A DNA stretch of 64,000 nt from Bradyrhizobium betae (GTDB taxonomy: Bacteria; Pseudomonadota; Alphaproteobacteria; Rhizobiales; Xanthobacteraceae). The stretch is from the NCBI RefSeq assembly GCF_008932115.1, contig NZ_CP044543.1, positions 3,044,501 to 3,108,500 on the forward strand, in the 5' to 3' direction. Shown one piece after another: positions 1 through 64,000 of this stretch. A program made the translations under genes and the position numbers. The notes beneath the pieces are model-generated. The model saw nothing but the letters and a program-made list of their open reading frames with translations, searched no databases and was not told where the DNA came from. How positions within the stretch are numbered: the stretch's first letter is position 1; each line of letters starts with the position of its first letter.

Positions 1-975
1 CAGCGCGCTGGGAAGAATGTCCATCGCTTGCGGAATGCTCTTGCCGTCCAGCCAGTCGGCCGCATGCTGGCCCATGGCATAGCCGAACACCGAGGATGCA
101 AGACTGATGCTGATCTTGTAGGGGCCGCCCTTCTTGATTTCAGTGACGGCTTCGACCTCGCCATCGATTCCGCCGAAGAACTGATCCGGCCTTTCCTTGC
201 CAGCCTCCCTGACGGCCTGCAGAGCCCCAAGGACGACAGTGTCGGCGCCCAGCACGACGTCCACGTCGGGATGTGCCAGCAAAATCGTTTGCATCATTTT
301 ATACCCGCCCTCCTGGTTCACCGTCGGCGGGGAAATATCCGCAACGATTTCGGCGCCGGGAATGTCCTTCAGCACATCGCGCATCGCCGCGAAGCGCGGG
401 GCGAGGAACTGCAGGCTGTCATGAGTCAAGAGCACGACATTGGCCTTGCCGCCAAGCTTGCCCCGAATGTAATTCGCCGCAGCATCGCCCAGCACCTTGC
501 CCGTGAGATATTGGGGCGCATTCAACAGGGACGTCGCGGGCGGCGGCACGACGGCGCCGACATAGGCGCCTTGCCAGATCATCTTCCGCAAGGCCGGCGC
601 CAACGAGGCGGGATCAACGGGCGCGACAACAAGTCCGCCGGTTCGCGCGTCCCGGAAGCCATCGACCTGTCCGATCATCTTCTCCGCGTTGTTGTCTGCA
701 ACCAAAGCGGAAAAGCTCAGGCCACGGTCCTTCGCGGCCATCGCGAGGCCTCTCGCAATGCCTTTGACGAATTCGCGATCATTGTCCTGCGCGAAGGCGA
801 GAGACTTGTTCAGTGACGGAGGGGGACTGCAACCAGCGGCGTTTCGATCGAACGGGCCAAAGACACGGGGGATCGTGATCCCGGCGGGTCCGTCCTCCGC
901 CCACGCGCCCGCGTGACCGGCAATAGCCGTGCAGACGATGAAAGCCGCGAACCAATTCCGTCTGTCAGATTTCAT
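1..975 (-). CDS. Periplasmic sugar-binding protein of ABC type (C-terminus cut by window edge)
   Basis: Reading the minus strand from the ATG at 975 gives 325 codons without a stop up to the window edge. The N-terminus (MKSDRRNWFAAFIVCTAIAG...) is a typical Sec signal peptide, cleaved near the AWAED region. The mature part resembles the type I periplasmic sugar-binding fold (Peripla_BP_4, ribose/xylose-binding family): LAFAQDNDREFVKGIARGL, VADNNAEKMIGQ, a QGAYVG segment, and NVVLLTHDSLQ followed by PDVDVVLGADT and FFGGIDG. These proteins bind a sugar or small ligand in the periplasm and hand it to a permease or a membrane sensor. The ATG overlaps the stop of the upstream histidine kinase as ATGA, so the two are probably translated together. 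The ligand cannot be told from sequence. Whether ABC permease genes follow is outside the window. Confidence 0.85.
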   Translation of the reverse strand, partial: MKSDRRNWFAAFIVCTAIAGHAGAWAEDGPAGITIPRVFGPFDRNAAGCSPPPSLNKSLAFAQDNDREFVKGIARGLAMAAKDRGLSFSALVADNNAEKMIGQVDGFRDARTGGLVVAPVDPASLAPALRKMIWQGAYVGAVVPPPATSLLNAPQYLTGKVLGDAAANYIRGKLGGKANVVLLTHDSLQFLAPRFAAMRDVLKDIPGAEIVADISPPTVNQEGGYKMMQTILLAHPDVDVVLGADTVVLGALQAVREAGKERPDQFFGGIDGEVEAVTEIKKGGPYKISISLASSVFGYAMGQHAADWLDGKSIPQAMDILPSAL

Positions 976-2474
976 GCGGTCACGCTGTCGGCCACGGAAG
1001 GAAGAACCAGTTTGCGTGGCAAGACTATCCGGAAAGTCGTGCCGCGATCCAGTTCGGAGGTCGCAGTGATATCGCCCCCAAGGTTTCTCAGAACCGTTCT
1101 CGCATAGGCGAGCCCGACACCCTCGCCGGTCTGGTCCAGCTTGCCGACCCTGCGGAACAACTCGAAAATCCGCCCCACATCCTGCGGAGCTATGCCTCGG
1201 CCATTGTCGGCAACCTCGATCGCGACCCGATCGCCGGGCAGTGTCGTGCTGCTGACCTTGAGCTGGAGCGGCCGCTCCTTCGCGCGATATTTGACCGCGT
1301 TGTCGAAGAGGTTGCCGATCACCTGCTCCAGCGAAAGCCGGTCGGTCACGATCGAGCTGACTTGAAACTGTGTATCGATCTTGCCACCGGCCGCCGAGAT
1401 CTGATGCTGGATCGCGGAGGCGCTCGAGACAATAGTCCGCTCGAGGTCGACGGTCTCCGGCGTTGGATCGCGGCGCCCGTCCCGCGACAGCAGGAGCACC
1501 GCGTTTAGGAGTGTCTCCATCTTGGACGCCGACTTGCGGATGTAGCCGATGGCTTCGGGCATCTCCTCATTGGTGATCTTTCTTGCATGCTGCAGATCCT
1601 GGTCGGCCGCCCCAACGCTCGGCTGCTCCAGGTATTGCGCGAGGTCCCTCGCTCCCTCTGCAAGCTCTTCAGAAAATCCCACGATGCTGATCAACGGAGC
1701 GCGAATGTCGTGCGACACCAGATGCGTGAAGCGCTGCATCTCTTCGTTGGCCCTCGCAAGAGCTTCCGTCCGGTGCCTGACCCGATCCTCCAGGGACACG
1801 TTGAGCGCCGCAACCTCGTCGCGCGCTTGCGTCAGCTCCCGGGTGTAACGCAGAAGCGTCACGGTCACGGCACCGACGACCAGCACAATAAGGACTGCCG
1901 CCACGATCGACGCAAACCTCAAATTCGTCGCGTTCACCCTTTGCTGCACGACGCCCGAGGTGAGACGATTGTCCATGGTTCGAACGATGCCCGAGACGAA
2001 CAGGTTCAACTCGTCCATCAGCGCCTTGCCGCGGTTGGTATTGGTGATGGCGAGGGCTTGGTCGTCCTTTCTGTCGTTCTTCAGCGCGATGGTCTGGTCC
2101 ATCTCGGCGAATTTATCGGCGGTGAGGACATCGAGCCGCTTCAACACCGTCGCGAACTGCGGGTCATCACCGAGATTTCGCTTCAGGCTATCGAGCTGCC
2201 GGTTGGCCGACGTCTTTGCGGCGCCGTAGGGAGAAAGATAGATCTGGTTGCCGGTCAGCAGCAATCCGCGCTGGCTCGCTTCCGCCGACTGGACGGCGCT
2301 GCGAAGCTCGACCGCTGCGACACGGACATCACGCAATCTGACCACTTCGTCGAAATGTTCGTTGGCGCGGTCGCCGAGCCACACGCTCATCCCGACAACC
2401 GCGAGCAGCGCGGCGAGGCCAACCACGAGCAAAACCAGCGAGATCGGCACGATGAGACGCTTCGCAATATACAT
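972..2474 (-). CDS. Membrane sensor histidine kinase with CHASE3 domain
   Basis: About 500 residues. A first membrane segment (LIVPISLVLLVVGLAALLAV) and a second one near residue 190 (FASIVAAVLIVLVVGAVTV) enclose a helical periplasmic region that matches the CHASE3 pattern (VELRSAVQSAEASQRGLLLTG). A coiled coil leads to the HisKA H-box VSHDIRAPLISIVGF, with the phospho-acceptor His present. The ATPase domain has the N-box (NLFDNAVKYR), G1 (DNGRGIAP), F-box (FELFRR) and G2 (GEGVGLAYA). The ATG at 2474 (MYIAKRL) is preferred; an in-frame TTG at 2510 would add 12 residues. The stop overlaps the start of a periplasmic sugar-binding protein by ATGA, suggesting that protein feeds ligand information to the kinase. 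No response regulator is adjacent. The 227 bp upstream (2475-2701) must hold the promoter; no clear boxes were seen. Confidence 0.9.
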   Translation of the reverse strand: MYIAKRLIVPISLVLLVVGLAALLAVVGMSVWLGDRANEHFDEVVRLRDVRVAAVELRSAVQSAEASQRGLLLTGNQIYLSPYGAAKTSANRQLDSLKRNLGDDPQFATVLKRLDVLTADKFAEMDQTIALKNDRKDDQALAITNTNRGKALMDELNLFVSGIVRTMDNRLTSGVVQQRVNATNLRFASIVAAVLIVLVVGAVTVTLLRYTRELTQARDEVAALNVSLEDRVRHRTEALARANEEMQRFTHLVSHDIRAPLISIVGFSEELAEGARDLAQYLEQPSVGAADQDLQHARKITNEEMPEAIGYIRKSASKMETLLNAVLLLSRDGRRDPTPETVDLERTIVSSASAIQHQISAAGGKIDTQFQVSSIVTDRLSLEQVIGNLFDNAVKYRAKERPLQLKVSSTTLPGDRVAIEVADNGRGIAPQDVGRIFELFRRVGKLDQTGEGVGLAYARTVLRNLGGDITATSELDRGTTFRIVLPRKLVLPSVADSVTA

Positions 2475-2701
2475 GTCGTGCCAATCCAGCCCGGACGCCG
2501 GGAAACTCAATAGGATTACAAGACCTTAAGGACGAAACAACATCAAGGCCCAACCGCCGGGTTCCATCCGGGAGTCGGGGCCTGCAGCGCGAATGCAGGG
2601 TGCAAACGCGCTCGCGCCCCGGCCGGATGACGGCCAGGGCGCTGCGATCGGACATGCTCGGGTTGTCGGACGAACGCCAGGGATGCCCCCGACAGAGAGG
2701 C

Positions 2702-4195
2702 TCAGACCCCCGCCATCATCACGTATTTGATCTCGACATATTCTTCCATGCCGTGACGCGAGCCTTCGCGGCCAAGGCCGCTTTCCTTGACGCCGCCGAA
2801 GGGGGCGACTTCCGTGGTGATCAGGCCGGTGTTGACGCCGACCATGCCGGATTCCAGCGCCTCGGCAACACGCCAGACGCGGCCGAGATCGCGGGAGTAG
2901 AAGTAGGAGGCCAGACCAAACGGCGAGGCGTTGCACATCGCGACGACATCGGCCTCGTCCTTGAAGCGGATGACGGGCGCGAGCGGGCCGAAGGTTTCTT
3001 CCTGCGCCACCAGCGAGTCCGGCTTGACGTCAGCGAGCACGGTCGGCTCGAAGAACGAGCGTCCGAGCTCGCTGCGCTTGCCGCCGGTGACGACCTTGGC
3101 GCCGCGCTTCACGGCGTCGGCGATGTGGCGCTCGACCTTGTCGACCGCCTTCAGGTTGATCAGCGGCCCCTGCGTGATGCCGCTCTCGGTACCGTCGCCG
3201 ATCTTCATCGCCGCGACCTTGGCCGAGAGCTTCTTCACGAACTCGTCGTAGATCTTGTCCTGAGCGTAGATGCGATTGGCGCAGACGCAGGTCTGGCCCA
3301 TGTTGCGATATTTCGAGACCATCGCGCCTTCGACCGCCGCATCGATGTCGGCATCGTCGAACACCACGAACGGCGCGTTGCCGCCGAGCTCGAGGCCGAG
3401 CCGCTTCACGCCGACGGAGGCCTGCTGGTAGAGGATCTTGCCGACCGCGGTCGAGCCGGTGAAGCCGACGAAGCGCACCGCCGGATGCTCGCACAGCACC
3501 TTGCCGATCGGCGGCGCGTCGCCGGTGACGATGTTGAGCACGCCCTTGGGGATGCCGGCCTTCTCGGCGAGCACGGCGAGCGCCAGCGCCGACAGCGGCG
3601 TCTCGTTGGCGGGCTTCAGCACCACGGTGCAACCGGCGGCAAGGGCCGGCGAGACCTTCCGCGTGATCATCGAGTTCGGGAAATTCCACGGCGTGATCGC
3701 GCCGCAGACACCGATCGGCTGCTTGATCGCGAGCAGGCGCGCATCGGGCCGCTGCGTCGGGATGGTCTCGCCATAGACGCGGCGGGCTTCCTCGGCGAAG
3801 AACTCGATATAGGCGGCGCCGATGTCGACTTCGCCGAGAGCTTCGGAGAGCGGCTTGCCCTGCTCGGAGGTGAGGATCAGCGCGAGGTCCTCGCGATTGG
3901 CGATGATCAGCTCGAACCATTTGCGCAGGATGTTGGAGCGCTGCTTGGCGGTGTGCTTGGCCCAGGCCGGGAAGGCGCGCTGGGCGGCTTCAACCGCCTT
4001 GGTCGTCTCGTCCGCACCGAGCTGCGGGACCTTGGCGAGCTCGACGCCAGTCGCGGGATTGTTGACGGCAAAGACCGGCGTTCCGACCCAGGCGCCGTCG
4101 ATGTAGCAGGCCTCCTTCAGCAGCGAAGGATCCTTCAGCCGGTCGCGCAGGGCGGCGGTGGCTTGCGGGGCGCGTGCGGCGGCGGTCGGTGTCAT
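2702..4195 (-). CDS. gabD: NAD(P)-dependent succinate-semialdehyde dehydrogenase
   Basis: A 497-residue aldehyde dehydrogenase of the class that oxidises succinate semialdehyde to succinate in the cytoplasm, the last step of the GABA shunt. Visible family motifs are AITPWNFPNSMITRK, LKPANETPLSALALA, the nucleotide-binding FTGSTAVGK, the general-base ELGGNAPFVVFDDAD, the catalytic Cys segment GQTCVCANRIYAQ (the spelling typical of GabD) and EETFGPLAPVIRF. The start at 4195 (MTPTAAARAPQ) is chosen because GAGGAG lies 7 nt upstream; a longer in-frame reading to 4255 has no ribosome-binding site. No gabT or gabP lies next to it, so it appears to be a single-gene unit. Closely related glutarate-semialdehyde dehydrogenases cannot be excluded. 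Confidence 0.92.
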   Translation of the reverse strand: MTPTAAARAPQATAALRDRLKDPSLLKEACYIDGAWVGTPVFAVNNPATGVELAKVPQLGADETTKAVEAAQRAFPAWAKHTAKQRSNILRKWFELIIANREDLALILTSEQGKPLSEALGEVDIGAAYIEFFAEEARRVYGETIPTQRPDARLLAIKQPIGVCGAITPWNFPNSMITRKVSPALAAGCTVVLKPANETPLSALALAVLAEKAGIPKGVLNIVTGDAPPIGKVLCEHPAVRFVGFTGSTAVGKILYQQASVGVKRLGLELGGNAPFVVFDDADIDAAVEGAMVSKYRNMGQTCVCANRIYAQDKIYDEFVKKLSAKVAAMKIGDGTESGITQGPLINLKAVDKVERHIADAVKRGAKVVTGGKRSELGRSFFEPTVLADVKPDSLVAQEETFGPLAPVIRFKDEADVVAMCNASPFGLASYFYSRDLGRVWRVAEALESGMVGVNTGLITTEVAPFGGVKESGLGREGSRHGMEEYVEIKYVMMAGV

Positions 4196-4307
4196 GGCAT
4201 TACTCCTCAGGGCGCGATCGAATTTGCCCGGAATATAGGGCCAGACGGTGCGCAATGCACCGTCCCGCGACGCACATCTGATGGGAGTTATAGCGAGAGC
4301 GGAAGGG

Positions 4308-4628
4308 TTACGCCGCGCCGCTCATATAGGTCTCGCGCCGGCCGATCATCCGCTCGGCGGCCGCCTTGGCGCCGGCCTTCGAGGAGGTCGCGCACGTCCG
4401 GTATTCGAGATCGGGCGCGTCGGAGGCGTCGCGGCGGCCGAACCAGGATTTCGAGCCGACCGGCAGCAACGCCAGCGCCTGCGCCAGATTGTCGACCGCG
4501 CCGAACGAATAGAGCGCGCCGGTGCCGGCGATCCGCACCTCGTAAATGCCGGGTGAGATCGGCGCTTCGAGGTTCTCGCCCCGTCCGGGACGGGGATAGC
4601 GCTTCCATTCGCTCCAGGTCGAAATCAT
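4308..4628 (-). CDS. Conserved small hypothetical protein (106 aa)
   Basis: Starts at the ATG at 4628 (MISTWSEWKRYPRPGRG), which has GAGGGG 8 nt upstream. The protein is short and soluble, without a signal peptide or membrane segment. A stretch in the middle reads PGIYEVRIAGTGALYSFG followed by an amphipathic helix (AVDNLAQALALL). This loosely resembles the beta-hairpin and first helix of GIY-YIG nucleases, but YSFG replaces YIG and no catalytic Arg/Glu pattern could be assigned, so a nuclease function is not claimed. The C-terminal part is helical and basic (SSKAGAKAAAERMIGRRE). It stands alone between gabD and the divergent serine hydrolase. Confidence 0.65.
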   Translation of the reverse strand: MISTWSEWKRYPRPGRGENLEAPISPGIYEVRIAGTGALYSFGAVDNLAQALALLPVGSKSWFGRRDASDAPDLEYRTCATSSKAGAKAAAERMIGRRETYMSGAA

Positions 4629-4965
4629 CTGAGGTCCCCTCACGGCCGATCGAAGGCCGCCAAATTGTATCAAGTCCTAGCGTCAGCCGCCCATTGGGCC
4701 AGAGGTCAAACGCGGCAACGCACAAAATGTTTCAAGTGCTTCAAACGCTCGAGACATATCGCCCGGCTCATCCGAGGTCACGGCGAAGTGCGGCCATCCA
4801 CCGCACATTGCGATGGCGTGTTGCAATCGTGTCGTCCCGCCTGGAGCGCGGACCGTCAAGTCACGACATCGCGACCGAAGCGCGCATATGGCCGCGCTTG
4901 CCGCGCAGCGGATGCCGGAGGACAATCGGTCACTTCCAATAATAATCAAACCGGAGGAAATGCCT
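4629..4965. other. Divergent intergenic region, 337 bp
   Basis: Lies between the starts of the small hypothetical protein (minus) and the serine hydrolase (plus) and must contain promoters for both. Apart from the ribosome-binding sites at its two ends (GAGGGG for the minus gene, GGAGG at 4953-4957 for the plus gene) no operator, RNA gene or further coding sequence could be recognised. Confidence 0.5.
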
Positions 4966-6159
4966 ATGCAAAGCCAAGCCCAGATCGACGAGATTCTGCG
5001 CCAGAAGAGCGACGCCAAGGAGATTCCCGGCGTCGTCGCCATCGCCGCCAGCGGTAACGACGTGCTCTATCAGGGCGCCTTCGGCAAGCGCGATCTGTCC
5101 AAGCCCGATGCGATGACGGCGGATAGCGTGTTCTGGATCGCCTCAATGACGAAGGCAGTGACATCGGCGGGCGCGATGCAACTTGTCGAGCAGGGCAAGC
5201 TGCTGCTGGATGCCCCGATCGGCGAGGTGCTGCCCGATCTCGCCAAGCCGCAGGTGCTCGAAGGCTTCGATTCCAGCGGTGAGCCGAGGCTGCGGCCGGC
5301 GAAGGGACCGATCACGCTGCGCCAGCTCATGACCCACACCGCCGGCTTCGCCTACAACATGTGGAACGGCGATCTTGCGATCCATCTGGAAAAGACCGGC
5401 ACCCCCGCCATCACCACCTGCCAGAATGCGGCGCTGAAGACGCCCGTCATGACCGATCCCGGCACACGCTGGGAATACGGCACCAACATCGATTTCGTCG
5501 GCAAGGCCGTGGAAGCCGTCAGCGGCAAGCGGCTGGATGCCTATTTGCGCGACAACCTTTTTGCTCCACTCGGAATGTCCGACACCGGCTTCAAGATCAC
5601 CGACACCATGCGCAAGCGCCTGGTCGGCATGCATGCGCGCGGTGAGGACGGCCAGCTCGCCGCGATCCCGTTCGAGCTCGAGCAGGAGCCGGAATTCCAC
5701 ATGGGCGGCGGCGGCCTTTATGCGACCGCGGCAGACTACATCAGGTTCACGCAGATGATCCTGAACAAAGGCCGCGGCAACGGCAACCAGGTGCTCAAGG
5801 CCGAGACCGTCGCGACGATGGGGCAGAACCACATCGGCGATCTCAACATGACCAAGCTGACGACGGCGGCGCCGATGTACACCAACGACGTCGATCTCTA
5901 TCCGGAGCAGGTGAAGAAATGGGGCCTCAGCTTCATGATCAACACCGCCAAGACCGCCGAGGGACGCAGCGCAGGCAGCCTCGCCTGGGCGGGCCTCGCC
6001 AACACCTATTACTGGATCGACCCGTCACGCGACGTCACCGGCGTGATCCTGATGCAGTTGCTGCCGTTCGCGGATGCCAAGTGCCTGGAGACGTTCGCAG
6101 GCTTCGAGCGCGGGGTGTATGCCGGGCTTGATGCGGGGAGCGGGCAGAGGGCGGCGTAA
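4966..6159 (+). CDS. Serine hydrolase of the beta-lactamase/EstB fold
   Basis: 397 residues with the penicillin-binding/class C beta-lactamase fold. The SxxK catalytic tetrad motif is ASMTKAVTSAG near residue 62, a Tyr motif is WEYGTNIDFVG, and the substrate-binding strand lies in the C-terminal third (AGLANTYYWIDPSRDVTG). Enzymes of this family are esterases, D-aminopeptidases or peptidases rather than antibiotic resistance enzymes. No signal peptide is visible, so it is probably cytoplasmic. The ATG at 4966 is chosen because GGAGG at 4953-4957 is 8 nt away; a second ATG at 4960 is too close to that site. The gene stands alone and its substrate is unknown. Confidence 0.88.
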   Translation: MQSQAQIDEILRQKSDAKEIPGVVAIAASGNDVLYQGAFGKRDLSKPDAMTADSVFWIASMTKAVTSAGAMQLVEQGKLLLDAPIGEVLPDLAKPQVLEGFDSSGEPRLRPAKGPITLRQLMTHTAGFAYNMWNGDLAIHLEKTGTPAITTCQNAALKTPVMTDPGTRWEYGTNIDFVGKAVEAVSGKRLDAYLRDNLFAPLGMSDTGFKITDTMRKRLVGMHARGEDGQLAAIPFELEQEPEFHMGGGGLYATAADYIRFTQMILNKGRGNGNQVLKAETVATMGQNHIGDLNMTKLTTAAPMYTNDVDLYPEQVKKWGLSFMINTAKTAEGRSAGSLAWAGLANTYYWIDPSRDVTGVILMQLLPFADAKCLETFAGFERGVYAGLDAGSGQRAA

Positions 6160-6196
6160 GGAGCGCATCCGCGCGCAACTCTCGCAAAACGAAGAC

Positions 6197-6298
6197 TGTC
6201 ATTCCCCGCGAAAGCGGGGAATCCAGTACGCTGCGGCCTCTCGGTAAGCCACTGACGTCACGGCGTACTGGATCGCCCGGTCAAGCCGGGCGATGACA
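6197..6298. repeat. Palindromic intergenic repeat, type A
   Basis: The segment starts TGTCATTCCCCGCG, includes AATCCAGTAC, and ends with GTACTGGATCGCCCGG and a GCCGGGCGATGACA hairpin arm. It shares its outer arms (CCAGTA / GTACTGGAT / CCGGTCAAGCCGGG / ATGACA) with the element at 42630-42740, while the central module is inverted between the two copies. It lies between two convergent genes and could fold into a long stem-loop. Confidence 0.7.
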
Positions 6299-6323
6299 AC
6301 GGAGAGAATGAGGCTGCTTCGCG

Positions 6324-7325
6324 TTACGCCGTCAGCCCGCGCTGCTGGGCCAATTCCTTCAGCGACACCTGCGGGCGGGCACCGATGTGCTGGATCACTT
6401 CGGCCGCCGCCAGCGCGCCGAGCTCGCCACACTGCTTGTAGGCAAGATTGCGCGCCAGCCCGAACAGAAAGCCCGCGGCGAACAGGTCGCCGGCGCCGGT
6501 GGTGTCGACCAGCTGGGCGATGGGGAACGCCGGTGCTGCGACGGCGTCTTCCGCCGAAACCACCATGCAGCCCTTCTCGCTGCGGGTGACCACGCCGAGA
6601 TTGACGTCGTTGCGCAGCTGCTTCAGCGCAGTGTCGAAATCCGAGGTCATGTAGAGCGAATGCAGTTCGGACTCGTTGGCGAAGACGATGTCGACGGTGC
6701 CGTTGCGCATCAGCGACAGGAACTCGTCGCGATAGCGATCGACACAGAAGGAATCCGATAGCGTCAGCGCCACCTTGCGCTTGGCATCATGCGCGATCTT
6801 GGCCGCCTTGACGAAGGCCTCCTTGGCGTTCTTGGGATCCCAGAGATAGCCTTCGAGATAGACGATCCCGGCGCCGGCGATCTCGGCGGGGTCGATATCG
6901 GCGGGCGACAGGTCCTGCGCCGCGCCGAGATAGGTGTTCATGGTGCGCTCGCCGTCGGGCGTGACCAGGATGTAGGAGCAGCCGGTGGCGGCGCCGTCCT
7001 TCGCTGCGGGCGTGTTGAAGGCGACGCCGGCGGCGCGGATGTCGTGCATGTAGAGATTGCCGATCTGGTCATCCTTGACCTTGCCGACATAGGCGGCACG
7101 CGCCCCCAGGCTGCCGATGCCGACGATGGTGTTGGCGGCCGAACCGCCCGAAACTTCCGTCGCCGGACCCATGTCCTTGTAGATGGCGGCGGCCCGCGCC
7201 TCGTCGATCAGGGACATGCTGCCCTTGGTCATGCCGTGCTTGGCCAAAAAGGCTTCGTCGGTCCTGACCAGCACGTCGAACAGCGCATTGCCGATCCCGA
7301 GAACGTCATATTTCACGTCAGCCAT
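6324..7325 (-). CDS. PfkB-family adenosine kinase-like sugar kinase
   Basis: 333 residues with the ribokinase/PfkB fold. The N-terminal GIGNALFDVLV strand and the GGSAANT signature (VSGGSAANTIVGIGSLG) bind the sugar moiety. The C-terminal DTTGAGDLFAAGFLFGLA motif holds the anion hole and catalytic Asp. In rhizobia this family is annotated as adenosine kinase, converting adenosine to AMP with ATP for purine salvage. The start MADVKYDVLG at 7325 gives the usual family length. The gene is transcribed divergently from murJ. Ribose or another nucleoside as substrate cannot be excluded from sequence alone. Confidence 0.88.
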   Translation of the reverse strand: MADVKYDVLGIGNALFDVLVRTDEAFLAKHGMTKGSMSLIDEARAAAIYKDMGPATEVSGGSAANTIVGIGSLGARAAYVGKVKDDQIGNLYMHDIRAAGVAFNTPAAKDGAATGCSYILVTPDGERTMNTYLGAAQDLSPADIDPAEIAGAGIVYLEGYLWDPKNAKEAFVKAAKIAHDAKRKVALTLSDSFCVDRYRDEFLSLMRNGTVDIVFANESELHSLYMTSDFDTALKQLRNDVNLGVVTRSEKGCMVVSAEDAVAAPAFPIAQLVDTTGAGDLFAAGFLFGLARNLAYKQCGELGALAAAEVIQHIGARPQVSLKELAQQRGLTA

Positions 7326-7450
7326 TCACCTTGATCCTGTTGCCGGATTGCGATCCCTGAGGAAATCCGCTTCCTGTCGGCCTGAAATCTGGCTCGCGGC
7401 CTATCACGACCGGCCCCGCGCGGGCAAGCAACGGTATTATAACAAGCCCG

Positions 7451-9001
7451 ATGATCCGCTCCTTCCTGACCGTCTCGACGGGAACACTGGCCTCGCGGCT
7501 GCTGGGTTTTGCCCGCGACTCCCTGATCGCGGCGCTGCTCGGCACCGGCGCGGTGGCGGATGCGTTTCTGGCGGCATTCCAGCTCGTCAATGTGGTCCGC
7601 CGTCTGCTCAGCGAAGGGGCGCTGAATGCGGCCCTGATCCCGGCCTGGCTGCACATCCGTGACCGCGACGGCGAGGCGGCCGCCTCCGCCTTCGCCGGCC
7701 GCGTGCTCGGCACGGTCAGCACCGCCCTGATCGCGGTCTCGGTCGTCATTGCGTTCCTGATGCCGCTGATCATCACGATCATTGCACCAGGATTCATCGG
7801 CAGCAGCACGCTCGATCTCGCCGTCGCGAACGCGCGGCTGATGCTGCCCTATCTCGCTTTCGCCGGTCCTGTCACGGTGCTGATGGGCCTGCTCAACGCA
7901 CAAGGGCGATTTGCACTCACTGCGTTCTCGCCGCTGCTGTTCAATATCGCGCTGATCGCCGCGATCGCGACGCTGCTGTTGTGGCACGCCGATGCGACCT
8001 TCGCCGCGTGGATGCTGGCGGCCACCGTGGGCGCCGCCGGCCTGTTGCAACTCGCGATGCTGCTGTCGCAGCGGAGCGGGCGCCTCGCAACGCCGCTGCG
8101 GATGAGCTTCGACAAGGAGATGCGCGGCTTCTTCGCCAAGGCCATTCCCGGCATGATCGCAAGCTCCGGTCCGCAATGGCTGATGGTGGCCGGCGCGATC
8201 ATCGCCTCCGCCACGCCGTCCGCCGTCTCCTGGCTCTATTTCGCCAACCGGCTGATCGAGCTGCCGCTCGGCATCGTCGGCGTCGCCATGGGCACGGTGC
8301 TGGTGCCGGAGCTGACGCGCGCGGTGAGCACCGGCGACCGCGATGCGGTGGCGCATGCGGAATCGCGTGCGCTGGAACTTGCGACCGGGCTCGCACTGCC
8401 AGCCACGCTTGGCCTGATCGTGCTGGCCGAGCCGATCGTGCGGCTCCTGTTCCAGCATGGCGCCTTCGGCGCGGCGGACAGCCTCGCAACCGCGCATGCG
8501 CTGATGTGGCTGGCGCTGGGGCTGCCGGCCCACGTGCTGATCAAGGCGCTGTCGCCGGCCTTCTATGCCCGCAGCGACACGATGACGCCGCTGCTCGCAA
8601 CGACGAAAGGATTCGTGGTCGCGGTCGCGCTCGCGGTCCTGCTCGGTCATTATTTCGGCGCGAGCGGGATCGCCGCCAGCATCGCGGCCGGCGCCTGGAG
8701 CAGCGCGCTTTCGCTGCTCCGCAGGGGCACGCGCGAATTCGGCTTCTCGGTCGATGCGGCCGCGCGACAACGGCTGCCGCGGATCGTGCTTGCCGCCGTG
8801 GCGATGGGCGCGCTGCTCTGGCTGACGATGGGCCTGATGCCTGCCGAGGCGCATGGCCTGATCAGGTTCGTTGCGCTGGGCTTCCAGATCGCGGCCGGCA
8901 TCGGCGTCTATGGCCTGCTCCTGCAAATCCTGGGCGTCGCCTCCCTGCGCGAGGCGGCGGCCGCCCTGAAGCGACCTGCCACACGCGATCCGCGCGCCTG
9001 A
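7451..9001 (+). CDS. murJ: Lipid II flippase MurJ (MviN)
   Basis: 516 residues, about fourteen hydrophobic segments, of the MOP (MATE-like) superfamily. The N-terminal signature SRLLGFARDSLIAALLGTG and the following VNVVRRLLSEGALNAALIP are diagnostic for MurJ, whose conserved Arg residues contact the lipid II head group. It moves the peptidoglycan precursor across the inner membrane. Later landmarks are FAKAIPGMIASSGPQW, LIELPLGIVGVAMGTVLVPEL and LLFQHGAFGAADS. The ATG at 7451 starts exactly at the family N-terminus (MIRSFLTVSTGTLASR). trpS follows in the same direction after 74 bp. Confidence 0.96.
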   Translation: MIRSFLTVSTGTLASRLLGFARDSLIAALLGTGAVADAFLAAFQLVNVVRRLLSEGALNAALIPAWLHIRDRDGEAAASAFAGRVLGTVSTALIAVSVVIAFLMPLIITIIAPGFIGSSTLDLAVANARLMLPYLAFAGPVTVLMGLLNAQGRFALTAFSPLLFNIALIAAIATLLLWHADATFAAWMLAATVGAAGLLQLAMLLSQRSGRLATPLRMSFDKEMRGFFAKAIPGMIASSGPQWLMVAGAIIASATPSAVSWLYFANRLIELPLGIVGVAMGTVLVPELTRAVSTGDRDAVAHAESRALELATGLALPATLGLIVLAEPIVRLLFQHGAFGAADSLATAHALMWLALGLPAHVLIKALSPAFYARSDTMTPLLATTKGFVVAVALAVLLGHYFGASGIAASIAAGAWSSALSLLRRGTREFGFSVDAAARQRLPRIVLAAVAMGALLWLTMGLMPAEAHGLIRFVALGFQIAAGIGVYGLLLQILGVASLREAAAALKRPATRDPRA

Positions 9002-9075
9002 GCCCCGCGAATTACCCTTGACGGGGCAGCGCCGCTGTTGGAAACGACGCCGGCTACCCCTTAGGAAAGCTTGCC

Positions 9076-10128
9076 ATGCCATTCGTTGAACGGGTTTTTT
9101 CGGGCGTCCAGCCGACGGGCAATCTGCACCTCGGCAATTATCTCGGCGCGATCGTCAACTTCGTGAAGATGCAGGACACCCACAACTGCATCTATTGCGT
9201 CGTCGACATGCACGCGATCACGCAAGGGGTGGACGTCTGGGGCGGACCGGTCGAGCTGGCGCGCAACACCCGCGAGGTGACCGCGGCGTTCATCGCCGCC
9301 GGAATCGATCCGAAGAAGCACATCGTGTTCAACCAGAGCCAGGTGTCGGGCCATGCCGAGCTCGCCTGGATCTTCAACTGCGTCGCGCGCATGGGCTGGC
9401 TCGGCCGCATGACCCAGTTCAAGGAGAAGGCCGGCAAGGACCGCGAGAACGCGTCCGTCGGCCTGTTCGACTATCCCGTGCTGATGGCGGCCGACATCCT
9501 GCTGTACCGCGCCACCCACGTGCCGGTCGGCGAGGACCAGAAGCAGCATATGGAGCTCTCGCGCGACATCGCGCAGAAGTTCAACAATGATTTCGGCGAC
9601 TCGATCCGCAACCTCGGCGCCAATGACGGCCTGTTCTTTCCGCTGCCGGAACCGCTGATTCAGGGGCCCGCGACGCGCGTGATGAGCTTGCGCGACGGCA
9701 CCAAGAAGATGTCGAAGTCGGATCCGTCCGACAACTCGCGCATCAATCTGACCGACGACGCCGACACCATCGCGCAGAAGGTGCGCAAGGCGAAGACCGA
9801 TCCGGAGCCGTTGCCGACCGAAGAGAAGGGCCTGGAGCCGCGCCCCGAGGCCGACAATCTCGTCGGCATCTTTGCCGCGCTCTCCGGCCGCACCAAGGCC
9901 GACGTGCTGCGCGAATTCGGCGGCGGCCAGTTCTCCAGCTTCAAGAACGCGCTGGTGGAGCTGTGCGTGACGAAACTTTCGCCGATCGCCGGCGAGATGA
10001 AGCGCCTCGTCGCCGACCCCGGCCATATCGACGCCATCCTCAACGACGGCGCCGACCGTGCCCGCGCGATCGCCGACGAGACCATGAAGCTCTCCAAGGA
10101 CATCGTCGGCTTCATCCGCCGGCGCTGA
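9076..10128 (+). CDS. trpS: Tryptophan--tRNA ligase
   Basis: 350 residues, class I aminoacyl-tRNA synthetase. The HIGH-type motif is [12 protein letters not shown] near residue 18 and the KMSKS loop is [25 protein letters not shown] at the N-terminus and the [17 protein letters not shown] segment are typical of bacterial TrpRS, which charges tRNA-Trp in the cytoplasm. The ATG at 9076 has AGGA about 10 nt upstream. A short GC-rich inverted repeat (GCCCCG...CGGGGC, about 9002-9026) lies in the spacer after murJ; no T-box features were seen. Confidence 0.97.
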
Positions 10129-10237
10129 TTGCCGCAATCGCAACCCCCCGGCCAGCGCCACGGCGCCGGCCGCTTCTCCTCTCCCCAACGTTGCGGGAGT
10201 GTGGCAGCATGCAACCCGTGCACATTCCGGGACATGC

Positions 10238-10732
10238 ATGACCAGCAAGCGACTTTGCTTCGAGCCGGGTCACAAGCCCAAATGCCTCGTCATCGTCGAC
10301 GATACCGCCGAATGGGATCGTGCGGTGTATTACGCCAGCCGCTGGGCGATCCGCGCCGGCGGCGGCGTGGTGATGCTGCGCATCATCGAGCCCGACGAGC
10401 AGAACCAGGAATGGCTGGGGGTCGCCGACATCATGCGCGCCGAGGCGCATGAAGCGGCGGAAGCCGCGCTCGACCGCGCCGCCGGCCGCGCCAACGGCAT
10501 CGCCGCGATCACGCCGGAACGGGTGATCCGCGAAGGCGCCGCGATGGAACAGCTGCTGGCGGTGATCGACGAGGACCCCGACATCGCCATGCTGGTGCTG
10601 GCCGCGAGCCCGGGCGCGGAAGGGCCAGGGCCGCTGGTTTCGCTGCTGGCACACGCGCTGGGCACGTTCCCGGTGCCGGTGACGGTCATTTCCGGCGCAC
10701 TGAGCGACCAAAGCGTGGATTCGCTGTCGTAG
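10238..10732 (+). CDS. Universal stress protein (UspA-like)
   Basis: 164 residues with the Usp alpha/beta fold: a first strand KCLVIVDDTAEWDRAVYYAS with the conserved Asp, a central VVMLRIIEP, and a C-terminal IAMLVLAASPGAEGPGPL that stands where ATP-binding Usp proteins have G-2x-G-9x-G(S/T). The ATG at 10238 (MTSKRLCFEPGH) is chosen because GGGA lies 6 nt upstream. Usp proteins act in the cytoplasm under growth arrest or stress. The gene follows trpS by 109 bp and is closed by a strong hairpin at 10736-10764. Confidence 0.85.
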   Translation: MTSKRLCFEPGHKPKCLVIVDDTAEWDRAVYYASRWAIRAGGGVVMLRIIEPDEQNQEWLGVADIMRAEAHEAAEAALDRAAGRANGIAAITPERVIREGAAMEQLLAVIDEDPDIAMLVLAASPGAEGPGPLVSLLAHALGTFPVPVTVISGALSDQSVDSLS

Positions 10733-10735
10733 CTC

Positions 10736-10764
10736 CTGCCTACCCTCCCCTGGAGGGTAGGCAG
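10736..10764 (+). terminator. Perfect 13-bp hairpin after the usp gene
   Basis: CTGCCTACCCTCC (10736-10748) pairs perfectly with GGAGGGTAGGCAG (10752-10764) around a CCT loop, starting four bases after the usp stop codon. There is no T-run after it, so it may act as an mRNA-stabilising 3' end or a weak terminator rather than a classical intrinsic terminator. Confidence 0.6.
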
Positions 10765-10888
10765 CGTCCTAACCCACTGAAACCTATGGACGAATTTGCT
10801 ACGCCCCCTTGACCGTGCGTTCGCCGTCGCCATCTGCTAATTGATAGCTCACGCGCCGGCCTTGAACCGGCGACGTCTGGAGAAAACA

Positions 10889-11458
10889 ATGTTCATTCAA
10901 ACCGAAGCCACCCCCAATCCCGCCACGCTGAAATTCATTCCCGGCCGCGTCGTGGTCGACGGCGGCCCGATGGAATTTCCCAGCCGCGAATCGGCGACGC
11001 GTTCGCCGCTGGCCGAAAAGCTGTTCGACGTGCCCGGCGTCACCGGCGTGTTCTACGGATCGGACTTCATCACCGTGACCAAGGCGAACGGTGAATGGCA
11101 GCAGCTCAAGCCCGCGATCCTCGGTGCCATCATGGAGCACTACATGTCCGGCGCGCCGCTGCTCGCCGACGGCGCGGCTGCTGGCCATGCCGATCTCGGC
11201 GACGAGGACGAGTTCTTCGACGAGGCCGACGCCGAGACGGTCGACATGATCAAGGATCTGATCGAGACCCGCGTGCGGCCTGCCGTCGCCAATGACGGCG
11301 GCGACATCACATTCCGCGGCTTCAAGGACGGGATCGTCTATCTCAACATGAAGGGCTCGTGCGCCGGCTGCCCGTCATCGACCGCGACGCTCCAGCACGG
11401 CATCCAGAATTTGCTGAAGCATTTCGTGCCCGACGTGGTCGAAGTCCGGCCGATGTGA
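10889..11458 (+). CDS. NifU/Nfu-type iron-sulfur cluster scaffold or carrier
   Basis: 189 residues in two parts. The N-terminal half (MFIQTEATPNPATLKFIPG...) is the Nfu N domain, the C-terminal half is a NifU-like domain with the cluster-binding CxxC in GSCAGCPSSTATL. This architecture matches alphaproteobacterial and mitochondrial NFU1, which receives Fe-S clusters and passes them to target enzymes in the cytoplasm. The ATG at 10889 is favoured by GGAG about 7 nt upstream and by the start of the conserved domain. An acidic linker (DLGDEDEFFDEADAETVDM) joins the two domains. The gene stands alone; no isc or suf genes are adjacent. Confidence 0.93.
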   Translation: MFIQTEATPNPATLKFIPGRVVVDGGPMEFPSRESATRSPLAEKLFDVPGVTGVFYGSDFITVTKANGEWQQLKPAILGAIMEHYMSGAPLLADGAAAGHADLGDEDEFFDEADAETVDMIKDLIETRVRPAVANDGGDITFRGFKDGIVYLNMKGSCAGCPSSTATLQHGIQNLLKHFVPDVVEVRPM

Positions 11459-11468
11459 CGACGAAGTC

Positions 11469-11571
11469 GTCATTCCGGGGCGGTCCGTAGGACCGAGCTC
11501 CGGCGCGCAATTTGCGCGCCCGAGAATCTCGAGATTCCGGGTCTGGTGCTAACGCACCATCCCGGAATGAC
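11469..11571. repeat. Palindromic intergenic repeat, type B
   Basis: Begins GTCATTCCGGGGCG and ends CCCGGAATGAC, so its ends are inverted repeats of each other; inside are smaller palindromes such as GCGCGCAATTTGCGCGC and GAGAATCTCGAGATT. A second copy with the same ends and internal GAGAATCTCG lies at 15938-16053. It sits between convergent genes. Confidence 0.75.
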
Positions 11572-11576
11572 CGTGC

Positions 11577-13262
11577 CTACGCCGCCTGGCCGATGCTCGC
11601 GGCTTCTTCCGCCGCCTTGCGCATGCTCGCCGACATCTCGTTGGTGACGGTGCTCTGCTCTTCGACGGCGGCAGCGGTTGACGACACGTACTCGCTGACG
11701 CCCTGGATCGCGCCCCTGATCGATTCCAGCGCGGCGACGACGTCGACCGAGATGCCGTTGAGATTGCTGATCTCCTGCTCGATCTTGTCGGCCGCCTGCT
11801 TGGCCTGATTGGCGAGATTCTTCACCTCCGACGCAACCACCGCAAATCCGCGACCGGCCTCGCCGGCACGGGCGGATTCGATGGTGGCATTCAGCGCCAG
11901 CAGATTGATCTGGCCGGTGATGTTGCCGATCAGCTGGACGATCATGCTCATCGATTCGGCCGCCTGCGTCAGCCGGTGGGCCTGCTGGTCCGCCGCCTCG
12001 ACCCGGCCGACTGCGGTCGACGCGGTCTCGCGCGAGCGCGTCATCGCTTCCGCGATCTCGCGCACCGAGGCGTTGAGCTCCTCGGCGCCAGCGGCGACCG
12101 ATTCCATCATGTCGCGCACCTTCTCGCTGCGCTTGCGCGCGATCACCTGGGCGGTGGTGTCGGACGCGTATTTCACCACCTTGAACGGCTTGCCATTGAG
12201 ATCGCGGATCGGATTGTAGGAGGCCTGGATAAAGACCTGGCGACCGCCCTTGCCGATGCGCAGATATTCGCCGGACTGGAATTCGCCGGCGTTCAGCCTG
12301 GTCCAGAAATCGCGATAGGCCTCGCTCTCGCGTTCGTCGTGCGGCACGAACATGCTGTGGTGCTTGCCGACGATCTCGGGCAGCGCATAACCGAGCGCAC
12401 CGAGGAAGTTTTCGTTGGCCGTCAGCACCTTGCCGTCCATGTCGAACTCGATCACGGCCTGCGACTTGCCGATCGCCTCGATCTGCCCGGCGAAGTTCGC
12501 GTTCGTCAGCTTCTGCGCGCTGACGTCGGTGGCGAACTTCACCACCTTGAACGGCTTGCCGGCCTCGTCGAGGATCGGATTGTAGGAAGCGAGGATCCAG
12601 ACCTCCTTGTCCCCTTTGCCGAACCGCTTGTACTCGCCGGACTGGAACTCGCCGCGCGCCAGCTTCGCCCAGAACTCACGATAAGCGCCGCTGTCGCGCT
12701 CGCCGGCGCCGACAAACATGCTGTGGTGCTTGCCCTGGATCTCGTCGAGCCGGTAGCCCACCGTGCTCAGGAAGTTCTCGTTGGCCGTGATGATGGTGCC
12801 GTCGAGATTGAACTCGATCACCGCCTGGGCACGACCAATCGCAGAGATCTTTCCGGCGTCCTCCAGGCTGCGAATCTTGCGCGCGGTGATGTCGGTGGCG
12901 AACTTGACGACCTTCACGGGCTTGCCGGCCTCGTCGACGATCGGATTGTAGGACGCCTGGATCCAGATTTCCCGCCCGCCCTTGCCGAGCCGCTTGTACT
13001 CGGCGGATTGATATTCGCCGCGGCCAAGACGCGTCCAGAACTCACGATAGGCCACACTGCTGCGCTGGTCCGGCATCACGAACATGCTGTGGTGCTTGCC
13101 CTGGATCTCCTCGAGCCGATAGCCCATCGCGTCCAGAAAGTTCTGGTTGGCGGTGATGATGGTGCCGTCGAGATTGAACTCGATCACCGCCTGCGACCTG
13201 CCGAGCGCCATGACCTGAGCCAATGCCTCCCGCGCCGAGGCGCCGCTACGCCAAAAAAACAT
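11577..13262 (-). CDS. Soluble methyl-accepting chemotaxis protein with three tandem PAS domains
   Basis: 561 residues. Three nearly identical PAS/PAC modules of 122 residues each (landmarks [36 protein letters not shown]) occupy residues 15 to 380. They are followed by an MCP signalling domain with the hairpin tip [25 protein letters not shown] (split here: [10 protein letters not shown] then [11 protein letters not shown]). There is no membrane segment, HAMP domain or C-terminal CheR pentapeptide, so it is a cytoplasmic receptor. PAS modules of this kind often bind heme or flavin and sense oxygen or redox state, but no heme ligand can be assigned from sequence. The ATG at 13262 ([10 protein letters not shown]) has AAGGGA 8 nt upstream. 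Confidence 0.92.
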
Positions 13263-13510
13263 CAATGAAATCCCTTCGCAAATGCCCGGACCGCGCGTGG
13301 CCTGGTCCGCCAAAATGCATCGTCCAAGTCGTCGTTGACTTGCTTTCCCGCTATGCACGGAAGCTGGCATTTGATTGCTAATGCTTTCTTAAAATGACAA
13401 TATTTCAATGACTTAGCCATCCCAGAAGTTGCAGATGCATGCAGTCGCTTCAAAAATGGGGCACGAAGATTCCGCCAGATTCCCGCTCACGTAGAATTAC
13501 GGAGGCGATC

Positions 13511-13582
13511 ATGCGCCTGTCGAGAAATCAAACTTGGGCTGGTTCGACCGCGGCGGAACCGACTAAGCTGCTTCGATGCTGA
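13511..13582 (+). CDS. Candidate 23-aa leader peptide upstream of tsaB
   Basis: ATG at 13511 preceded by GGAGG with a 5-nt spacing, the best ribosome-binding site in the neighbourhood. It encodes MRLSRNQTWAGSTAAEPTKL plus LRC and stops at 13580-13582, four codon positions inside the start region of tsaB (ATG 13576) in another frame. tsaB itself has no visible Shine-Dalgarno sequence, so ribosomes finishing this ORF could reinitiate on tsaB. The peptide has no recognisable function. The 248 bp upstream (13263-13510) back onto the chemoreceptor start and show nothing else but AT-rich promoter-like sequence around 13370-13410. Confidence 0.45.
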   Translation: MRLSRNQTWAGSTAAEPTKLLRC

Positions 13583-14268
13583 TCCTTGCCATCGATACCG
13601 CGCTGGAGGCGTGCGCGGCCGCCGTTCTCGACACCGACGCCGGCGAGCTCCTCGCGCGGGAGCAGCTCCTCATGAAGCGCGGCCACGCCGAAGCGCTGAT
13701 GCCGATGATCGCGCGCGTCATGAAGTCCGCCGATCTCGCCTTTACCTCGCTCGACCGCATCGCCGTCACCGTCGGTCCGGGAAGCTTCACCGGATTGCGC
13801 GTCGGCATCTCGGCGGCGCGCGGACTTGCGCTGGCGGCGAAGCGTCCGGCCGTCGGGCTGACGACGTTGTCGGCCTATGCCGCCGCCATCGTCGGTCAGA
13901 GCGGAACGGCGCCGGTGATATCCGCCATCGATGCGCGGCACGATCACGTCTATTTCCAGATCGTCGCCGGCGACGGCAGCCAGCTGGTGCGGCCGGGCGT
14001 CGCCCCCATCGACGAGGCGATCGCGGCCTCGAAATTCGGCGCGCCGCATCTGGTCGGAGATGGCGCAAGACTCCTCGCCGATCGCTGGCCGAAGGATGCG
14101 CCGCAACCTGTCACGGTCGACGCGCAGCCCGCGCCCGACATCAGCTGGGTCGCATGGCTCGGCGCAGCCGCCGATCCCGAGACAAATCCGGCACGGCCGT
14201 TCTATCTGAAGGCGCCCGACGCAAAGCCGACCGCAGCGCCGCCGCTCGCACAAGCCGCAAGCTCATGA
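13576..14268 (+). CDS. tsaB: tRNA threonylcarbamoyladenosine biosynthesis protein TsaB
   Basis: 230 residues with the ASKHA fold of TsaB: MLILAIDTALEACAAAVLD at the N-terminus, KRGHAEALMPMIARV, and the diagnostic VTVGPGSFTGLRVGISAARGL. TsaB is the partner that activates TsaD in making t6A37 of ANN-decoding tRNAs in the cytoplasm. Its stop overlaps the rimI start as ATGA. In this window tsaB, rimI, a Fur regulator and a HAD phosphatase form a tight run, an order common in Rhizobiales. Translation may depend on the upstream 23-codon ORF. Confidence 0.95.
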   Translation: MLILAIDTALEACAAAVLDTDAGELLAREQLLMKRGHAEALMPMIARVMKSADLAFTSLDRIAVTVGPGSFTGLRVGISAARGLALAAKRPAVGLTTLSAYAAAIVGQSGTAPVISAIDARHDHVYFQIVAGDGSQLVRPGVAPIDEAIAASKFGAPHLVGDGARLLADRWPKDAPQPVTVDAQPAPDISWVAWLGAAADPETNPARPFYLKAPDAKPTAAPPLAQAASS

Positions 14269-14750
14269 TGAGATGGTTTTCGGAATGGTGGCGCGGCGGC
14301 ACGCCCGTCGTCGAACCCGGCTCCGCGCGCGACGCGCTGCGGCTCGCGCAGCTTCACGGCCAGTCCTTCGCTCACGGCTGGGGCGAAGGCGAGTTCGAGG
14401 CCATGCTCGGCGAGCGCAACACGCTCGTCCATCGCCTGCGCCTCGGCCGCAGGGTCATCGGCTTCGCGGTGTCGCGGATCGGCGCGGACGAAGCGGAAAT
14501 TCTCTCGATCGCGGTCGACCAGGCCCATCGCGGCCGCGGCCTCTCCCGCATGCTGCTGATGACCCATCTCGGTCATCTCGCCGGGCGCGGCGTGCGCACG
14601 ATATTTCTGGAGGTCGAGGAGAACAACCAGCCGGCACGGCGGCTCTATGACAGGGCCGGATTCGTGGTGGTCGGACGCCGCGAACGCTACTATAAGCAGC
14701 CCAACGGGGAACAATTGAATGCACTTCTGATGCGACGTGACTTGTCGTAA
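14265..14750 (+). CDS. rimI: GNAT N-acetyltransferase RimI (ribosomal protein S18-alanine acetyltransferase)
   Basis: 161 residues. The acetyl-CoA binding loop is AVDQAHRGRGLSRMLL (Q/RxxGxG/A motif), followed by the family-typical TIFLEVEENNQPARRLYDRAGF and VVGRRERYYKQPNGEQLNALLM. RimI acetylates the N-terminal Ala of ribosomal protein S18. Location directly after tsaB with an ATGA overlap supports this rather than a generic GNAT enzyme, because tsaB-rimI pairs are widespread. Two consecutive ATG codons at 14265 and 14268 are possible starts; the first overlaps the tsaB stop. Confidence 0.93.
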   Translation: MMRWFSEWWRGGTPVVEPGSARDALRLAQLHGQSFAHGWGEGEFEAMLGERNTLVHRLRLGRRVIGFAVSRIGADEAEILSIAVDQAHRGRGLSRMLLMTHLGHLAGRGVRTIFLEVEENNQPARRLYDRAGFVVVGRRERYYKQPNGEQLNALLMRRDLS

Positions 14751-14755
14751 TATCG

Positions 14756-15244
14756 ATGGCAGAAAGCGCCCCGTCAGGCAGACAACACATGACTGGACTT
14801 AAACCTTCCACCGCATCCAAGGCGTCCGGCATCGAGGCACGCTGTGCCGCGACCGGCATGCGCATGACCGAGCAGCGCCGCGTCATCGCCCGCGTGCTCG
14901 CGGAGGCGATCGACCATCCCGATGTCGAGGAGCTTTACCGGCGCTGCGTCGCCGTCGACGACAAGATCTCGATCTCGACGGTCTACCGCACCGTCAAGCT
15001 GTTCGAGGATGCCGGCATCATCGAACGCCACGATTTCCGCGAGGGCCGCGCGCGCTACGAGACGATGCGCGACAGCCACCATGACCACCTCATCAATCTG
15101 CGCGACGGCAAGGTGATCGAGTTCACCTCCGAAGAGATCGAGAAGCTGCAAGCGGAGATCGCCCGCAAGCTCGGCTACAAGCTGGTCGATCACCGGCTCG
15201 AGCTGTATTGCGTCCCGCTCGACGACGACAAGCCGACGTCTTAG
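14756..15244 (+). CDS. Fur-family metal-responsive transcriptional regulator (Fur/Mur type)
   Basis: 162 residues. The N-terminal winged helix contains MTEQRRVIARVLAEA and the recognition helix SISTVYRTVKLFEDAGII; the metal-binding hinge is RDSHHDHLINLRDGKVIEF and the dimerisation domain ends in LELYCVPL. In alphaproteobacteria the protein in this tsaB-rimI-x position is the Fur/Mur regulator; rhizobial members respond to Mn2+ or Fe2+, and Bradyrhizobium Fur is reported to act on irr, which is also in this window. The C-terminal CxxC zinc site of enterobacterial Fur is absent, as usual for this clade. An alternative start at 14789 (MTGLKPSTASK) is possible; neither has a strong ribosome-binding site. 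Confidence 0.9.
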   Translation: MAESAPSGRQHMTGLKPSTASKASGIEARCAATGMRMTEQRRVIARVLAEAIDHPDVEELYRRCVAVDDKISISTVYRTVKLFEDAGIIERHDFREGRARYETMRDSHHDHLINLRDGKVIEFTSEEIEKLQAEIARKLGYKLVDHRLELYCVPLDDDKPTS

Positions 15245-15248
15245 TTTC

Positions 15249-15929
15249 GTGCCGATAGACCTCATCATCTTCGATTGCGACGGCGTGCTCGTGGACAGCG
15301 AGGTGATCTCCTGCCGCACGCATGCGGATGTGCTGACGAAGCACGGCTATCCGATCACCTCGGAGCAGGTGTTCGAGCGCTTTCTCGGCCGCTCGACAAA
15401 ACAGGCCAATCTGGAGATCGAAACCGAGCTCGGCCGCAAGCTGCCCGAAGCCTATCATGGCGATCTGCAGGACGAGCTGTTTCGCTCGTTCGAGGCCGAC
15501 CTCGAAGCGATCCGCGGCATCCATGACGTGCTCGATGTCGTGACGCAGCGCGTCTGCGTCGCCTCGAGCGGCTCGCACCAGCGCATGCAGGTGAGCCTGG
15601 GGAGCACCGGCCTCTATGACCGCCTCGCGCCAAACATCTTTTCGGCCTCGCAGGTGAAGAACGGCAAGCCGGCACCGGATCTGTTCCTGTTCGCGGCCAG
15701 GGAGATGGGCGTGCCCCCCGCACGCTGTGTCGTCATCGAGGACAGCCTTGCCGGCATCGCCGGCGCCCGGGCGGCCGGCATGACCGTGTTCGGCTTTTGC
15801 GGCGGCAGCCATTGCGGGGACGGCCATGCCGAGACCCTGCGCCAGGCCGGCGCCGACCTGACCTTTGCCGATATGCATCAATTGCCGGAGCTGGTCCGGC
15901 GGGTCGGGGCGGACGCTCTGGCGGGCTAG
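15249..15929 (+). CDS. HAD-superfamily phosphatase (phosphoglycolate/beta-phosphoglucomutase-like)
   Basis: 226 residues, GTG start four bases after the Fur stop, indicating co-transcription. HAD motif I is LIIFDCDGVLVDSE, motif II is CVASSGSH, motif III includes KNGKPAPDLFLFAA and motif IV is VVIEDSLAGIAGARAAGM. The helical cap between motifs I and II marks subfamily IA. Such enzymes dephosphorylate small sugar phosphates or nucleotides in the cytoplasm; the substrate cannot be assigned. Confidence 0.88.
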   Translation: MPIDLIIFDCDGVLVDSEVISCRTHADVLTKHGYPITSEQVFERFLGRSTKQANLEIETELGRKLPEAYHGDLQDELFRSFEADLEAIRGIHDVLDVVTQRVCVASSGSHQRMQVSLGSTGLYDRLAPNIFSASQVKNGKPAPDLFLFAAREMGVPPARCVVIEDSLAGIAGARAAGMTVFGFCGGSHCGDGHAETLRQAGADLTFADMHQLPELVRRVGADALAG

Positions 15930-15937
15930 CCATTGCT

Positions 15938-16053
15938 GTCATTCCGGGGCGATGTGTAGCATCGAACTATGGTGCGCCCTTGCGCACCTGAGAATCTCGC
16001 CCCAAAACCTCTGGATTCCGGCTTCGCCCGCTATACGGGCGCCCCGGAATGAC
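15938..16053. repeat. Palindromic intergenic repeat, type B (second copy)
   Basis: Starts GTCATTCCGGGGCGATG and ends GCCCCGGAATGAC, with internal GGTGCGCCCTTGCGCACC and GAGAATCTCG. Ends and internal blocks match the element at 11469-11571 while the rest diverges. It occupies most of the spacer between the HAD gene and miaB, so miaB probably has its own promoter downstream of or within it. Confidence 0.75.
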
Positions 16054-16130
16054 CGTTTGGCCCCATTCGCTGGATTTTCGCTGCTCCAGCCTATATCTCA
16101 GGGCCGTCCTCCAGCTCCATTCCGGGTTCC

Positions 16131-17528
16131 ATGACGCCGCCGCGCAAGCTGCACATCAAATCTTATGGCTGCCAGATGAACGTCTACGATGCCCAGCGCA
16201 TGGTGGACACTCTGGCTCCGGAAGGATTCGTGGAGACCGCCAGCGCCGAGGACGCCGACCTCGTCATCCTCAACACCTGCCATATCCGCGAGAAGGCCTC
16301 CGAAAAGGTCTATTCCGAGCTCGGCCGGCTGCGCGTCGCCAAGGACGAGGCCGCGCGCGGGGGCCGCACGATGCAGATCGCAGTCGCCGGCTGCGTGGCG
16401 CAGGCCGAGGGTGGAGAGATCACGCGCCGCGCGCCCGTCGTCGACGTCGTGGTCGGCCCGCAGAGCTATCATCACCTTCCGGAGCTTCTGAAGCGAGCGC
16501 GCGATGAGGGCCGCGCGATCGAGACCGAATTTCCCGCAGCCGACAAATTCGGCTTCCTGGCCCAGCCCAAGCCCGCCGCGATCCGCGCACGCGGCATTTC
16601 CGCTTTCGTCACGGTGCAGGAAGGCTGCGACAAGTTCTGCACCTTCTGCGTCGTGCCCTATACGCGCGGCGCCGAGGTCTCGCGCCCCGTCGCGAAGATC
16701 ATCGACGACGTGAAGCGGCTGGCCGACAACGGCGTGCGCGAGCTGACCCTGATCGGGCAGAACGTCAACGCCTATCACGGCGAGGGGCCGGACGGAAAAA
16801 GCTGGCCGCTCGGCCGGTTGCTCGAGCATCTGGCAAAGATTCCCGGCATCGCCCGGCTGCGTTATTCGACCAGCCATCCCCGCGACGTCGACGACAGTTT
16901 GATTGCAGCCCATCGCGATCTCGGCCAGCTGATGCCGTTCGTGCACCTGCCGGTCCAGTCGGGCTCGGACCGGGTTTTGGCCGCCATGAACCGGAAACAT
17001 ACCGCCGATGATTACCGGCGGGTCGTCGACCGTTTCCGGGCCGCGCGCCAAGACATTGCTTTTTCATCAGATTTTATCGTGGGCTTCCCCGGCGAAAGCG
17101 AGCAAGATTTTCTCGCCACACTCGCGCTTGTCACGCAAATCGGCTACGCTGCGGCTTATTCGTTCAAATACTCCGCCCGGCCGGGAACGCCGGCTGCGGA
17201 CATGCAGGAGACGGTGTCCCCCGCCGAGATGGACCAGCGATTGGAGCGGCTCCAGGAACTGATCGACAGCCAGCAATCGGCCTTCAACAAGGCTGCGATT
17301 GGCTCAACGGTCGATGTGCTGTTCGAACGTCCGGCGCGCAGGGACGGCCAGATCGTCGGCCGCACCGCTTTCCTTCAGCCCGCCCATGTGATTGCCTCGC
17401 CCGACATCATCGGACAAATCCTGCCGGTGCGGATCGACAGCCTCGAACGCTACAGCTTCCTCGGTGAGCTCGCCACACCGCGCGTTGCGCGCGAGCCCGC
17501 TTTTTCGCCCATAGCCACTGGAGCCTGA
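16131..17528 (+). CDS. miaB: tRNA-2-methylthio-N6-dimethylallyladenosine synthase MiaB
   Basis: 465 residues, radical-SAM methylthiotransferase. The N-terminal MTTase domain carries three cluster Cys ([27 protein letters not shown]); the radical-SAM domain has [15 protein letters not shown] with the CxxxCxxC motif; a TRAM domain ends the protein ([19 protein letters not shown]). It converts i6A37 to ms2i6A37 in tRNA using two [4Fe-4S] clusters. PhoH, YbeY, CorC-like, Lnt and an XRE regulator follow closely, a gene order shared by many alphaproteobacteria. Confidence 0.97.
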
Positions 17529-17532
17529 ACCC

Positions 17533-18588
17533 TTGCCAAAAAGTGCATCGGATTCGTCTTCTATCGCTCCCAGCCGCAAATTCGACCGCGACATGCAAGT
17601 ACCGCCCGAGACCCAGGTCGTCATCGACTTCGACGACAATCGCGCGGCGTCCGCGCTGGTCGGCCCCTACGGCCAGCACCTGGCGCAGATCGAGCGGCGG
17701 CTCGGCGTCGTCGTCGATTCCAAGGGCAACCACATCACCATCGGCGGTTCGCGCGACGGCTGCGATGCCGCCCGCCGCGTGCTGGAGACGCTCTACGCCC
17801 AGGCCGTGAAGGGACAGGATCTCGACCAGGGCGAGGTCGAGGGCGCGATCCGTGCGGTGATCGCCCAAGGCTCGCTATTCGAGTTCGACGCCAAGTCGGC
17901 CAAGTCGACCTTCGACAGCATCAATTTGCGCAAGCGCCCGGTGCGCGCGCGCACGGCGGCGCAGGATTCCTACATCCGGGCGCTGAAGCGCCACGAACTG
18001 GTGTTCGGCATCGGTCCCGCCGGCACCGGCAAGACCTGGCTCGCGGTGGCGCACGCCGCGCAGCTGTTCGAGCGCAAGGAGGTCGACAAGATCATCCTGT
18101 CGCGCCCGGCGGTGGAAGCCGGTGAGCGGCTCGGCTTCCTGCCCGGCGACCTCCGCGAGAAGGTCGATCCCTATCTGCGCCCGATCTACGACGCACTCTA
18201 TGATCTCATGGATGCACGCATCGTCGAGCGCGCACTGCAGACCGGCGAGATCGAGATCGCGCCGCTGGCCTTCATGCGCGGCCGCACGCTGACCAACGCC
18301 GCCATCATCCTGGACGAGGCGCAGAACACCACATCGATGCAGATGAAGATGTTCCTGACCCGTCTTGGCGAGAACAGCCGCATGATCGTGACGGGCGATC
18401 CCTCGCAGATCGACCTGCCGAACGGCCAGACCTCGGGCCTCGCCGAGGCGACCCGGCTGCTGAGCGGCGTCGAAGGCATTGCGCAAGTTCATTTCAAGGC
18501 CGAGGACGTGATCCGCCACGAACTCGTGGCGCGGATCGTCTCCGCCTATGAAGGGCAGCCGCAGCGGCCGGCCGCCGGTAAATTCTGA
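17533..18588 (+). CDS. PhoH-family ATPase (PhoH-like protein)
   Basis: 351 residues. An N-terminal KH-like region (VIDFDDNRAASALVGPYGQH) precedes an ATPase of the PhoH/superfamily I helicase type with Walker A FGIGPAGTGKTWLAVAHA and Walker B AAIILDEAQNTT, then MIVTGDPSQIDLP. The TTG at 17533 is taken as start because GGAG lies 9 nt upstream and it follows the miaB stop by four bases; an ATG at 17593 is the alternative. PhoH is usually encoded next to ybeY, as here, and is thought to act with it in RNA metabolism. Confidence 0.94.
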   Translation: MPKSASDSSSIAPSRKFDRDMQVPPETQVVIDFDDNRAASALVGPYGQHLAQIERRLGVVVDSKGNHITIGGSRDGCDAARRVLETLYAQAVKGQDLDQGEVEGAIRAVIAQGSLFEFDAKSAKSTFDSINLRKRPVRARTAAQDSYIRALKRHELVFGIGPAGTGKTWLAVAHAAQLFERKEVDKIILSRPAVEAGERLGFLPGDLREKVDPYLRPIYDALYDLMDARIVERALQTGEIEIAPLAFMRGRTLTNAAIILDEAQNTTSMQMKMFLTRLGENSRMIVTGDPSQIDLPNGQTSGLAEATRLLSGVEGIAQVHFKAEDVIRHELVARIVSAYEGQPQRPAAGKF

Positions 18589-18649
18589 CGAGACAACAGC
18601 CGGATCATACGGGCGCGGACGCAGGCGCCTTTCGTTCCGAACAAAGAGA

Positions 18650-19159
18650 ATGTCACACCCCAACCTTCCCATGACCGAGGTCCTTGTCGTTGCCGATTGC
18701 TGGCAGCGCGAGCCCGATTCCGAAGCCGTGATCCAGCGCGCCGTTGCGGCCGCCGCCGAAACTGTCGACGAGGACGTCGCGGGCGCGGAAGTGGCCGTGA
18801 TGCTGACCGATGATGCCGGCATCCGCACCCTCAACAGCAACTGGCGCGGCCTCGACAAGCCGACCAACGTCCTGTCGTTTCCCGCGCTCCAGCCGGAGGC
18901 CGAATGGAAGCCGGGCGATGCGCCGCGCATGCTCGGCGACATCGCGATCGCCTACGAGACCATGCGGCGCGAGGCGGACGAGGAACACAAGCCGTTCGAT
19001 CATCATTTGAGCCATCTCGCCGTGCATGGTTTCCTGCATCTGATCGGCTTCGACCACGAGAACGACGACGAGGCGGAGGAGATGGAAGCGCTGGAGACGC
19101 AGATCCTGGCTCATCTCGGCATCCCCGACCCCTATGCAGACCGTGCAGGGACGCATTGA
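18650..19159 (+). CDS. ybeY: Endoribonuclease YbeY (16S rRNA maturation factor)
   Basis: 169 residues. The zinc site is HLAVHGFLHLIGFDH, i.e. H-x3-H-x5-H, and the RGLDKPTNVLSFP and MLGDIAIAYETM segments are family signatures. YbeY is a single-strand endoribonuclease needed for 16S rRNA 3' end maturation and ribosome quality control. The ATG at 18650 (MSHPNLPMTEV) starts the conserved region; there is no strong Shine-Dalgarno sequence. The next gene starts one base after its stop. Confidence 0.95.
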   Translation: MSHPNLPMTEVLVVADCWQREPDSEAVIQRAVAAAAETVDEDVAGAEVAVMLTDDAGIRTLNSNWRGLDKPTNVLSFPALQPEAEWKPGDAPRMLGDIAIAYETMRREADEEHKPFDHHLSHLAVHGFLHLIGFDHENDDEAEEMEALETQILAHLGIPDPYADRAGTH

Positions 19160-19160
19160 G

Positions 19161-20279
19161 ATGCCGGATTCCGAACCGATCCACGACAATCCGCGCGATA
19201 CGCCCAATCTGCCGGCCGTAGTGACGTCAGGCGAGGTGCTGCGCCCGACCGCGGACGGCTGGCTGCTCCGCGCCATCCGGACGCTGTTCGGCTGGAAGGC
19301 CGGATCGGTGCGCGACGACCTCCAGGTCGTGCTCGACGCCACGACGCCCGACGACACCGGCTTCTCGACCGTCGAGCGCACCATGCTGCGCAACATCCTC
19401 GGCCTGCACGAGCGCCGGATCGCCGACGTCATGGTGCATCGCGCCGACATCATCGCTGTGAAGCGCGACATCCCGCTTGGCGAATTGATGGACCGCTTCG
19501 AAAGCGCCGGCCATTCGCGCCTGGTCGTTTACAACGAGACCCTCGACGATCCCGTCGGCATCGTCCACATCCGCGACCTGCTTGCCTACATGACCGCGCG
19601 GGCGCGCGTGTCGGACGCCACCAAGACGAAGCGCAAGAAACCGCTGCCGGCCGGACTCGACCTGCGCACGGTCGATCTGGCGCTGCCGCTGCAGGATGCG
19701 CGCATCATCCGCAAGCTGCTTTACGTGCCGCCGTCGATGCGGGCGATCGACCTGCTCGCGCAGATGCAGGCCACGCGCATTCATCTGGCGCTGGTCGTCG
19801 ACGAATATGGCGGCAGCGACGGGCTGGTTTCGCTCGAGGACATCGTCGAACAGATCGTCGGCGAGATCGACGACGAACACGACAGCGACGAGCCGCCCTC
19901 GATCGTGCGTCTGCCCGACAACGCCTTCATCGCCGATGCCCGCGCCAGCCTCGACGACGTCCGCACGGTGATCGGCGAGGATTTCGTCACCGGCGAGGCC
20001 GGCGAGGAAGTCGAGACGCTCGGCGGCTATCTCGTCAGCTTCGTCGGCCGTCTGCCGGTGCGCGGCGAGGTGATCTCGGGCCCCGGCAATTACGAGATCG
20101 AGGTGCTCGATGCCGATCCGCGCCGCGTCAAGCGGCTGCGCATCTCGACGCGGAAGGAACGCGCCGCGCCGCGCACCCAGCGCGAAAGCCGCCGCCGCGA
20201 GACCACGCCGGAGAGCGGCCAGCCGCCGTCCAGCGACACGCCCACCCCGCCGCCGAGCGACGGGGCCGGCCCGCAGTGA
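19161..20279 (+). CDS. CorC/HlyC-type protein with paired CBS domains
   Basis: 372 residues. Two CBS motifs (VMVHRADIIAVKRDIPLGEL and VPPSMRAIDLLAQMQ, each followed by a hydrophobic strand) span the middle, followed by the CorC_HlyC transport-associated domain (AFIADARASLDDVRTVIGED, ETLGGYLVSFVGRLPVRGE). No membrane segment is present, so it is the soluble type associated with CorC rather than a CNNM transporter. E. coli CorC lies in the same ybeY-corC-lnt order and has been linked to Mg/Co efflux; the true role is unclear. The C-terminal 50 residues are low-complexity Arg/Pro/Ser. ATG at 19161 with AGGGA about 9 nt upstream. Confidence 0.93.
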   Translation: MPDSEPIHDNPRDTPNLPAVVTSGEVLRPTADGWLLRAIRTLFGWKAGSVRDDLQVVLDATTPDDTGFSTVERTMLRNILGLHERRIADVMVHRADIIAVKRDIPLGELMDRFESAGHSRLVVYNETLDDPVGIVHIRDLLAYMTARARVSDATKTKRKKPLPAGLDLRTVDLALPLQDARIIRKLLYVPPSMRAIDLLAQMQATRIHLALVVDEYGGSDGLVSLEDIVEQIVGEIDDEHDSDEPPSIVRLPDNAFIADARASLDDVRTVIGEDFVTGEAGEEVETLGGYLVSFVGRLPVRGEVISGPGNYEIEVLDADPRRVKRLRISTRKERAAPRTQRESRRRETTPESGQPPSSDTPTPPPSDGAGPQ

Positions 20280-21889
20280 GCCCGTTCCAGCGCCTTCGGC
20301 AGATCGCCCTCGCCATCATCCTCGCCTGGGGATGGAAGCGCGCGCTCATCGCGACGGGGTGCGGCGCGCTGTCGGTGCTGGCGCTGGCGCCGTTCAACAT
20401 CTTTCCGGTGCTGTTCGTCACCTTGCCTGTGATGGTCTGGCTGATCGACGGCGCAGGTGCCGGACGATATGGCGGCGTCCCCGTCGCGGCACTGACCGGC
20501 TATTGTTTCGGGCTCGGCTATTTCGTGCCCGGCCTCTACTGGATCGGCTACGCGTTCTTCGTCGATGCCGATGTGTTCGCGTGGCTGACGCCGTTCGCTG
20601 TTCTCGGCCTGCCGGCCTATCTCTCGATCTTCACGGCGCTCGGATTTGCCTTGGCCCGCCTGCTCTGGACCAAGGATGCCACGCGCATTCTCGCACTCGC
20701 GGCGAGCCTCACAATTGCCGAATGGCTGCGCGGTCACGCGCTGACCGGCTTTCCCTGGAATGCGTTCGGCTATGCGCTGTCCGAGCCTCTGCCGCTGGCG
20801 CAGACGGCGTCGTTGATCGGCCTCTGGGGCATGACGTTCGTCGCGATCGCGATCTTCGCCAGCCCCGCAGCGCTGATCGACCGCACGCCTGATCGCCGCC
20901 CGGCGTGGCGCGCGCCGGCTGCTGCGATTGCACTCCTGATCGTGATGAGCATCTTCGGCGCGATCCGCCTGTCGCTGCATCCGACCACGATGGTCGCGGG
21001 CGCCAAGCTACGCCTGATGCAGCCGGACCTCCAGCAGGACGCAAAGTTCAACTACGCCGCCAAGGCGGACGTGATGAAGAAATACCTGGCGCTGTCGGAC
21101 CGCGCCTCCGGACCGCAATCGACCGGCGTGCGCGATGCCACCATCCTGATCTGGCCGGAATCCGCCTTTCCGTTCTTCCTGACCCGCGAAGCCGATGCGA
21201 TGGCCGAGATCGCCGAACTGCTGCCGAAGGGCACGGTGCTGATCACGGGTTCAGTCCGCGCACCCGACTTGCCGCGCGGCACGCCGATCACGCGCGCATA
21301 TAATTCGATTTACGTCATCGATCACGACGGCAGCGTGCTCTCGGTCTACGACAAGCTGCACCTCGTGCCGTTCGGTGAATTTCTGCCCTACCAGGACCTG
21401 ATGGAGAAGCTCGGCTTCGAGCAACTGACGCGCATGCGCGGCGGCTTCATTCCCGGCACCGTGCGGCACGCGCTGCCGGTGCCCGGCGTACCACCCGCGC
21501 TGCCGCTGATCTGTTACGAAGCCATCTTTCCCGGTGAGGTTGCCGGGCGCAACGAACGCCCAGGCTGGATCGTGAACCTCACCAATGACGGTTGGTTCGG
21601 CATCTCGACCGGTCCCTATCAGCATCTGGAGCAGGCACGGATGCGCGCAATCGAACTCGGACTGCCGCTGGTCCGCTCCGCCAACACGGGTGTCTCGGCG
21701 GTGATCGATCCGGTCGGGCGCACCGTTGCAAGCCTTGGCCTCGGGGTCGAGGGCATTTTGGATGCAAGCCTGCCTGCCGCAATCCCACCGACCGTCTATG
21801 CGCGGGTCGGCGACGTGCCTGCAGCCATGCTCGTCGCGCTGGCTGTGTTTTTGGCGGTCAGGCGACGTGTTGCCAAACGGCATCCGTAA
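20276..21889 (+). CDS. lnt: Apolipoprotein N-acyltransferase
   Basis: 537 residues with about six N-terminal membrane segments and a periplasmic nitrilase domain. The catalytic triad is visible as Glu in ILIWPESAFPFFL, Lys in VYDKLHLVPFGEFLPY and Cys in LPLICYEAIFP. Lnt adds the third acyl chain to the N-terminal Cys of lipoproteins in the inner membrane. The GTG start at 20276 overlaps the stop of the CorC-like gene as GTGA, showing translational coupling. The 232 bp after it hold the promoter region of the XRE regulator. Confidence 0.96.
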   Translation: MSPFQRLRQIALAIILAWGWKRALIATGCGALSVLALAPFNIFPVLFVTLPVMVWLIDGAGAGRYGGVPVAALTGYCFGLGYFVPGLYWIGYAFFVDADVFAWLTPFAVLGLPAYLSIFTALGFALARLLWTKDATRILALAASLTIAEWLRGHALTGFPWNAFGYALSEPLPLAQTASLIGLWGMTFVAIAIFASPAALIDRTPDRRPAWRAPAAAIALLIVMSIFGAIRLSLHPTTMVAGAKLRLMQPDLQQDAKFNYAAKADVMKKYLALSDRASGPQSTGVRDATILIWPESAFPFFLTREADAMAEIAELLPKGTVLITGSVRAPDLPRGTPITRAYNSIYVIDHDGSVLSVYDKLHLVPFGEFLPYQDLMEKLGFEQLTRMRGGFIPGTVRHALPVPGVPPALPLICYEAIFPGEVAGRNERPGWIVNLTNDGWFGISTGPYQHLEQARMRAIELGLPLVRSANTGVSAVIDPVGRTVASLGLGVEGILDASLPAAIPPTVYARVGDVPAAMLVALAVFLAVRRRVAKRHP

Positions 21890-22121
21890 TCACACCGTCG
21901 CTAGCGGTTTTCGGTCGATGCGACCGGAATCCTTTGACAACCGTAGTCCCACGGTTGACAGACTGCACGCGGCCTCCTCATTCTGCACCCGCTGCAAAAG
22001 ACAGTGGGCATTGCTAAATTTCTCCGCAATGTTCCCCAATAACAGGGTTTGATTTTTACGTTGCTTGCACCTGAGGCATTCTCTTCGATTGCGCCGACGG
22101 TGATGTTTGGAGGCTCAGGAA

Positions 22122-22535
22122 ATGTCGAAAGCGCCCAACCCTGTTGACAAATATGTCGGCAGCCGCGTGCGCATGCGCCGCATCATGTTGGGCATGAGCC
22201 AGGAAAAGCTCGGTGAAGCTTTGGGCCTGACTTTCCAGCAGATCCAGAAGTACGAGAAGGGCACGAATCGCGTCGGCGCGAGCCGCATCCAGCAGATCGC
22301 CGAGATTCTGCAGGTGCCGGTGTCGTTCCTGTTCGAAGGCGGGCCGAGCGGCGTGGCCGGAACGGACGGCTTCGCGGAAGGCGCTTCGCCCTCTTACGTC
22401 TCGGACTTCCTCGCGACCTCCGAAGGTCTCGCGCTGACCAAGGCGTTCACGCGAATCACCGATTCGAAGATGCGGCGCTCGATCGTCGATCTCGTCGAGC
22501 AGATCGCGGCTCGCGAAGGTCCCGACAAGCGCTGA
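22122..22535 (+). CDS. XRE-family helix-turn-helix regulator
   Basis: 137 residues. A Cro/CI-type helix-turn-helix fills residues 12 to 67 (RVRMRRIMLGMSQEKLGEAL, LTFQQIQKYEKGTNRVGASR), followed by a C-terminal segment (SYVSDFLATSEGLALTKAFT, MRRSIVDLVEQIA). This small regulator is highly conserved at this place, after lnt, in Rhizobiales; relatives are involved in stress or cell-cycle control. The ATG at 22122 has GGAGG 8 nt upstream. Confidence 0.93.
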   Translation: MSKAPNPVDKYVGSRVRMRRIMLGMSQEKLGEALGLTFQQIQKYEKGTNRVGASRIQQIAEILQVPVSFLFEGGPSGVAGTDGFAEGASPSYVSDFLATSEGLALTKAFTRITDSKMRRSIVDLVEQIAAREGPDKR

Positions 22536-22649
22536 CTGCCACCGCTGTCCGATTTGTGACAGCGCCAAATCTGGCCTATGTCGTCATTTGCGGCCGCGCT
22601 TTGATGCGCGCCCTTTCCGATGATGCGGTTCAAAGGCACAGATGCGCTC

Positions 22650-23777
22650 ATGACCAACGCCAATTGGTTCGATTCTCAAACTATTCTCGACGGCATCCGG
22701 CGCTGGGTGGAGATCGAGACGCCGACGGAAGCGCCTGAACAAGTCAACAAGCTGATCTCCTTGGTCGCGGCGCTATATCGCGATCTGCCGGTCACGCTCG
22801 AACGCATCGCCGGCGTCGACGGCTGCGGTGATCATCTCGTTGCGCGCACGACCTGGGGCCAGGACCTGCCGGGCATTCTGGTGCTGAGCCACCTCGACAC
22901 CGTTCATCCCATGGGATTCATCGAGCGCCTGCCGTTCAAGGTCGAAGGCGACAGCGCGTTCGGCCCCGGCATCTACGACATGAAGGGCGGCGCCTACATC
23001 GCCCACCACGCTTTTCGCGCGCTTTGCGCCACCTCCGATCGCTCGCCGCTCGGCATCACCCACGTCTTCACCTCCGACGAGGAGATCGGCAGCCCCACCT
23101 CTCGCGCGCTGATCGAGAAGGAAGGGCGCAGGGCCAAATACGTTCTGGTGACGGAGCCCGCGCGCGACGGCGGCAAGATCGTCACCGGGCGCAAGGGCGT
23201 CGGGAGATTCGAAGTGTTCATCAAGGGCGTGCCCGCGCATGCCGGCACGCGGCCCCAGGACGGCCGCAGCGCGAACCGCGAGCTCGCCAACGTGATCCTG
23301 GCACTGGAGGGAATGAACGATCTGGAGCGCGGCGTCACCGTCAATGTCGGCGTGGTGCGCGGCGGCACGCGCCCCAACGTCACGCCGGAAGAGGCTCATG
23401 CCGAAATCGATCTGCGCGTCCCGAGCTTCACCGATGCGGAAGAATTCGTCGGCAGGATCCTCGGGCTGACGTCGAAGACGGAAGGTGTCACCGTCAAGGT
23501 CACGGGCGCGCTCAATCGTCCGCCCTACGAGAAGAACAATTCCGGCGCCTCGCTGTACGAGCACGCAAGGACGCTTGCCGCCGAGATCGGCTTCGAGCTG
23601 ATCGACACCCACACCGGCGGCGGCTCGGACGGCAATTTCACGGCCGCGCACACCGCGACGCTCGACGGGCTCGGCGTCGACGGCAAGGGCGCGCACACCC
23701 ATTATGAGCAACTCTACGTCTCGTCGCTCGAACCGCGGGCGCGGCTGCTGCATCGCCTGTACCAGACGCTGCGATGA
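22650..23777 (+). CDS. M20-family zinc metallopeptidase (carboxypeptidase G2-like)
   Basis: 375 residues. Zinc ligands appear in order: His of VLSHLDTVHP, bridging Asp of GIYDMKGGAYIAHHA, the general-base Glu pair of TSDEEIGSPTSRAL, Glu/Asp of VTEPARDGGKIV and a C-terminal His in KGAHTHYEQL. The lid domain is between (VFIKGVPAHAGTRPQDGRSA). Family members cleave C-terminal Glu from folate or acylated amino acids. The start at 22650 (MTNANWFDSQ) is uncertain; 22620 is an alternative and neither has a good ribosome-binding site. The stop overlaps trmB as ATGA, so the two are coupled. In several Rhizobiales metK occupies this slot. Confidence 0.9.
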   Translation: MTNANWFDSQTILDGIRRWVEIETPTEAPEQVNKLISLVAALYRDLPVTLERIAGVDGCGDHLVARTTWGQDLPGILVLSHLDTVHPMGFIERLPFKVEGDSAFGPGIYDMKGGAYIAHHAFRALCATSDRSPLGITHVFTSDEEIGSPTSRALIEKEGRRAKYVLVTEPARDGGKIVTGRKGVGRFEVFIKGVPAHAGTRPQDGRSANRELANVILALEGMNDLERGVTVNVGVVRGGTRPNVTPEEAHAEIDLRVPSFTDAEEFVGRILGLTSKTEGVTVKVTGALNRPPYEKNNSGASLYEHARTLAAEIGFELIDTHTGGGSDGNFTAAHTATLDGLGVDGKGAHTHYEQLYVSSLEPRARLLHRLYQTLR

Positions 23778-24484
23778 GCGAACGCAAATCAGATCCCGAG
23801 CGCGACGACGGCGAGCGCGCCTTCTTCGGGCGCCGCAAGGGCCATAAGCTCAGGCAGCACCAGGCCGAGCTGATCGATCATCTGCTGCCGCATCTTGCGC
23901 TCGACATCGACGGTGAGGCGCCGGCCAATGCCGGCGAGATCTTCGATCCCGCAGCGGACGAGGTGCGGCTCGAGATCGGCTTCGGTGGCGGCGAGCATCT
24001 TGCGGCCGAGGCGCAAGCCTTCCCCGGGACCGGCTTCATCGGCTGCGAGCCCTATGTCAACGGCATGGCGAAGATCCTCGCGCAGATCGAGGCCGCCAAC
24101 ATCGCCAACATCCGCCTGTTCGCGGGCGACGCCGCCGAACTGCTGGCCTGGCTGCCGCAGGCCTCGCTGTCGCGGATCGACCTGATCCATCCCGATCCCT
24201 GGCCGAAGCGGCGGCACTGGAAGCGGCGCTTCGTCCAGGACCGGACGATCGCGGCGATGGCGCGCGTCTTGAAGGTGGGCGGCGAATTCCGCTTCGTTTG
24301 CGACATCGACGATTACTGCGCCTGGACGCTGTCGCATCTGTCGCGCTCGCCGGACTTCCGATGGCTCGCCGAACGCGCCGACGATTTCCGGCTGCCGTGG
24401 AACGGCTACACCATGACGCGCTACGGCCGGAAGGCCACGCGCGAAGGGCGCAAGGCGGCGTATCTGCGCTTCAGGAGGATCTAG
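23774..24484 (+). CDS. trmB: tRNA (guanine-N7-)-methyltransferase TrmB
   Basis: 236 residues, class I SAM-dependent methyltransferase: the SAM motif is VRLEIGFGGGEHLAAEA, followed by FIGCEPYVNGMAKIL and the catalytic region IDLIHPDPWPKRRHWKRRFV, the TrmB signature. It forms m7G46 in tRNA. The start overlaps the M20 peptidase stop, and the final codons overlap by four bases with the end of the opposite DUF2336 gene. Confidence 0.96.
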   Translation: MSERKSDPERDDGERAFFGRRKGHKLRQHQAELIDHLLPHLALDIDGEAPANAGEIFDPAADEVRLEIGFGGGEHLAAEAQAFPGTGFIGCEPYVNGMAKILAQIEAANIANIRLFAGDAAELLAWLPQASLSRIDLIHPDPWPKRRHWKRRFVQDRTIAAMARVLKVGGEFRFVCDIDDYCAWTLSHLSRSPDFRWLAERADDFRLPWNGYTMTRYGRKATREGRKAAYLRFRRI

Positions 24485-25563
24485 ATCGTCCGCCGGTTGC
24501 GCCAGAATTTCACGACGCGCTCGGCCGTCGCCGGCATCAGGCGCGTGAAGTTCACGCGCGCCTGTTCAAGATCGGCATCCGCTGGCGCGCGATTCGGGCC
24601 GTACCACATCAGGATCAGTGCACGCACCGTGGGCCAGCCGAGATTCAGCATCCGCCCCAAAATCAGAATTGGATCGTAGCGATCGCCCGCGATCAGGCGG
24701 TCGAGAACCGAGAGGCGGACGCCGGCCATCGCCGAGAGCGAGGCGATCGACTCCTCGTATTTGTGCGCCTTGGCAAAGCTGAGCAGCGCGCTCTCGCCGA
24801 GATGCCCGCCGCGATGCAAGGCGAGCACGGTGCGCTGTGCCGCCGAGAAATCACGCCGCGGCCCGGGCGGCAGAGCGGCCTCCTCGATCGCGGACATGGC
24901 GCGCTTGATCTCGACCTGCCGCGCCGGATTGACCACGCGCGAGAGGCGGCGGCGGATCACGTCGAGCGTGCCGTTGAGAAGCTCCTTCAGGTGCTCGCCC
25001 GAAAGATCGTCGCGCTGGCCGATCTTGAGCGTCAGCACGCCGTCCTGTGCCGCACGCTTGATCAGCTCGGAATAGCTGCCGGGCGAGAACACCGCGCCGG
25101 CATTGCCGGCCGCGCGCCGCACCACGTCGCGATCGCCACGCTCGACCAGCACGTCGGTGACGACGGCCGGCAAGGCGGGGCGCTCCGTCATCGCCAGCAA
25201 ATGACCCTGGCCCTTCAACCGTGCGATCTCGACCAGGGCGGCTTCGTCGAGCACGGGCGAGTGGCGCAGCACGGGGCCCGCCACCATGATCTCGTTTTCG
25301 CGCGCGAGCTGGGTCACCAGATGCGGCGGCGCGTTGTCCAGGCGCGAGAAGCGTTCGGCAAGATCGACCCGCGAGGCCAGCTCGGCATGCGGGACGAGAT
25401 CGATCAGGAGATTGTCGAACAGCTCGATGAGATCGGGACGGAGCCTTGCGGCATCGTGGAAGAACAGATCGGAGATGGCGCGCGCGATCTCGCCGCGACG
25501 CCGGGGATCACCGCGTTTGACGATATCGTCCAGTCCGGGAATGAGCGACGTGGCAACGGTCAT
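24481..25563 (-). CDS. DUF2336-domain protein
   Basis: 360 residues, entirely alpha-helical in appearance and without signal peptide or membrane segments. The N-terminal half (LFFHDAARLRPDLIELFDNL, LARENEIMVAGPVLRHSPVL, ALVEIARLKGQGHLLAMTER) has the HEAT-like repeats typical of DUF2336, a family found mostly in alphaproteobacteria and of unknown function. The ATG at 25563 is preferred to a TTG three codons upstream. The 3' end overlaps trmB tail to tail by four bases. Confidence 0.85.
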   Translation of the reverse strand: MTVATSLIPGLDDIVKRGDPRRRGEIARAISDLFFHDAARLRPDLIELFDNLLIDLVPHAELASRVDLAERFSRLDNAPPHLVTQLARENEIMVAGPVLRHSPVLDEAALVEIARLKGQGHLLAMTERPALPAVVTDVLVERGDRDVVRRAAGNAGAVFSPGSYSELIKRAAQDGVLTLKIGQRDDLSGEHLKELLNGTLDVIRRRLSRVVNPARQVEIKRAMSAIEEAALPPGPRRDFSAAQRTVLALHRGGHLGESALLSFAKAHKYEESIASLSAMAGVRLSVLDRLIAGDRYDPILILGRMLNLGWPTVRALILMWYGPNRAPADADLEQARVNFTRLMPATAERVVKFWRNRRTI

Positions 25564-25922
25564 GAAACTCAACTCGAACAGGGCACGCCGCGGGTGCGCC
25601 CTTGATCCAAGCCGCCCCGCAATCAGGGAATCTAGGCCTGCTTGATGAAGGAAGCGTTGCGCGAGGGGCCGCGGACCGGGCGCAAAAAGCCTCGTCCTGC
25701 CTGCGATGGGCCTTGTCCGGGAGGACGGAAAGGGCTATATCAGCGCCAATTCATCTTCTCATACGATCCGCGTAGTGAGAGTGGGCCCGAAAGGACCCGC
25801 TCTTTTTTATTACCTGAGCGCGGCTTGGCGGAAGATACGGCCTGACGCGTTGTCGGGAAAGTTCCGAAGCGGGCTTTGCAGTCGTAACCAAGCCTTAACC
25901 ATCGAGCGCCTTGACCCTGGAT
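25564..25922 (+). promoter_or_regulatory. Leader of the rimP-nusA-infB operon, 359 bp
   Basis: This stretch lies between the divergent DUF2336 start and rimP and contains no convincing gene. It holds CGTCCT and AGGACG segments that can pair (about 25691-25724) and then a complete intrinsic terminator at 25779-25808, still 115 bp before the rimP start. A premature terminator ahead of this operon fits a regulated leader; a rimP leader RNA has been described for Rhizobiales. The promoter itself was not identified. Confidence 0.5.
25779..25808 (+). terminator. rimP leader: Intrinsic terminator (probable attenuator) upstream of rimP
   Basis: GAGTGGGCCC (25779-25788) pairs with GGACCCGCTC (25793-25802) around GAAA, with one mismatch and one G-T pair, directly followed by six T (25803-25808). 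On the plus strand no gene ends here, so it terminates transcripts begun in the rimP leader rather than a preceding gene. Confidence 0.75.
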
Positions 25923-26699
25923 ATGACCGAACCGACCACTGGTTCCACGGATGCCGAGTTGCTGGCCGAGCCGAGGCTCGTCGTCGAGCCGGGCGTGGCG
26001 GCACGGGTATCCGCGGTCGCGGCGCCCGTGCTCGAGGGCATGGGTTATCGCCTGGTGCGGATCCGCATTTCCGGGGAATCCGGCTGCACGGTGCAGATCA
26101 TGGCCGAGCGGCCGGACGGCTCGATGCAGCTCGAGGATTGCGAGGCGATCTCGCGGGCGCTGTCGCCCGTGCTCGATGTCGCCGATCCCATCGATCGCGC
26201 CTATCGCCTGGAGATTTCCTCGCCGGGGATCGATCGGCCCCTGGTGCGTCGCTCGGATTTCGAGCGGTATTTGGGCCATCTGGTGAAAGTCGAGATGGCC
26301 GTCGCCCATGAGGGGCGGAAGCGGTTCCGTGGCAAGATCGGTGCCGTCGAGGGCGACCGCGTGCATCTGCATCGCGACGACGTCAAGTCGGGCGACGAGA
26401 TCGACGTTCTCCTGACGATGGAGGATATCGGCGAGGCGCGGCTGGTGCTGACCGACGAGCTGATCGCGGAGTCGATGCGCCGCGGCAAGGCCCAGGCGCG
26501 CGAGATGCGCCGCAATCTCGGCCTGGAGCCGCCGGCGGCGCCGCATGCCAGCATCAGCGAGAAAACGACCAAGAACACCAAGCCGCAAAAGAAGCCGGCA
26601 CCGACGCAAAAAAAGCCGGCTCCGACCAATACGAAGAAACATCGCCTTGCCGCCGATCGCGCGCGGCGGGGCGAGATCGAGCCTGACGAAGGAGACTAG
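25923..26699 (+). CDS. rimP: Ribosome maturation factor RimP
   Basis: 258 residues. The conserved N-terminal domain shows [20 protein letters not shown] and [16 protein letters not shown], then the signature [16 protein letters not shown] and the SH3-like C-terminal domain ([28 protein letters not shown]). RimP assists 30S assembly. It is longer than the E. coli protein (about 150 aa) because of an unusual C-terminal tail rich in Lys, Pro and Thr ([16 protein letters not shown]), likely disordered and RNA-binding. nusA begins two bases after the stop. ATG at 25923. Confidence 0.95.
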
Positions 26700-26701
26700 C
26701 C

Positions 26702-28312
<1,611 letters not shown>

Positions 28313-28335
28313 GGGCCAAGGAGAATGTCGCCCGG

Positions 28336-29019
28336 ATGCTCGCAGATACTGACCACGATCTCGACAATGGCCCGCGGACCGAGAGGTCCGCGACCATGCG
28401 GATGTGCGCGGTCAGCCGCGAGGTCCGGCCGATCGACGAGCTGATCCGCTTCGTCGTCTCGCCGGATGGGCATGTCGTCCCCGATCTCAAGCGCAAGCTG
28501 CCCGGACGCGGCATGTGGCTCACTGCCTCGCGCGAGGTGGTTGCGGAAGCCGTTCGTCGTCACCATTTCAGCAAAGCCTTCAAGCGCGAGCTGCGCATCC
28601 CCCTGACGTTTCCTGCGGACATCGAGGCGCTCCTGGTTCGGGGCGTGACCGAAGCCCTTGGGATTGCTGCCAAGGCGGCCCAAATCGTGGCCGGTTTCGG
28701 CAAGGTCGAGAGCGCCCTGCGGGAAGGCACGGTCGAGGTCCTGATCCATGCCAGCGACGGGGCCGCGGACGGAATCCGCAAATTGGACATGCTGGCACGT
28801 CAAAACGACGGGAATCGCGGCGCCAAGCCGCAAATTCCCGTCATCACCGCACTTAAATCAGTAGAATTGGATTTGGCACTTACCCGGTCAAATGTGATAC
28901 ATGCTGCCCTGCTCGCGGGCCCGGCGAGCAAGTCATTCCTGTCACGTAGCCAGATGCTGGTCCGATACCGGATGGCGGACGATGACAAGACTGCCGAAAA
29001 GCCCGGCCAGGATTTCTGA
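28336..29019 (+). CDS. YlxR-family RNA-binding protein with L7Ae-like C-terminal domain
   Basis: 227 residues. The N-terminal YlxR (DUF448) domain is recognised by RMCAVSREVRPIDELIRFVV and PGRGMWLTASREVVAEAV. The second half resembles the L7Ae/L30e fold (EALGIAAKAAQIVAGFGKVE, VEVLIHASDGAADGIRKLD), an arrangement usual in alphaproteobacteria, where in others the two are separate genes. Position between nusA and infB is conserved and points to RNA binding during transcription or ribosome work. ATG 28336 is 23 bp after nusA. Confidence 0.93.
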   Translation: MLADTDHDLDNGPRTERSATMRMCAVSREVRPIDELIRFVVSPDGHVVPDLKRKLPGRGMWLTASREVVAEAVRRHHFSKAFKRELRIPLTFPADIEALLVRGVTEALGIAAKAAQIVAGFGKVESALREGTVEVLIHASDGAADGIRKLDMLARQNDGNRGAKPQIPVITALKSVELDLALTRSNVIHAALLAGPASKSFLSRSQMLVRYRMADDDKTAEKPGQDF

Positions 29020-29089
29020 GAGACAACGACCACCCGATAGGACGGTGCGGCAACGCACAACGCTAACAGATCAGGATTAGGACTGCTGA

Positions 29090-31798
29090 ATGGTTGATAC
29101 CAAGACCCCTGACGACAAGAAGCTGAGCGTTCCGAGCAAGACGCTATCGCTCAAGCCGCGCGTCGAAACGGGCACTGTGCGCCAGAGCTTCAGCCATGGC
29201 CGCAGCAAGCAGGTCGTGGTCGAGAAGCGCGGCAAGCGCCGCATCGACGGCAGCCCCGAGCCGCAGCAGGCTCCCACGGTTGTTGCGAAGCCGGCTCCGG
29301 CCGCGCCTGCTCCCGCTCCCTCGCGCCCGGCCCCGCCGCGTAACTCCGGCTCTGGCGTGGTGCTGCGCACCCTGACCGAGGACGAACGTTCCGCCCGCGC
29401 CAGCGCGCTGGCCGATGCCAAGGTGCGCGAAGTCGAAGAGCGCCGCCAGGCCGAGGAAGAGGCCCAGCGCCGCTCCGTTCGCGAGGCCGCCGAACGCGCC
29501 GATCGCGAAGCCGCCGAATCCCGCCGCAAGGCCGAGGAAGAGCGCCATCGCCACGAGGACGAAGCCAAGCGCAAGGCCGAGACCGAGGCCAAGAAGCGTT
29601 TTGGCGAAGGCGAGCAGCCGCAATCAGCTCCGCGACCCGCGACGGCAGCCCCGGCTGCTCCCGCGCCGCGAACCGGCGCGCCCACGGCGCGGCCCGGCAC
29701 CACCACCACGGCACGCCCCGGAACAACGACCGCGCGCCCAGGAACGACCACGGCGCGGCCGACAGGCGGCCCGCTGGGCCGCGCTCCCGCGGTCGCAGCC
29801 GGACCGGACGAGGACGATGGTCCGCGCCAGATCCGCCGCGGCCCCGGTGGCGCAGCGCGCCCTGTGGTCCCCCCCAAGCCCACGCACAAGCCCGGCCCGC
29901 AGAAAGAGCGCGGCCGCCTGACCGTCGTCACCGCGCTCAATGCCGACGAAGTGCGCGAGCGCTCGATCGCCTCGTTCCGCCGCCGCACCCAGCGCCTGAA
30001 GGGCCATGCCGCGAACGAGCCGAAGGAAAAGCTCATCCGCGAAGTGATCATTCCTGAAGCGATCACCATCCAGGAGCTCGCCAACCGCATGGCCGAGCGC
30101 GCGGTGGAAATCATCCGCATGCTGATGAAGCAGGGCGCGATTCACAAGATCACCGACGTGATCGACGCCGACACCGCGCAGCTGATCGCCGAAGAACTGG
30201 GGCACACCGTCAAGCGCGTTGCCGCGTCCGACGTTGAAGAAGGCCTGTTCGACGCAACCGACGATTCCACCGACACCGAGACGCGTTCGCCCGTCGTGAC
30301 CGTGATGGGTCACGTCGACCACGGCAAGACCTCGCTGCTCGACGCGCTCCGTCATGCCAACGTCGTCTCCGGCGAGGCCGGCGGCATCACCCAGCACATC
30401 GGCGCCTATCAGGTGCTGTCGCCCGAGAGCGGCAAGAAGATCACTTTCATCGACACGCCCGGCCACGCCGCGTTCACCGCGATGCGCGCCCGCGGCGCCA
30501 AGGTCACCGACATCGTCGTGCTGGTGGTCGCGGCCGATGACGGCGTCATGCCGCAGACGATCGAAGCCATCAACCACGCCAAGGCGGCCAATGTGCCGAT
30601 GATCGTGGCGATCAATAAGATCGACAAGCCCGACGCCAAGCCCGAGCGCGTGCGCACCGAGCTGCTCCAGCACGAAGTGCAGGTGGAATCCTTCGGCGGC
30701 GAAGTCGTCGACGTCGAGGTGTCCGCCAAGAACAAGACCAATCTCGACAAGCTGCTTGAGATGATCGCGCTCCAGGCCGAACTCCTCGACCTGAAGACCA
30801 ATTCGGATCGCCCGGCGGAAGGCACCGTGATCGAAGCCAAGCTCGATCGCGGCCGCGGTCCGGTGGCGACCGTGCTGGTGCAGCGCGGCACGCTGCGGGT
30901 CGGCGACATCATTGTCGCCGGCGCCGAAATGGGCCGCGTCCGTGCCCTCATCAACGATCAGGGCGTCACCATCGACGAGGCCGGTCCGTCAGTGCCGGTC
31001 GAAGTGCTCGGCTTCAACGGTCCGCCGGAAGCCGGCGATCGTCTTGCCGTGGTCGAGAACGAAGCCCGCGCCCGTCAGGTCACCAGCTACCGCGCTCACC
31101 AGAAGCGCGAGAACGCGGCTGCCTCGATCTCCGGCATGCGCGGCTCGCTCGAACAGATGATGTCGCAGCTCAAGACGTCGGGCCGCAAGGACTTCCCCCT
31201 CATCATCAAGGCCGACGTGCAGGGCTCGCTGGAAGCTATTTTGGGATCGCTGGAGAAGCTCGGCACCGACGAAGTCGCCGCCCGCATCCTGCATGCCGGC
31301 GTCGGCGGTATTTCGGAATCCGACGTGACGCTCGCGGAAGGTTTCAACGCCGTGATCCTCGGCTTCTCGGTTCGCGCCAACAAGGAGGCCGCTGCGGCCG
31401 CCAAGCGGAACGGCATCGAGATCCGCTACTACAACATCATCTACGACCTCGTGGACGACATAAAGAAGGCGATGAGCGGCCTGCTCGCGCCGACCTTGCG
31501 CGAAACCATGCTCGGCAATGCCTCGATCCTGGAGATCTTCAACATTTCCAAGGTCGGCAAGGTTGCCGGCTGCCGCGTCACCGACGGCACCGTGGAACGC
31601 GGCGCCAATGTGCGCCTGATCCGCGACAACGTCGTCGTGCACGAAGGCAAGCTGTCGACGCTGAAGCGCTTCAAGGACGAAGTGAAGGAAGTCCAGTCCG
31701 GTCAGGAATGCGGCATGGCCTTCGAGAACTACCACGACATGCGCGCCGGTGACGTGATCGAGTGTTATCGCGTGGAGACGATCCAGCGCTCCCTGTAA
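29090..31798 (+). CDS. infB: Translation initiation factor IF-2
   Basis: 902 residues. A long N-terminal region has an Ala/Glu/Arg coiled coil (residues 95-180) and a Pro/Ala/Thr-rich stretch with repeated ARPGTTT units (about 198-225). The GTPase domain shows G1 [16 protein letters not shown]3 DTPGHAAF and G4 NKID, followed by IF2 domains 2 to 4 including [19 protein letters not shown]. It brings fMet-tRNA to the 30S subunit. The spacer to rbfA (154 bp) contains a hairpin. Confidence 0.97.
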
Positions 31799-31854
31799 GT
31801 CCAAATCTTACCGAAGCGCCCGGATCTTTTTGAACTGAAATTGCGAGAGTGCGG

Positions 31855-31875
31855 TGGCCGGATTTTTTCCGGCCA
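31855..31875. other. Hairpin in the infB-rbfA spacer
   Basis: TGGCCGGA (31855-31862) and TCCGGCCA (31868-31875) form an 8-bp stem with a loop of five T. It is not followed by a T-run, so it is more likely an RNA-processing or stability element within the operon than a terminator. Confidence 0.45.
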
Positions 31876-31952
31876 TCCGCCTCTCATTCGCTTCAACAGG
31901 ACAAATGACAATGCTCGTGTCCCAAGCACGGGCAATGAGGTGATTTCGAACC

Positions 31953-32387
31953 ATGCCACGCCATCATCAGAAGAAGAGTTCCGCGCCAGGCGGTGGCTCG
32001 CAGCGCCAGTTGCGCGTCGGCGAGCAGGTTCGCCACGCGATGGCCGAGATTCTGGCGCAAGGCAACGTGCATGATGCGGACCTCGAAGGTCACATCATCA
32101 CCGTGCCGGAGGTGCGGATGTCGCCCGACCTGAAGCTCGCGACAGTTTACGTGATGCCGCTCGGTGGCCGCGACACCGGGGTCGTCATCGCTGCGCTCGA
32201 GCGCAACAAGAAATTCCTGCGCGGCGAGGTCGCGCATCGCGTTAACCTGAAATTTGCACCTGATCTTCGCTTCCGCGTCGACGAACGATTCGACGAAGCG
32301 GAACGGATCGAGAAGCTTTTGAGAACACCTGCGGTGCAGAAGGACCTGGAACAGGATCCGGACTCGGATCGGGAAGAAGAGCAATGA
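31953..32387 (+). CDS. rbfA: 30S ribosome-binding factor RbfA
   Basis: 144 residues with the KH-like RbfA fold: [39 protein letters not shown] and the C-terminal [20 protein letters not shown]. It helps mature the 17S rRNA 5' end and is needed for growth in the cold. The stop overlaps the truB start as ATGA, so the two are translationally coupled. Confidence 0.96.
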
Positions 32388-33502
32388 CGATGGACCCGGC
32401 TCACGGCACGATCGGCGGCGAAGAGACCGATCAGCGCGATGTGCAGAAAAATAATTTTGCGGATCTGGGCGACAATTCTCAGCCGCATCAAGAGCCGCGC
32501 CGCGTCAACAACGATCCGCGCGCCAGGCCGCAGAAGGGCAACCAGCCGCGCCGCGACCGCCGCGACGTCCACGGCTGGGTCGTGCTCGACAAGCCGATCG
32601 GCATGACCTCGACCCAGGCCGTCGCCGTGCTCAAGCGCCTGTTCAACGCCAAGCGCGCGGGACACGCCGGCACCCTCGATCCGCTCGCCTCGGGCGGCCT
32701 GCCCATTGCGCTCGGAGAAGCCACCAAGACGGTTCCCTTCGTCATGGACGGCCGCAAGCGCTACCAGTTCACCGTATGCTGGGGCGAGGAACGCGACACC
32801 GACGACATCGAGGGCCGGGTGACCGCGACCTCCGACCAGCGCCCGACCCGCGAGGCCATCCTGGCCCTGTTGCCCCGCTTCACCGGGGTGATCGAGCAGG
32901 TCCCGCCGCGCTATTCCGCGATCAAGGTCCAGGGCGAGCGCGCCTATGACCTCGCCCGCGACGGCGAGGTCGTGGAGCTGGCCCCCCGCCCGGTCGAAAT
33001 CCATCATTTAACCCTTGTAGATCAACCGGATAGCGACCGGGCCGTGTTCGAGGCCGAGTGCGGCAAGGGCACCTATGTCCGCGCGCTCGCCCGCGATATG
33101 GGCCGGATTCTCGGCACTTATGGCCATATCTGCGCGCTGCGGCGGACCCTGGTCGGCCCATTTGACGAGAACGACATGATTCCGCTGGATCAGTTGGAGG
33201 CTTTGTGCGATAGAGCCGCGTCCGGCGAGGGTAGCCTCGCCGACGCGCTTATGCCCGTTGAGACCGCGCTGGACGACATCCCGGCACTGGCCGTCACTCG
33301 GGCTGATGCGGCAAGGCTCCATCGGGGCCAGGCCGTTTTGTTGCGCGGACGGGATGCGCCCACTAGTAGCGGCACAGTCTATGTCACGGTGGCAGGCCGT
33401 CTCTTGGCGCTTGCTGAAGTCGGCAATGGCGAAATCATCCCCAAGCGTGTGTTCAACCTGACCGGCCTGACTGCCAGCTCCGGTCGTAACGAGAGAAATT
33501 GA
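32384..33502 (+). CDS. truB: tRNA pseudouridine(55) synthase TruB
   Basis: 372 residues. The catalytic Asp is in [20 protein letters not shown]; other TruB motifs are [37 protein letters not shown] and [15 protein letters not shown]. It makes pseudouridine 55 in the T-loop of tRNA. The first 60 residues are a polar, Arg/Asn/Gln-rich extension absent from E. coli TruB. ATG 32384 overlaps the rbfA stop; an ATG at 32390 is also possible. Confidence 0.95.
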
Positions 33503-33504
33503 CG

Positions 33505-33774
33505 ATGTCGATTGCCGCAGAACGCAAAGCGGAAGTCATCAAGACGAACGCCAACAAGGCCGGCGACACCGGCTCGCCAGAGGTTCAGGTCGCGATCCTG
33601 TCGGAACGCATCAACAACCTCACGAACCATTTCAAGACCCACGTGAAGGACAACCATTCGCGTCGTGGCCTCTTGAAGCTGGTCTCGACCCGCCGCTCGC
33701 TGCTCGACTACCTGAAGAAGCGGGACGAGGCGCGTTACAAGGCACTGCTCGAGAAGCACAACATTCGTCGCTAA
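33505..33774 (+). CDS. rpsO: 30S ribosomal protein S15
   Basis: 89 residues, the standard length. Signature stretches are [20 protein letters not shown] and [21 protein letters not shown]15 binds helix 22 of 16S rRNA and nucleates the platform. The start at 33505 (MSIAAERK) is two bases after the truB stop. An intrinsic terminator follows, and pnp comes next, the classical rpsO-pnp order. Confidence 0.98.
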
Positions 33775-33782
33775 GTGTTCCC

Positions 33783-33806
33783 ACGCGCGCCATTGGCGCG
33801 CGTTTT
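33783..33806 (+). terminator. Intrinsic terminator after rpsO
   Basis: ACGCGCGCC (33783-33791) pairs with GGCGCGCGT (33795-33803) around ATT; the strand continues with TTT and C. It starts nine bases after the rpsO stop and separates rpsO from the pnp leader, as in other bacteria where both termination and read-through occur. Confidence 0.75.
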
Positions 33807-34150
33807 CGTGCGCGGTTTCGAACGAAAGCGTTTGCTTAAAGGTTTTTGATCGAGGCTGCGTGCGCGTCGGGTGCGAACCGTTGACGGCGAGCATCCGGGC
33901 GCGATGGGCGAAGGCCGCAATTCGGTGTTCGCTTTCGTGCCGACTGACAGTCCAGCAGCAATCCGGCGGCTGGGCACAACGGGCAAGGCGCCCGTATGAC
34001 CCGAAAGGATGGACGCCATCCGAAATCCAAAAACCATGGCAGGATCGCAGGACGCTGATCGCCCGCTTCGATCAGCGTCCCGCAATCTTGCGCATGGTTT
34101 TTGTTTTTTGGGGCTCCCCTTCTTTCGAGAACCCATGAAAGAAGACCTCT
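33807..34150 (+). promoter_or_regulatory. pnp leader with a perfect 12-bp hairpin
   Basis: The 344-bp spacer between the rpsO terminator and pnp has no convincing gene. GGACGCTGATCG (34050-34061) is the exact inverse of CGATCAGCGTCC (34069-34080), giving a 12-bp stem with a 7-nt loop about 70 nt before the pnp ATG. In E. coli a leader stem-loop cut by RNase III lets PNPase repress its own mRNA; this hairpin is in the equivalent place. A T-rich patch follows at 34095-34110. Confidence 0.6.
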
Positions 34151-36307
<2,157 letters not shown>

Positions 36308-36332
36308 TCGCCCGGCACAACCAGAAAAACGA

Positions 36333-36358
36333 AGGGCGGCCGAAAGGCCGCCCTTTTT
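36333..36358 (+). terminator. Intrinsic terminator after pnp
   Basis: AGGGCGGCC (36333-36341), GAAA loop, GGCCGCCCT (36346-36354) followed by a T-run to 36358. It begins 26 bases after the pnp stop and closes the rimP-pnp gene run. Confidence 0.9.
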
Positions 36359-36391
36359 GTTTGTGCTCGGCGTATCGCCTCTCCGCAGTCC

Positions 36392-36459
36392 GTAGCCCGC
36401 ATGAAGCGAAGCGGAATGCGGGACCGGCGCCCCGGATTTCGCTGCGCTCCATCCGGGCT
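36392..36459. repeat. REP-like double palindrome, the insertion target of the IS element
   Basis: Two hairpins in tandem: CCCGCAT (36396-36402) with ATGCGGG (36416-36422), and CCCGGAT (36431-36437) with ATCCGGG (36451-36457). The left outer end reads CGTAGCCC; its expected inverse, GGGCTACG, is split by the IS: GGGCT is at 36455-36459 and CTACGG resumes at 37915. A related half-element with GCTGCGCTCCATCCGGGCT borders the second IS copy (55010-55028). Confidence 0.75.
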
Positions 36460-36719
36460 TCTGTAACGGGCCCTGGTTAGTCAATCCCTTTTTGCGTCGT
36501 CCACTCGCCGGGAACCTGCTTCTGTACGGGATCGGCGCGGAGGCCGTCGCCTGATGGGGTTCTAGAGAGGAGCAGGTCGGCCAATCTACGGAAGCGTGAT
36601 CGCATCGACGGATGCGTCGACAACCCGGATGACGGCCTGGCCTGATCCATCGTCCCGGCGAAGGGACTTCGCTTCGGGGAGGCTGGTGTGATGCCCGCCC
36701 GAATCTGTGTGCTCTTGCT
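36460..36719 (-). ncRNA. Candidate bridge/seekRNA region of the IS element
   Basis: The 260-bp non-coding end downstream of the transposase. IS1111-group elements encode their guide RNA (seekRNA) in this end. The region can form small hairpins (for example GCATC-GACG-GATGC around 36603-36616) and contains, read on the transposase strand, CATCCGGG (36631 to 36624), identical to the eight bases just left of the core at the insertion site (36450-36457). The RNA boundaries are unknown and the assignment is by analogy. Confidence 0.4.
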
Positions 36720-37745
36720 TTAAGCCATGGCAGTCGTCCTGAACGGTGCGTTGTCCTTGAGCATGCGCAGCATGATCACGGCGAGCTTGCGTGCTAACGC
36801 TACCTTGGCCTTGTTCATGCCGGCGCGCTTGGCGATCCGCATGGCCCAGCTCTTGAGCGGCGCGCAGCCCTTGATCGGCTTGGTCAGGATGATGTGGGCG
36901 GCTTCATAGAGCGCCTCGCGCACGGAGGCGTCGCCATTTTTACTGATGCGGCCGCAGTAGTCGGTCTCGCCTGACTGGTACTTCTTCGGCGTCAAGCCGA
37001 ACAACGGTCCCGCGCGCTTCGCCGAGTTGAAGCGCGAGGGGTCATCGATGGCGCTGGCAAAGGTCAGCGAGATGATCGGTCCCACGGCCGGTGTCGACAT
37101 CAGCAGCTTGGCTTTGGCATCCAAAAGCGACATCGCCCGCACCCGCTTCTCAAAGCCGTTGAACTCGCGCAGTAGCACTGCATGAACCGCCAGCGTCGCA
37201 GTAGCGATCGTCTCGAGGGCCGGATGGCCGGCCACCAGCTCACGGATGCGTGCCGCAAAACTGCGCTTCGTCGTTTTGCCAACCTTCAATCCGAAGCCGC
37301 GCAGGATCCCGCGCAGGCTGTTCTCGATGTCCTGAAGCTTGGCCTGGATCAGCTTGCGCGCCGTCAGCATCGCACGGGTCTCCTGGGCACTCATCGACTT
37401 GCAATGCACCGGCCGGAACCAGCCGAGCCGCATCAATTGCGCGATGTTGCGGGCGTCGTTACGGTCCGACTTCACCGGCATCGCCTTGAAGGCATCGCTC
37501 ACGTGCCGCGTTTCCAGGAGCTCGACCGCGAGGCCCTCGTGCTTCATGGCTGTATAAAGCCACTGAGACAGCGGTCCGGCCTCCAGCCCGATCCTGGCGA
37601 GTTCGAACCCGAGCGAGCGGAACCAGCCAATCAGCGCCACAGGCTCGCTGGCAACCTTGACCTCCCGAACGATCTTTCCGCTCGCGTCGACAACGCACAC
37701 GCTGGAGCATTCCAATGACACGTCGATTCCGGCATAGTAGTCCAT
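36720..37745 (-). CDS. IS110-family transposase (DEDD recombinase)
   Basis: 341 residues. The N-terminal RuvC-like domain has the DEDD residues in DYYAGIDVSLE, GLEAGPLSQWLY and VKSDRNDARNIAQLMRLGW. The C-terminal Transposase_20 domain starts at STPAVGPIISLTFASAID and includes FGLTPKKYQSGETDYCGRIS, which supplies the catalytic Ser region. Together these cut and rejoin DNA guided by the element's RNA. The ATG at 37745 has GGAGG 7 nt upstream. This copy is full length and appears functional. Confidence 0.93.
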   Translation of the reverse strand: MDYYAGIDVSLECSSVCVVDASGKIVREVKVASEPVALIGWFRSLGFELARIGLEAGPLSQWLYTAMKHEGLAVELLETRHVSDAFKAMPVKSDRNDARNIAQLMRLGWFRPVHCKSMSAQETRAMLTARKLIQAKLQDIENSLRGILRGFGLKVGKTTKRSFAARIRELVAGHPALETIATATLAVHAVLLREFNGFEKRVRAMSLLDAKAKLLMSTPAVGPIISLTFASAIDDPSRFNSAKRAGPLFGLTPKKYQSGETDYCGRISKNGDASVREALYEAAHIILTKPIKGCAPLKSWAMRIAKRAGMNKAKVALARKLAVIMLRMLKDNAPFRTTAMA

Positions 37746-37823
37746 GGTCGTTCCTCCTTGATGCTTGGAGCGAAGCTTAGGCCTCGACTCCGCTACACCA
37801 TCAATGTGAGGGACGACCGCAAA

Positions 37824-37892
37824 CCTTCCAGTCAAGCCGCGCGACGCGCGCAATCAAAATAGCGCCGTAGCTAGCGCGGCTTGACTGGAAGG
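37824..37892. repeat. 18-bp perfect inverted repeat in the IS 5' end
   Basis: CCTTCCAGTCAAGCCGCG (37824-37841) and CGCGGCTTGACTGGAAGG (37875-37892), 33-nt spacer, located between the transposase start and the IS end. The same structure is at 55967-56035 in copy 2. It would form a strong stem in transcripts entering the element and could shield the transposase from outside transcription. Confidence 0.8.
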
Positions 37893-37926
37893 CCGCCGGG
37901 GCCCGTTACCCCATCTACGGGAAGTT

Positions 37927-37950
37927 ACCTCTCCCGCTTGCGGGAGAGGT
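37927..37950 (-). terminator. Hairpin downstream of katG
   Basis: ACCTCTCCCGC (37927-37937) and GCGGGAGAGGT (37940-37950) form an 11-bp stem with a two-base loop, starting 8 bp beyond the katG stop. Only a short AACTT follows on the katG strand, so it is a weak or stability-type terminator. Confidence 0.55.
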
Positions 37951-37958
37951 GCACCACC

Positions 37959-40196
<2,238 letters not shown>

Positions 40197-40240
40197 TCAG
40201 GGGAAGTTGACTTTAATGATCGCTGCGATAGGATTTTCTG

Positions 40241-41167
40241 ATGGTCAATGTGACGATGCGCCAGCTCAGGTATTTCGATGCGCTGGCGCGCCACGGCCAT
40301 TTCGGCCGCGCGGCGGAGGCAAGCTCGATCTCGCAGCCGGCCCTGTCGATGCAGATCAAGGAACTGGAGGACGCGCTCGGCGGTCTGCTGCTGGAGCGCA
40401 GCGCCCGGCAGGTGGCGCTGACCCGGTTCGGCGAAGAGCTCGCGCCGCGCGTCCGCGACATTCTGCGCTCGGTCGACGAACTCGGCGATTTCGCGCGCGC
40501 CTCGCAGGACCGGTTCGCCGGCCGGCTGCGGATCGGCATGATCCCGACGATCGCGCCTTATCTGCTGCCCAAGATCACCAAGAATCTCACGCGCCTGCAT
40601 CCGGAGCTCGACATCCGCGTGCGCGAGACGATGACGCCGCGGCTGATCCAGGAACTCGTCGAAGGCCGGCTCGACACCGCCATCGTCGCATTGCCGGTGT
40701 CCGAGCCCTCGCTCACCGAGGTCGCGCTGTTCGACGAGAAATTCCTGCTGGTCCGGCCGAGCTCCGATGAAGGCACACCGGTGCCATCGCGCGAGATGCT
40801 GCGCGAGATGCGGCTGCTGCTGCTCGAAGAGGGCCACTGCTTCCGCGATCAGGCGCTGTCCTTCTGCAACATGCAGTCGTCGCCACCGCGCGAGATGCTG
40901 GATGCGAACTCGCTGTCGACGCTGGTCCAGATGGTCAGCGCCGGCATCGGCGTGACCTTGATTCCGGAGATGGCCGTGCCGGTGGAGACGCGATCCGCCT
41001 CGGTCTCGCTGGCGCGCTTCCGCGACCCCGAACCTTCGCGCACCATCGGCATGGTCTGGCGCAAGACCAGCCCGCTGGCGCGCCAGCTCCTGCAAATCTC
41101 CGAGGTGGTGTGCCTGTCGGCCGGCAAGACGCGCGCACGTCAATCTGCACGCAGCCCGCGGGCCTGA
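40241..41167 (+). CDS. oxyR: Peroxide-sensing LysR regulator OxyR
   Basis: 308 residues. The N-terminal winged helix-turn-helix is MRQLRYFDALARHGHFGRAA, SISQPALSMQIKELEDALG. The redox Cys pair is Cys200 and Cys209 in EEGHCFRDQALSFC, corresponding to Cys199 and Cys208 of E. coli OxyR, so it should form a disulfide under peroxide. Divergent orientation to katG makes katG the likely main target. The ATG at 40241 gives five residues before MRQLRY; the internal ATG at residue 6 is also possible. Confidence 0.95.
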   Translation: MVNVTMRQLRYFDALARHGHFGRAAEASSISQPALSMQIKELEDALGGLLLERSARQVALTRFGEELAPRVRDILRSVDELGDFARASQDRFAGRLRIGMIPTIAPYLLPKITKNLTRLHPELDIRVRETMTPRLIQELVEGRLDTAIVALPVSEPSLTEVALFDEKFLLVRPSSDEGTPVPSREMLREMRLLLLEEGHCFRDQALSFCNMQSSPPREMLDANSLSTLVQMVSAGIGVTLIPEMAVPVETRSASVSLARFRDPEPSRTIGMVWRKTSPLARQLLQISEVVCLSAGKTRARQSARSPRA

Positions 41168-41174
41168 GGTTCCG

Positions 41175-41639
41175 ATGTCGCATCCGATCATCCGTCCCGC
41201 ACGCGCCGACGAATACGACGATATCGGCCGTGTCTGGATGGAGAGCTGGGTCTCAACCGGGCTCGAACAGGCCAGCGGCTTCCTGCTGGCCAATTTGCGC
41301 GCACGTGTCAGGCGCGAGATCGCGAACGGCTGGAGCCTGTTCGTCGCCGACGACAACGGCTCGATCGCCGCGATGCTGGCCTTGCACCTGCCAAAACTCT
41401 ATCTCGACATGCTGTTCGTCGCCCCCGCCTATCAGGGGCAATCGCTCGGACGAAAATTGCTCGCCTTCACACGGACCCAGATGCCCGATGAGATGCACCT
41501 GCGCTGCGTGCGCGAAAACGAAAAGGCCTGGCGCTGGTACGAGCGCGAAGGTTTCGTGTTCGAGAAGGAAGAGGTTGAGCCATCGAACGGGTTCGTGATG
41601 AAGTATTATCGGTGGAAGGCCAAAGGAAACGCCCGATGA
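41175..41639 (+). CDS. GNAT-family N-acetyltransferase
   Basis: 154 residues. The acetyl-CoA site is LFVAPAYQGQSLGRKLLAF, followed by LRCVRENEKAWRWYEREGFV, the usual C-terminal GNAT motif. Substrate unknown. ATG 41175 lies 7 bp after the oxyR stop, so it is probably co-transcribed with oxyR. Its stop overlaps the ATG of a glutathione S-transferase remnant. Confidence 0.85.
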   Translation: MSHPIIRPARADEYDDIGRVWMESWVSTGLEQASGFLLANLRARVRREIANGWSLFVADDNGSIAAMLALHLPKLYLDMLFVAPAYQGQSLGRKLLAFTRTQMPDEMHLRCVRENEKAWRWYEREGFVFEKEEVEPSNGFVMKYYRWKAKGNAR

Positions 41640-41706
41640 TCAAGCTCTATTGGTCGCCTCGTTCGCGCTCGTTCTGACGCTCTGGCTGATGATCGCAGCC
41701 GGCTGA
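41636..41706 (+). pseudogene. Remnant of a glutathione S-transferase N-terminus
   Basis: The ATG at 41636 overlaps the GNAT stop (ATGA) and encodes MIKLYWSPRSRSF then a stop (41675-41677). In another frame, from 41677, the sequence continues TLWLMIAAG and stops at 41704. Together they match the start of GST proteins (KLYYSPRSRSFTTLWLMEEAG type). This is a frameshifted, truncated fragment: about 23 of some 200 codons survive. A repeat element begins just after it. Confidence 0.6.
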
Positions 41707-41713
41707 CGCAGAC

Positions 41714-41803
41714 GTAGGGTGGGCAAAGCGAAGCGTGCCCACCATCTGTCCCGCTATTATTGAAGAGGTGGGCACGTCGGTTGCGCTCCTTTGCCCACCC
41801 TAC
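41714..41803. repeat. Palindromic intergenic repeat, type C
   Basis: GTAGGGTGGGCAAAG (41714-41728) is the exact inverse of CTTTGCCCACCCTAC (41789-41803), and inside them CGTGCCCACC (41734-41743) pairs with GGTGGGCACG (41767-41776). The whole forms one long stem between the GST remnant and the fabI 3' end. Confidence 0.8.
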
Positions 41804-41814
41804 AACGTCGTCGC

Positions 41815-42612
41815 CTATTCCGTCTTCAAATCGTCCGGCCTCGGCATCAGGATCGTGTTGTAGCCGGAATCGACATAGTGGATTTCGCCGGTCACGCCGC
41901 CGGAGAGATCCGACAACAGATAGAGCGCGGAGCCGCCGAGCTCGTCGAGCGTGACGCCGCGGCGGAGCGGCGAATGCTTTTGCATGAAGGCGAACATCGC
42001 GCGCGCTTCGCCGATGCCCGAGCCGGCGAGTGTCCGGATGGGCCCGGCTGAGATCGCATTGACGCGGATGCCGCGCGGTCCGAAATCGGAGGCGAGATAG
42101 CGCACCGAGGCTTCCAGCGCCGCCTTGGCCACGCCCATCACGTTGTAGTTCGGCATCGCACGCTCCGAGGCGCCGAAGGTCAGCGTGATCATGCTGCCGC
42201 CCTCGGTCATCAGCTCGGCGGCGCGTTTTGCGACTTCCGTGAACGAGAAGCAGGAGATCACCATGGTGCGCGAAAAATTCTCGCGGCTGGTGTCGGCATA
42301 GCGGCCCTTCAGCTCGTTCTTGTCGGCAAAGCCGATGGCGTGGATCACGAAATCCAGCCGGCCCCATTTTTCACGCAGCGCATCGAACGTGGCATCGACA
42401 CTGGCGATGTCCTCGACGTCGCAAGGCAGCACCAGTTCGACGCCGAGCTGCTCCGCCAGCGGCTTGACGCGCTTGCCGAGGGCTTCGCCCTGGAAGGTGA
42501 AGGCGAGCTCGGCGCCATGGGCATGCAGCGTCTTCGCCATGCCCCAGGCGATCGAATGATCATTGGCGATGCCCATGATCAGACCGCGCTTGCCCTTCAT
42601 CAAACCTTCCAT
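41815..42612 (-). CDS. fabI: Enoyl-[acyl-carrier-protein] reductase (NADH) FabI
   Basis: 265 residues, short-chain dehydrogenase fold adapted to enoyl-ACP: GLIMGIANDHSIAWGMAKTL binds NADH; the active-site Tyr and Lys are in NYNVMGVAKAALEASV; HAIGFADKNELKGRYADTSR is a FabI signature. It does the last reduction of each fatty acid elongation cycle. ATG 42612; alternative ATG four codons on. Third gene after fabA and fabB on the minus strand, separated from fabB by a type A repeat. Confidence 0.95.
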   Translation of the reverse strand: MEGLMKGKRGLIMGIANDHSIAWGMAKTLHAHGAELAFTFQGEALGKRVKPLAEQLGVELVLPCDVEDIASVDATFDALREKWGRLDFVIHAIGFADKNELKGRYADTSRENFSRTMVISCFSFTEVAKRAAELMTEGGSMITLTFGASERAMPNYNVMGVAKAALEASVRYLASDFGPRGIRVNAISAGPIRTLAGSGIGEARAMFAFMQKHSPLRRGVTLDELGGSALYLLSDLSGGVTGEIHYVDSGYNTILMPRPDDLKTE

Positions 42613-42629
42613 TGCCTCGCTACTCCCAC

Positions 42630-42740
42630 CATTCCGGGGTCATCGCCCGCGCAGGCGGGCGATCCAGTATTCCAGAGACGTTCGTGATAAATCGAGAGGC
42701 CGCGGCGTACTGGATGCCCCGGTCAAGCCGGGGCATGACA
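42630..42740. repeat. Palindromic intergenic repeat, type A (second copy)
   Basis: Begins CATTCCGGGG...GGCGGGCGATCCAGTA and ends GCGTACTGGATGCCCCGG...CCGGGGCATGACA. The outer arms match 6197-6298. The central CGAGAGGCCGCGG is the inverse of the centre of the first copy, so the family is a mosaic of invertible modules. It separates fabI from fabB and may fold in the polycistronic mRNA. Confidence 0.7.
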
Positions 42741-42751
42741 GCGCCCCGAAA

Positions 42752-43975
42752 TCACACATCCAGCCGGCTGAACACCAGCGTGGCGTTGGTGCCGCCGAAG
42801 CCGAACGAGTTCGACAGCACGGTGCCGATCTTGACGTTGTCGATGCGCTTGCGCACGATCGGCATGTCGGCGAACGCGGGATCGAGCTCCTGGATGTGCG
42901 CGCTTTCGCAGATGAAACCATTGTTCATCATCAGCAGCGAATAGATCGCCTCCTGCACGCCGGTGGCGCCCAGCGAATGGCCGGTCAGCGCCTTGGTCGC
43001 CGAGATCGGCGGGCACTTCTCGCCGACGCCGAACACCTTTCGGAGCGCCTCGATTTCCGGCGGATCGCCGGCCGGCGTCGAGGTCGCGTGCGGATTGATG
43101 TAGTCGACCTTGGTCTTCACCGTCGACATCGCCATGCGCATGCAGCGCTCGGCGCCTTCGCCTGACGGCGCGACCATGTCGTAACCATCCGATGTCGCGC
43201 CGTAGCCGACGATCTCGCCGTAGATGCGTGCGCCGCGCGCCTTGGCATGCTCGAGCTCTTCCAGAACCAGCACGCCGGCACCGCCGGCAATCACGAAGCC
43301 GTCGCGGTTGATGTCGTAGGGACGCGAGGCGGTGGCGGGCGTGTCGTTGTATTTCGAGGACATCGCGCCCATGGCGTCGAACAGCACCGACAGCGACCAG
43401 TCCAGTTCCTCGCAGCCGCCCGCGAAGATGATGTCCTGCTTGCCGATCTGGATCGTCTCGTAGGCATTGCCGACGCAATGGTTGGAGGTCGCGCAGGCCG
43501 AGGAGATCGAATAGTTCACGCCCTTGATCTTGAACCAGGTCGCAAGCGTCGCTGAGGCCGTGGACGACATCGCCTTCGGCACCGCAAACGGCCCGACGCG
43601 CTTCGGGCCCTTGGTGCGGGTGATGTCGGCAGACTCGACGATGGTGCGGGCGGACGGGCCGCCGGAGCCCATGATGATGCCGGTGCGGATGTTGGAGACT
43701 TCGTCAGGCGACAGACCGGAGTCCTGGATCGCCTGCTCCATCGCGATGTGATTCCATCCCGCGCCCTGGCCGAGGAAGCGCATCGCACGACGATCGACAA
43801 CCGTCGCAGGATCGATCGTCGGCGCACCTTGCACCTGCGAACGGAAGCCGAGCTCGGCATATTTCTCAGCCCGCGAAATGCCCGACTTCGCCTCGTGAAG
43901 GCTCGCAAGCACTTCCTGGGTGTTGTTTCCGATGGACGAGACGATGCCCATCCCGGTGACCACAACCCGCCTCAT
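42752..43975 (-). CDS. fabB: Beta-ketoacyl-ACP synthase I FabB
   Basis: 407 residues, thiolase-fold condensing enzyme. Catalytic Cys in [15 protein letters not shown], first His in [17 protein letters not shown], second His in [18 protein letters not shown], and the C-terminal [15 protein letters not shown]. FabB elongates unsaturated intermediates produced by FabA, whose gene lies directly upstream. Cytoplasmic. Start [16 protein letters not shown] at 43975. Confidence 0.96.
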
Positions 43976-44015
43976 GACAGCCTCGCCTAAATCGTTGTCT
44001 TTCTTGGTGATGCGC

Positions 44016-44537
44016 TCAGCTCAGGCTCGTGCCCTGCTTGAACAGGCCGACCTTCAGATCCTTCGCGCGATAGATAATCTGGTCATCGACCGAAAGCCAC
44101 CCGTCGGCGATGCCGAGCACCAGCTTTGAACGCATCACGCGTTTGATATCGACGTTGTACACAACCTTGCGGGCCTCGGGCAGCACCTGCCCGCTGAACT
44201 TTAATTCGTTCAGCCCAAGCGCGCGCCCACGACCTTCGCCCCCGGTCCAGCCCAGGAAGAAGCCGACCATTTGCCACAGCGCATCGAGGCCGAGGCAGCC
44301 GGGCATGACAGGATCGTTCTTGAAGTGGCAGCCGAAGAACCAGAGGTCGGGCTTCACGTCGAGCTCGGCGCGCACCACGCCCTTGCCGAACTCGCCACCG
44401 TTATCGTTGATTTCCGTGATGCGGTCGAACATCAGCATCGGCGGCAGCGGCAGCTGGGCATTGCCCGGGCCGAACATCTCGCCGCGGGCACACGCCAGCA
44501 GATCTTCGTATTCGTAACCGTTACGCCTGTTCAACAT
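44016..44537 (-). CDS. fabA: 3-hydroxydecanoyl-ACP dehydratase/isomerase FabA
   Basis: 173 residues, hotdog fold. The catalytic His is in [20 protein letters not shown] and the Asp of the same segment ([11 protein letters not shown]) completes the site. It introduces the cis double bond in anaerobic unsaturated fatty acid synthesis. fabA, fabB and fabI run in one direction, divergent from irr, an arrangement conserved in Rhizobiales. Confidence 0.97.
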
Positions 44538-44886
44538 GCGGAAGCCTCTGTTCTAACCCCGATTGAGCGGCGTTTCTGGCAAAAATGGGCCCCGTTTAGT
44601 TCGGCAAGCAGCGCCAATTGTCGTCATCAGGCGCGAATGCCGAAAACCCGGATGGTCTGCGGACCAGGCCTCAATGCCTGGCAGCGCCAAAATCGGTTTA
44701 GCGGAACCGCGCGCTCTCTAACACAGGCCATTTCGGGTGGCAAAGCAGTCTCATGAAGGTAAAATGACGCTATTCTCGCCCGGTTCCATGCTGATTAGAA
44801 CCACTCTAGTTGCGAGAAACTTGCATGTGCATCTATCTGTCCATATATTGCATATAGATAGTGTCCACGCGTGCCCGAAATTGGAA
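44538..44886. promoter_or_regulatory. fabA/irr divergent regulatory region, 349 bp
   Basis: Contains (a) TAGAACCACTCTA at 44796-44808, an ICE-like palindrome identical to the one between katG and oxyR; (b) direct hexamers TGCATG-TGCATC-TATCTG at 44822-44839, comparable with the imperfect direct repeats reported for Fur binding at the irr promoter of Bradyrhizobium japonicum; (c) CTATCT...AGATAG (44832-44860) around an AT-rich ATATATTGCATATA. The 250 bp on the fabA side show nothing specific. Confidence 0.55.
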
Positions 44887-45378
44887 ATGATCGAGAATAC
44901 AGCGCCCCGTCACGACGACGACATCCATGCCGCGGCCCTCCTGTCCGGCCGCCAGCCGGCGTTGACCGGCTGCCCGTGGCATGACGTCAACGAAATGCTC
45001 CAGTCCGCGGGGCTTCGTCCGACGCGCCAGCGCATGGCGCTCGGCTGGCTCCTGTTCGGCAAGGGTGCACGCCACCTCACGGCTGAAATGCTCTACGAGG
45101 AAGCGACGCTGGCCAAGGTGCCGGTCTCGCTGGCGACCGTCTACAACACGCTGAACCAGCTCACCGATGCCGGCCTGCTCCGCCAGGTCAGCGTCGACGG
45201 CACCAAGACCTATTTCGACACCAACGTCACCACCCACCACCATTACTACCTCGAAAACAGCCACGAGCTGGTCGATATCGAGGATCCGCATCTGGCGCTG
45301 TCCAAGATGCCGGAGGTGCCCGAGGGCTACGAGATCGCGCGCATCGACATGGTCGTGCGCCTGCGCAAGAAGCGCTGA
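44887..45378 (+). CDS. irr: Iron response regulator Irr
   Basis: 164 residues, Fur superfamily. The start at 44887 puts the heme regulatory motif GCPWHDVN at Cys29-Pro30, exactly as in Bradyrhizobium japonicum Irr, where heme binding there triggers degradation of the protein. The second heme region with three His (TTHHHYYLENSHEL) is also present. DNA recognition helix: VPVSLATVYNTLNQL. Irr accumulates when iron is low, represses heme synthesis and controls iron genes through ICE sites. A longer reading frame upstream of 44887 is not supported. Confidence 0.97.
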   Translation: MIENTAPRHDDDIHAAALLSGRQPALTGCPWHDVNEMLQSAGLRPTRQRMALGWLLFGKGARHLTAEMLYEEATLAKVPVSLATVYNTLNQLTDAGLLRQVSVDGTKTYFDTNVTTHHHYYLENSHELVDIEDPHLALSKMPEVPEGYEIARIDMVVRLRKKR

Positions 45379-45407
45379 GATTTCCCTGAGTTCAATCTGA
45401 CTCTGTC

Positions 45408-45432
45408 ATGGCCGGGCTGTTGTCCCGGCCAT
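45408..45432. terminator. Hairpin between convergent irr and SH3 genes
   Basis: ATGGCCGGG (45408-45416) and CCCGGCCAT (45424-45432) with a 7-nt loop, followed on the plus strand by TGTCGTTT. It is placed to end transcription from irr and possibly from the opposite gene. Confidence 0.6.
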
Positions 45433-45446
45433 TGTCGTTTATGGCG

Positions 45447-45977
45447 TCAGTTGACCTGCTCGTCCGAGTAGACGCCCCAGAGGCGCTCCTGCTGGATCCA
45501 GCCGTCGAAGCCATTGCCGGTGACGCGGCACCAGTTTGCGCTGCACTTCTTCACCTGTGTGACGACGCCGGCCTGGAGCTTGGCCGCAACCGCGCTGTCC
45601 GCGTCAGCGCGGTCGTAGATCGGCGCGAGCTCGTCCTTGTGCTTCATGGTCACGACCGCGGTGCGGCGGCCCGACAGCAGCGAATGATAGACCCAGCCTT
45701 CGGCGCCTTCGGAATCGCGCACCCGGCGCCAGTTCTCGAACTCCGCGGTGATTTCGACCGGCAGGCCGGACCGGGTGTAGACCCAGGCCACGTCATTGTC
45801 CTTGGTCGGGCCGGCGCGGACGTTGACGTGATCCGATTTGAGGCTGACATAGCGGGGCACCGGAAGGCCGCTGGCGGTCTGGGGGGGGCTGTCCTTGGCC
45901 GAATGCCCAGGGCTCACCGAGGCGCTCAACCAGGTGCAAACGAGCGCCATCACCGAACAAAAACGCCCCAACGCCAT
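45447..45977 (-). CDS. Exported SH3b-domain protein
   Basis: 176 residues. A signal peptide (MALGRFCSVMALVCTWLSAS) precedes two bacterial SH3 motifs: KSDHVNVRAGPTKDNDVAWV with GLPVEITAEFENWRRVRDSE-GAEGWVYHSLL, and a second with VVTQVKKCSANWCRVTGNGF-DGWIQQERLWG. Such proteins bind cell-wall peptides or other ligands in the periplasm. The ATG at 45977 is favoured by AGGAGA 7 nt upstream. It is divergent from the hydroxyacid dehydrogenase. Confidence 0.85.
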   Translation of the reverse strand: MALGRFCSVMALVCTWLSASVSPGHSAKDSPPQTASGLPVPRYVSLKSDHVNVRAGPTKDNDVAWVYTRSGLPVEITAEFENWRRVRDSEGAEGWVYHSLLSGRRTAVVTMKHKDELAPIYDRADADSAVAAKLQAGVVTQVKKCSANWCRVTGNGFDGWIQQERLWGVYSDEQVN

Positions 45978-46300
45978 CAACCCGTCTCCTGTCGAAAACC
46001 CGGTCGAGCCAGGTCTTCACCCCAATTCCAAAACCCTGCCGCGCGACCCCCAACCCGTCCCACGCGGGTGTTCCCGAGCCCTTTGCCCGTGGTTCTTGTC
46101 TTGGCCCGGCCTTCTGCTAGAGAGGACGGACACTTGAACAACCAGTTTGCCCCGATTTTCCGGCCGGAAATGTCGGGAGAGCTTGAAGGGAACGCCGGGG
46201 ACGACACGGCAGTCGCAGTGTCGAACAACCGGGTTAATGAGGCCTCAACGGCCGGCCTTTGGCGACAGAGGCGGCCTGCGGCGCCTCATGAGGGCAGGAC
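45978..46300. other. Divergent intergenic region, 323 bp
   Basis: Separates the SH3 protein gene (minus) from the 2-hydroxyacid dehydrogenase (plus). It must contain their promoters. No clear RNA gene, small ORF with a ribosome-binding site or palindromic repeat was found. Confidence 0.45.
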
Positions 46301-47302
46301 ATGTCGGTGAAGAAAAAGCCCCTCGTCGTGGTGACGCGCAAGCTGCCGGACTCGATCGAGACCCGGATGCGCGAGCTGTTCGACGCGCGGATCAATCTCG
46401 AGGACACACCGATGTCGGCCGAGCAGATCGCGGAGGCCGCGCGCACCGCCGATGTGCTGGTTCCCACGGTCACCGATCACATCAGCGCCGACATCGTCAA
46501 CCAGCCCGACTGCAAGCTCCGCCTGATCGCGAATTTCGGCAACGGCGTCGACAATATCGACGTCGAGGCCGCGCATGCCCGCGGCATCACCGTGACCAAC
46601 ACCCCGAAGGTTCTGACCGAAGACACCGCCGACATGACCATGGCGCTGATCCTGGCCGTGCCGCGCCGGATGATCGAGGGCGCCTCGATCCTGACGGAAG
46701 GAAAGCCCTGGGCGGGCTGGTCGCCGACCTGGATGCTCGGCCACCGCATCGGCGGCAAGCGCCTCGGCATCATCGGCATGGGCCGCATCGGCCAGGCGGT
46801 CGCACGCCGCGCCCGCGCCTTCGGCCTGCAGATCCACTATCACAACCGCCGTCCCGTCGCGCCCAAGATCGCCGAAGAGTTAGGGGCGACCTATTGGGAA
46901 AGCCTCGACCAGATGCTGGCGCGGATGGACATCATCTCGGTGAACTGTCCGCATACGCCGGCGACCTATCATCTGCTCTCGGCGCGGCGGCTGAAGCTGA
47001 TCCGGAAAGACGCCTACATCGTCAACACCGCGCGCGGCGAAGTGACCGACGAAGACACGCTGATCAAGCTGATCGAAGGCGGCGAGATCGCCGGCGCCGG
47101 CCTCGACGTCTATGAGCACGAGCCCGCGGTCAGTCCGAAGCTGGTACGGCTCGCCAGGGCCGGCAAGGTGACGCTGCTGCCGCATATGGGCTCGGCCACC
47201 ATCGAAGGCCGCGTCGAGATGGGCGAGAAGGTGATCATCAACATCCGCACCTTCCTCGACGCCCACAAGCCGCCGGATCGCGTGCTGCCGAGCATGCTCT
47301 GA
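46301..47302 (+). CDS. D-isomer 2-hydroxyacid dehydrogenase (glyoxylate/hydroxypyruvate reductase type)
   Basis: 333 residues. NAD(P)-binding motif KRLGIIGMGRIGQAVARRAR; catalytic Arg in IVNTARGEVTDEDTL, Glu in GLDVYEHEPAV and His in VTLLPHMGSATIEGR. The family reduces glyoxylate or hydroxypyruvate, or oxidises D-glycerate, in the cytoplasm. The ribosome-binding site is GAGGGCAGGA before ATG 46301. Ends 2 bp from the end of the opposite LysR gene. Confidence 0.92.
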   Translation: MSVKKKPLVVVTRKLPDSIETRMRELFDARINLEDTPMSAEQIAEAARTADVLVPTVTDHISADIVNQPDCKLRLIANFGNGVDNIDVEAAHARGITVTNTPKVLTEDTADMTMALILAVPRRMIEGASILTEGKPWAGWSPTWMLGHRIGGKRLGIIGMGRIGQAVARRARAFGLQIHYHNRRPVAPKIAEELGATYWESLDQMLARMDIISVNCPHTPATYHLLSARRLKLIRKDAYIVNTARGEVTDEDTLIKLIEGGEIAGAGLDVYEHEPAVSPKLVRLARAGKVTLLPHMGSATIEGRVEMGEKVIINIRTFLDAHKPPDRVLPSML

Positions 47303-47304
47303 GG

Positions 47305-48216
47305 TTATTTGCTACGCGTTTCGCGCTTGCGCCAATCAGCGACGAAATCGATGAACGCACGTAGTGCGGGCGGCGTCTGGCGCCGGCTCGGATAGTACAG
47401 GAACGGTCCGGGAAACGGCTCGCACCAATCTTCCATCAAGCTGACCAGCGCGCCGGATGTCACGGCGTCATGGACGTAGCCGTCGAGCGTTGCCCAGATG
47501 CCGACGCCGTCGAGCACGGCGCGCATGGCAAGGCCCATATTGGTCGAGATCAGCTTCGCCGGCGGGTCGACTTTCACGAGCTGGCCGGCTTTCTCGAACT
47601 CCAGATCATGCATGACGCCGCTGGAGTAACGGGCGCGGATGCAATCATGGTCGAGCAGGTCCTTTGGGTGCTTCGGCCTGCCGCGGCGCGCGATATAGTC
47701 GGGCGAAGCGACCACGACATAGCTTTGCGGACCACTCAGCGGGATCGCCACCATGTCCTGCGCGAGATGCTCGCCATAGCGCACGCCGGCGTCGTAGCCT
47801 CCACTCACGATGTCGACGAAGCCGCTCTCGCTGACGATGTCGAGATCGATCTGCGGATGCGCGCCAAGAAACGGCCCGACCATCGGCGCGAGCACGAGAT
47901 CGACCGCCGGCGGCGGCGCATTGATGCGCAGGCGGCCCGAGGCGATCTCGCGCAGGCCTCTGACCTGATCCAGGGCGTCACCGACATCGCGCAGCGCCGG
48001 GGCCACCCTTGAAAGCAGCAGCTCGCCCGCCTCGGTCAGCGCGACGCTGCGGGTGGTGCGGTTCATCAGGCGGACACCGAGGCGCTCCTCCAGATCTCGC
48101 AGCCGCTGGCTAAGGCTCGACACGGACACACGAATTTCGACCGCGGCACGCCTGAAATTGCGGGTGCGGGCCACCGCCACGAAGGCGTCGAGATCGCGCA
48201 GGTCGGGATCGGACAT
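47305..48216 (-). CDS. LysR-family transcriptional regulator
   Basis: 303 residues from the ATG at 48216 (MSDPDLRDLDAFVAVAR); an ATG at 48240 would add eight residues. Helix-turn-helix: NFRRAAVEIRVSVSSLSQRL, LEERLGVRLMNRTTRSVALT. The C-terminal co-inducer domain includes RLRINAPPPAVDLVLAPMV and GYDAGVRYGEHLAQDMVA, typical of the group that regulates neighbouring oxidoreductases. It is divergent from the aldo/keto reductase 114 bp away, the likely target. Confidence 0.9.
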   Translation of the reverse strand: MSDPDLRDLDAFVAVARTRNFRRAAVEIRVSVSSLSQRLRDLEERLGVRLMNRTTRSVALTEAGELLLSRVAPALRDVGDALDQVRGLREIASGRLRINAPPPAVDLVLAPMVGPFLGAHPQIDLDIVSESGFVDIVSGGYDAGVRYGEHLAQDMVAIPLSGPQSYVVVASPDYIARRGRPKHPKDLLDHDCIRARYSSGVMHDLEFEKAGQLVKVDPPAKLISTNMGLAMRAVLDGVGIWATLDGYVHDAVTSGALVSLMEDWCEPFPGPFLYYPSRRQTPPALRAFIDFVADWRKRETRSK

Positions 48217-48330
48217 TGTTCGATAATGTGAACAAGCCATTCTGGATTGTCCAGCTTATCGGCGCAATCAGGCAGGCGCATATCTCGCCTCGTCACGCGG
48301 CGCCATCAGCCGCCTTTCGAGGGAGCCATC

Positions 48331-49338
48331 ATGGAACAGCGCAAACTCGGTTCAACGGGCCCCAATGTCTCCGCCCTCGGCCTCGGTTGCATGGGCATGT
48401 CGGAGGTCTATGGCCCCGCCGATCGCGACGAGAGCATCGCCACGGTCCATGCCGCGCTCGATGCCGGCATCACGCTGCTCGACACCGGCGATTTCTACGC
48501 GATGGGGCACAACGAGCTTTTGGTGCGGGAGGCGCTGAAAGGTGTGCCGCGCGAAAAAGTGCAGATCAGCGTCAAGTTCGGCGCGCTGCGCGGTCCGGCC
48601 GGCGACTTCATCGGAATGGACACACGGCCGGCCGCGACCAAAAACTTCCTCGCTTACTCGCTGCAGCGGCTCGGCACCGATTACCTCGACGTCTACCGTC
48701 CGGCCCGTCTCGATCCCAGCGTTCCCATCGAGGAGACCATCGGCGGCCTCGCCGATCTCGTGAAGGCCGGTTACATCAGGCATATCGGCTTGTCGGAGGT
48801 GGGCTCAGACACCATCCGCCGCGCGCATGCCGTACATCCGATCGCCGATCTGCAGATCGAATATTCGCTGATCGAGCGTGGCATCGAGCGCGACATCCTG
48901 AAGACGTGCCGAGAGCTCGGCATCGCCATCACCGCCTATGGCGTGCTGGCGCGTGGCCTGATCAGCGGCCATTGGTCGAAGGATTCCGGCAAGACCGGCA
49001 AGGACTACCGGCTGATGACGCCGCGATTCCAGGGCGCGAACCTCGACGCCAATCTCGCGCTGGTGGAACAGCTGCGCGCGATCGCCGCCGCGATCGGCGC
49101 GACGCCAGCGCAGTTCGCCATCGCCTGGGTCGCTGCGCAAGGCCAGGAAATCGTACCGCTGGTTGGCGCACGCACCCGCAACCGTCTCACCGAAGCGCTC
49201 GGTGCAACGAAGGTCACGCTGACGCCGGCTCACCTCGCGGCGCTGGCCAAGGCCTTTCCGCCCGATATCGCCTCCGGCACACGCTACGCCGCCGAGCAGA
49301 TGGCGCATCTCGACAGCGAGAAGCCGGCCACCAGGTAA
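48331..49338 (+). CDS. Aldo/keto reductase (catalytic His replaced)
   Basis: 335 residues, TIM-barrel NADPH-dependent oxidoreductase. Asp and Tyr are in LLDTGDFYAMGHNELLVREA, Lys in VQISVKFGALRGP. The fourth tetrad residue, His in the DYVDLYYQHRVD pattern, is replaced: DYLDVYRPARLDPSVPIEE has Ala at that place. The C-terminal NADPH site is IVPLVGARTRNRLTEAL. The ATG at 48331 has GAGGGAG upstream. The divergent LysR gene is a probable regulator. Confidence 0.9.
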   Translation: MEQRKLGSTGPNVSALGLGCMGMSEVYGPADRDESIATVHAALDAGITLLDTGDFYAMGHNELLVREALKGVPREKVQISVKFGALRGPAGDFIGMDTRPAATKNFLAYSLQRLGTDYLDVYRPARLDPSVPIEETIGGLADLVKAGYIRHIGLSEVGSDTIRRAHAVHPIADLQIEYSLIERGIERDILKTCRELGIAITAYGVLARGLISGHWSKDSGKTGKDYRLMTPRFQGANLDANLALVEQLRAIAAAIGATPAQFAIAWVAAQGQEIVPLVGARTRNRLTEALGATKVTLTPAHLAALAKAFPPDIASGTRYAAEQMAHLDSEKPATR

Positions 49339-49347
49339 CGGCGACAA

Positions 49348-50151
49348 TCAAGTGCGATGGGCGCTGAGGTCCGCGACCACGGGCCCATCGCCATTGAGCG
49401 GATTGGCCGGATCGCGCGCGTAGCGCAACGTCTCGAAGCGCATCGCGCGTGCATCGACCATCAGGAGGCGGCCGACCAGGCCGTCGCCAAACCCGACGAT
49501 CTCGCGGATCGCCTCCAGCGCCATCATCGAGCCCATCAGGCCCGCAAGCGCACCCATGACGCCGGCCTCCGCGCAGGCCGGCACCGTGCCGGGCGGCGGT
49601 GCCTCCGGAAACAGGCAGCGATAGGTCGGATTGAATATTCCGTCGGCGTTCGTCTCATGCGCGCGGATGGTGGTGAGCGAGCCGTCGAAGGTGCCGAGCG
49701 CCGCCGTGATCAGCGGCTTCTTCGCGAAGAAGCAGGCGTCCGAGACCAGATAGCGCGTCGAGAAATTGTCGGAGCCGTCGAGCACGAGATCGTAGTCGCC
49801 TATCAGGCTGAGCGCATTGTCGGCGTTGAGCCAGGTGGCGTGGCCGACGAAGCGGACATGCGGATTCAGCGCCGCGATCCGTTCGGCGGCGCTGTCGACC
49901 TTGTGCCGGCCGATGTCGGGCGTGGTGTGGATCACCTGGCGCTGGAGGTTTGACAGCGACACAACGTCGTCATCGACCACGCCGAGCGTGCCGATCCCGG
50001 CGGCAGCCAGATACATCAAAGCGGGCGCACCGAGCCCGCCGGCGCCGATCACCAGCACGGAGGCCCGTTGCAGCGCAGCCTGGCCCGGCCCACCGACATC
50101 GCGCAGCACGATATGGCGGGCATAGCGTTCGAGTTCGTCCGGGCTGAGCAA
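49348..50151 (-). CDS. MoeB/ThiF/HesA-type adenylyltransferase
   Basis: 267 residues. E1-like fold: ERYARHIVLRDVGGPGQAAL, nucleotide loop VLVIGAGGLGAPALMYLAAA, VVDDDVVSLSNLQRQVIHTT, DGSDNFSTRYLVSDACF and the PTYRCLFPEAPPPGTVPACA segment with the zinc Cys, completed by a nearby second pair not clearly found. It adenylates the C-terminal Gly of a sulfur carrier (MoaD or ThiS). The TTG at 50151 (LLSPDELERYARH, CAGGAG 9 nt upstream) is preferred because it matches the family N-terminus; ATGs at 50214 or 50244 are alternatives and would overlap the divergent gene. Confidence 0.88.
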   Translation of the reverse strand: MLSPDELERYARHIVLRDVGGPGQAALQRASVLVIGAGGLGAPALMYLAAAGIGTLGVVDDDVVSLSNLQRQVIHTTPDIGRHKVDSAAERIAALNPHVRFVGHATWLNADNALSLIGDYDLVLDGSDNFSTRYLVSDACFFAKKPLITAALGTFDGSLTTIRAHETNADGIFNPTYRCLFPEAPPPGTVPACAEAGVMGALAGLMGSMMALEAIREIVGFGDGLVGRLLMVDARAMRFETLRYARDPANPLNGDGPVVADLSAHRT

Positions 50152-50242
50152 GCTCTTTGACTCCTGAACCACCCCAATAGTGTTCGCGACCAACGAGATG
50201 TGCTTGAATGGCATTGCGTTCAATGGGCTGGCTGGATTTGTC

Positions 50243-51604
50243 ATGAGATCGATGCTTGCGGCAACACTGATGTTGACTTCTGCCACAGGCGCGAGCGCCC
50301 AGATGACGACGCCGCAGGTCCCCGGCACCAAGCCCAAGGTGGTCCAGACCGTCCCGATCAAGCCGCCTGCCCTGCAGACGCCGTCGGAGACGGCGGACGG
50401 CATGACGCAGGCGGAACGGCTGTCGCTGAAATCGGACCTCGCCTGGGTCGGCCAGTATAACGGCGCCATCACCGGCGACGTCAGCGCGCGCATGGTCGAG
50501 GCCATCAAGGAATACCAGAAGCTCAAGGGCGGCAAGCCGACCGGCGTGCTCAATCCGCAGGAGCGCGCCGCGCTCGCCGAGACCGCGCGGCGGAAGCAGG
50601 AGGGCGTCGGCTGGAAACTCGTGACGGAAATGACCAGCGGCGCACGGCTCGGCATTCCCTCGAAGCTGGTGCCGCAGCAGGCCACCGACGCCAACGGCTC
50701 GAAATGGACCTCGCCAACCGGAACCGTGCAGGTGCTGCTCAGTCGCCGCAAGGAGGCCAACCCCACCACCGCAAAGCTCGCCGATCTCGAGAAGAAGGAG
50801 CCTGCCGGCCGCAAGGTCGACTACACCGTGGTGAAGCCCGACTTCTTCGTGCTGTCGGGACTGCAGGGCCTGAAGAAATTCTACGTGCGCGGCACCTTCA
50901 AGGGCGACGAAGTCCGCATCATGACGATCCTCTACGACCAGGCGACCGAGAACACGGTCGAGCCGGTCGTGATCGCGATGTCGAGCGCGTTCAACGCATT
51001 CCCGTCTGGGCCGCAAGCCGGGCCACCGCCGCGCAAGAACGTCGAATACGGCACCGGCCTCGTCGTCAGCGACGACGGCGCGATTCTGGCCGACCGCCTC
51101 GTCACCGATAGCTGTCTTGCGATCACCATCGCCGGCTACGGCAGCGCCGACCGTCTGGCCGAGGACAAGGAGCACGATCTCGCGCTGCTGCACATCTACG
51201 GCGCGCGCGGCCTGAAGCCGCTCAGCCTCGCAGGTGGCGGGGCGAAGACGAGCGTCGATGTCGTCGGCATCGCCGATCCGCAGAGCCAGGGCGGTGCGGC
51301 CGGCGTGTCGAGCCTCAAGGGCGCGCTGGCATCGGTCGGTGGCGGCGATTCCGCGCTGTCGCCACCGCCGGCGGTTGGCTTCTCCGGCGGCCCCGCCATC
51401 GACGCCGACGGCAAGTTCGCCGGCGTTGCACTGCTGAAGCCGGCGATGATCGCGGGACCTGCGACATCAGTGCCGGCCTCACAAGCGGCGATGGTCTCGG
51501 CGGAGACGGCGCGTGATTTCCTGAAGGCGAACGGTGTCGCTGCGAACGGCACGTCCACGGACGCGAAAGCCGCCGTCGTTCGCGTCATCTGCGTACGGAA
51601 GTAA
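50243..51604 (+). CDS. Exported trypsin/HtrA-like protein with peptidoglycan-binding domain; catalytic His missing
   Basis: 453 residues. Signal peptide MRSMLAATLMLTSATGASA, then a PG_binding_1 domain (LSLKSDLAWVGQYNGAITGD, MVEAIKEYQKLKGGKPTGVL). The C-terminal 200 residues have an S1C protease-like layout: EYGTGLVVSDDGAILADRLV, DLALLHIYG (catalytic Asp position) and VGFSGGPAIDADGKFAGVAL (catalytic Ser, GxSGGP). Where HtrA has NNHVV, this protein reads ADRLV, so the His is absent. It is likely a periplasmic binding or scaffold protein. The ATG at 50243 is chosen from the signal peptide. Confidence 0.85.
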   Translation: MRSMLAATLMLTSATGASAQMTTPQVPGTKPKVVQTVPIKPPALQTPSETADGMTQAERLSLKSDLAWVGQYNGAITGDVSARMVEAIKEYQKLKGGKPTGVLNPQERAALAETARRKQEGVGWKLVTEMTSGARLGIPSKLVPQQATDANGSKWTSPTGTVQVLLSRRKEANPTTAKLADLEKKEPAGRKVDYTVVKPDFFVLSGLQGLKKFYVRGTFKGDEVRIMTILYDQATENTVEPVVIAMSSAFNAFPSGPQAGPPPRKNVEYGTGLVVSDDGAILADRLVTDSCLAITIAGYGSADRLAEDKEHDLALLHIYGARGLKPLSLAGGGAKTSVDVVGIADPQSQGGAAGVSSLKGALASVGGGDSALSPPPAVGFSGGPAIDADGKFAGVALLKPAMIAGPATSVPASQAAMVSAETARDFLKANGVAANGTSTDAKAAVVRVICVRK

Positions 51605-51605
51605 C

Positions 51606-52118
51606 ATGATGCGTCGTCCAATCTCCCTCTCCATCGCGGTGATAGCCGCGCTGATGGGCTTCGCGGCCCGGGCACAATCGCCGGCGCTGCCGACGCCGAA
51701 AGTGGAGGAGGTGATGGTGAAGGTGGCGCTGCTGACGCTCAACGACGCCAATCTCACCGGCAACTACAATGTCCTCTATGCGAAAATGGCGAGATCGTTT
51801 CGCGAACGCTATTCATCCGACACGCTGAAGCAGGCCTTCAGGACCTTTGCCGGGCATCACATCGACGCCATTGCCGGCATGCCGATCGTTGCGACTGAAG
51901 ACCCGGCGATCAACGACAACAGCGTGCTGTTGCTGCGCGGCCATTTCGACACGACGCCCTCACGGCTGAGTTACGAGTTGGACTACGCCGTGTCGGAGGG
52001 CGAATGGAAGCTGATCACGATCGACGTCAAGGTACGATCGATTCAGACCGAAGCAAGCGCAACCGACCTGATCGCGCGCGCCGCCGCAGACCTCGCCGGC
52101 GGCAACGCTAAAAAATGA
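51606..52118 (+). CDS. Exported hypothetical protein
   Basis: 170 residues. Starts two bases after the protease-like gene, so the two are co-transcribed. Signal peptide MMRRPISLSIAVIAALMGFA with cleavage after AARA. The mature part (ALLTLNDANLTGNYNVLYAK, FRERYSSDTLKQAFRTFA, LLLRGHFDTTPSRLSYELDY, EGEWKLITIDVKV) looks like a small alpha+beta fold of the nuclear-transport-factor-2/DUF4864 kind, but no firm family could be named. Probably periplasmic. Confidence 0.75.
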   Translation: MMRRPISLSIAVIAALMGFAARAQSPALPTPKVEEVMVKVALLTLNDANLTGNYNVLYAKMARSFRERYSSDTLKQAFRTFAGHHIDAIAGMPIVATEDPAINDNSVLLLRGHFDTTPSRLSYELDYAVSEGEWKLITIDVKVRSIQTEASATDLIARAAADLAGGNAKK

Positions 52119-52121
52119 CAC

Positions 52122-53801
52122 TCAGGCGAGCCTGAACCTGATCCCGGCCTTCGCAAGGCCACCGGAAATCCCGACCGGCGTGCCGTCCGCGCGCCAGCAA
52201 GCGGCGCCGGTCGTGGTGCCGTCGTCGTGGAAGGCGATGCCGTTCATTCCGCCGGCGACCGTCGCAACCGGCTGCACCTTGTGGCCGAGCCCCGCGAGCT
52301 TCGCGCGCACGGCCTCCGGCACGGTCTGTTCGACCTCGAGCGCATTGCCCTCGGTCCAGACCCGCGGGGCCTCGACCGCCTCCTGCAGACTCATGCCGTG
52401 GTCGATCAGATTGACCAGCGCCTGCATCGCGCTCGGGAAGATGCGTTTGCCGCCGGGCAGGCCGAGCGCATAGCGCAGCTTGCCGTCGCGTACCGCCATC
52501 ATCGGCGACATCGAGGTCGTCACGCGCTTGCCCGGCGCCAGCGACAGTGCGTGGCCGGGACGCGGATCGAACAGGTTCATGTAGTTGTTGGCGATGGCGC
52601 CCAGCCCCGGGATCATGATCTTGGCGCCGAACAGATTGTTGATGGTCTGCGTGGTCGCCACCACGTTGCCGAAGCTGTCCGCCGCCGTCATGTGGGTGGT
52701 GTGCGCGCCTTCGAGCGGTGACACGCCGGCCCCCCAGGCCTGCGCCCGCGCCGGATCGATGGCGCGGCGGCGCTCCTCGGCATAGGCCTTCGAGGTCAGC
52801 CGCTCGACGGGCACGCCGACATAGTCCGGGTCGCCGCTGGCCGCGGCACGATCGGCGAAGGCGATCTTCAGGACCTCGGCGAGGTAGTGGATCGTCTCCG
52901 GTGTGCCGAAGCCGAGGCCGCCGATGTCATAGCCCTCCAGGATATTCAGCATTTGCGCGATGTGCACGCCGGAGGCTGCGGGCGGCGGCGGGCCGAGAAT
53001 AGTCCAGCCACGATAGTCGGCGCGGATCGGCTGCCGTTCGACGGTCTTGTAGTTGGTGAGATCGTTGCGGCGGATGAAGCCGCCGGTCTTCTCCATGTAG
53101 TCGGCGAGGATGTCGCCGAGCGGCCCCTCGTAGAGCGCGGCCTCACCGTGATCGGCAATATAACGCAGCGTCTCGGCATATTCGGCCTGCACGACGCGCT
53201 CGCCGACCTTGAGCGGCGCGCCGTTCGGCAGGTAGATCGCCGAAATCGGCTTGTCCTTGCGCATCTCGGCGGCGCTCTCGCTGATGCATTCGTGCAAATA
53301 AGGTGTTGCCGCATAGCCGCGCGCGGCGTGCTTGATCGCGGGCTGCAGGACGTCGGCGAGACTCATGGTGCCGAACCTGCGCAGCGTCTCGCACCAGGCC
53401 TTCAGCGAGCCCGGCGTGGCGACGGCCTTCGGGCCGTTGAGATTTTCGTCGCCGACGGTGTCGAACACGTCATGCGCCGAGCCCGGCCTGGACGTGTAGG
53501 TGGTGTCGCGCACCGCCGCGGGCGCGGTGCTCTGGCCGTCGATGAAGCGATGGCTGCCGTCGGCGAGCCGGATATGCGCCATGCCGCCGCCGATGATGCC
53601 GACCATCATCGGCTCGACCACGGTCAGCGTGAACAGGGTGGCGATCGCGGCGTCGATGGCATTGCCGCCGGCCGCCAGCATCTCGGCGCCGGCGCTGGAG
53701 GCCAGCGGGTGATTGCTGACCACCATGCCACGGCTCGAGACCGCCGGCATCTTCTGGCAGTCAAAGGTCGTTGCCGTCCGGTCGCGCCAGTTTCCGCTCA
53801 T
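52122..53801 (-). CDS. ggt: Gamma-glutamyltransferase
   Basis: 559 residues, Ntn-hydrolase. The precursor is expected to cut itself before the first Thr of AHTTHMTAADSFGNVVATTQ, which becomes the nucleophile. Other landmarks: ASSAGAEMLAAGGNAIDAAI, ATPGSLKAWCETLRRFG, GGFIRRNDLTNY and KRVTTSMSPMMAVRDGK. It transfers or hydrolyses gamma-glutamyl groups, e.g. of glutathione. No signal peptide is visible, unlike E. coli Ggt, so location is uncertain. The ATG at 53801 has GAGGG about 9 nt upstream. Tail to tail with the hypothetical gene, 3 bp apart. Confidence 0.93.
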   Translation of the reverse strand: MSGNWRDRTATTFDCQKMPAVSSRGMVVSNHPLASSAGAEMLAAGGNAIDAAIATLFTLTVVEPMMVGIIGGGMAHIRLADGSHRFIDGQSTAPAAVRDTTYTSRPGSAHDVFDTVGDENLNGPKAVATPGSLKAWCETLRRFGTMSLADVLQPAIKHAARGYAATPYLHECISESAAEMRKDKPISAIYLPNGAPLKVGERVVQAEYAETLRYIADHGEAALYEGPLGDILADYMEKTGGFIRRNDLTNYKTVERQPIRADYRGWTILGPPPPAASGVHIAQMLNILEGYDIGGLGFGTPETIHYLAEVLKIAFADRAAASGDPDYVGVPVERLTSKAYAEERRRAIDPARAQAWGAGVSPLEGAHTTHMTAADSFGNVVATTQTINNLFGAKIMIPGLGAIANNYMNLFDPRPGHALSLAPGKRVTTSMSPMMAVRDGKLRYALGLPGGKRIFPSAMQALVNLIDHGMSLQEAVEAPRVWTEGNALEVEQTVPEAVRAKLAGLGHKVQPVATVAGGMNGIAFHDDGTTTGAACWRADGTPVGISGGLAKAGIRFRLA

Positions 53802-54043
53802 GCCGCTCGTCCCTCTCATTCACGGCGGCGAGCACACCACACGCACGATTACGGGTCCAGTAATGGTACGGATTAGCTGGCATTCCCGATTCTGCCATCA
53901 TTGTTGGCGTTGATTCGGACATCCGCGGTCCCCTTTGGATCGGGCAGGGCACGTCCTGAGCGAGAAGAGCTCAGCATCGAGAAGCGATGCACGTTCGCGT
54001 GGCGTTTCCCCAGACCCCGGCACTCCAAAGGATTCATCTTCCA

Positions 54044-54781
54044 ATGCACACGATCGTACTCGCCACCCAAAAGGGCGGCAGCGGCAAGAGCACCCTCGCC
54101 ATCGGCCTCGCGCTGGCAGCCAGGCAGGCCGGCTTCACCGTCCGCCTGATCGAGACCGACCCGCAGGGCACCCTGTCCAACTGGCTGCGCCGCCGCAACA
54201 ATGACGACGTCGTCGTCGAGCCGATCTATCAGGCCGCCGATATCGAGCCGCGCCTGAAGATGCTGGCTGACAGCAGCCTGCAGATTGCGATCGTCGACAC
54301 CGCGGCCGGCCTGTCCGCCGCCACCACCGCCGCGATCCGCTACTCCGACCTCTGCCTGATCCCGGCCCGCCCGAGCGTCGCCGACATCGAGGCGACGGTC
54401 TCCACCCTCAGCGTCGCGCGCGCCTGGAAGCGTCCCTACAGTTTCGTGCTGAACCAGACGCCGATCCGCGGCCAGCGCATCGACAACGCCGCCAACACGC
54501 TCGCCGAGGAAGCCGCGCTCGATCTCGCCGACGTGCTCGCGCGCCCGCTGATCGTGATGCGCAACGACCACCAGGACTCGCTCGCCAGCGGCCTCGCCGT
54601 CAGCGAATTCGCACCGAACGGCAAGTCGGCGGACGAGATCCGCGGCCTCTGGCGCTGGGTCGAGACCCGGCTCGAGCTCGGAGCCACCACCAATGTGCTG
54701 ATCGACCAGGTCATCTCGGCCGCGGACGGCATGCTGCACGTCGCCGCCGAGCTTGCGGCGGACGAAACCCTGGCGTCCTGA
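54044..54781 (+). CDS. Orphan ParA-family ATPase
   Basis: 245 residues. Deviant Walker A motif LATQKGGSGKSTLAIGLALA with the signature first Lys, then LIETDPQGTLSNWLRRRN and IAIVDTAAGLSAATTAAIRY (switch and Walker B). ParA/MinD ATPases position plasmids, chromosomes or protein complexes. No parB or parS is adjacent, so it is an orphan; the partner is unknown. The ATG at 54044 has AAAGGA 11 nt upstream. Two hairpins follow the gene. Confidence 0.88.
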   Translation: MHTIVLATQKGGSGKSTLAIGLALAARQAGFTVRLIETDPQGTLSNWLRRRNNDDVVVEPIYQAADIEPRLKMLADSSLQIAIVDTAAGLSAATTAAIRYSDLCLIPARPSVADIEATVSTLSVARAWKRPYSFVLNQTPIRGQRIDNAANTLAEEAALDLADVLARPLIVMRNDHQDSLASGLAVSEFAPNGKSADEIRGLWRWVETRLELGATTNVLIDQVISAADGMLHVAAELAADETLAS

Positions 54782-54807
54782 GCGGGGCAATCGCTCAGGC
54801 GGCAGTC

Positions 54808-54887
54808 GGCCCTTCACCATCCGGAAGGGCCCCAGCGACGAAGCAATCCGGCCACCAGCCCGGCCGGATTGCTTCGCTTCGCGTTTT
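54808..54887 (+). terminator. Two consecutive hairpins after the parA-like gene
   Basis: First hairpin GGCCCTTC (54808-54815) with GAAGGGCC (54824-54831). Second, a perfect 15-bp stem from CGAAGCAATCCGGCC (54839-54853) and GGCCGGATTGCTTCG (54862-54876), followed after six bases by TTTTT (54883-54887). The second is a good intrinsic terminator for the parA-like gene. Confidence 0.8.
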
Positions 54888-55028
54888 TGGCGATGGCGGG
54901 ATGCCGTCGCACAGAAATGTCGAAAACAACCCCATGCACAGTAGAACGCATCGTGGCCGAGTCATCTCGGTAACGGCGCGCAGGCGTCTGACTTGTCGGG
55001 CGGAATGGAGCTGCGCTCCATCCGGGCT

Positions 55029-56059
55029 TCTGTAACGGGCCCTGGTTAGTCAATCCCTTTTTGCGTCGTCCACTCGCCGGGAACCTGCTTCTGTACGGGA
55101 TCGGCGCGGTGGCCGTCGCCTGATGGGGTTCTAGAGAGGAGCAGGTCGGCCAATCTACGGAAGCGTGATCGCATCGACGGATGCGTCGACAACCCGGATG
55201 ACGGCCTGGCCTGATCCATCGTCCCGGCGAAGGGACTTCGCTTCGGGGAGGCTGGTGTGATGCCCGCCCGAATCTGTGTGCTCTTGCTTTAAGCCATGGC
55301 AGTCGTCCTGCGCAGTAGCACTGCATGAACCGCCAGCGTCGCAGTAGCGATCGTCTCGAGGGCCGGATGGCCGGCCACCAGCTCACGGATGCGTGCCGCA
55401 AAACTGCGCTTCGCCGTTTTGCCAACCTTCAATCCGAAGCCGCGCAGGATCCCGCGCAGGCTGTTCTCGATGTCCTGAAGCTTGGCCTGGATCAGCTTGC
55501 GCGCCGTCAGCATCGCACGGGTCTCCTGGGCACTCATCGACTTGCAATGCACCGGCCGGAACCAGCCGAGCCGCATCAATTGCGCGATGTTGCGGGCGTC
55601 GTTACGGTCCGACTTCACCGGCATCGCCTTGAAGGCATCGCTCACGTGCCGCGTTTCCAGGAGCTCGACCGCGAGGCCCTCGTGCTTCATGGCTGTATAA
55701 AGCCACTGAGACAGCGGTCCGGCCTCCAGCCCGATCCTGGCGAGTTCGAACCCGAGCGAGCGGAACCAGCCAATCAGCGCCACAGGCTCGCTGGCAACCT
55801 TGACCTCCCGAACGATCTTTCCGCTCGCGTCGACAACGCACACGCTGGAGCATTCCAATGACACGTCGATTCCGGCATAGTAGTCCATGGTCGTTCCTCC
55901 TTGATGCTTGGAGCGAAGCTTAGGCCTCGACTCCGCTACACCATCAATGTGAGGGACGACCGCAAACCTTCCAGTCAAGCCGCGCGACGCGCGCAATCAA
56001 AATAGCGCCGTAGCTAGCGCGGCTTGACTGGAAGGCCTCCGGGGCCCGTTACCCCATCT
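55029..56059 (-). mobile_element. IS110-family element, second copy with internal deletion
   Basis: Same ends as the copy at 36460-37916: inverted repeats GTAACGGGCCC (55032-55042) and GGGCCCGTTAC (56042-56052), CT cores at 55027-55028 and 56058-56059. Exactly 426 bp of the intact copy (36742-37167) is missing, at 55309/55310; otherwise only three single-base differences were noticed. The left flank GCTGCGCTCCATCCGGGCT is the same REP-like half site. The element ends 11 bp before the mutM stop codon. About 1031 bp. Confidence 0.88.
55289..55888 (-). pseudogene. IS110 transposase with in-frame internal deletion
   Basis: 199 codons. Keeps the RuvC-like N-terminal domain with all DEDD residues, but residues of the Transposase_20 domain, including its catalytic Ser region, are gone; the frame is preserved and only the last six residues (RTTAMA) of the normal C-terminus remain. 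It cannot be active alone. Whether the protein is made, and could interfere with or be complemented by the intact copy, is unknown. Confidence 0.88.
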
Positions 56060-56070
56060 ACGGCGCTACA

Positions 56071-56952
56071 TCACTTCTGACATTTCGGACACCAGAAGGT
56101 CGACCGGCCGTTCTGCGTGAACCGCTTCACCGTGCCGCCGCAGCCGGGCGTCTTGCAGGTCTCGCCTTCGCGATCGTAGACCTTGAAGGAGTGCTGGAAA
56201 TAGCCGAGCTCGCCGGAGGTCTGGCGATGATCGCGCAGTGACGATCCGCCCGCCTTGATGGCGTCGTTCAGCACGGTGTGGATCGCACTCACCAATCGCT
56301 TGGCGTGATCGGTCGGCTCGCCCTTTTTTGTCGACAGCGTCGCGGCGATCCGGCGCGGCGACAGGTGGGAGCGGTGCAGCGCTTCGCAGACATAGATGTT
56401 GCCGAGCCCTGCCACCACGCGCTGGTCGAGCAGTGCGGCCTTCAGGCTCGCGGTCTTGTCCTGACAGGACCGCGCCAGCATCGCCGCATCGAACGCGTTG
56501 CCGAGCGGCTCGGGGCCGAGGTCGCGCAGCAGAGGCTCGTCATCGAGCGCGTTGCGCGCGATCACTTTCATGTAACCGAAGCGGCGCGGGTCGTTGAAGA
56601 CGATGTCGGCGCCGGAGGACATCCGAAACAACACGTGGTCGTGCGCGGAGTCCTTGCCTTTCGGATAGTGAAACTCGCCAGGCGACGCGTCGTTGTCCGG
56701 CTTGATGACGCGGAACGAGCCCGACATGCCCAGATGCATCAGCAGCACGTCGCCGGAGGCGAGATCAGCCATGAGATATTTTGCACGGCGTCCCAGCCCC
56801 GTGACGACCTGTCCCTGGAGCCGGGCCACGAAATCCGGCTGGAACGGAAAGCGCAAATCGGGCCTGCGGGCCTCCGCGACGAGGATTTTCGCACCCTCCA
56901 TGACCGGCTGCAGGCCGCGGCGGACGGTCTCGACTTCGGGCAATTCGGGCAT
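56071..56952 (-). CDS. mutM: Formamidopyrimidine-DNA glycosylase MutM
   Basis: 293 residues. The mature N-terminus [13 protein letters not shown] gives the catalytic Pro and Glu; Lys of the H2TH region and [19 protein letters not shown] follow; the C-terminal zinc finger has Cys in [15 protein letters not shown] and FWCPKCQK. It removes 8-oxoguanine and ring-opened purines. Divergent from ubiE. An IS copy lies immediately behind the gene but does not disrupt it. Confidence 0.97.
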
Positions 56953-57033
56953 GGTCAGGCATTCACCTTATGAGGGCGGTGTGATAGCGCCATTGCGGCG
57001 GGCGCGCTATGGTTCGCCCAGTGGAGTAGAGTA

Positions 57034-57795
57034 ATGGATCGGCCGGGCGAAACCACGCATTTTGGCTTCAAGGACGTTCCCCTGGGGGACAAGCAGACGC
57101 TGGTGAACGATGTGTTTCACAGCGTGGCGTCGCGCTATGATTTGATGAACGATCTGATGTCCGGCGGACTGCACCGGGTCTGGAAGGACATCATGATCAA
57201 CGCGCTCAACCCGCCGAGGTCCGACCGGCCGTTCGCGCTGCTCGACGTCGCAGGCGGCACCGGCGACATCTCGTTCCGGGCCGCCGAGGCGGCGGGGCCG
57301 GGCTTTCACGCCACCGTCTGCGACATCAATTCCGGGATGCTGGAGGTCGGCCGCGAGCGCGCCGCCAAGCGGCATCTCGAGACCCAAGTCGATTTCGTCG
57401 AGGGCAATGCCGAAGCGCTCGCCTTCGCGGACCGCAGCTTCGACGCATATACGATCGCTTTCGGCATTCGCAACGTGCCGCGGATCGATCTGGCGCTGAG
57501 CGAGGCCTACCGTGTGCTCAAGCCCGGCAGCCGCTTCCTGTGCCTGGAATTCTCCACCGTCGAGATGCCCGGCCTCGATCGACTTTACGACCTGTTCTCG
57601 TTCAAGGTGATCCCGCCGCTCGGCCGCATGGTCACGGGCGACGCCGAGTCCTACCAGTATTTGGTGGAATCGATCCGCAAGTTCCCGAAGCCCAACGCCT
57701 TTGCCGACATGATCCGCGATGCGGGCTTTTCCCGCGTCAACTGGCAGACATTGTCGGGCGGCATCGTCGCACTGCATTCGGGCTGGCGTTTGTGA
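57034..57795 (+). CDS. ubiE: Ubiquinone biosynthesis C-methyltransferase UbiE
   Basis: 253 residues. SAM-binding [20 protein letters not shown]; family signatures [20 protein letters not shown] and [20 protein letters not shown]. It methylates the benzoquinol ring in ubiquinone synthesis. Its stop overlaps the GTG start of ubiB, a widespread pair. Confidence 0.97.
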
Positions 57796-59366
57796 TCTCT
57801 GCCATCACCCACATTTCGCGCCTGATCCGCGCCGCATTCGTGTTTGCGCGCGAAGGCGTGTTCGGCTCGGTCGATCCGAGCCTGGTGCCGCCGCCCGGGC
57901 AGCTCGCGCTAAAGCTTGCGCGCATCGTCGAGCGGCGTGGCCCTAAAGACGGGCCACGGATGTCGCGCGCGCTGACGCGGATGGGCCCGGCCTATCTCAA
58001 GCTCGGGCAGTTCCTCGCCACGCGCCCCGACGTCGTCGGCGTCATCATGGCGCGCGACCTTGAGAGCCTGCAGGATCGCCTGCCGCCGTTTTCGCAGACC
58101 GAGGCGGAAGCCGTGATCGCGACCTCGCTGGAGCGTCCGGTGGCGGATGTGTTCGCGAACCTCGGCCCGCCGGTCGCGGCCGCCTCGATCGCACAGGTGC
58201 ATCGCGGCGAAGTGGTGCGCGACGGCGTCCGCAAGGCGGTTGCGGTCAAGGTGCTGCGTCCGAACGTGGCCGCGCGCTTCCGCCGCGACCTCTCCGATTT
58301 CTTCTTCGTCGCGCACAAGGCCGAGGCTTACTCGTCCGAGGCGCGGCGGCTGCGCCTGATCGAAGTGATCAACACCATGTCGCGCTCGGTCGCGATGGAG
58401 ATGGACCTGCGGCTCGAAGCCGCCGCGCTGTCGGAGATGGCCGAGAACACGCGGGACGATCCCGATTTCCGGGTGCCGACCGTCGACTGGGACCGCACCA
58501 CGCACAACGTGCTGACGATGGAGTGGATCGATGGCATCGCGCTGAACGATCACAAGCGCCTCGCGGAGTCGCAGGTCGATCTGCCCGATCTCGGCCGCAA
58601 GGTGATCCAGAGCTTTCTGCGGCACGCGCTGCGCGACGGCTTTTTCCACGCTGACATGCATCCGGGCAATCTGTTCCTCGATGACGCCGGCCGCCTGGTC
58701 GCGGTCGATTTCGGCATCATGGGCCGGCTCGGCATGAAGGAGCGGCGTTTCCTCGCCGAGATCCTGCTCGGCTTCATCACCCGTGACTATCGCCGCGTCG
58801 CCGAGGTGCATTTCGAGGCGGGCTACGTGCCCGCGCATCACTCCGTCGAGAATTTCGCGCAGGCCATCCGCGCCATCGGCGAACCCATTCACAACCGCAC
58901 CGCCGAGGAGATCTCGATGGCGCGGCTGCTGACGCTGCTGCTCGAGGTCACCGGCCTGTTCGACATGACGACGCGGCCCGAACTGATCCTGCTGCAGAAG
59001 ACCATGGTGGTGGTCGAGGGCGTGGCGCGCGGCTTCGATCCCAGGCTCGACATCTGGAAGGTCGCCGATCCCGTGGTGCGCGAATGGATCGAGCGCAATC
59101 TCGGACCGATCGGCCGGGTGCAGGGCGCGCTTGCCGGGGGCGGCGACCTCGCCCGCGTGCTGATGCGCCTGCCCGACATCGCGCAGCGTTCGGTCGCAGT
59201 GCTCGAACAGCTTGAAGCCATGACCCGTGACGGCATCCGGCTGTCGCCGGAGAGCATCGCCGCGATGGGCCGCAGCGAGGGCCGCAAGAACCGCTGGCGC
59301 ACCGTCGCGCTCTGGATCATCGCCGCGACCTTCATCGGAATCCTGATCGCAGTCCGGAATCTGTGA
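57792..59366 (+). CDS. ubiB: Ubiquinone biosynthesis kinase-like protein UbiB
   Basis: 524 residues, GTG start at 57792 overlapping the ubiE stop (GTGA). Atypical protein kinase-like (ABC1/ADCK) fold: the KxGQ motif is [18 protein letters not shown], the Ala-rich nucleotide loop is [15 protein letters not shown], the Lys is in AVKVLRPNV, catalytic Asp regions in [15 protein letters not shown] and [12 protein letters not shown]. Two membrane segments may be at the C-terminus ([18 protein letters not shown] is clear). Supports ubiquinone synthesis at the inner membrane. Confidence 0.96.
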
Positions 59367-59403
59367 TTGCACTGCAATCATATGATTGATAGCATCGCTA
59401 TCA
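59366..59403. promoter_or_regulatory. Three adjacent palindromes upstream of coaBC (candidate RHH operator)
   Basis: ATTGCA-C-TGCAAT (59366-59378), AATCATATGATT (59376-59387) and TGATAGC-ATC-GCTATCA (59387-59403) follow one another without gaps, 19 bp before the coaBC start and right at the ubiB stop. Each is perfect. Ribbon-helix-helix proteins bind such short inverted repeats, and coaBC starts with such a domain. Confidence 0.6.
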
Positions 59404-59422
59404 TCCGTGCTGGAGGGACGTC

Positions 59423-60862
59423 ATGGCAAGCCTGACCATCCGCAAGCTCGACGAGGGCGTCAAAACCTATCTGCGCCTGCGCTCGGCCAGGAACCGCAGG
59501 TCGGTCGAGGAAGAAGTGCGGGTCATCCTCGGCGAGCTGATCGAGGGCCGCGAGGAGCCGCTGACGCCGTTCGCGCCGCCGCCGGCCCCATCCACGGCCC
59601 CCACGCCGCAGCGCATCGGCGCCGTCGCAGAGGCCAGCGTCACCCTGATCATTGGCGGCGGGATCGCGGCCTACAAATCGCTGGACCTGATCCGCCGGCT
59701 CAAGGAGCGCCGCATCGAGGTCCGCTGCGTGCTGACCAAGGCGGCGCAGCAATTCGTCACGCCGCTGGCGGTGAGCGCGCTCTCGCACGAGCGCGTCTAC
59801 ACCGATCTGTTCGACCCCCAGAGCGAGTTCGACGCCGGCCATATCCGGCTGGCGCGCGAGTGCGACTTGATCGTGGTGGCGCCAGCGACGGCCGACCTGA
59901 TGGCGAAGATGGCCAACGGCCATGCCGACGATCTCGCCAGCGCCATCCTGCTCGCCACCAACCGCAAGATCCTGCTGGCGCCGGCGATGAATCCGCTGAT
60001 GTGGAACAACGCGGCGACCCGCCGCAACGTTGGCTTGCTTCAGCGCGACGGCGTGGTGCTGATCGGCCCGAATTCCGGCGAGATGGCCGAGGCGGGCGAG
60101 GCCGGTGTCGGCCGCATGTCCGAGGCGATCGAGATCGCCACCGCCGCCGAGCGCCTGCTGCGGCCGCCGGTGCCGCGCCCGCTCGCCGGCAAGCGCGTGC
60201 TGATCACCGCAGGCCCCACGCACGAGCCGATCGATCCGGTGCGCTACATTGCCAACCGCTCCTCCGGCAAGCAGGGCTTTGCCATTGCCGCCGCCGCACA
60301 GGCCGCGGGCGCCGAGGTGATTTTGGTGAGCGGCCCGGTCGATCTCGCCGATCCCCGGGGCGTCACGGTGAAGCACGTCGAATCGGCGCGGCAGATGCTG
60401 GAGCAGGTGCAGGCCGCGCTTCCCGCCGACATCGCCATCTTCGCCGCCGCCGTTGCCGACTGGCGCGTCGCCAACGAAGGCGAGCAGAAGCTGAAGAAGA
60501 CCTCGGCCGGCATGCCGCCGCTCCAACTGGTCGAGAACCCCGACATCCTCGCCACGATCTCCAAGCTGACCGACAACCGTCCGCCGCTGGTGATCGGCTT
60601 TGCCGCCGAGACCGAGCACCTCATCGACAACGCCAAGTCCAAGCTGGCCCGCAAGGGCTGCGACTGGATCGTCGCCAACGACGTCTCGCCCGCAACAGGC
60701 GTGATGGGCGGCGACCGCAACACTGTTCATCTCATAAGTCGGAAGCACGGCGAGATTGCAGTTGATTCCTGGCCGGTGATGACCAAGGAACAGGTCGCCA
60801 TCGAACTGGTCGCGCATGTCGCCAAGAGCGTGACCGGAAAAGCCCCGGAGTCCGCATCTTGA
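59423..60862 (+). CDS. coaBC: CoaBC (phosphopantothenoylcysteine decarboxylase / phosphopantothenate-cysteine ligase) with N-terminal FitA-type ribbon-helix-helix domain
   Basis: 479 residues. Residues 1-45 ([40 protein letters not shown]) match the FitA/VapB-type antitoxin ribbon-helix-helix DNA-binding domain. A Pro-rich linker ([18 protein letters not shown]) leads to the CoaC flavoprotein: [19 protein letters not shown], catalytic His in [20 protein letters not shown], Asn in [13 protein letters not shown]. CoaB follows: [36 protein letters not shown]. It makes 4'-phosphopantetheine for CoA. The ATG at 59423 is set by GGAGGG 6 nt upstream. dut overlaps the stop. No PIN toxin gene is adjacent. 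Confidence 0.93.
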
Positions 60863-61317
60863 GCACTGAGGTCACTGTCGAACTGCAGCAACTCGCCCAC
60901 GCCGAGGGCCTGCCGCTGCCGGCCTATCAGACCGCGGACGCCGCCGGCCTCGATTTGATGGCCGCGGTGCCGGACAGCGAACCGATGACGCTCGCCCCCG
61001 GCCAATACGCGCTGGTGCCGACGGGGCTCGCGATCGCGCTGCCGCCCGGGCACGAGGCGCAGGTGCGGCCGCGCTCCGGTCTTGCCGCCAAGCACGGCGT
61101 CACCGTGCTGAACTCACCGGGCACGATCGACGCGGACTACCGCGGCGAGATCAAGGTGATCCTGATCAACCACGGCGCGGGCCCCTTCGTGATCAAGCGC
61201 GGCGAGCGCATCGCGCAGATGGTGATCGCGCCCGTGCTGCAGGCCACGCTGGTTCCGGCCGCAACATTGTCCGCGACCGATCGCGGCGCCGGCGGTTTCG
61301 GCTCGACCGGCCGCTAA
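60859..61317 (+). CDS. dut: dUTP diphosphatase (dUTPase)
   Basis: 152 residues, TTG start at 60859 overlapping the coaBC stop (TTGA). The five dUTPase motifs are visible: [48 protein letters not shown] and the C-terminal [12 protein letters not shown]. It hydrolyses dUTP, keeping uracil out of DNA and supplying dUMP. coaBC-dut is a conserved neighbourhood. Confidence 0.95.
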
Positions 61318-61335
61318 CCCACGACAATCCCAGCC

Positions 61336-61492
61336 GAATCATCCCGAAGAACGACGTGGGCTGGAACAGCGTCGCCGGCATTTTTGGGGGGCGGCCTCGG
61401 CGTTCACGATCTGGACTCTTACCGGTGGAGTCACGGTGAGGGTATTGTCGTTTGATTCGCGCGCGCGACGGGGGTCGCCGCGCGTCAGATTC
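61336..61492. promoter_or_regulatory. Cluster of five GANTC (CcrM methylation) sites upstream of divL
   Basis: GAATC 61336-61340, GACTC 61414-61418, GAGTC 61428-61432, GATTC 61454-61458 and GATTC 61488-61492, all in the 194-bp dut-divL spacer. CcrM methylates GANTC in alphaproteobacteria and several cell-cycle promoters depend on it. Confidence 0.6.
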
Positions 61493-61511
61493 GTGCGGTC
61501 TTGGGGCAACT

Positions 61512-64000
61512 ATGTCAGGCGTGATCGTGTCGATGCGTCGGACGCTGCTGTCGTGCACATCGCTCGTGCGCAACGGCATGATTGGAAGCGCTCTCGCGGC
61601 GCTGCTGCCGGCTGCGCCGGCTGAGGCTGCCGACCTCGTCGATACACTCTCGGTATTGCTGGACTTCAACCGGCAGGAACTCGCGGTGCTGACCACCGCG
61701 CTGGCCCTGCTCGGTTTCTCGGTCGTGGCCGCCATCCTGCTGATGCGCACGCGCGTGCGCACGGTGAAGAACGAGGCGCGGCTGCGCGCGCGGATCGGGG
61801 AACTGCAGCTCCAGGCCGATCGCTTCGGCGCACTGCTGTTCGCCGAGCCGCAGGTCCTGATCTCGTGGCCGGCCGGCGACAACCGCGCGCAGATTTCCGG
61901 CGACATCTCCATGGTGCTGCCGCGCGATTCCTCGCCGCAGCGCGTGCTCGCGTTCGGAACCTGGCTGCCGCCGGAACCGGCGCTCCAGATGGACCACGCG
62001 GTCGATGCGCTGCGCGATCGCGGCGACGGATTCCAGATCACGCTGACGACGGCGCATGGTCACACGCTGGAGGCCATCGGCCGCGCCATCGGCGGCCAGG
62101 CCATTGTCAGGATTCGCGAACTCTCGGGCCTGCGCCGCGAACTGGCCGAAACCAATCTGCGCTACAAGGCGCTCTCCGACGAGACCGAGATGCTGCGCGG
62201 CTTCGCCGCCGCCGCGCCATGGCCGATCTGGGGCAAGGCCGAGAACGGCGCGCTCACTTTCGCCAATCCGGCCTATGTCCGCGCAACGGAGGCGACCAGC
62301 GTCGGGGACGCCCAGGAGCGCAAGCTCGAGCTGCTCGACAGTGCCGACCGCACCGCCATGGACCGCGGCCTGAAAGAGGCCGCCAGCTTCACCTCCCGGC
62401 TGCCCATCGTGATCGGCGGCGAGCGGCGTATCTACGACGTCCGCGCGGTCAATGTCGGCAGCAGCAGTGTTGGCGTCGCGATCGACGCCAGCGAGGCGGA
62501 TGCGCTGAGCTCGGCCCTGGTGCGGATGGCGGAGGCGCATCGCCGCACGCTCGACCAGCTCTCCTCGGGCGTCGCCGTGTTCGACGGCCAGCGCCGGCTC
62601 GCCTTCTACAACGATTCCTACCGGCGGCTGTGGGACCTCGACCGCACCTTCCTCGACGCCAATCCTGACGATTCCAGCGTGCTCGACCAGCTCCGCGCCG
62701 CACGGAAACTGCCGGAGCAGCCGGACTTCCGTGCCTGGAAGGCAAAATTGCACGAGGCCTATCGTGCCGTGGAGGCCGCCAAGGACACCTGGTACCTGCC
62801 CGACGGCCGCGCGCTCTCCGTCGTCACCACGCCGAATCCGGAAGGCGGCGTCACCTATCTGTTCGACGACGTCACCGAGAGCCTCGAGCTCGCCCGCCGC
62901 TTCGACGGCATGATCCGGGTCCAGCGCGAGACGCTCGACAGCCTCGCCGAGGGCGTCGCGGTGTTCGGCAGCAACGGCAAGGCCCAGCTGTTCAACCCGG
63001 CCTTCGTCCGGATGTGGAAGCTGTCCGCCGACGCCATGCGCGACGAGCCGCATATCCAGACCGTCGAAGGCTGGTGCCACCAGCTGTTCGACGACCCCGC
63101 GGTCTGGCGCCAGATCCGTGAGGCCGTCACCTCGATCGAGAGCCGCGCCGACATTCCCCTGAAACTGGAACGCAAGGACGGCAGCGTGCTCGACGGCATG
63201 ATCCGCCCGCTGCACGACGGCGCCACCATGCTGACGTTCCAGGACATCACTGACACCGAGAACGTCGAGCGTGCGCTGCGTGAGCGCAACGAGGCGCTGG
63301 AGGCCGCCGACCAGATGAAGGTGGATTTCGTCCACCACGTCTCCTACGAGCTGCGCTCGCCGCTCACCACCATCATCGGCTTCGCGCACTTCCTCAGCGA
63401 TCCCTCCACGGGGCCGCTGACGCCGAAGCAGGCCGAATATCTCGACTACGTCACCAAATCGACCAACGCGCTGCTGGCGCTGACCAACAACATCCTGGAC
63501 CTCGCCACCATCGACGCCGGCGCCATGAAGCTGGAACTCGGCCCGGTCGACGTCAGCAAGACCATCGAGCTGGCCGCCGAGGGCATCCAGGACCGGCTCG
63601 CCACCGACCGCATCCGTCTCAAGGTCGAGATCGCGCCCGATATCGGCAGCTTCATCGGCGATGAGAAGCGCGTGGTGCAGGTGCTCTATAACCTCCTCGC
63701 CAACGCCGTCGGGTTTTCTCCACAGGATTCCACCGTCGGCATCAGCGCGCGCCGCACCGAGGGCAGCGTGGTCTTCACCGTGACAGATTCCGGGCCTGGA
63801 ATACCTGCCGACATGAAGGACAAGGTGTTCAACTGGTTCGAAAGCCGCTCGCAGGGGTCGCGTCACCGCGGCGCCGGGCTTGGCCTGTCGCTGGTGCGTT
63901 CCTTCGTCGAGCTGCATGGCGGCAAGGTGCGGGTGGATTCGATCGTCGGCCGGGGCACGCTCGTGATCTGCGATTTCCCGACCGACCAGGCGGCGCATCG
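61512..64000 (+). CDS. divL: DivL-type cell-cycle kinase with Tyr in place of the phospho-acceptor His (3' end beyond window)
   Basis: 829 codons to the window edge, no stop yet. An N-terminal hydrophobic segment and a second one (LAVLTTALALLGFSVVAAIL) anchor it in the membrane; several PAS-like modules follow (LSSGVAVFDGQRRLAFYNDS, LAEGVAVFGSNGKAQLFNPA). The HisKA motif reads FVHHVSYELRSPLTTIIGF: Tyr612 (codon 63345-63347) stands where sensor kinases have His (SHELRTPL). This is the mark of DivL, which in Caulobacter controls CckA and so CtrA. The ATPase motifs NLLANAVGFSP, DSGPGIP and GAGLGLSLVRSF are kept. ATG 61512; a later ATG at 61533 is possible. Confidence 0.9.
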   Translation, partial: MSGVIVSMRRTLLSCTSLVRNGMIGSALAALLPAAPAEAADLVDTLSVLLDFNRQELAVLTTALALLGFSVVAAILLMRTRVRTVKNEARLRARIGELQLQADRFGALLFAEPQVLISWPAGDNRAQISGDISMVLPRDSSPQRVLAFGTWLPPEPALQMDHAVDALRDRGDGFQITLTTAHGHTLEAIGRAIGGQAIVRIRELSGLRRELAETNLRYKALSDETEMLRGFAAAAPWPIWGKAENGALTFANPAYVRATEATSVGDAQERKLELLDSADRTAMDRGLKEAASFTSRLPIVIGGERRIYDVRAVNVGSSSVGVAIDASEADALSSALVRMAEAHRRTLDQLSSGVAVFDGQRRLAFYNDSYRRLWDLDRTFLDANPDDSSVLDQLRAARKLPEQPDFRAWKAKLHEAYRAVEAAKDTWYLPDGRALSVVTTPNPEGGVTYLFDDVTESLELARRFDGMIRVQRETLDSLAEGVAVFGSNGKAQLFNPAFVRMWKLSADAMRDEPHIQTVEGWCHQLFDDPAVWRQIREAVTSIESRADIPLKLERKDGSVLDGMIRPLHDGATMLTFQDITDTENVERALRERNEALEAADQMKVDFVHHVSYELRSPLTTIIGFAHFLSDPSTGPLTPKQAEYLDYVTKSTNALLALTNNILDLATIDAGAMKLELGPVDVSKTIELAAEGIQDRLATDRIRLKVEIAPDIGSFIGDEKRVVQVLYNLLANAVGFSPQDSTVGISARRTEGSVVFTVTDSGPGIPADMKDKVFNWFESRSQGSRHRGAGLGLSLVRSFVELHGGKVRVDSIVGRGTLVICDFPTDQAAH

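Follow-up and report, generated by a model that had tools for sequence, protein, structure and literature searches.

Introduction

Trifunctional PutA, a flavoenzyme with a ribbon-helix-helix (RHH) domain at its N-terminus, is described as an autogenous repressor (PMC5293562). In the FitAB system, the RHH antitoxin FitA attaches to operator DNA as dimers, which FitB toxins tether (PMC3920265). Mycobacterial CoaBC forms a dodecamer, and its CoaB is inhibited by CoA and acyl-CoAs, acetyl-CoA competing with CTP and phosphopantothenate (PMC7794376).

The window analysed here, a 64,000-nucleotide stretch of Bradyrhizobium betae (contig NZ_CP044543.1, positions 3,044,501 to 3,108,500), encodes a CoaBC that resembles PutA in being a flavoenzyme with an N-terminal RHH domain and a putative autogenous repressor. 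PutA is, however, a catabolic enzyme with nutrient-driven membrane switching, whereas this CoaBC is a biosynthetic CoA enzyme with an RHH domain of FitA type, and its candidate operator and evolutionary intermediates appear traceable to linked toxin-antitoxin pairs. With FitAB and VapBC it shares the RHH family (PF22513) and the half-sites found at free FitA-type genes; in contrast to these pairs, the slot in the window has no toxin gene, no antitoxin tail was seen by eye, and CoaBC occupies the place of the toxin gene. Both catalytic domains are complete as in canonical CoaBC (Dfp; M. smegmatis, 6TGV), whereas the window protein carries an RHH domain ahead of residue 73; the dodecamer is known for the mycobacterial enzyme.

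We consider it very probable (about 0.86) that this RHH-CoaBC, of a kind present in Bradyrhizobium and relatives, binds the coaBC operators with its antitoxin-derived domain and represses its own gene, and that antitoxin-toxin-coaBC operons lost the toxin gene on more than one occasion. The autorepression is suggested by the combination of an antitoxin DNA-binding end with antitoxin-like sites upstream of the gene. If so, PutA would be joined, at CoA synthesis, by a second clear example of a flavoenzyme of metabolism acting as its own RHH repressor. Living relatives also display at a single locus, which is rare, an antitoxin-toxin pair in an operon with an essential gene, an antitoxin-enzyme fusion with the tail still present and one reduced to the DNA-binding domain, and the conversion of toxin-antitoxin parts to host regulators becomes testable at coaBC with a defined operator and with RHH-less and pair-bearing controls.

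A text search of mostly open-access literature found no paper pairing CoaBC with ribbon-helix-helix or phosphopantothenoylcysteine with antitoxin, and broader searches showed nothing on the fusion among their top-listed papers. The terms pantothen-, CoaBC, Dfp and flavoprotein were all absent from a 2009 toxin-antitoxin survey (PMC2701414). Within the scope of this literature, the operator, its co-occurrence with the RHH domain and the intermediates are unreported. The fusion itself should presumably be visible in domain databases.

The RHH-CoaBC fusion protein

The fusion ORF (59423..60862, + strand) encodes 479 aa. A sequence-only reading of the same DNA had assigned residues 1-45 to a FitA/VapB-type RHH domain joined by a Pro-rich linker to a complete CoaBC enzyme, and all three parts were recovered. 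The Pfam search detected FitA-like_RHH (PF22513) at residues 2-38 (59426..59536, + strand) with an E-value of 2.3e-13 and a score of 50.3 bits against a gathering cut-off of 27, and the nearest structure in the profile search was N. gonorrhoeae FitA (2h1o, E 6.2e-8; 2bsq, E 6.5e-8). Residues 43-67 (59549..59623, + strand) form a Pro/Ala-rich linker predicted to be disordered (AlphaFold2 pLDDT <50). The CoaC flavoprotein (decarboxylase) domain followed at residues 73-232 (59639..60118, + strand; PF02441, E 7.3e-29) and the CoaB (DFP, synthetase) domain at residues 254-438 (60182..60736, + strand; PF04127, E 1.5e-71). The NCBIfam equivalog TIGR00521 (coaBC_dfp) matched residues 72-466 with 391.4 bits (cut-off 219.7), spanning both domains as in a bifunctional CoaBC, and by Pfam and NCBIfam both catalytic domains appear complete. 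With regard to catalytic activity, conserved columns were seen in the alignment A2. The best PDB match of the whole protein was 6tgv (M. smegmatis), with an alignment beginning at residue 73, past the RHH domain. An enzyme and an N-terminal RHH domain thus stand on one chain, as in the architecture of PutA. One coaBC and one PF22513 match were found in the B. betae genome.

The AlphaFold2 model, built from a 41-row alignment, placed the RHH helices at residues 11-24 and 28-42, and the core was mostly confident. The beta ribbon was not predicted with confidence and residues 1-4 had pLDDT <50, as may be expected when a dimeric fold is modelled from a single chain.

A conserved internal start, which would have separated the domain from the enzyme, was not seen; the window has no in-frame ATG, GTG or TTG from residue 41 to the catalytic core, and no start codon lies between RHH and core in 27/62 fused relatives, the other 35/62 having at least one. 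The pooled pN/pS of the window against 17 close relatives was 0.19 for the RHH codons and 0.14 for the core, and the RHH codons look constrained. As there is no in-frame start between RHH and core in the window and the RHH codons have this low ratio, the RHH domain is, judged from these codons, part of the CoaBC protein. The domain could instead be a functionless toxin-antitoxin vestige hitch-hiking on an essential enzyme, as no antitoxin tail was seen by eye between residue 41 and the core in the window or in the linkers of Bradyrhizobium relatives, and many Rhizobiales do without the domain (87/161 loci fall in the class NONE). The RHH pN/pS and the joint retention of domain and operator across diverged genera argue against it, and we regard a vestige as very unlikely.

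The linker sequence was highly variable among fused relatives. In an Afipia MAG (L029/L217), a stop in the linker splits RHH from CoaBC and the operator is intact, which may reflect an assembly error, a frameshift or a real split. A strongly diverged RHH-CoaBC on a long tree branch was present in a 1.5-Mb genome (L211, G164; PF22513 30.9 bits, cut-off 27).

The coaBC locus and its candidate operators

The upstream neighbour of coaBC is ubiB (ABC1 kinase-like; 57540..59366, + strand, ORF as listed; PF03109, E 5.7e-77), whose true start probably lies further inside the listed ORF, and the downstream neighbour is dut (dUTPase; 60859..61317, + strand; PF00692, E 8.6e-34), which overlaps the coaBC stop. 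The order ubiB-[slot]-coaBC-dut was common to L204-L207 and L210. In the window, ubiB and coaBC are separated by 56 bp with no PIN gene between them, in agreement with the sequence-only reading, which had seen no PIN toxin gene nearby; the adjacent toxin gene of a type II antitoxin such as FitA is therefore missing, and coaBC is followed by dut. Further upstream, an IS110-type transposase fragment (55289-55996, - strand; PF01548, E 5e-14) sits between a ParA/CbiA-like gene (53987-54781) and mutM (56071-56952).

The region 59340-59425, proposed earlier for DNA binding, holds two perfect palindromes that the sequence-only reading had not described. The candidate operator 1, TGATTGCACTGCAATCA (59364..59380), is the inverted repeat TGATTGCA-C-TGCAATCA, and the candidate operator 2, TGATAGCATCGCTATCA (59387..59403), is TGATAGC-ATC-GCTATCA; neither is assigned to a strand. 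They are 23 bp apart and lie between the ubiB stop, which overlaps operator 1, and a possible ribosome-binding site GGAGGG read from the sequence (59412..59417, + strand). Operator 2 was found in many Bradyrhizobium relatives. Operator 1 opens with the ubiB stop codon TGA (59364-59366), an overlap shared by several relatives.

Across the 7.42-Mb genome, the pattern TGATNGCNNNGCNATCA matched only operators 1 and 2 ahead of coaBC, and the reversed-pattern control gave no site. With the consensus TGATTGCATTGCAATCA and up to 3 mismatches, the same genome yielded operator 1 (1 mismatch), operator 2, and five others, all at 3. By this comparative footprint, the gene appears to carry its own cognate operators, as putA does. 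A possible promoter, TTGCAC-17 bp-TAGCAT (59367..59395, + strand), was read by eye inside the operators; a consensus promoter scan of the region upstream of coaBC gave no + strand promoter.

Co-occurrence of the operator with the RHH domain

The element was compared between 63 coaBC loci with an RHH domain and 45 without one; the short locus L044 and copies of the window itself were left out. The Afipia locus with the linker stop (L029) was counted as RHH-bearing, and many of the 63 are Bradyrhizobium, some perhaps the same strains. The loci were drawn in part from the best 80 among the matches listed, and as one of the six search words falls in the RHH domain, this set overstates the frequency of the fusion. 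When the best 17-mer was scored at 11 or more of 12 fixed positions, 51/63 RHH-bearing and 0/45 RHH-less loci were positive. The strict palindrome model TGATNGCNNNGCNATCA undercounted, giving low scores to relatives in which the half-site is directly repeated, and it was replaced by a model of half-site pairs. Paired 8-bp half-sites TGATNNCA in either orientation at a 9-bp step reached at least 11/12 in 60/63 RHH-bearing and 0/45 RHH-less loci. Because the consensus was derived from the RHH-bearing set, the fit within that set is partly built in, the controls being the RHH-less set, genome-wide scans and free antitoxins.

Among steps of 8-30 bp, 9 was by far the best, followed by 14 (27/63) and 23 (21/63), which are the distances between the two palindromes. 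As TGATNNCA is nearly palindromic, either orientation of the half-site may serve a two-fold RHH dimer, and some loci contain runs of three half-sites.

A DNA-only search with the stricter pattern TGATWGCNNNGCWATCA matched 52/149 genomes of the window's family and 0/26 RHH-less genomes. Among 29 newly fetched loci with TGATWGCNNNGCWATCA, 23 had the site upstream of a fused RHH-CoaBC at a distance of 33-156 bp. In L273 it preceded a free RHH gene that is itself immediately followed by coaBC, and in the other five it lay at different places. RHH was present in a frame of at least 466 aa in 83 of the 149 family genomes, which means that many variant operators escape TGATWGCNNNGCWATCA. In the sets examined, our computation accordingly confined the candidate operator to RHH-bearing coaBC genes.

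A tree built from 112 clustered CoaBC cores called for 6 changes in fusion state when L029 was treated as fused. The operator was present in 31/34 fused and 1/70 non-fused rows, 104 of the 112 being scored. Only 3 phylogenetically independent pairs on starred branches were available, nearly always in the expected direction (median p 0.25), a number with which the pair test cannot reach significance. The sole non-fused row with an operator was L233 (G182), where TGATTGCATTGCAATCA stands ahead of an RHH-less coaBC. A fragment there resembles a PIN toxin in its C-terminal half (Pfam PIN, E 0.006, 17.6 bits, below the cut-off of 23.6), and no antitoxin was found before coaBC; this locus is probably a decayed toxin-antitoxin module.

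The same element at free FitA-type antitoxin genes

About half of the free antitoxin genes of FitA type examined across the rest of the class carried the element as well. At the 9-bp step, 15/28 genes reached 11 of 12 and 7 more reached 10 of 12, with 13/28 below the full score; the reversed control gave 0. The other steps found with more than two genes were 18 and 27, multiples of 9. The occurrence at 15/28 free antitoxins against none in the control indicates that the site goes with the RHH domain. A -35-like TTGATT, 17 bp and a -10-like TAnnnT were seen by eye around the element at some free antitoxins and at L019, L023 and L030, which would place it in the promoter spacer at these genes. 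The literature text search found no published FitA operator.

Alternatively, the palindromes might be the sites of another regulator of coaBC, with the RHH domain unrelated to them. Their absence from the 45 RHH-less coaBC genes and, as TGATWGCNNNGCWATCA, from the 26 RHH-less genomes, together with their presence at free FitA-type genes, makes such a regulator extremely unlikely.

Distribution of the fusion and proposed evolutionary intermediates

The order-wide search gave 100 RHH matches in 297 genomes, of which 16 were RHH-CoaBC fusions and 84 were not; 17 rows had frames of at least 486 aa, one of which (G034) was an overlapping frame. At least 8 of the 84 non-fusion matches, in 7 genomes, were located in the ubiB-coaBC slot, compared with about 0.01 expected by chance in our own arithmetic. 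Seven genomes coded f35, f16 and f24 have an RHH antitoxin gene some 700 bp ahead of coaBC and reading the same way. Our own profile detected a PIN gene between antitoxin and coaBC at 7/7 of these loci, and four of the PIN genes were confirmed against Pfam.

The genus coded g64 is, by inference, Mesorhizobium-like, as the Mesorhizobium locus L054 groups with L208 and L209 in the tree. RHH matches occurred in 137/146 g64 genomes, the first listed match lying in a frame of at least 489 aa in 103 and in a shorter frame in 33. Forty g64 loci were fetched, comprising the 13 with long-frame matches of a weaker-scoring type (type-2) and 27 from the 33 genomes with a shorter frame. The remaining short matches were G069 and G248, taken from an earlier set, and G985, G996, G998 and G1015, which were left out, as were second, short RHH matches elsewhere in some fusion-bearing g64 genomes. 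All 27 short-frame loci had the order antitoxin-PIN-coaBC, which with the seven loci above makes a PIN gene in 34/34 fetched antitoxin-slot loci, and an operator with loosened half-sites TGA[TC]NNCA was found in 26/27 (reversed control 4/27 at 11 or more). All 13 type-2 loci encoded RHH-CoaBC without a PIN gene; the loosened operator was detected in 5/13 (control 0), 8/13 scoring below 11, and several fused loci under the threshold had variants of TGCTAGCA.

Several type-2 linkers keep nearly the whole antitoxin tail, as seen in L329 (LYAAIRRSVEPHGGFDVDLPERGPARRPPQF) compared with the pair-bearing L345 (LYAAIRRLVEPHGGFDIELPERGPAREPPKF). Such near-complete tails would suit a fused domain still acting as antitoxin for a PIN toxin encoded elsewhere, a function that we regard as very unlikely, as no antitoxin tail was seen by eye in the Bradyrhizobium fusions and no PIN gene lies in the ubiB-coaBC slot. 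In L328, the first antitoxin gene is retained and the second is fused to CoaBC, and in L273 an antitoxin gene about 50 bp ahead of coaBC leaves no room for a PIN gene. As junctions and tails differ, the fusion probably arose several times. Tandem RHH antitoxin genes before coaBC were also observed in L341-L343, L362-L367 and L208 as well as L328; the duplicated-antitoxin modules of L341-L343 and L362-L367 contain a PIN gene, and that of L328 does not.

A class-wide search for fusions outside the order gave A1 matches in at least 84 of 385 genomes, mostly in short frames among the matches listed. Besides two genomes of the same genus, the frames near CoaBC length or longer among the matches listed were G340 (397 aa), G650 (397 aa) and G361 (802 aa, partial match). 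G340 and G650 were rejected as fusions, the fetched regions containing no CoaBC match.

Proposed autorepression by CoaBC

The sequence-only reading had suggested that the RHH domain was recruited to bind the enzyme's own promoter, and this gains support from the operator co-occurrence, the free-FitA operator and the intermediate gene orders, all of them comparisons of sequence. The N-terminal domain would be a domesticated DNA-binding domain of a FitA-type antitoxin. We infer binding, and repression rather than activation, as follows: RHH dimers displayed on the CoaBC oligomer would occupy TGATNNCA half-sites, paired at the 9-bp step, across the coaBC promoter. Transcription of coaBC would thereby be repressed and would fall as CoaBC accumulates, so that CoaBC sets its own level. 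The oligomer would supply the bridging once given by the toxin. As to its origin, a FitAB-type pair may have entered the ubiB-coaBC gap, whereby coaBC came to stand third in a unit under autoregulation; with loss of the PIN toxin gene, antitoxin and CoaBC would have become one protein that kept the antitoxin's operator. This direction and number of steps, toxin loss and fusion having happened more than once, are likewise our interpretation.

In a stronger form of this autorepression, which is not an exclusive rival to it and corresponds to the direct metabolic feedback suggested by the sequence-only reading, CoA, acyl-CoA, phosphopantothenate or the FMN state would alter DNA binding, and transcription would follow CoA demand. 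The inhibition of mycobacterial CoaB by CoA and acyl-CoAs indicates that the enzyme can sense its end product (PMC7794376), and in PutA the reduction of the flavin by proline strengthens binding to the membrane, while affinity for DNA drops about 2-fold (PMC5293562). On the other hand, no allosteric path is visible between the core and the RHH domain, the linker being predicted to be disordered and widely variable in sequence. Plain concentration-dependent autorepression fits equally well, and ligand gating is regarded as a tentative extension with clearly less than an even chance. A bolder and more doubtful proposal is that CoaBC has assumed the entire regulatory part of a toxin-antitoxin complex, that its oligomer bridges RHH dimers as FitB does and that CoA or acyl-CoA on CoaB gates this bridging. 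Sensor, enzyme and repressor would then be one protein, and the coaBC slot of Rhizobiales would repeatedly turn selfish toxin-antitoxin pairs into metabolic regulators.

Operator-like sites elsewhere in the genomes

A regulon beyond coaBC was not supported. A looser pattern matched in 27 of the 39 RHH-bearing genomes scanned (a set of 40 without L019). Inspected by eye, those matches that differ from the strings upstream of coaBC in the same genome all had C or G at one or both variable positions; one of them, in G692, is in the mutM region. The five family sites without RHH were L263, L267, L268, L270 and L283. In L267, L268 and L283, TGATTGC...GCAATCA lies within a longer shared repeat, CCGATCTGATTGC...GCAATCAGATCGG. 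A second operator-like palindrome was thus observed in this region in G692 and also in G802 (L217, near 8166; L263, at 1501), the one in L217 being about 3.7 kb from the coaBC site. At least three TGATWGCNNNGCWATCA sites each were present in G077, G851, G830, G878 and G810.
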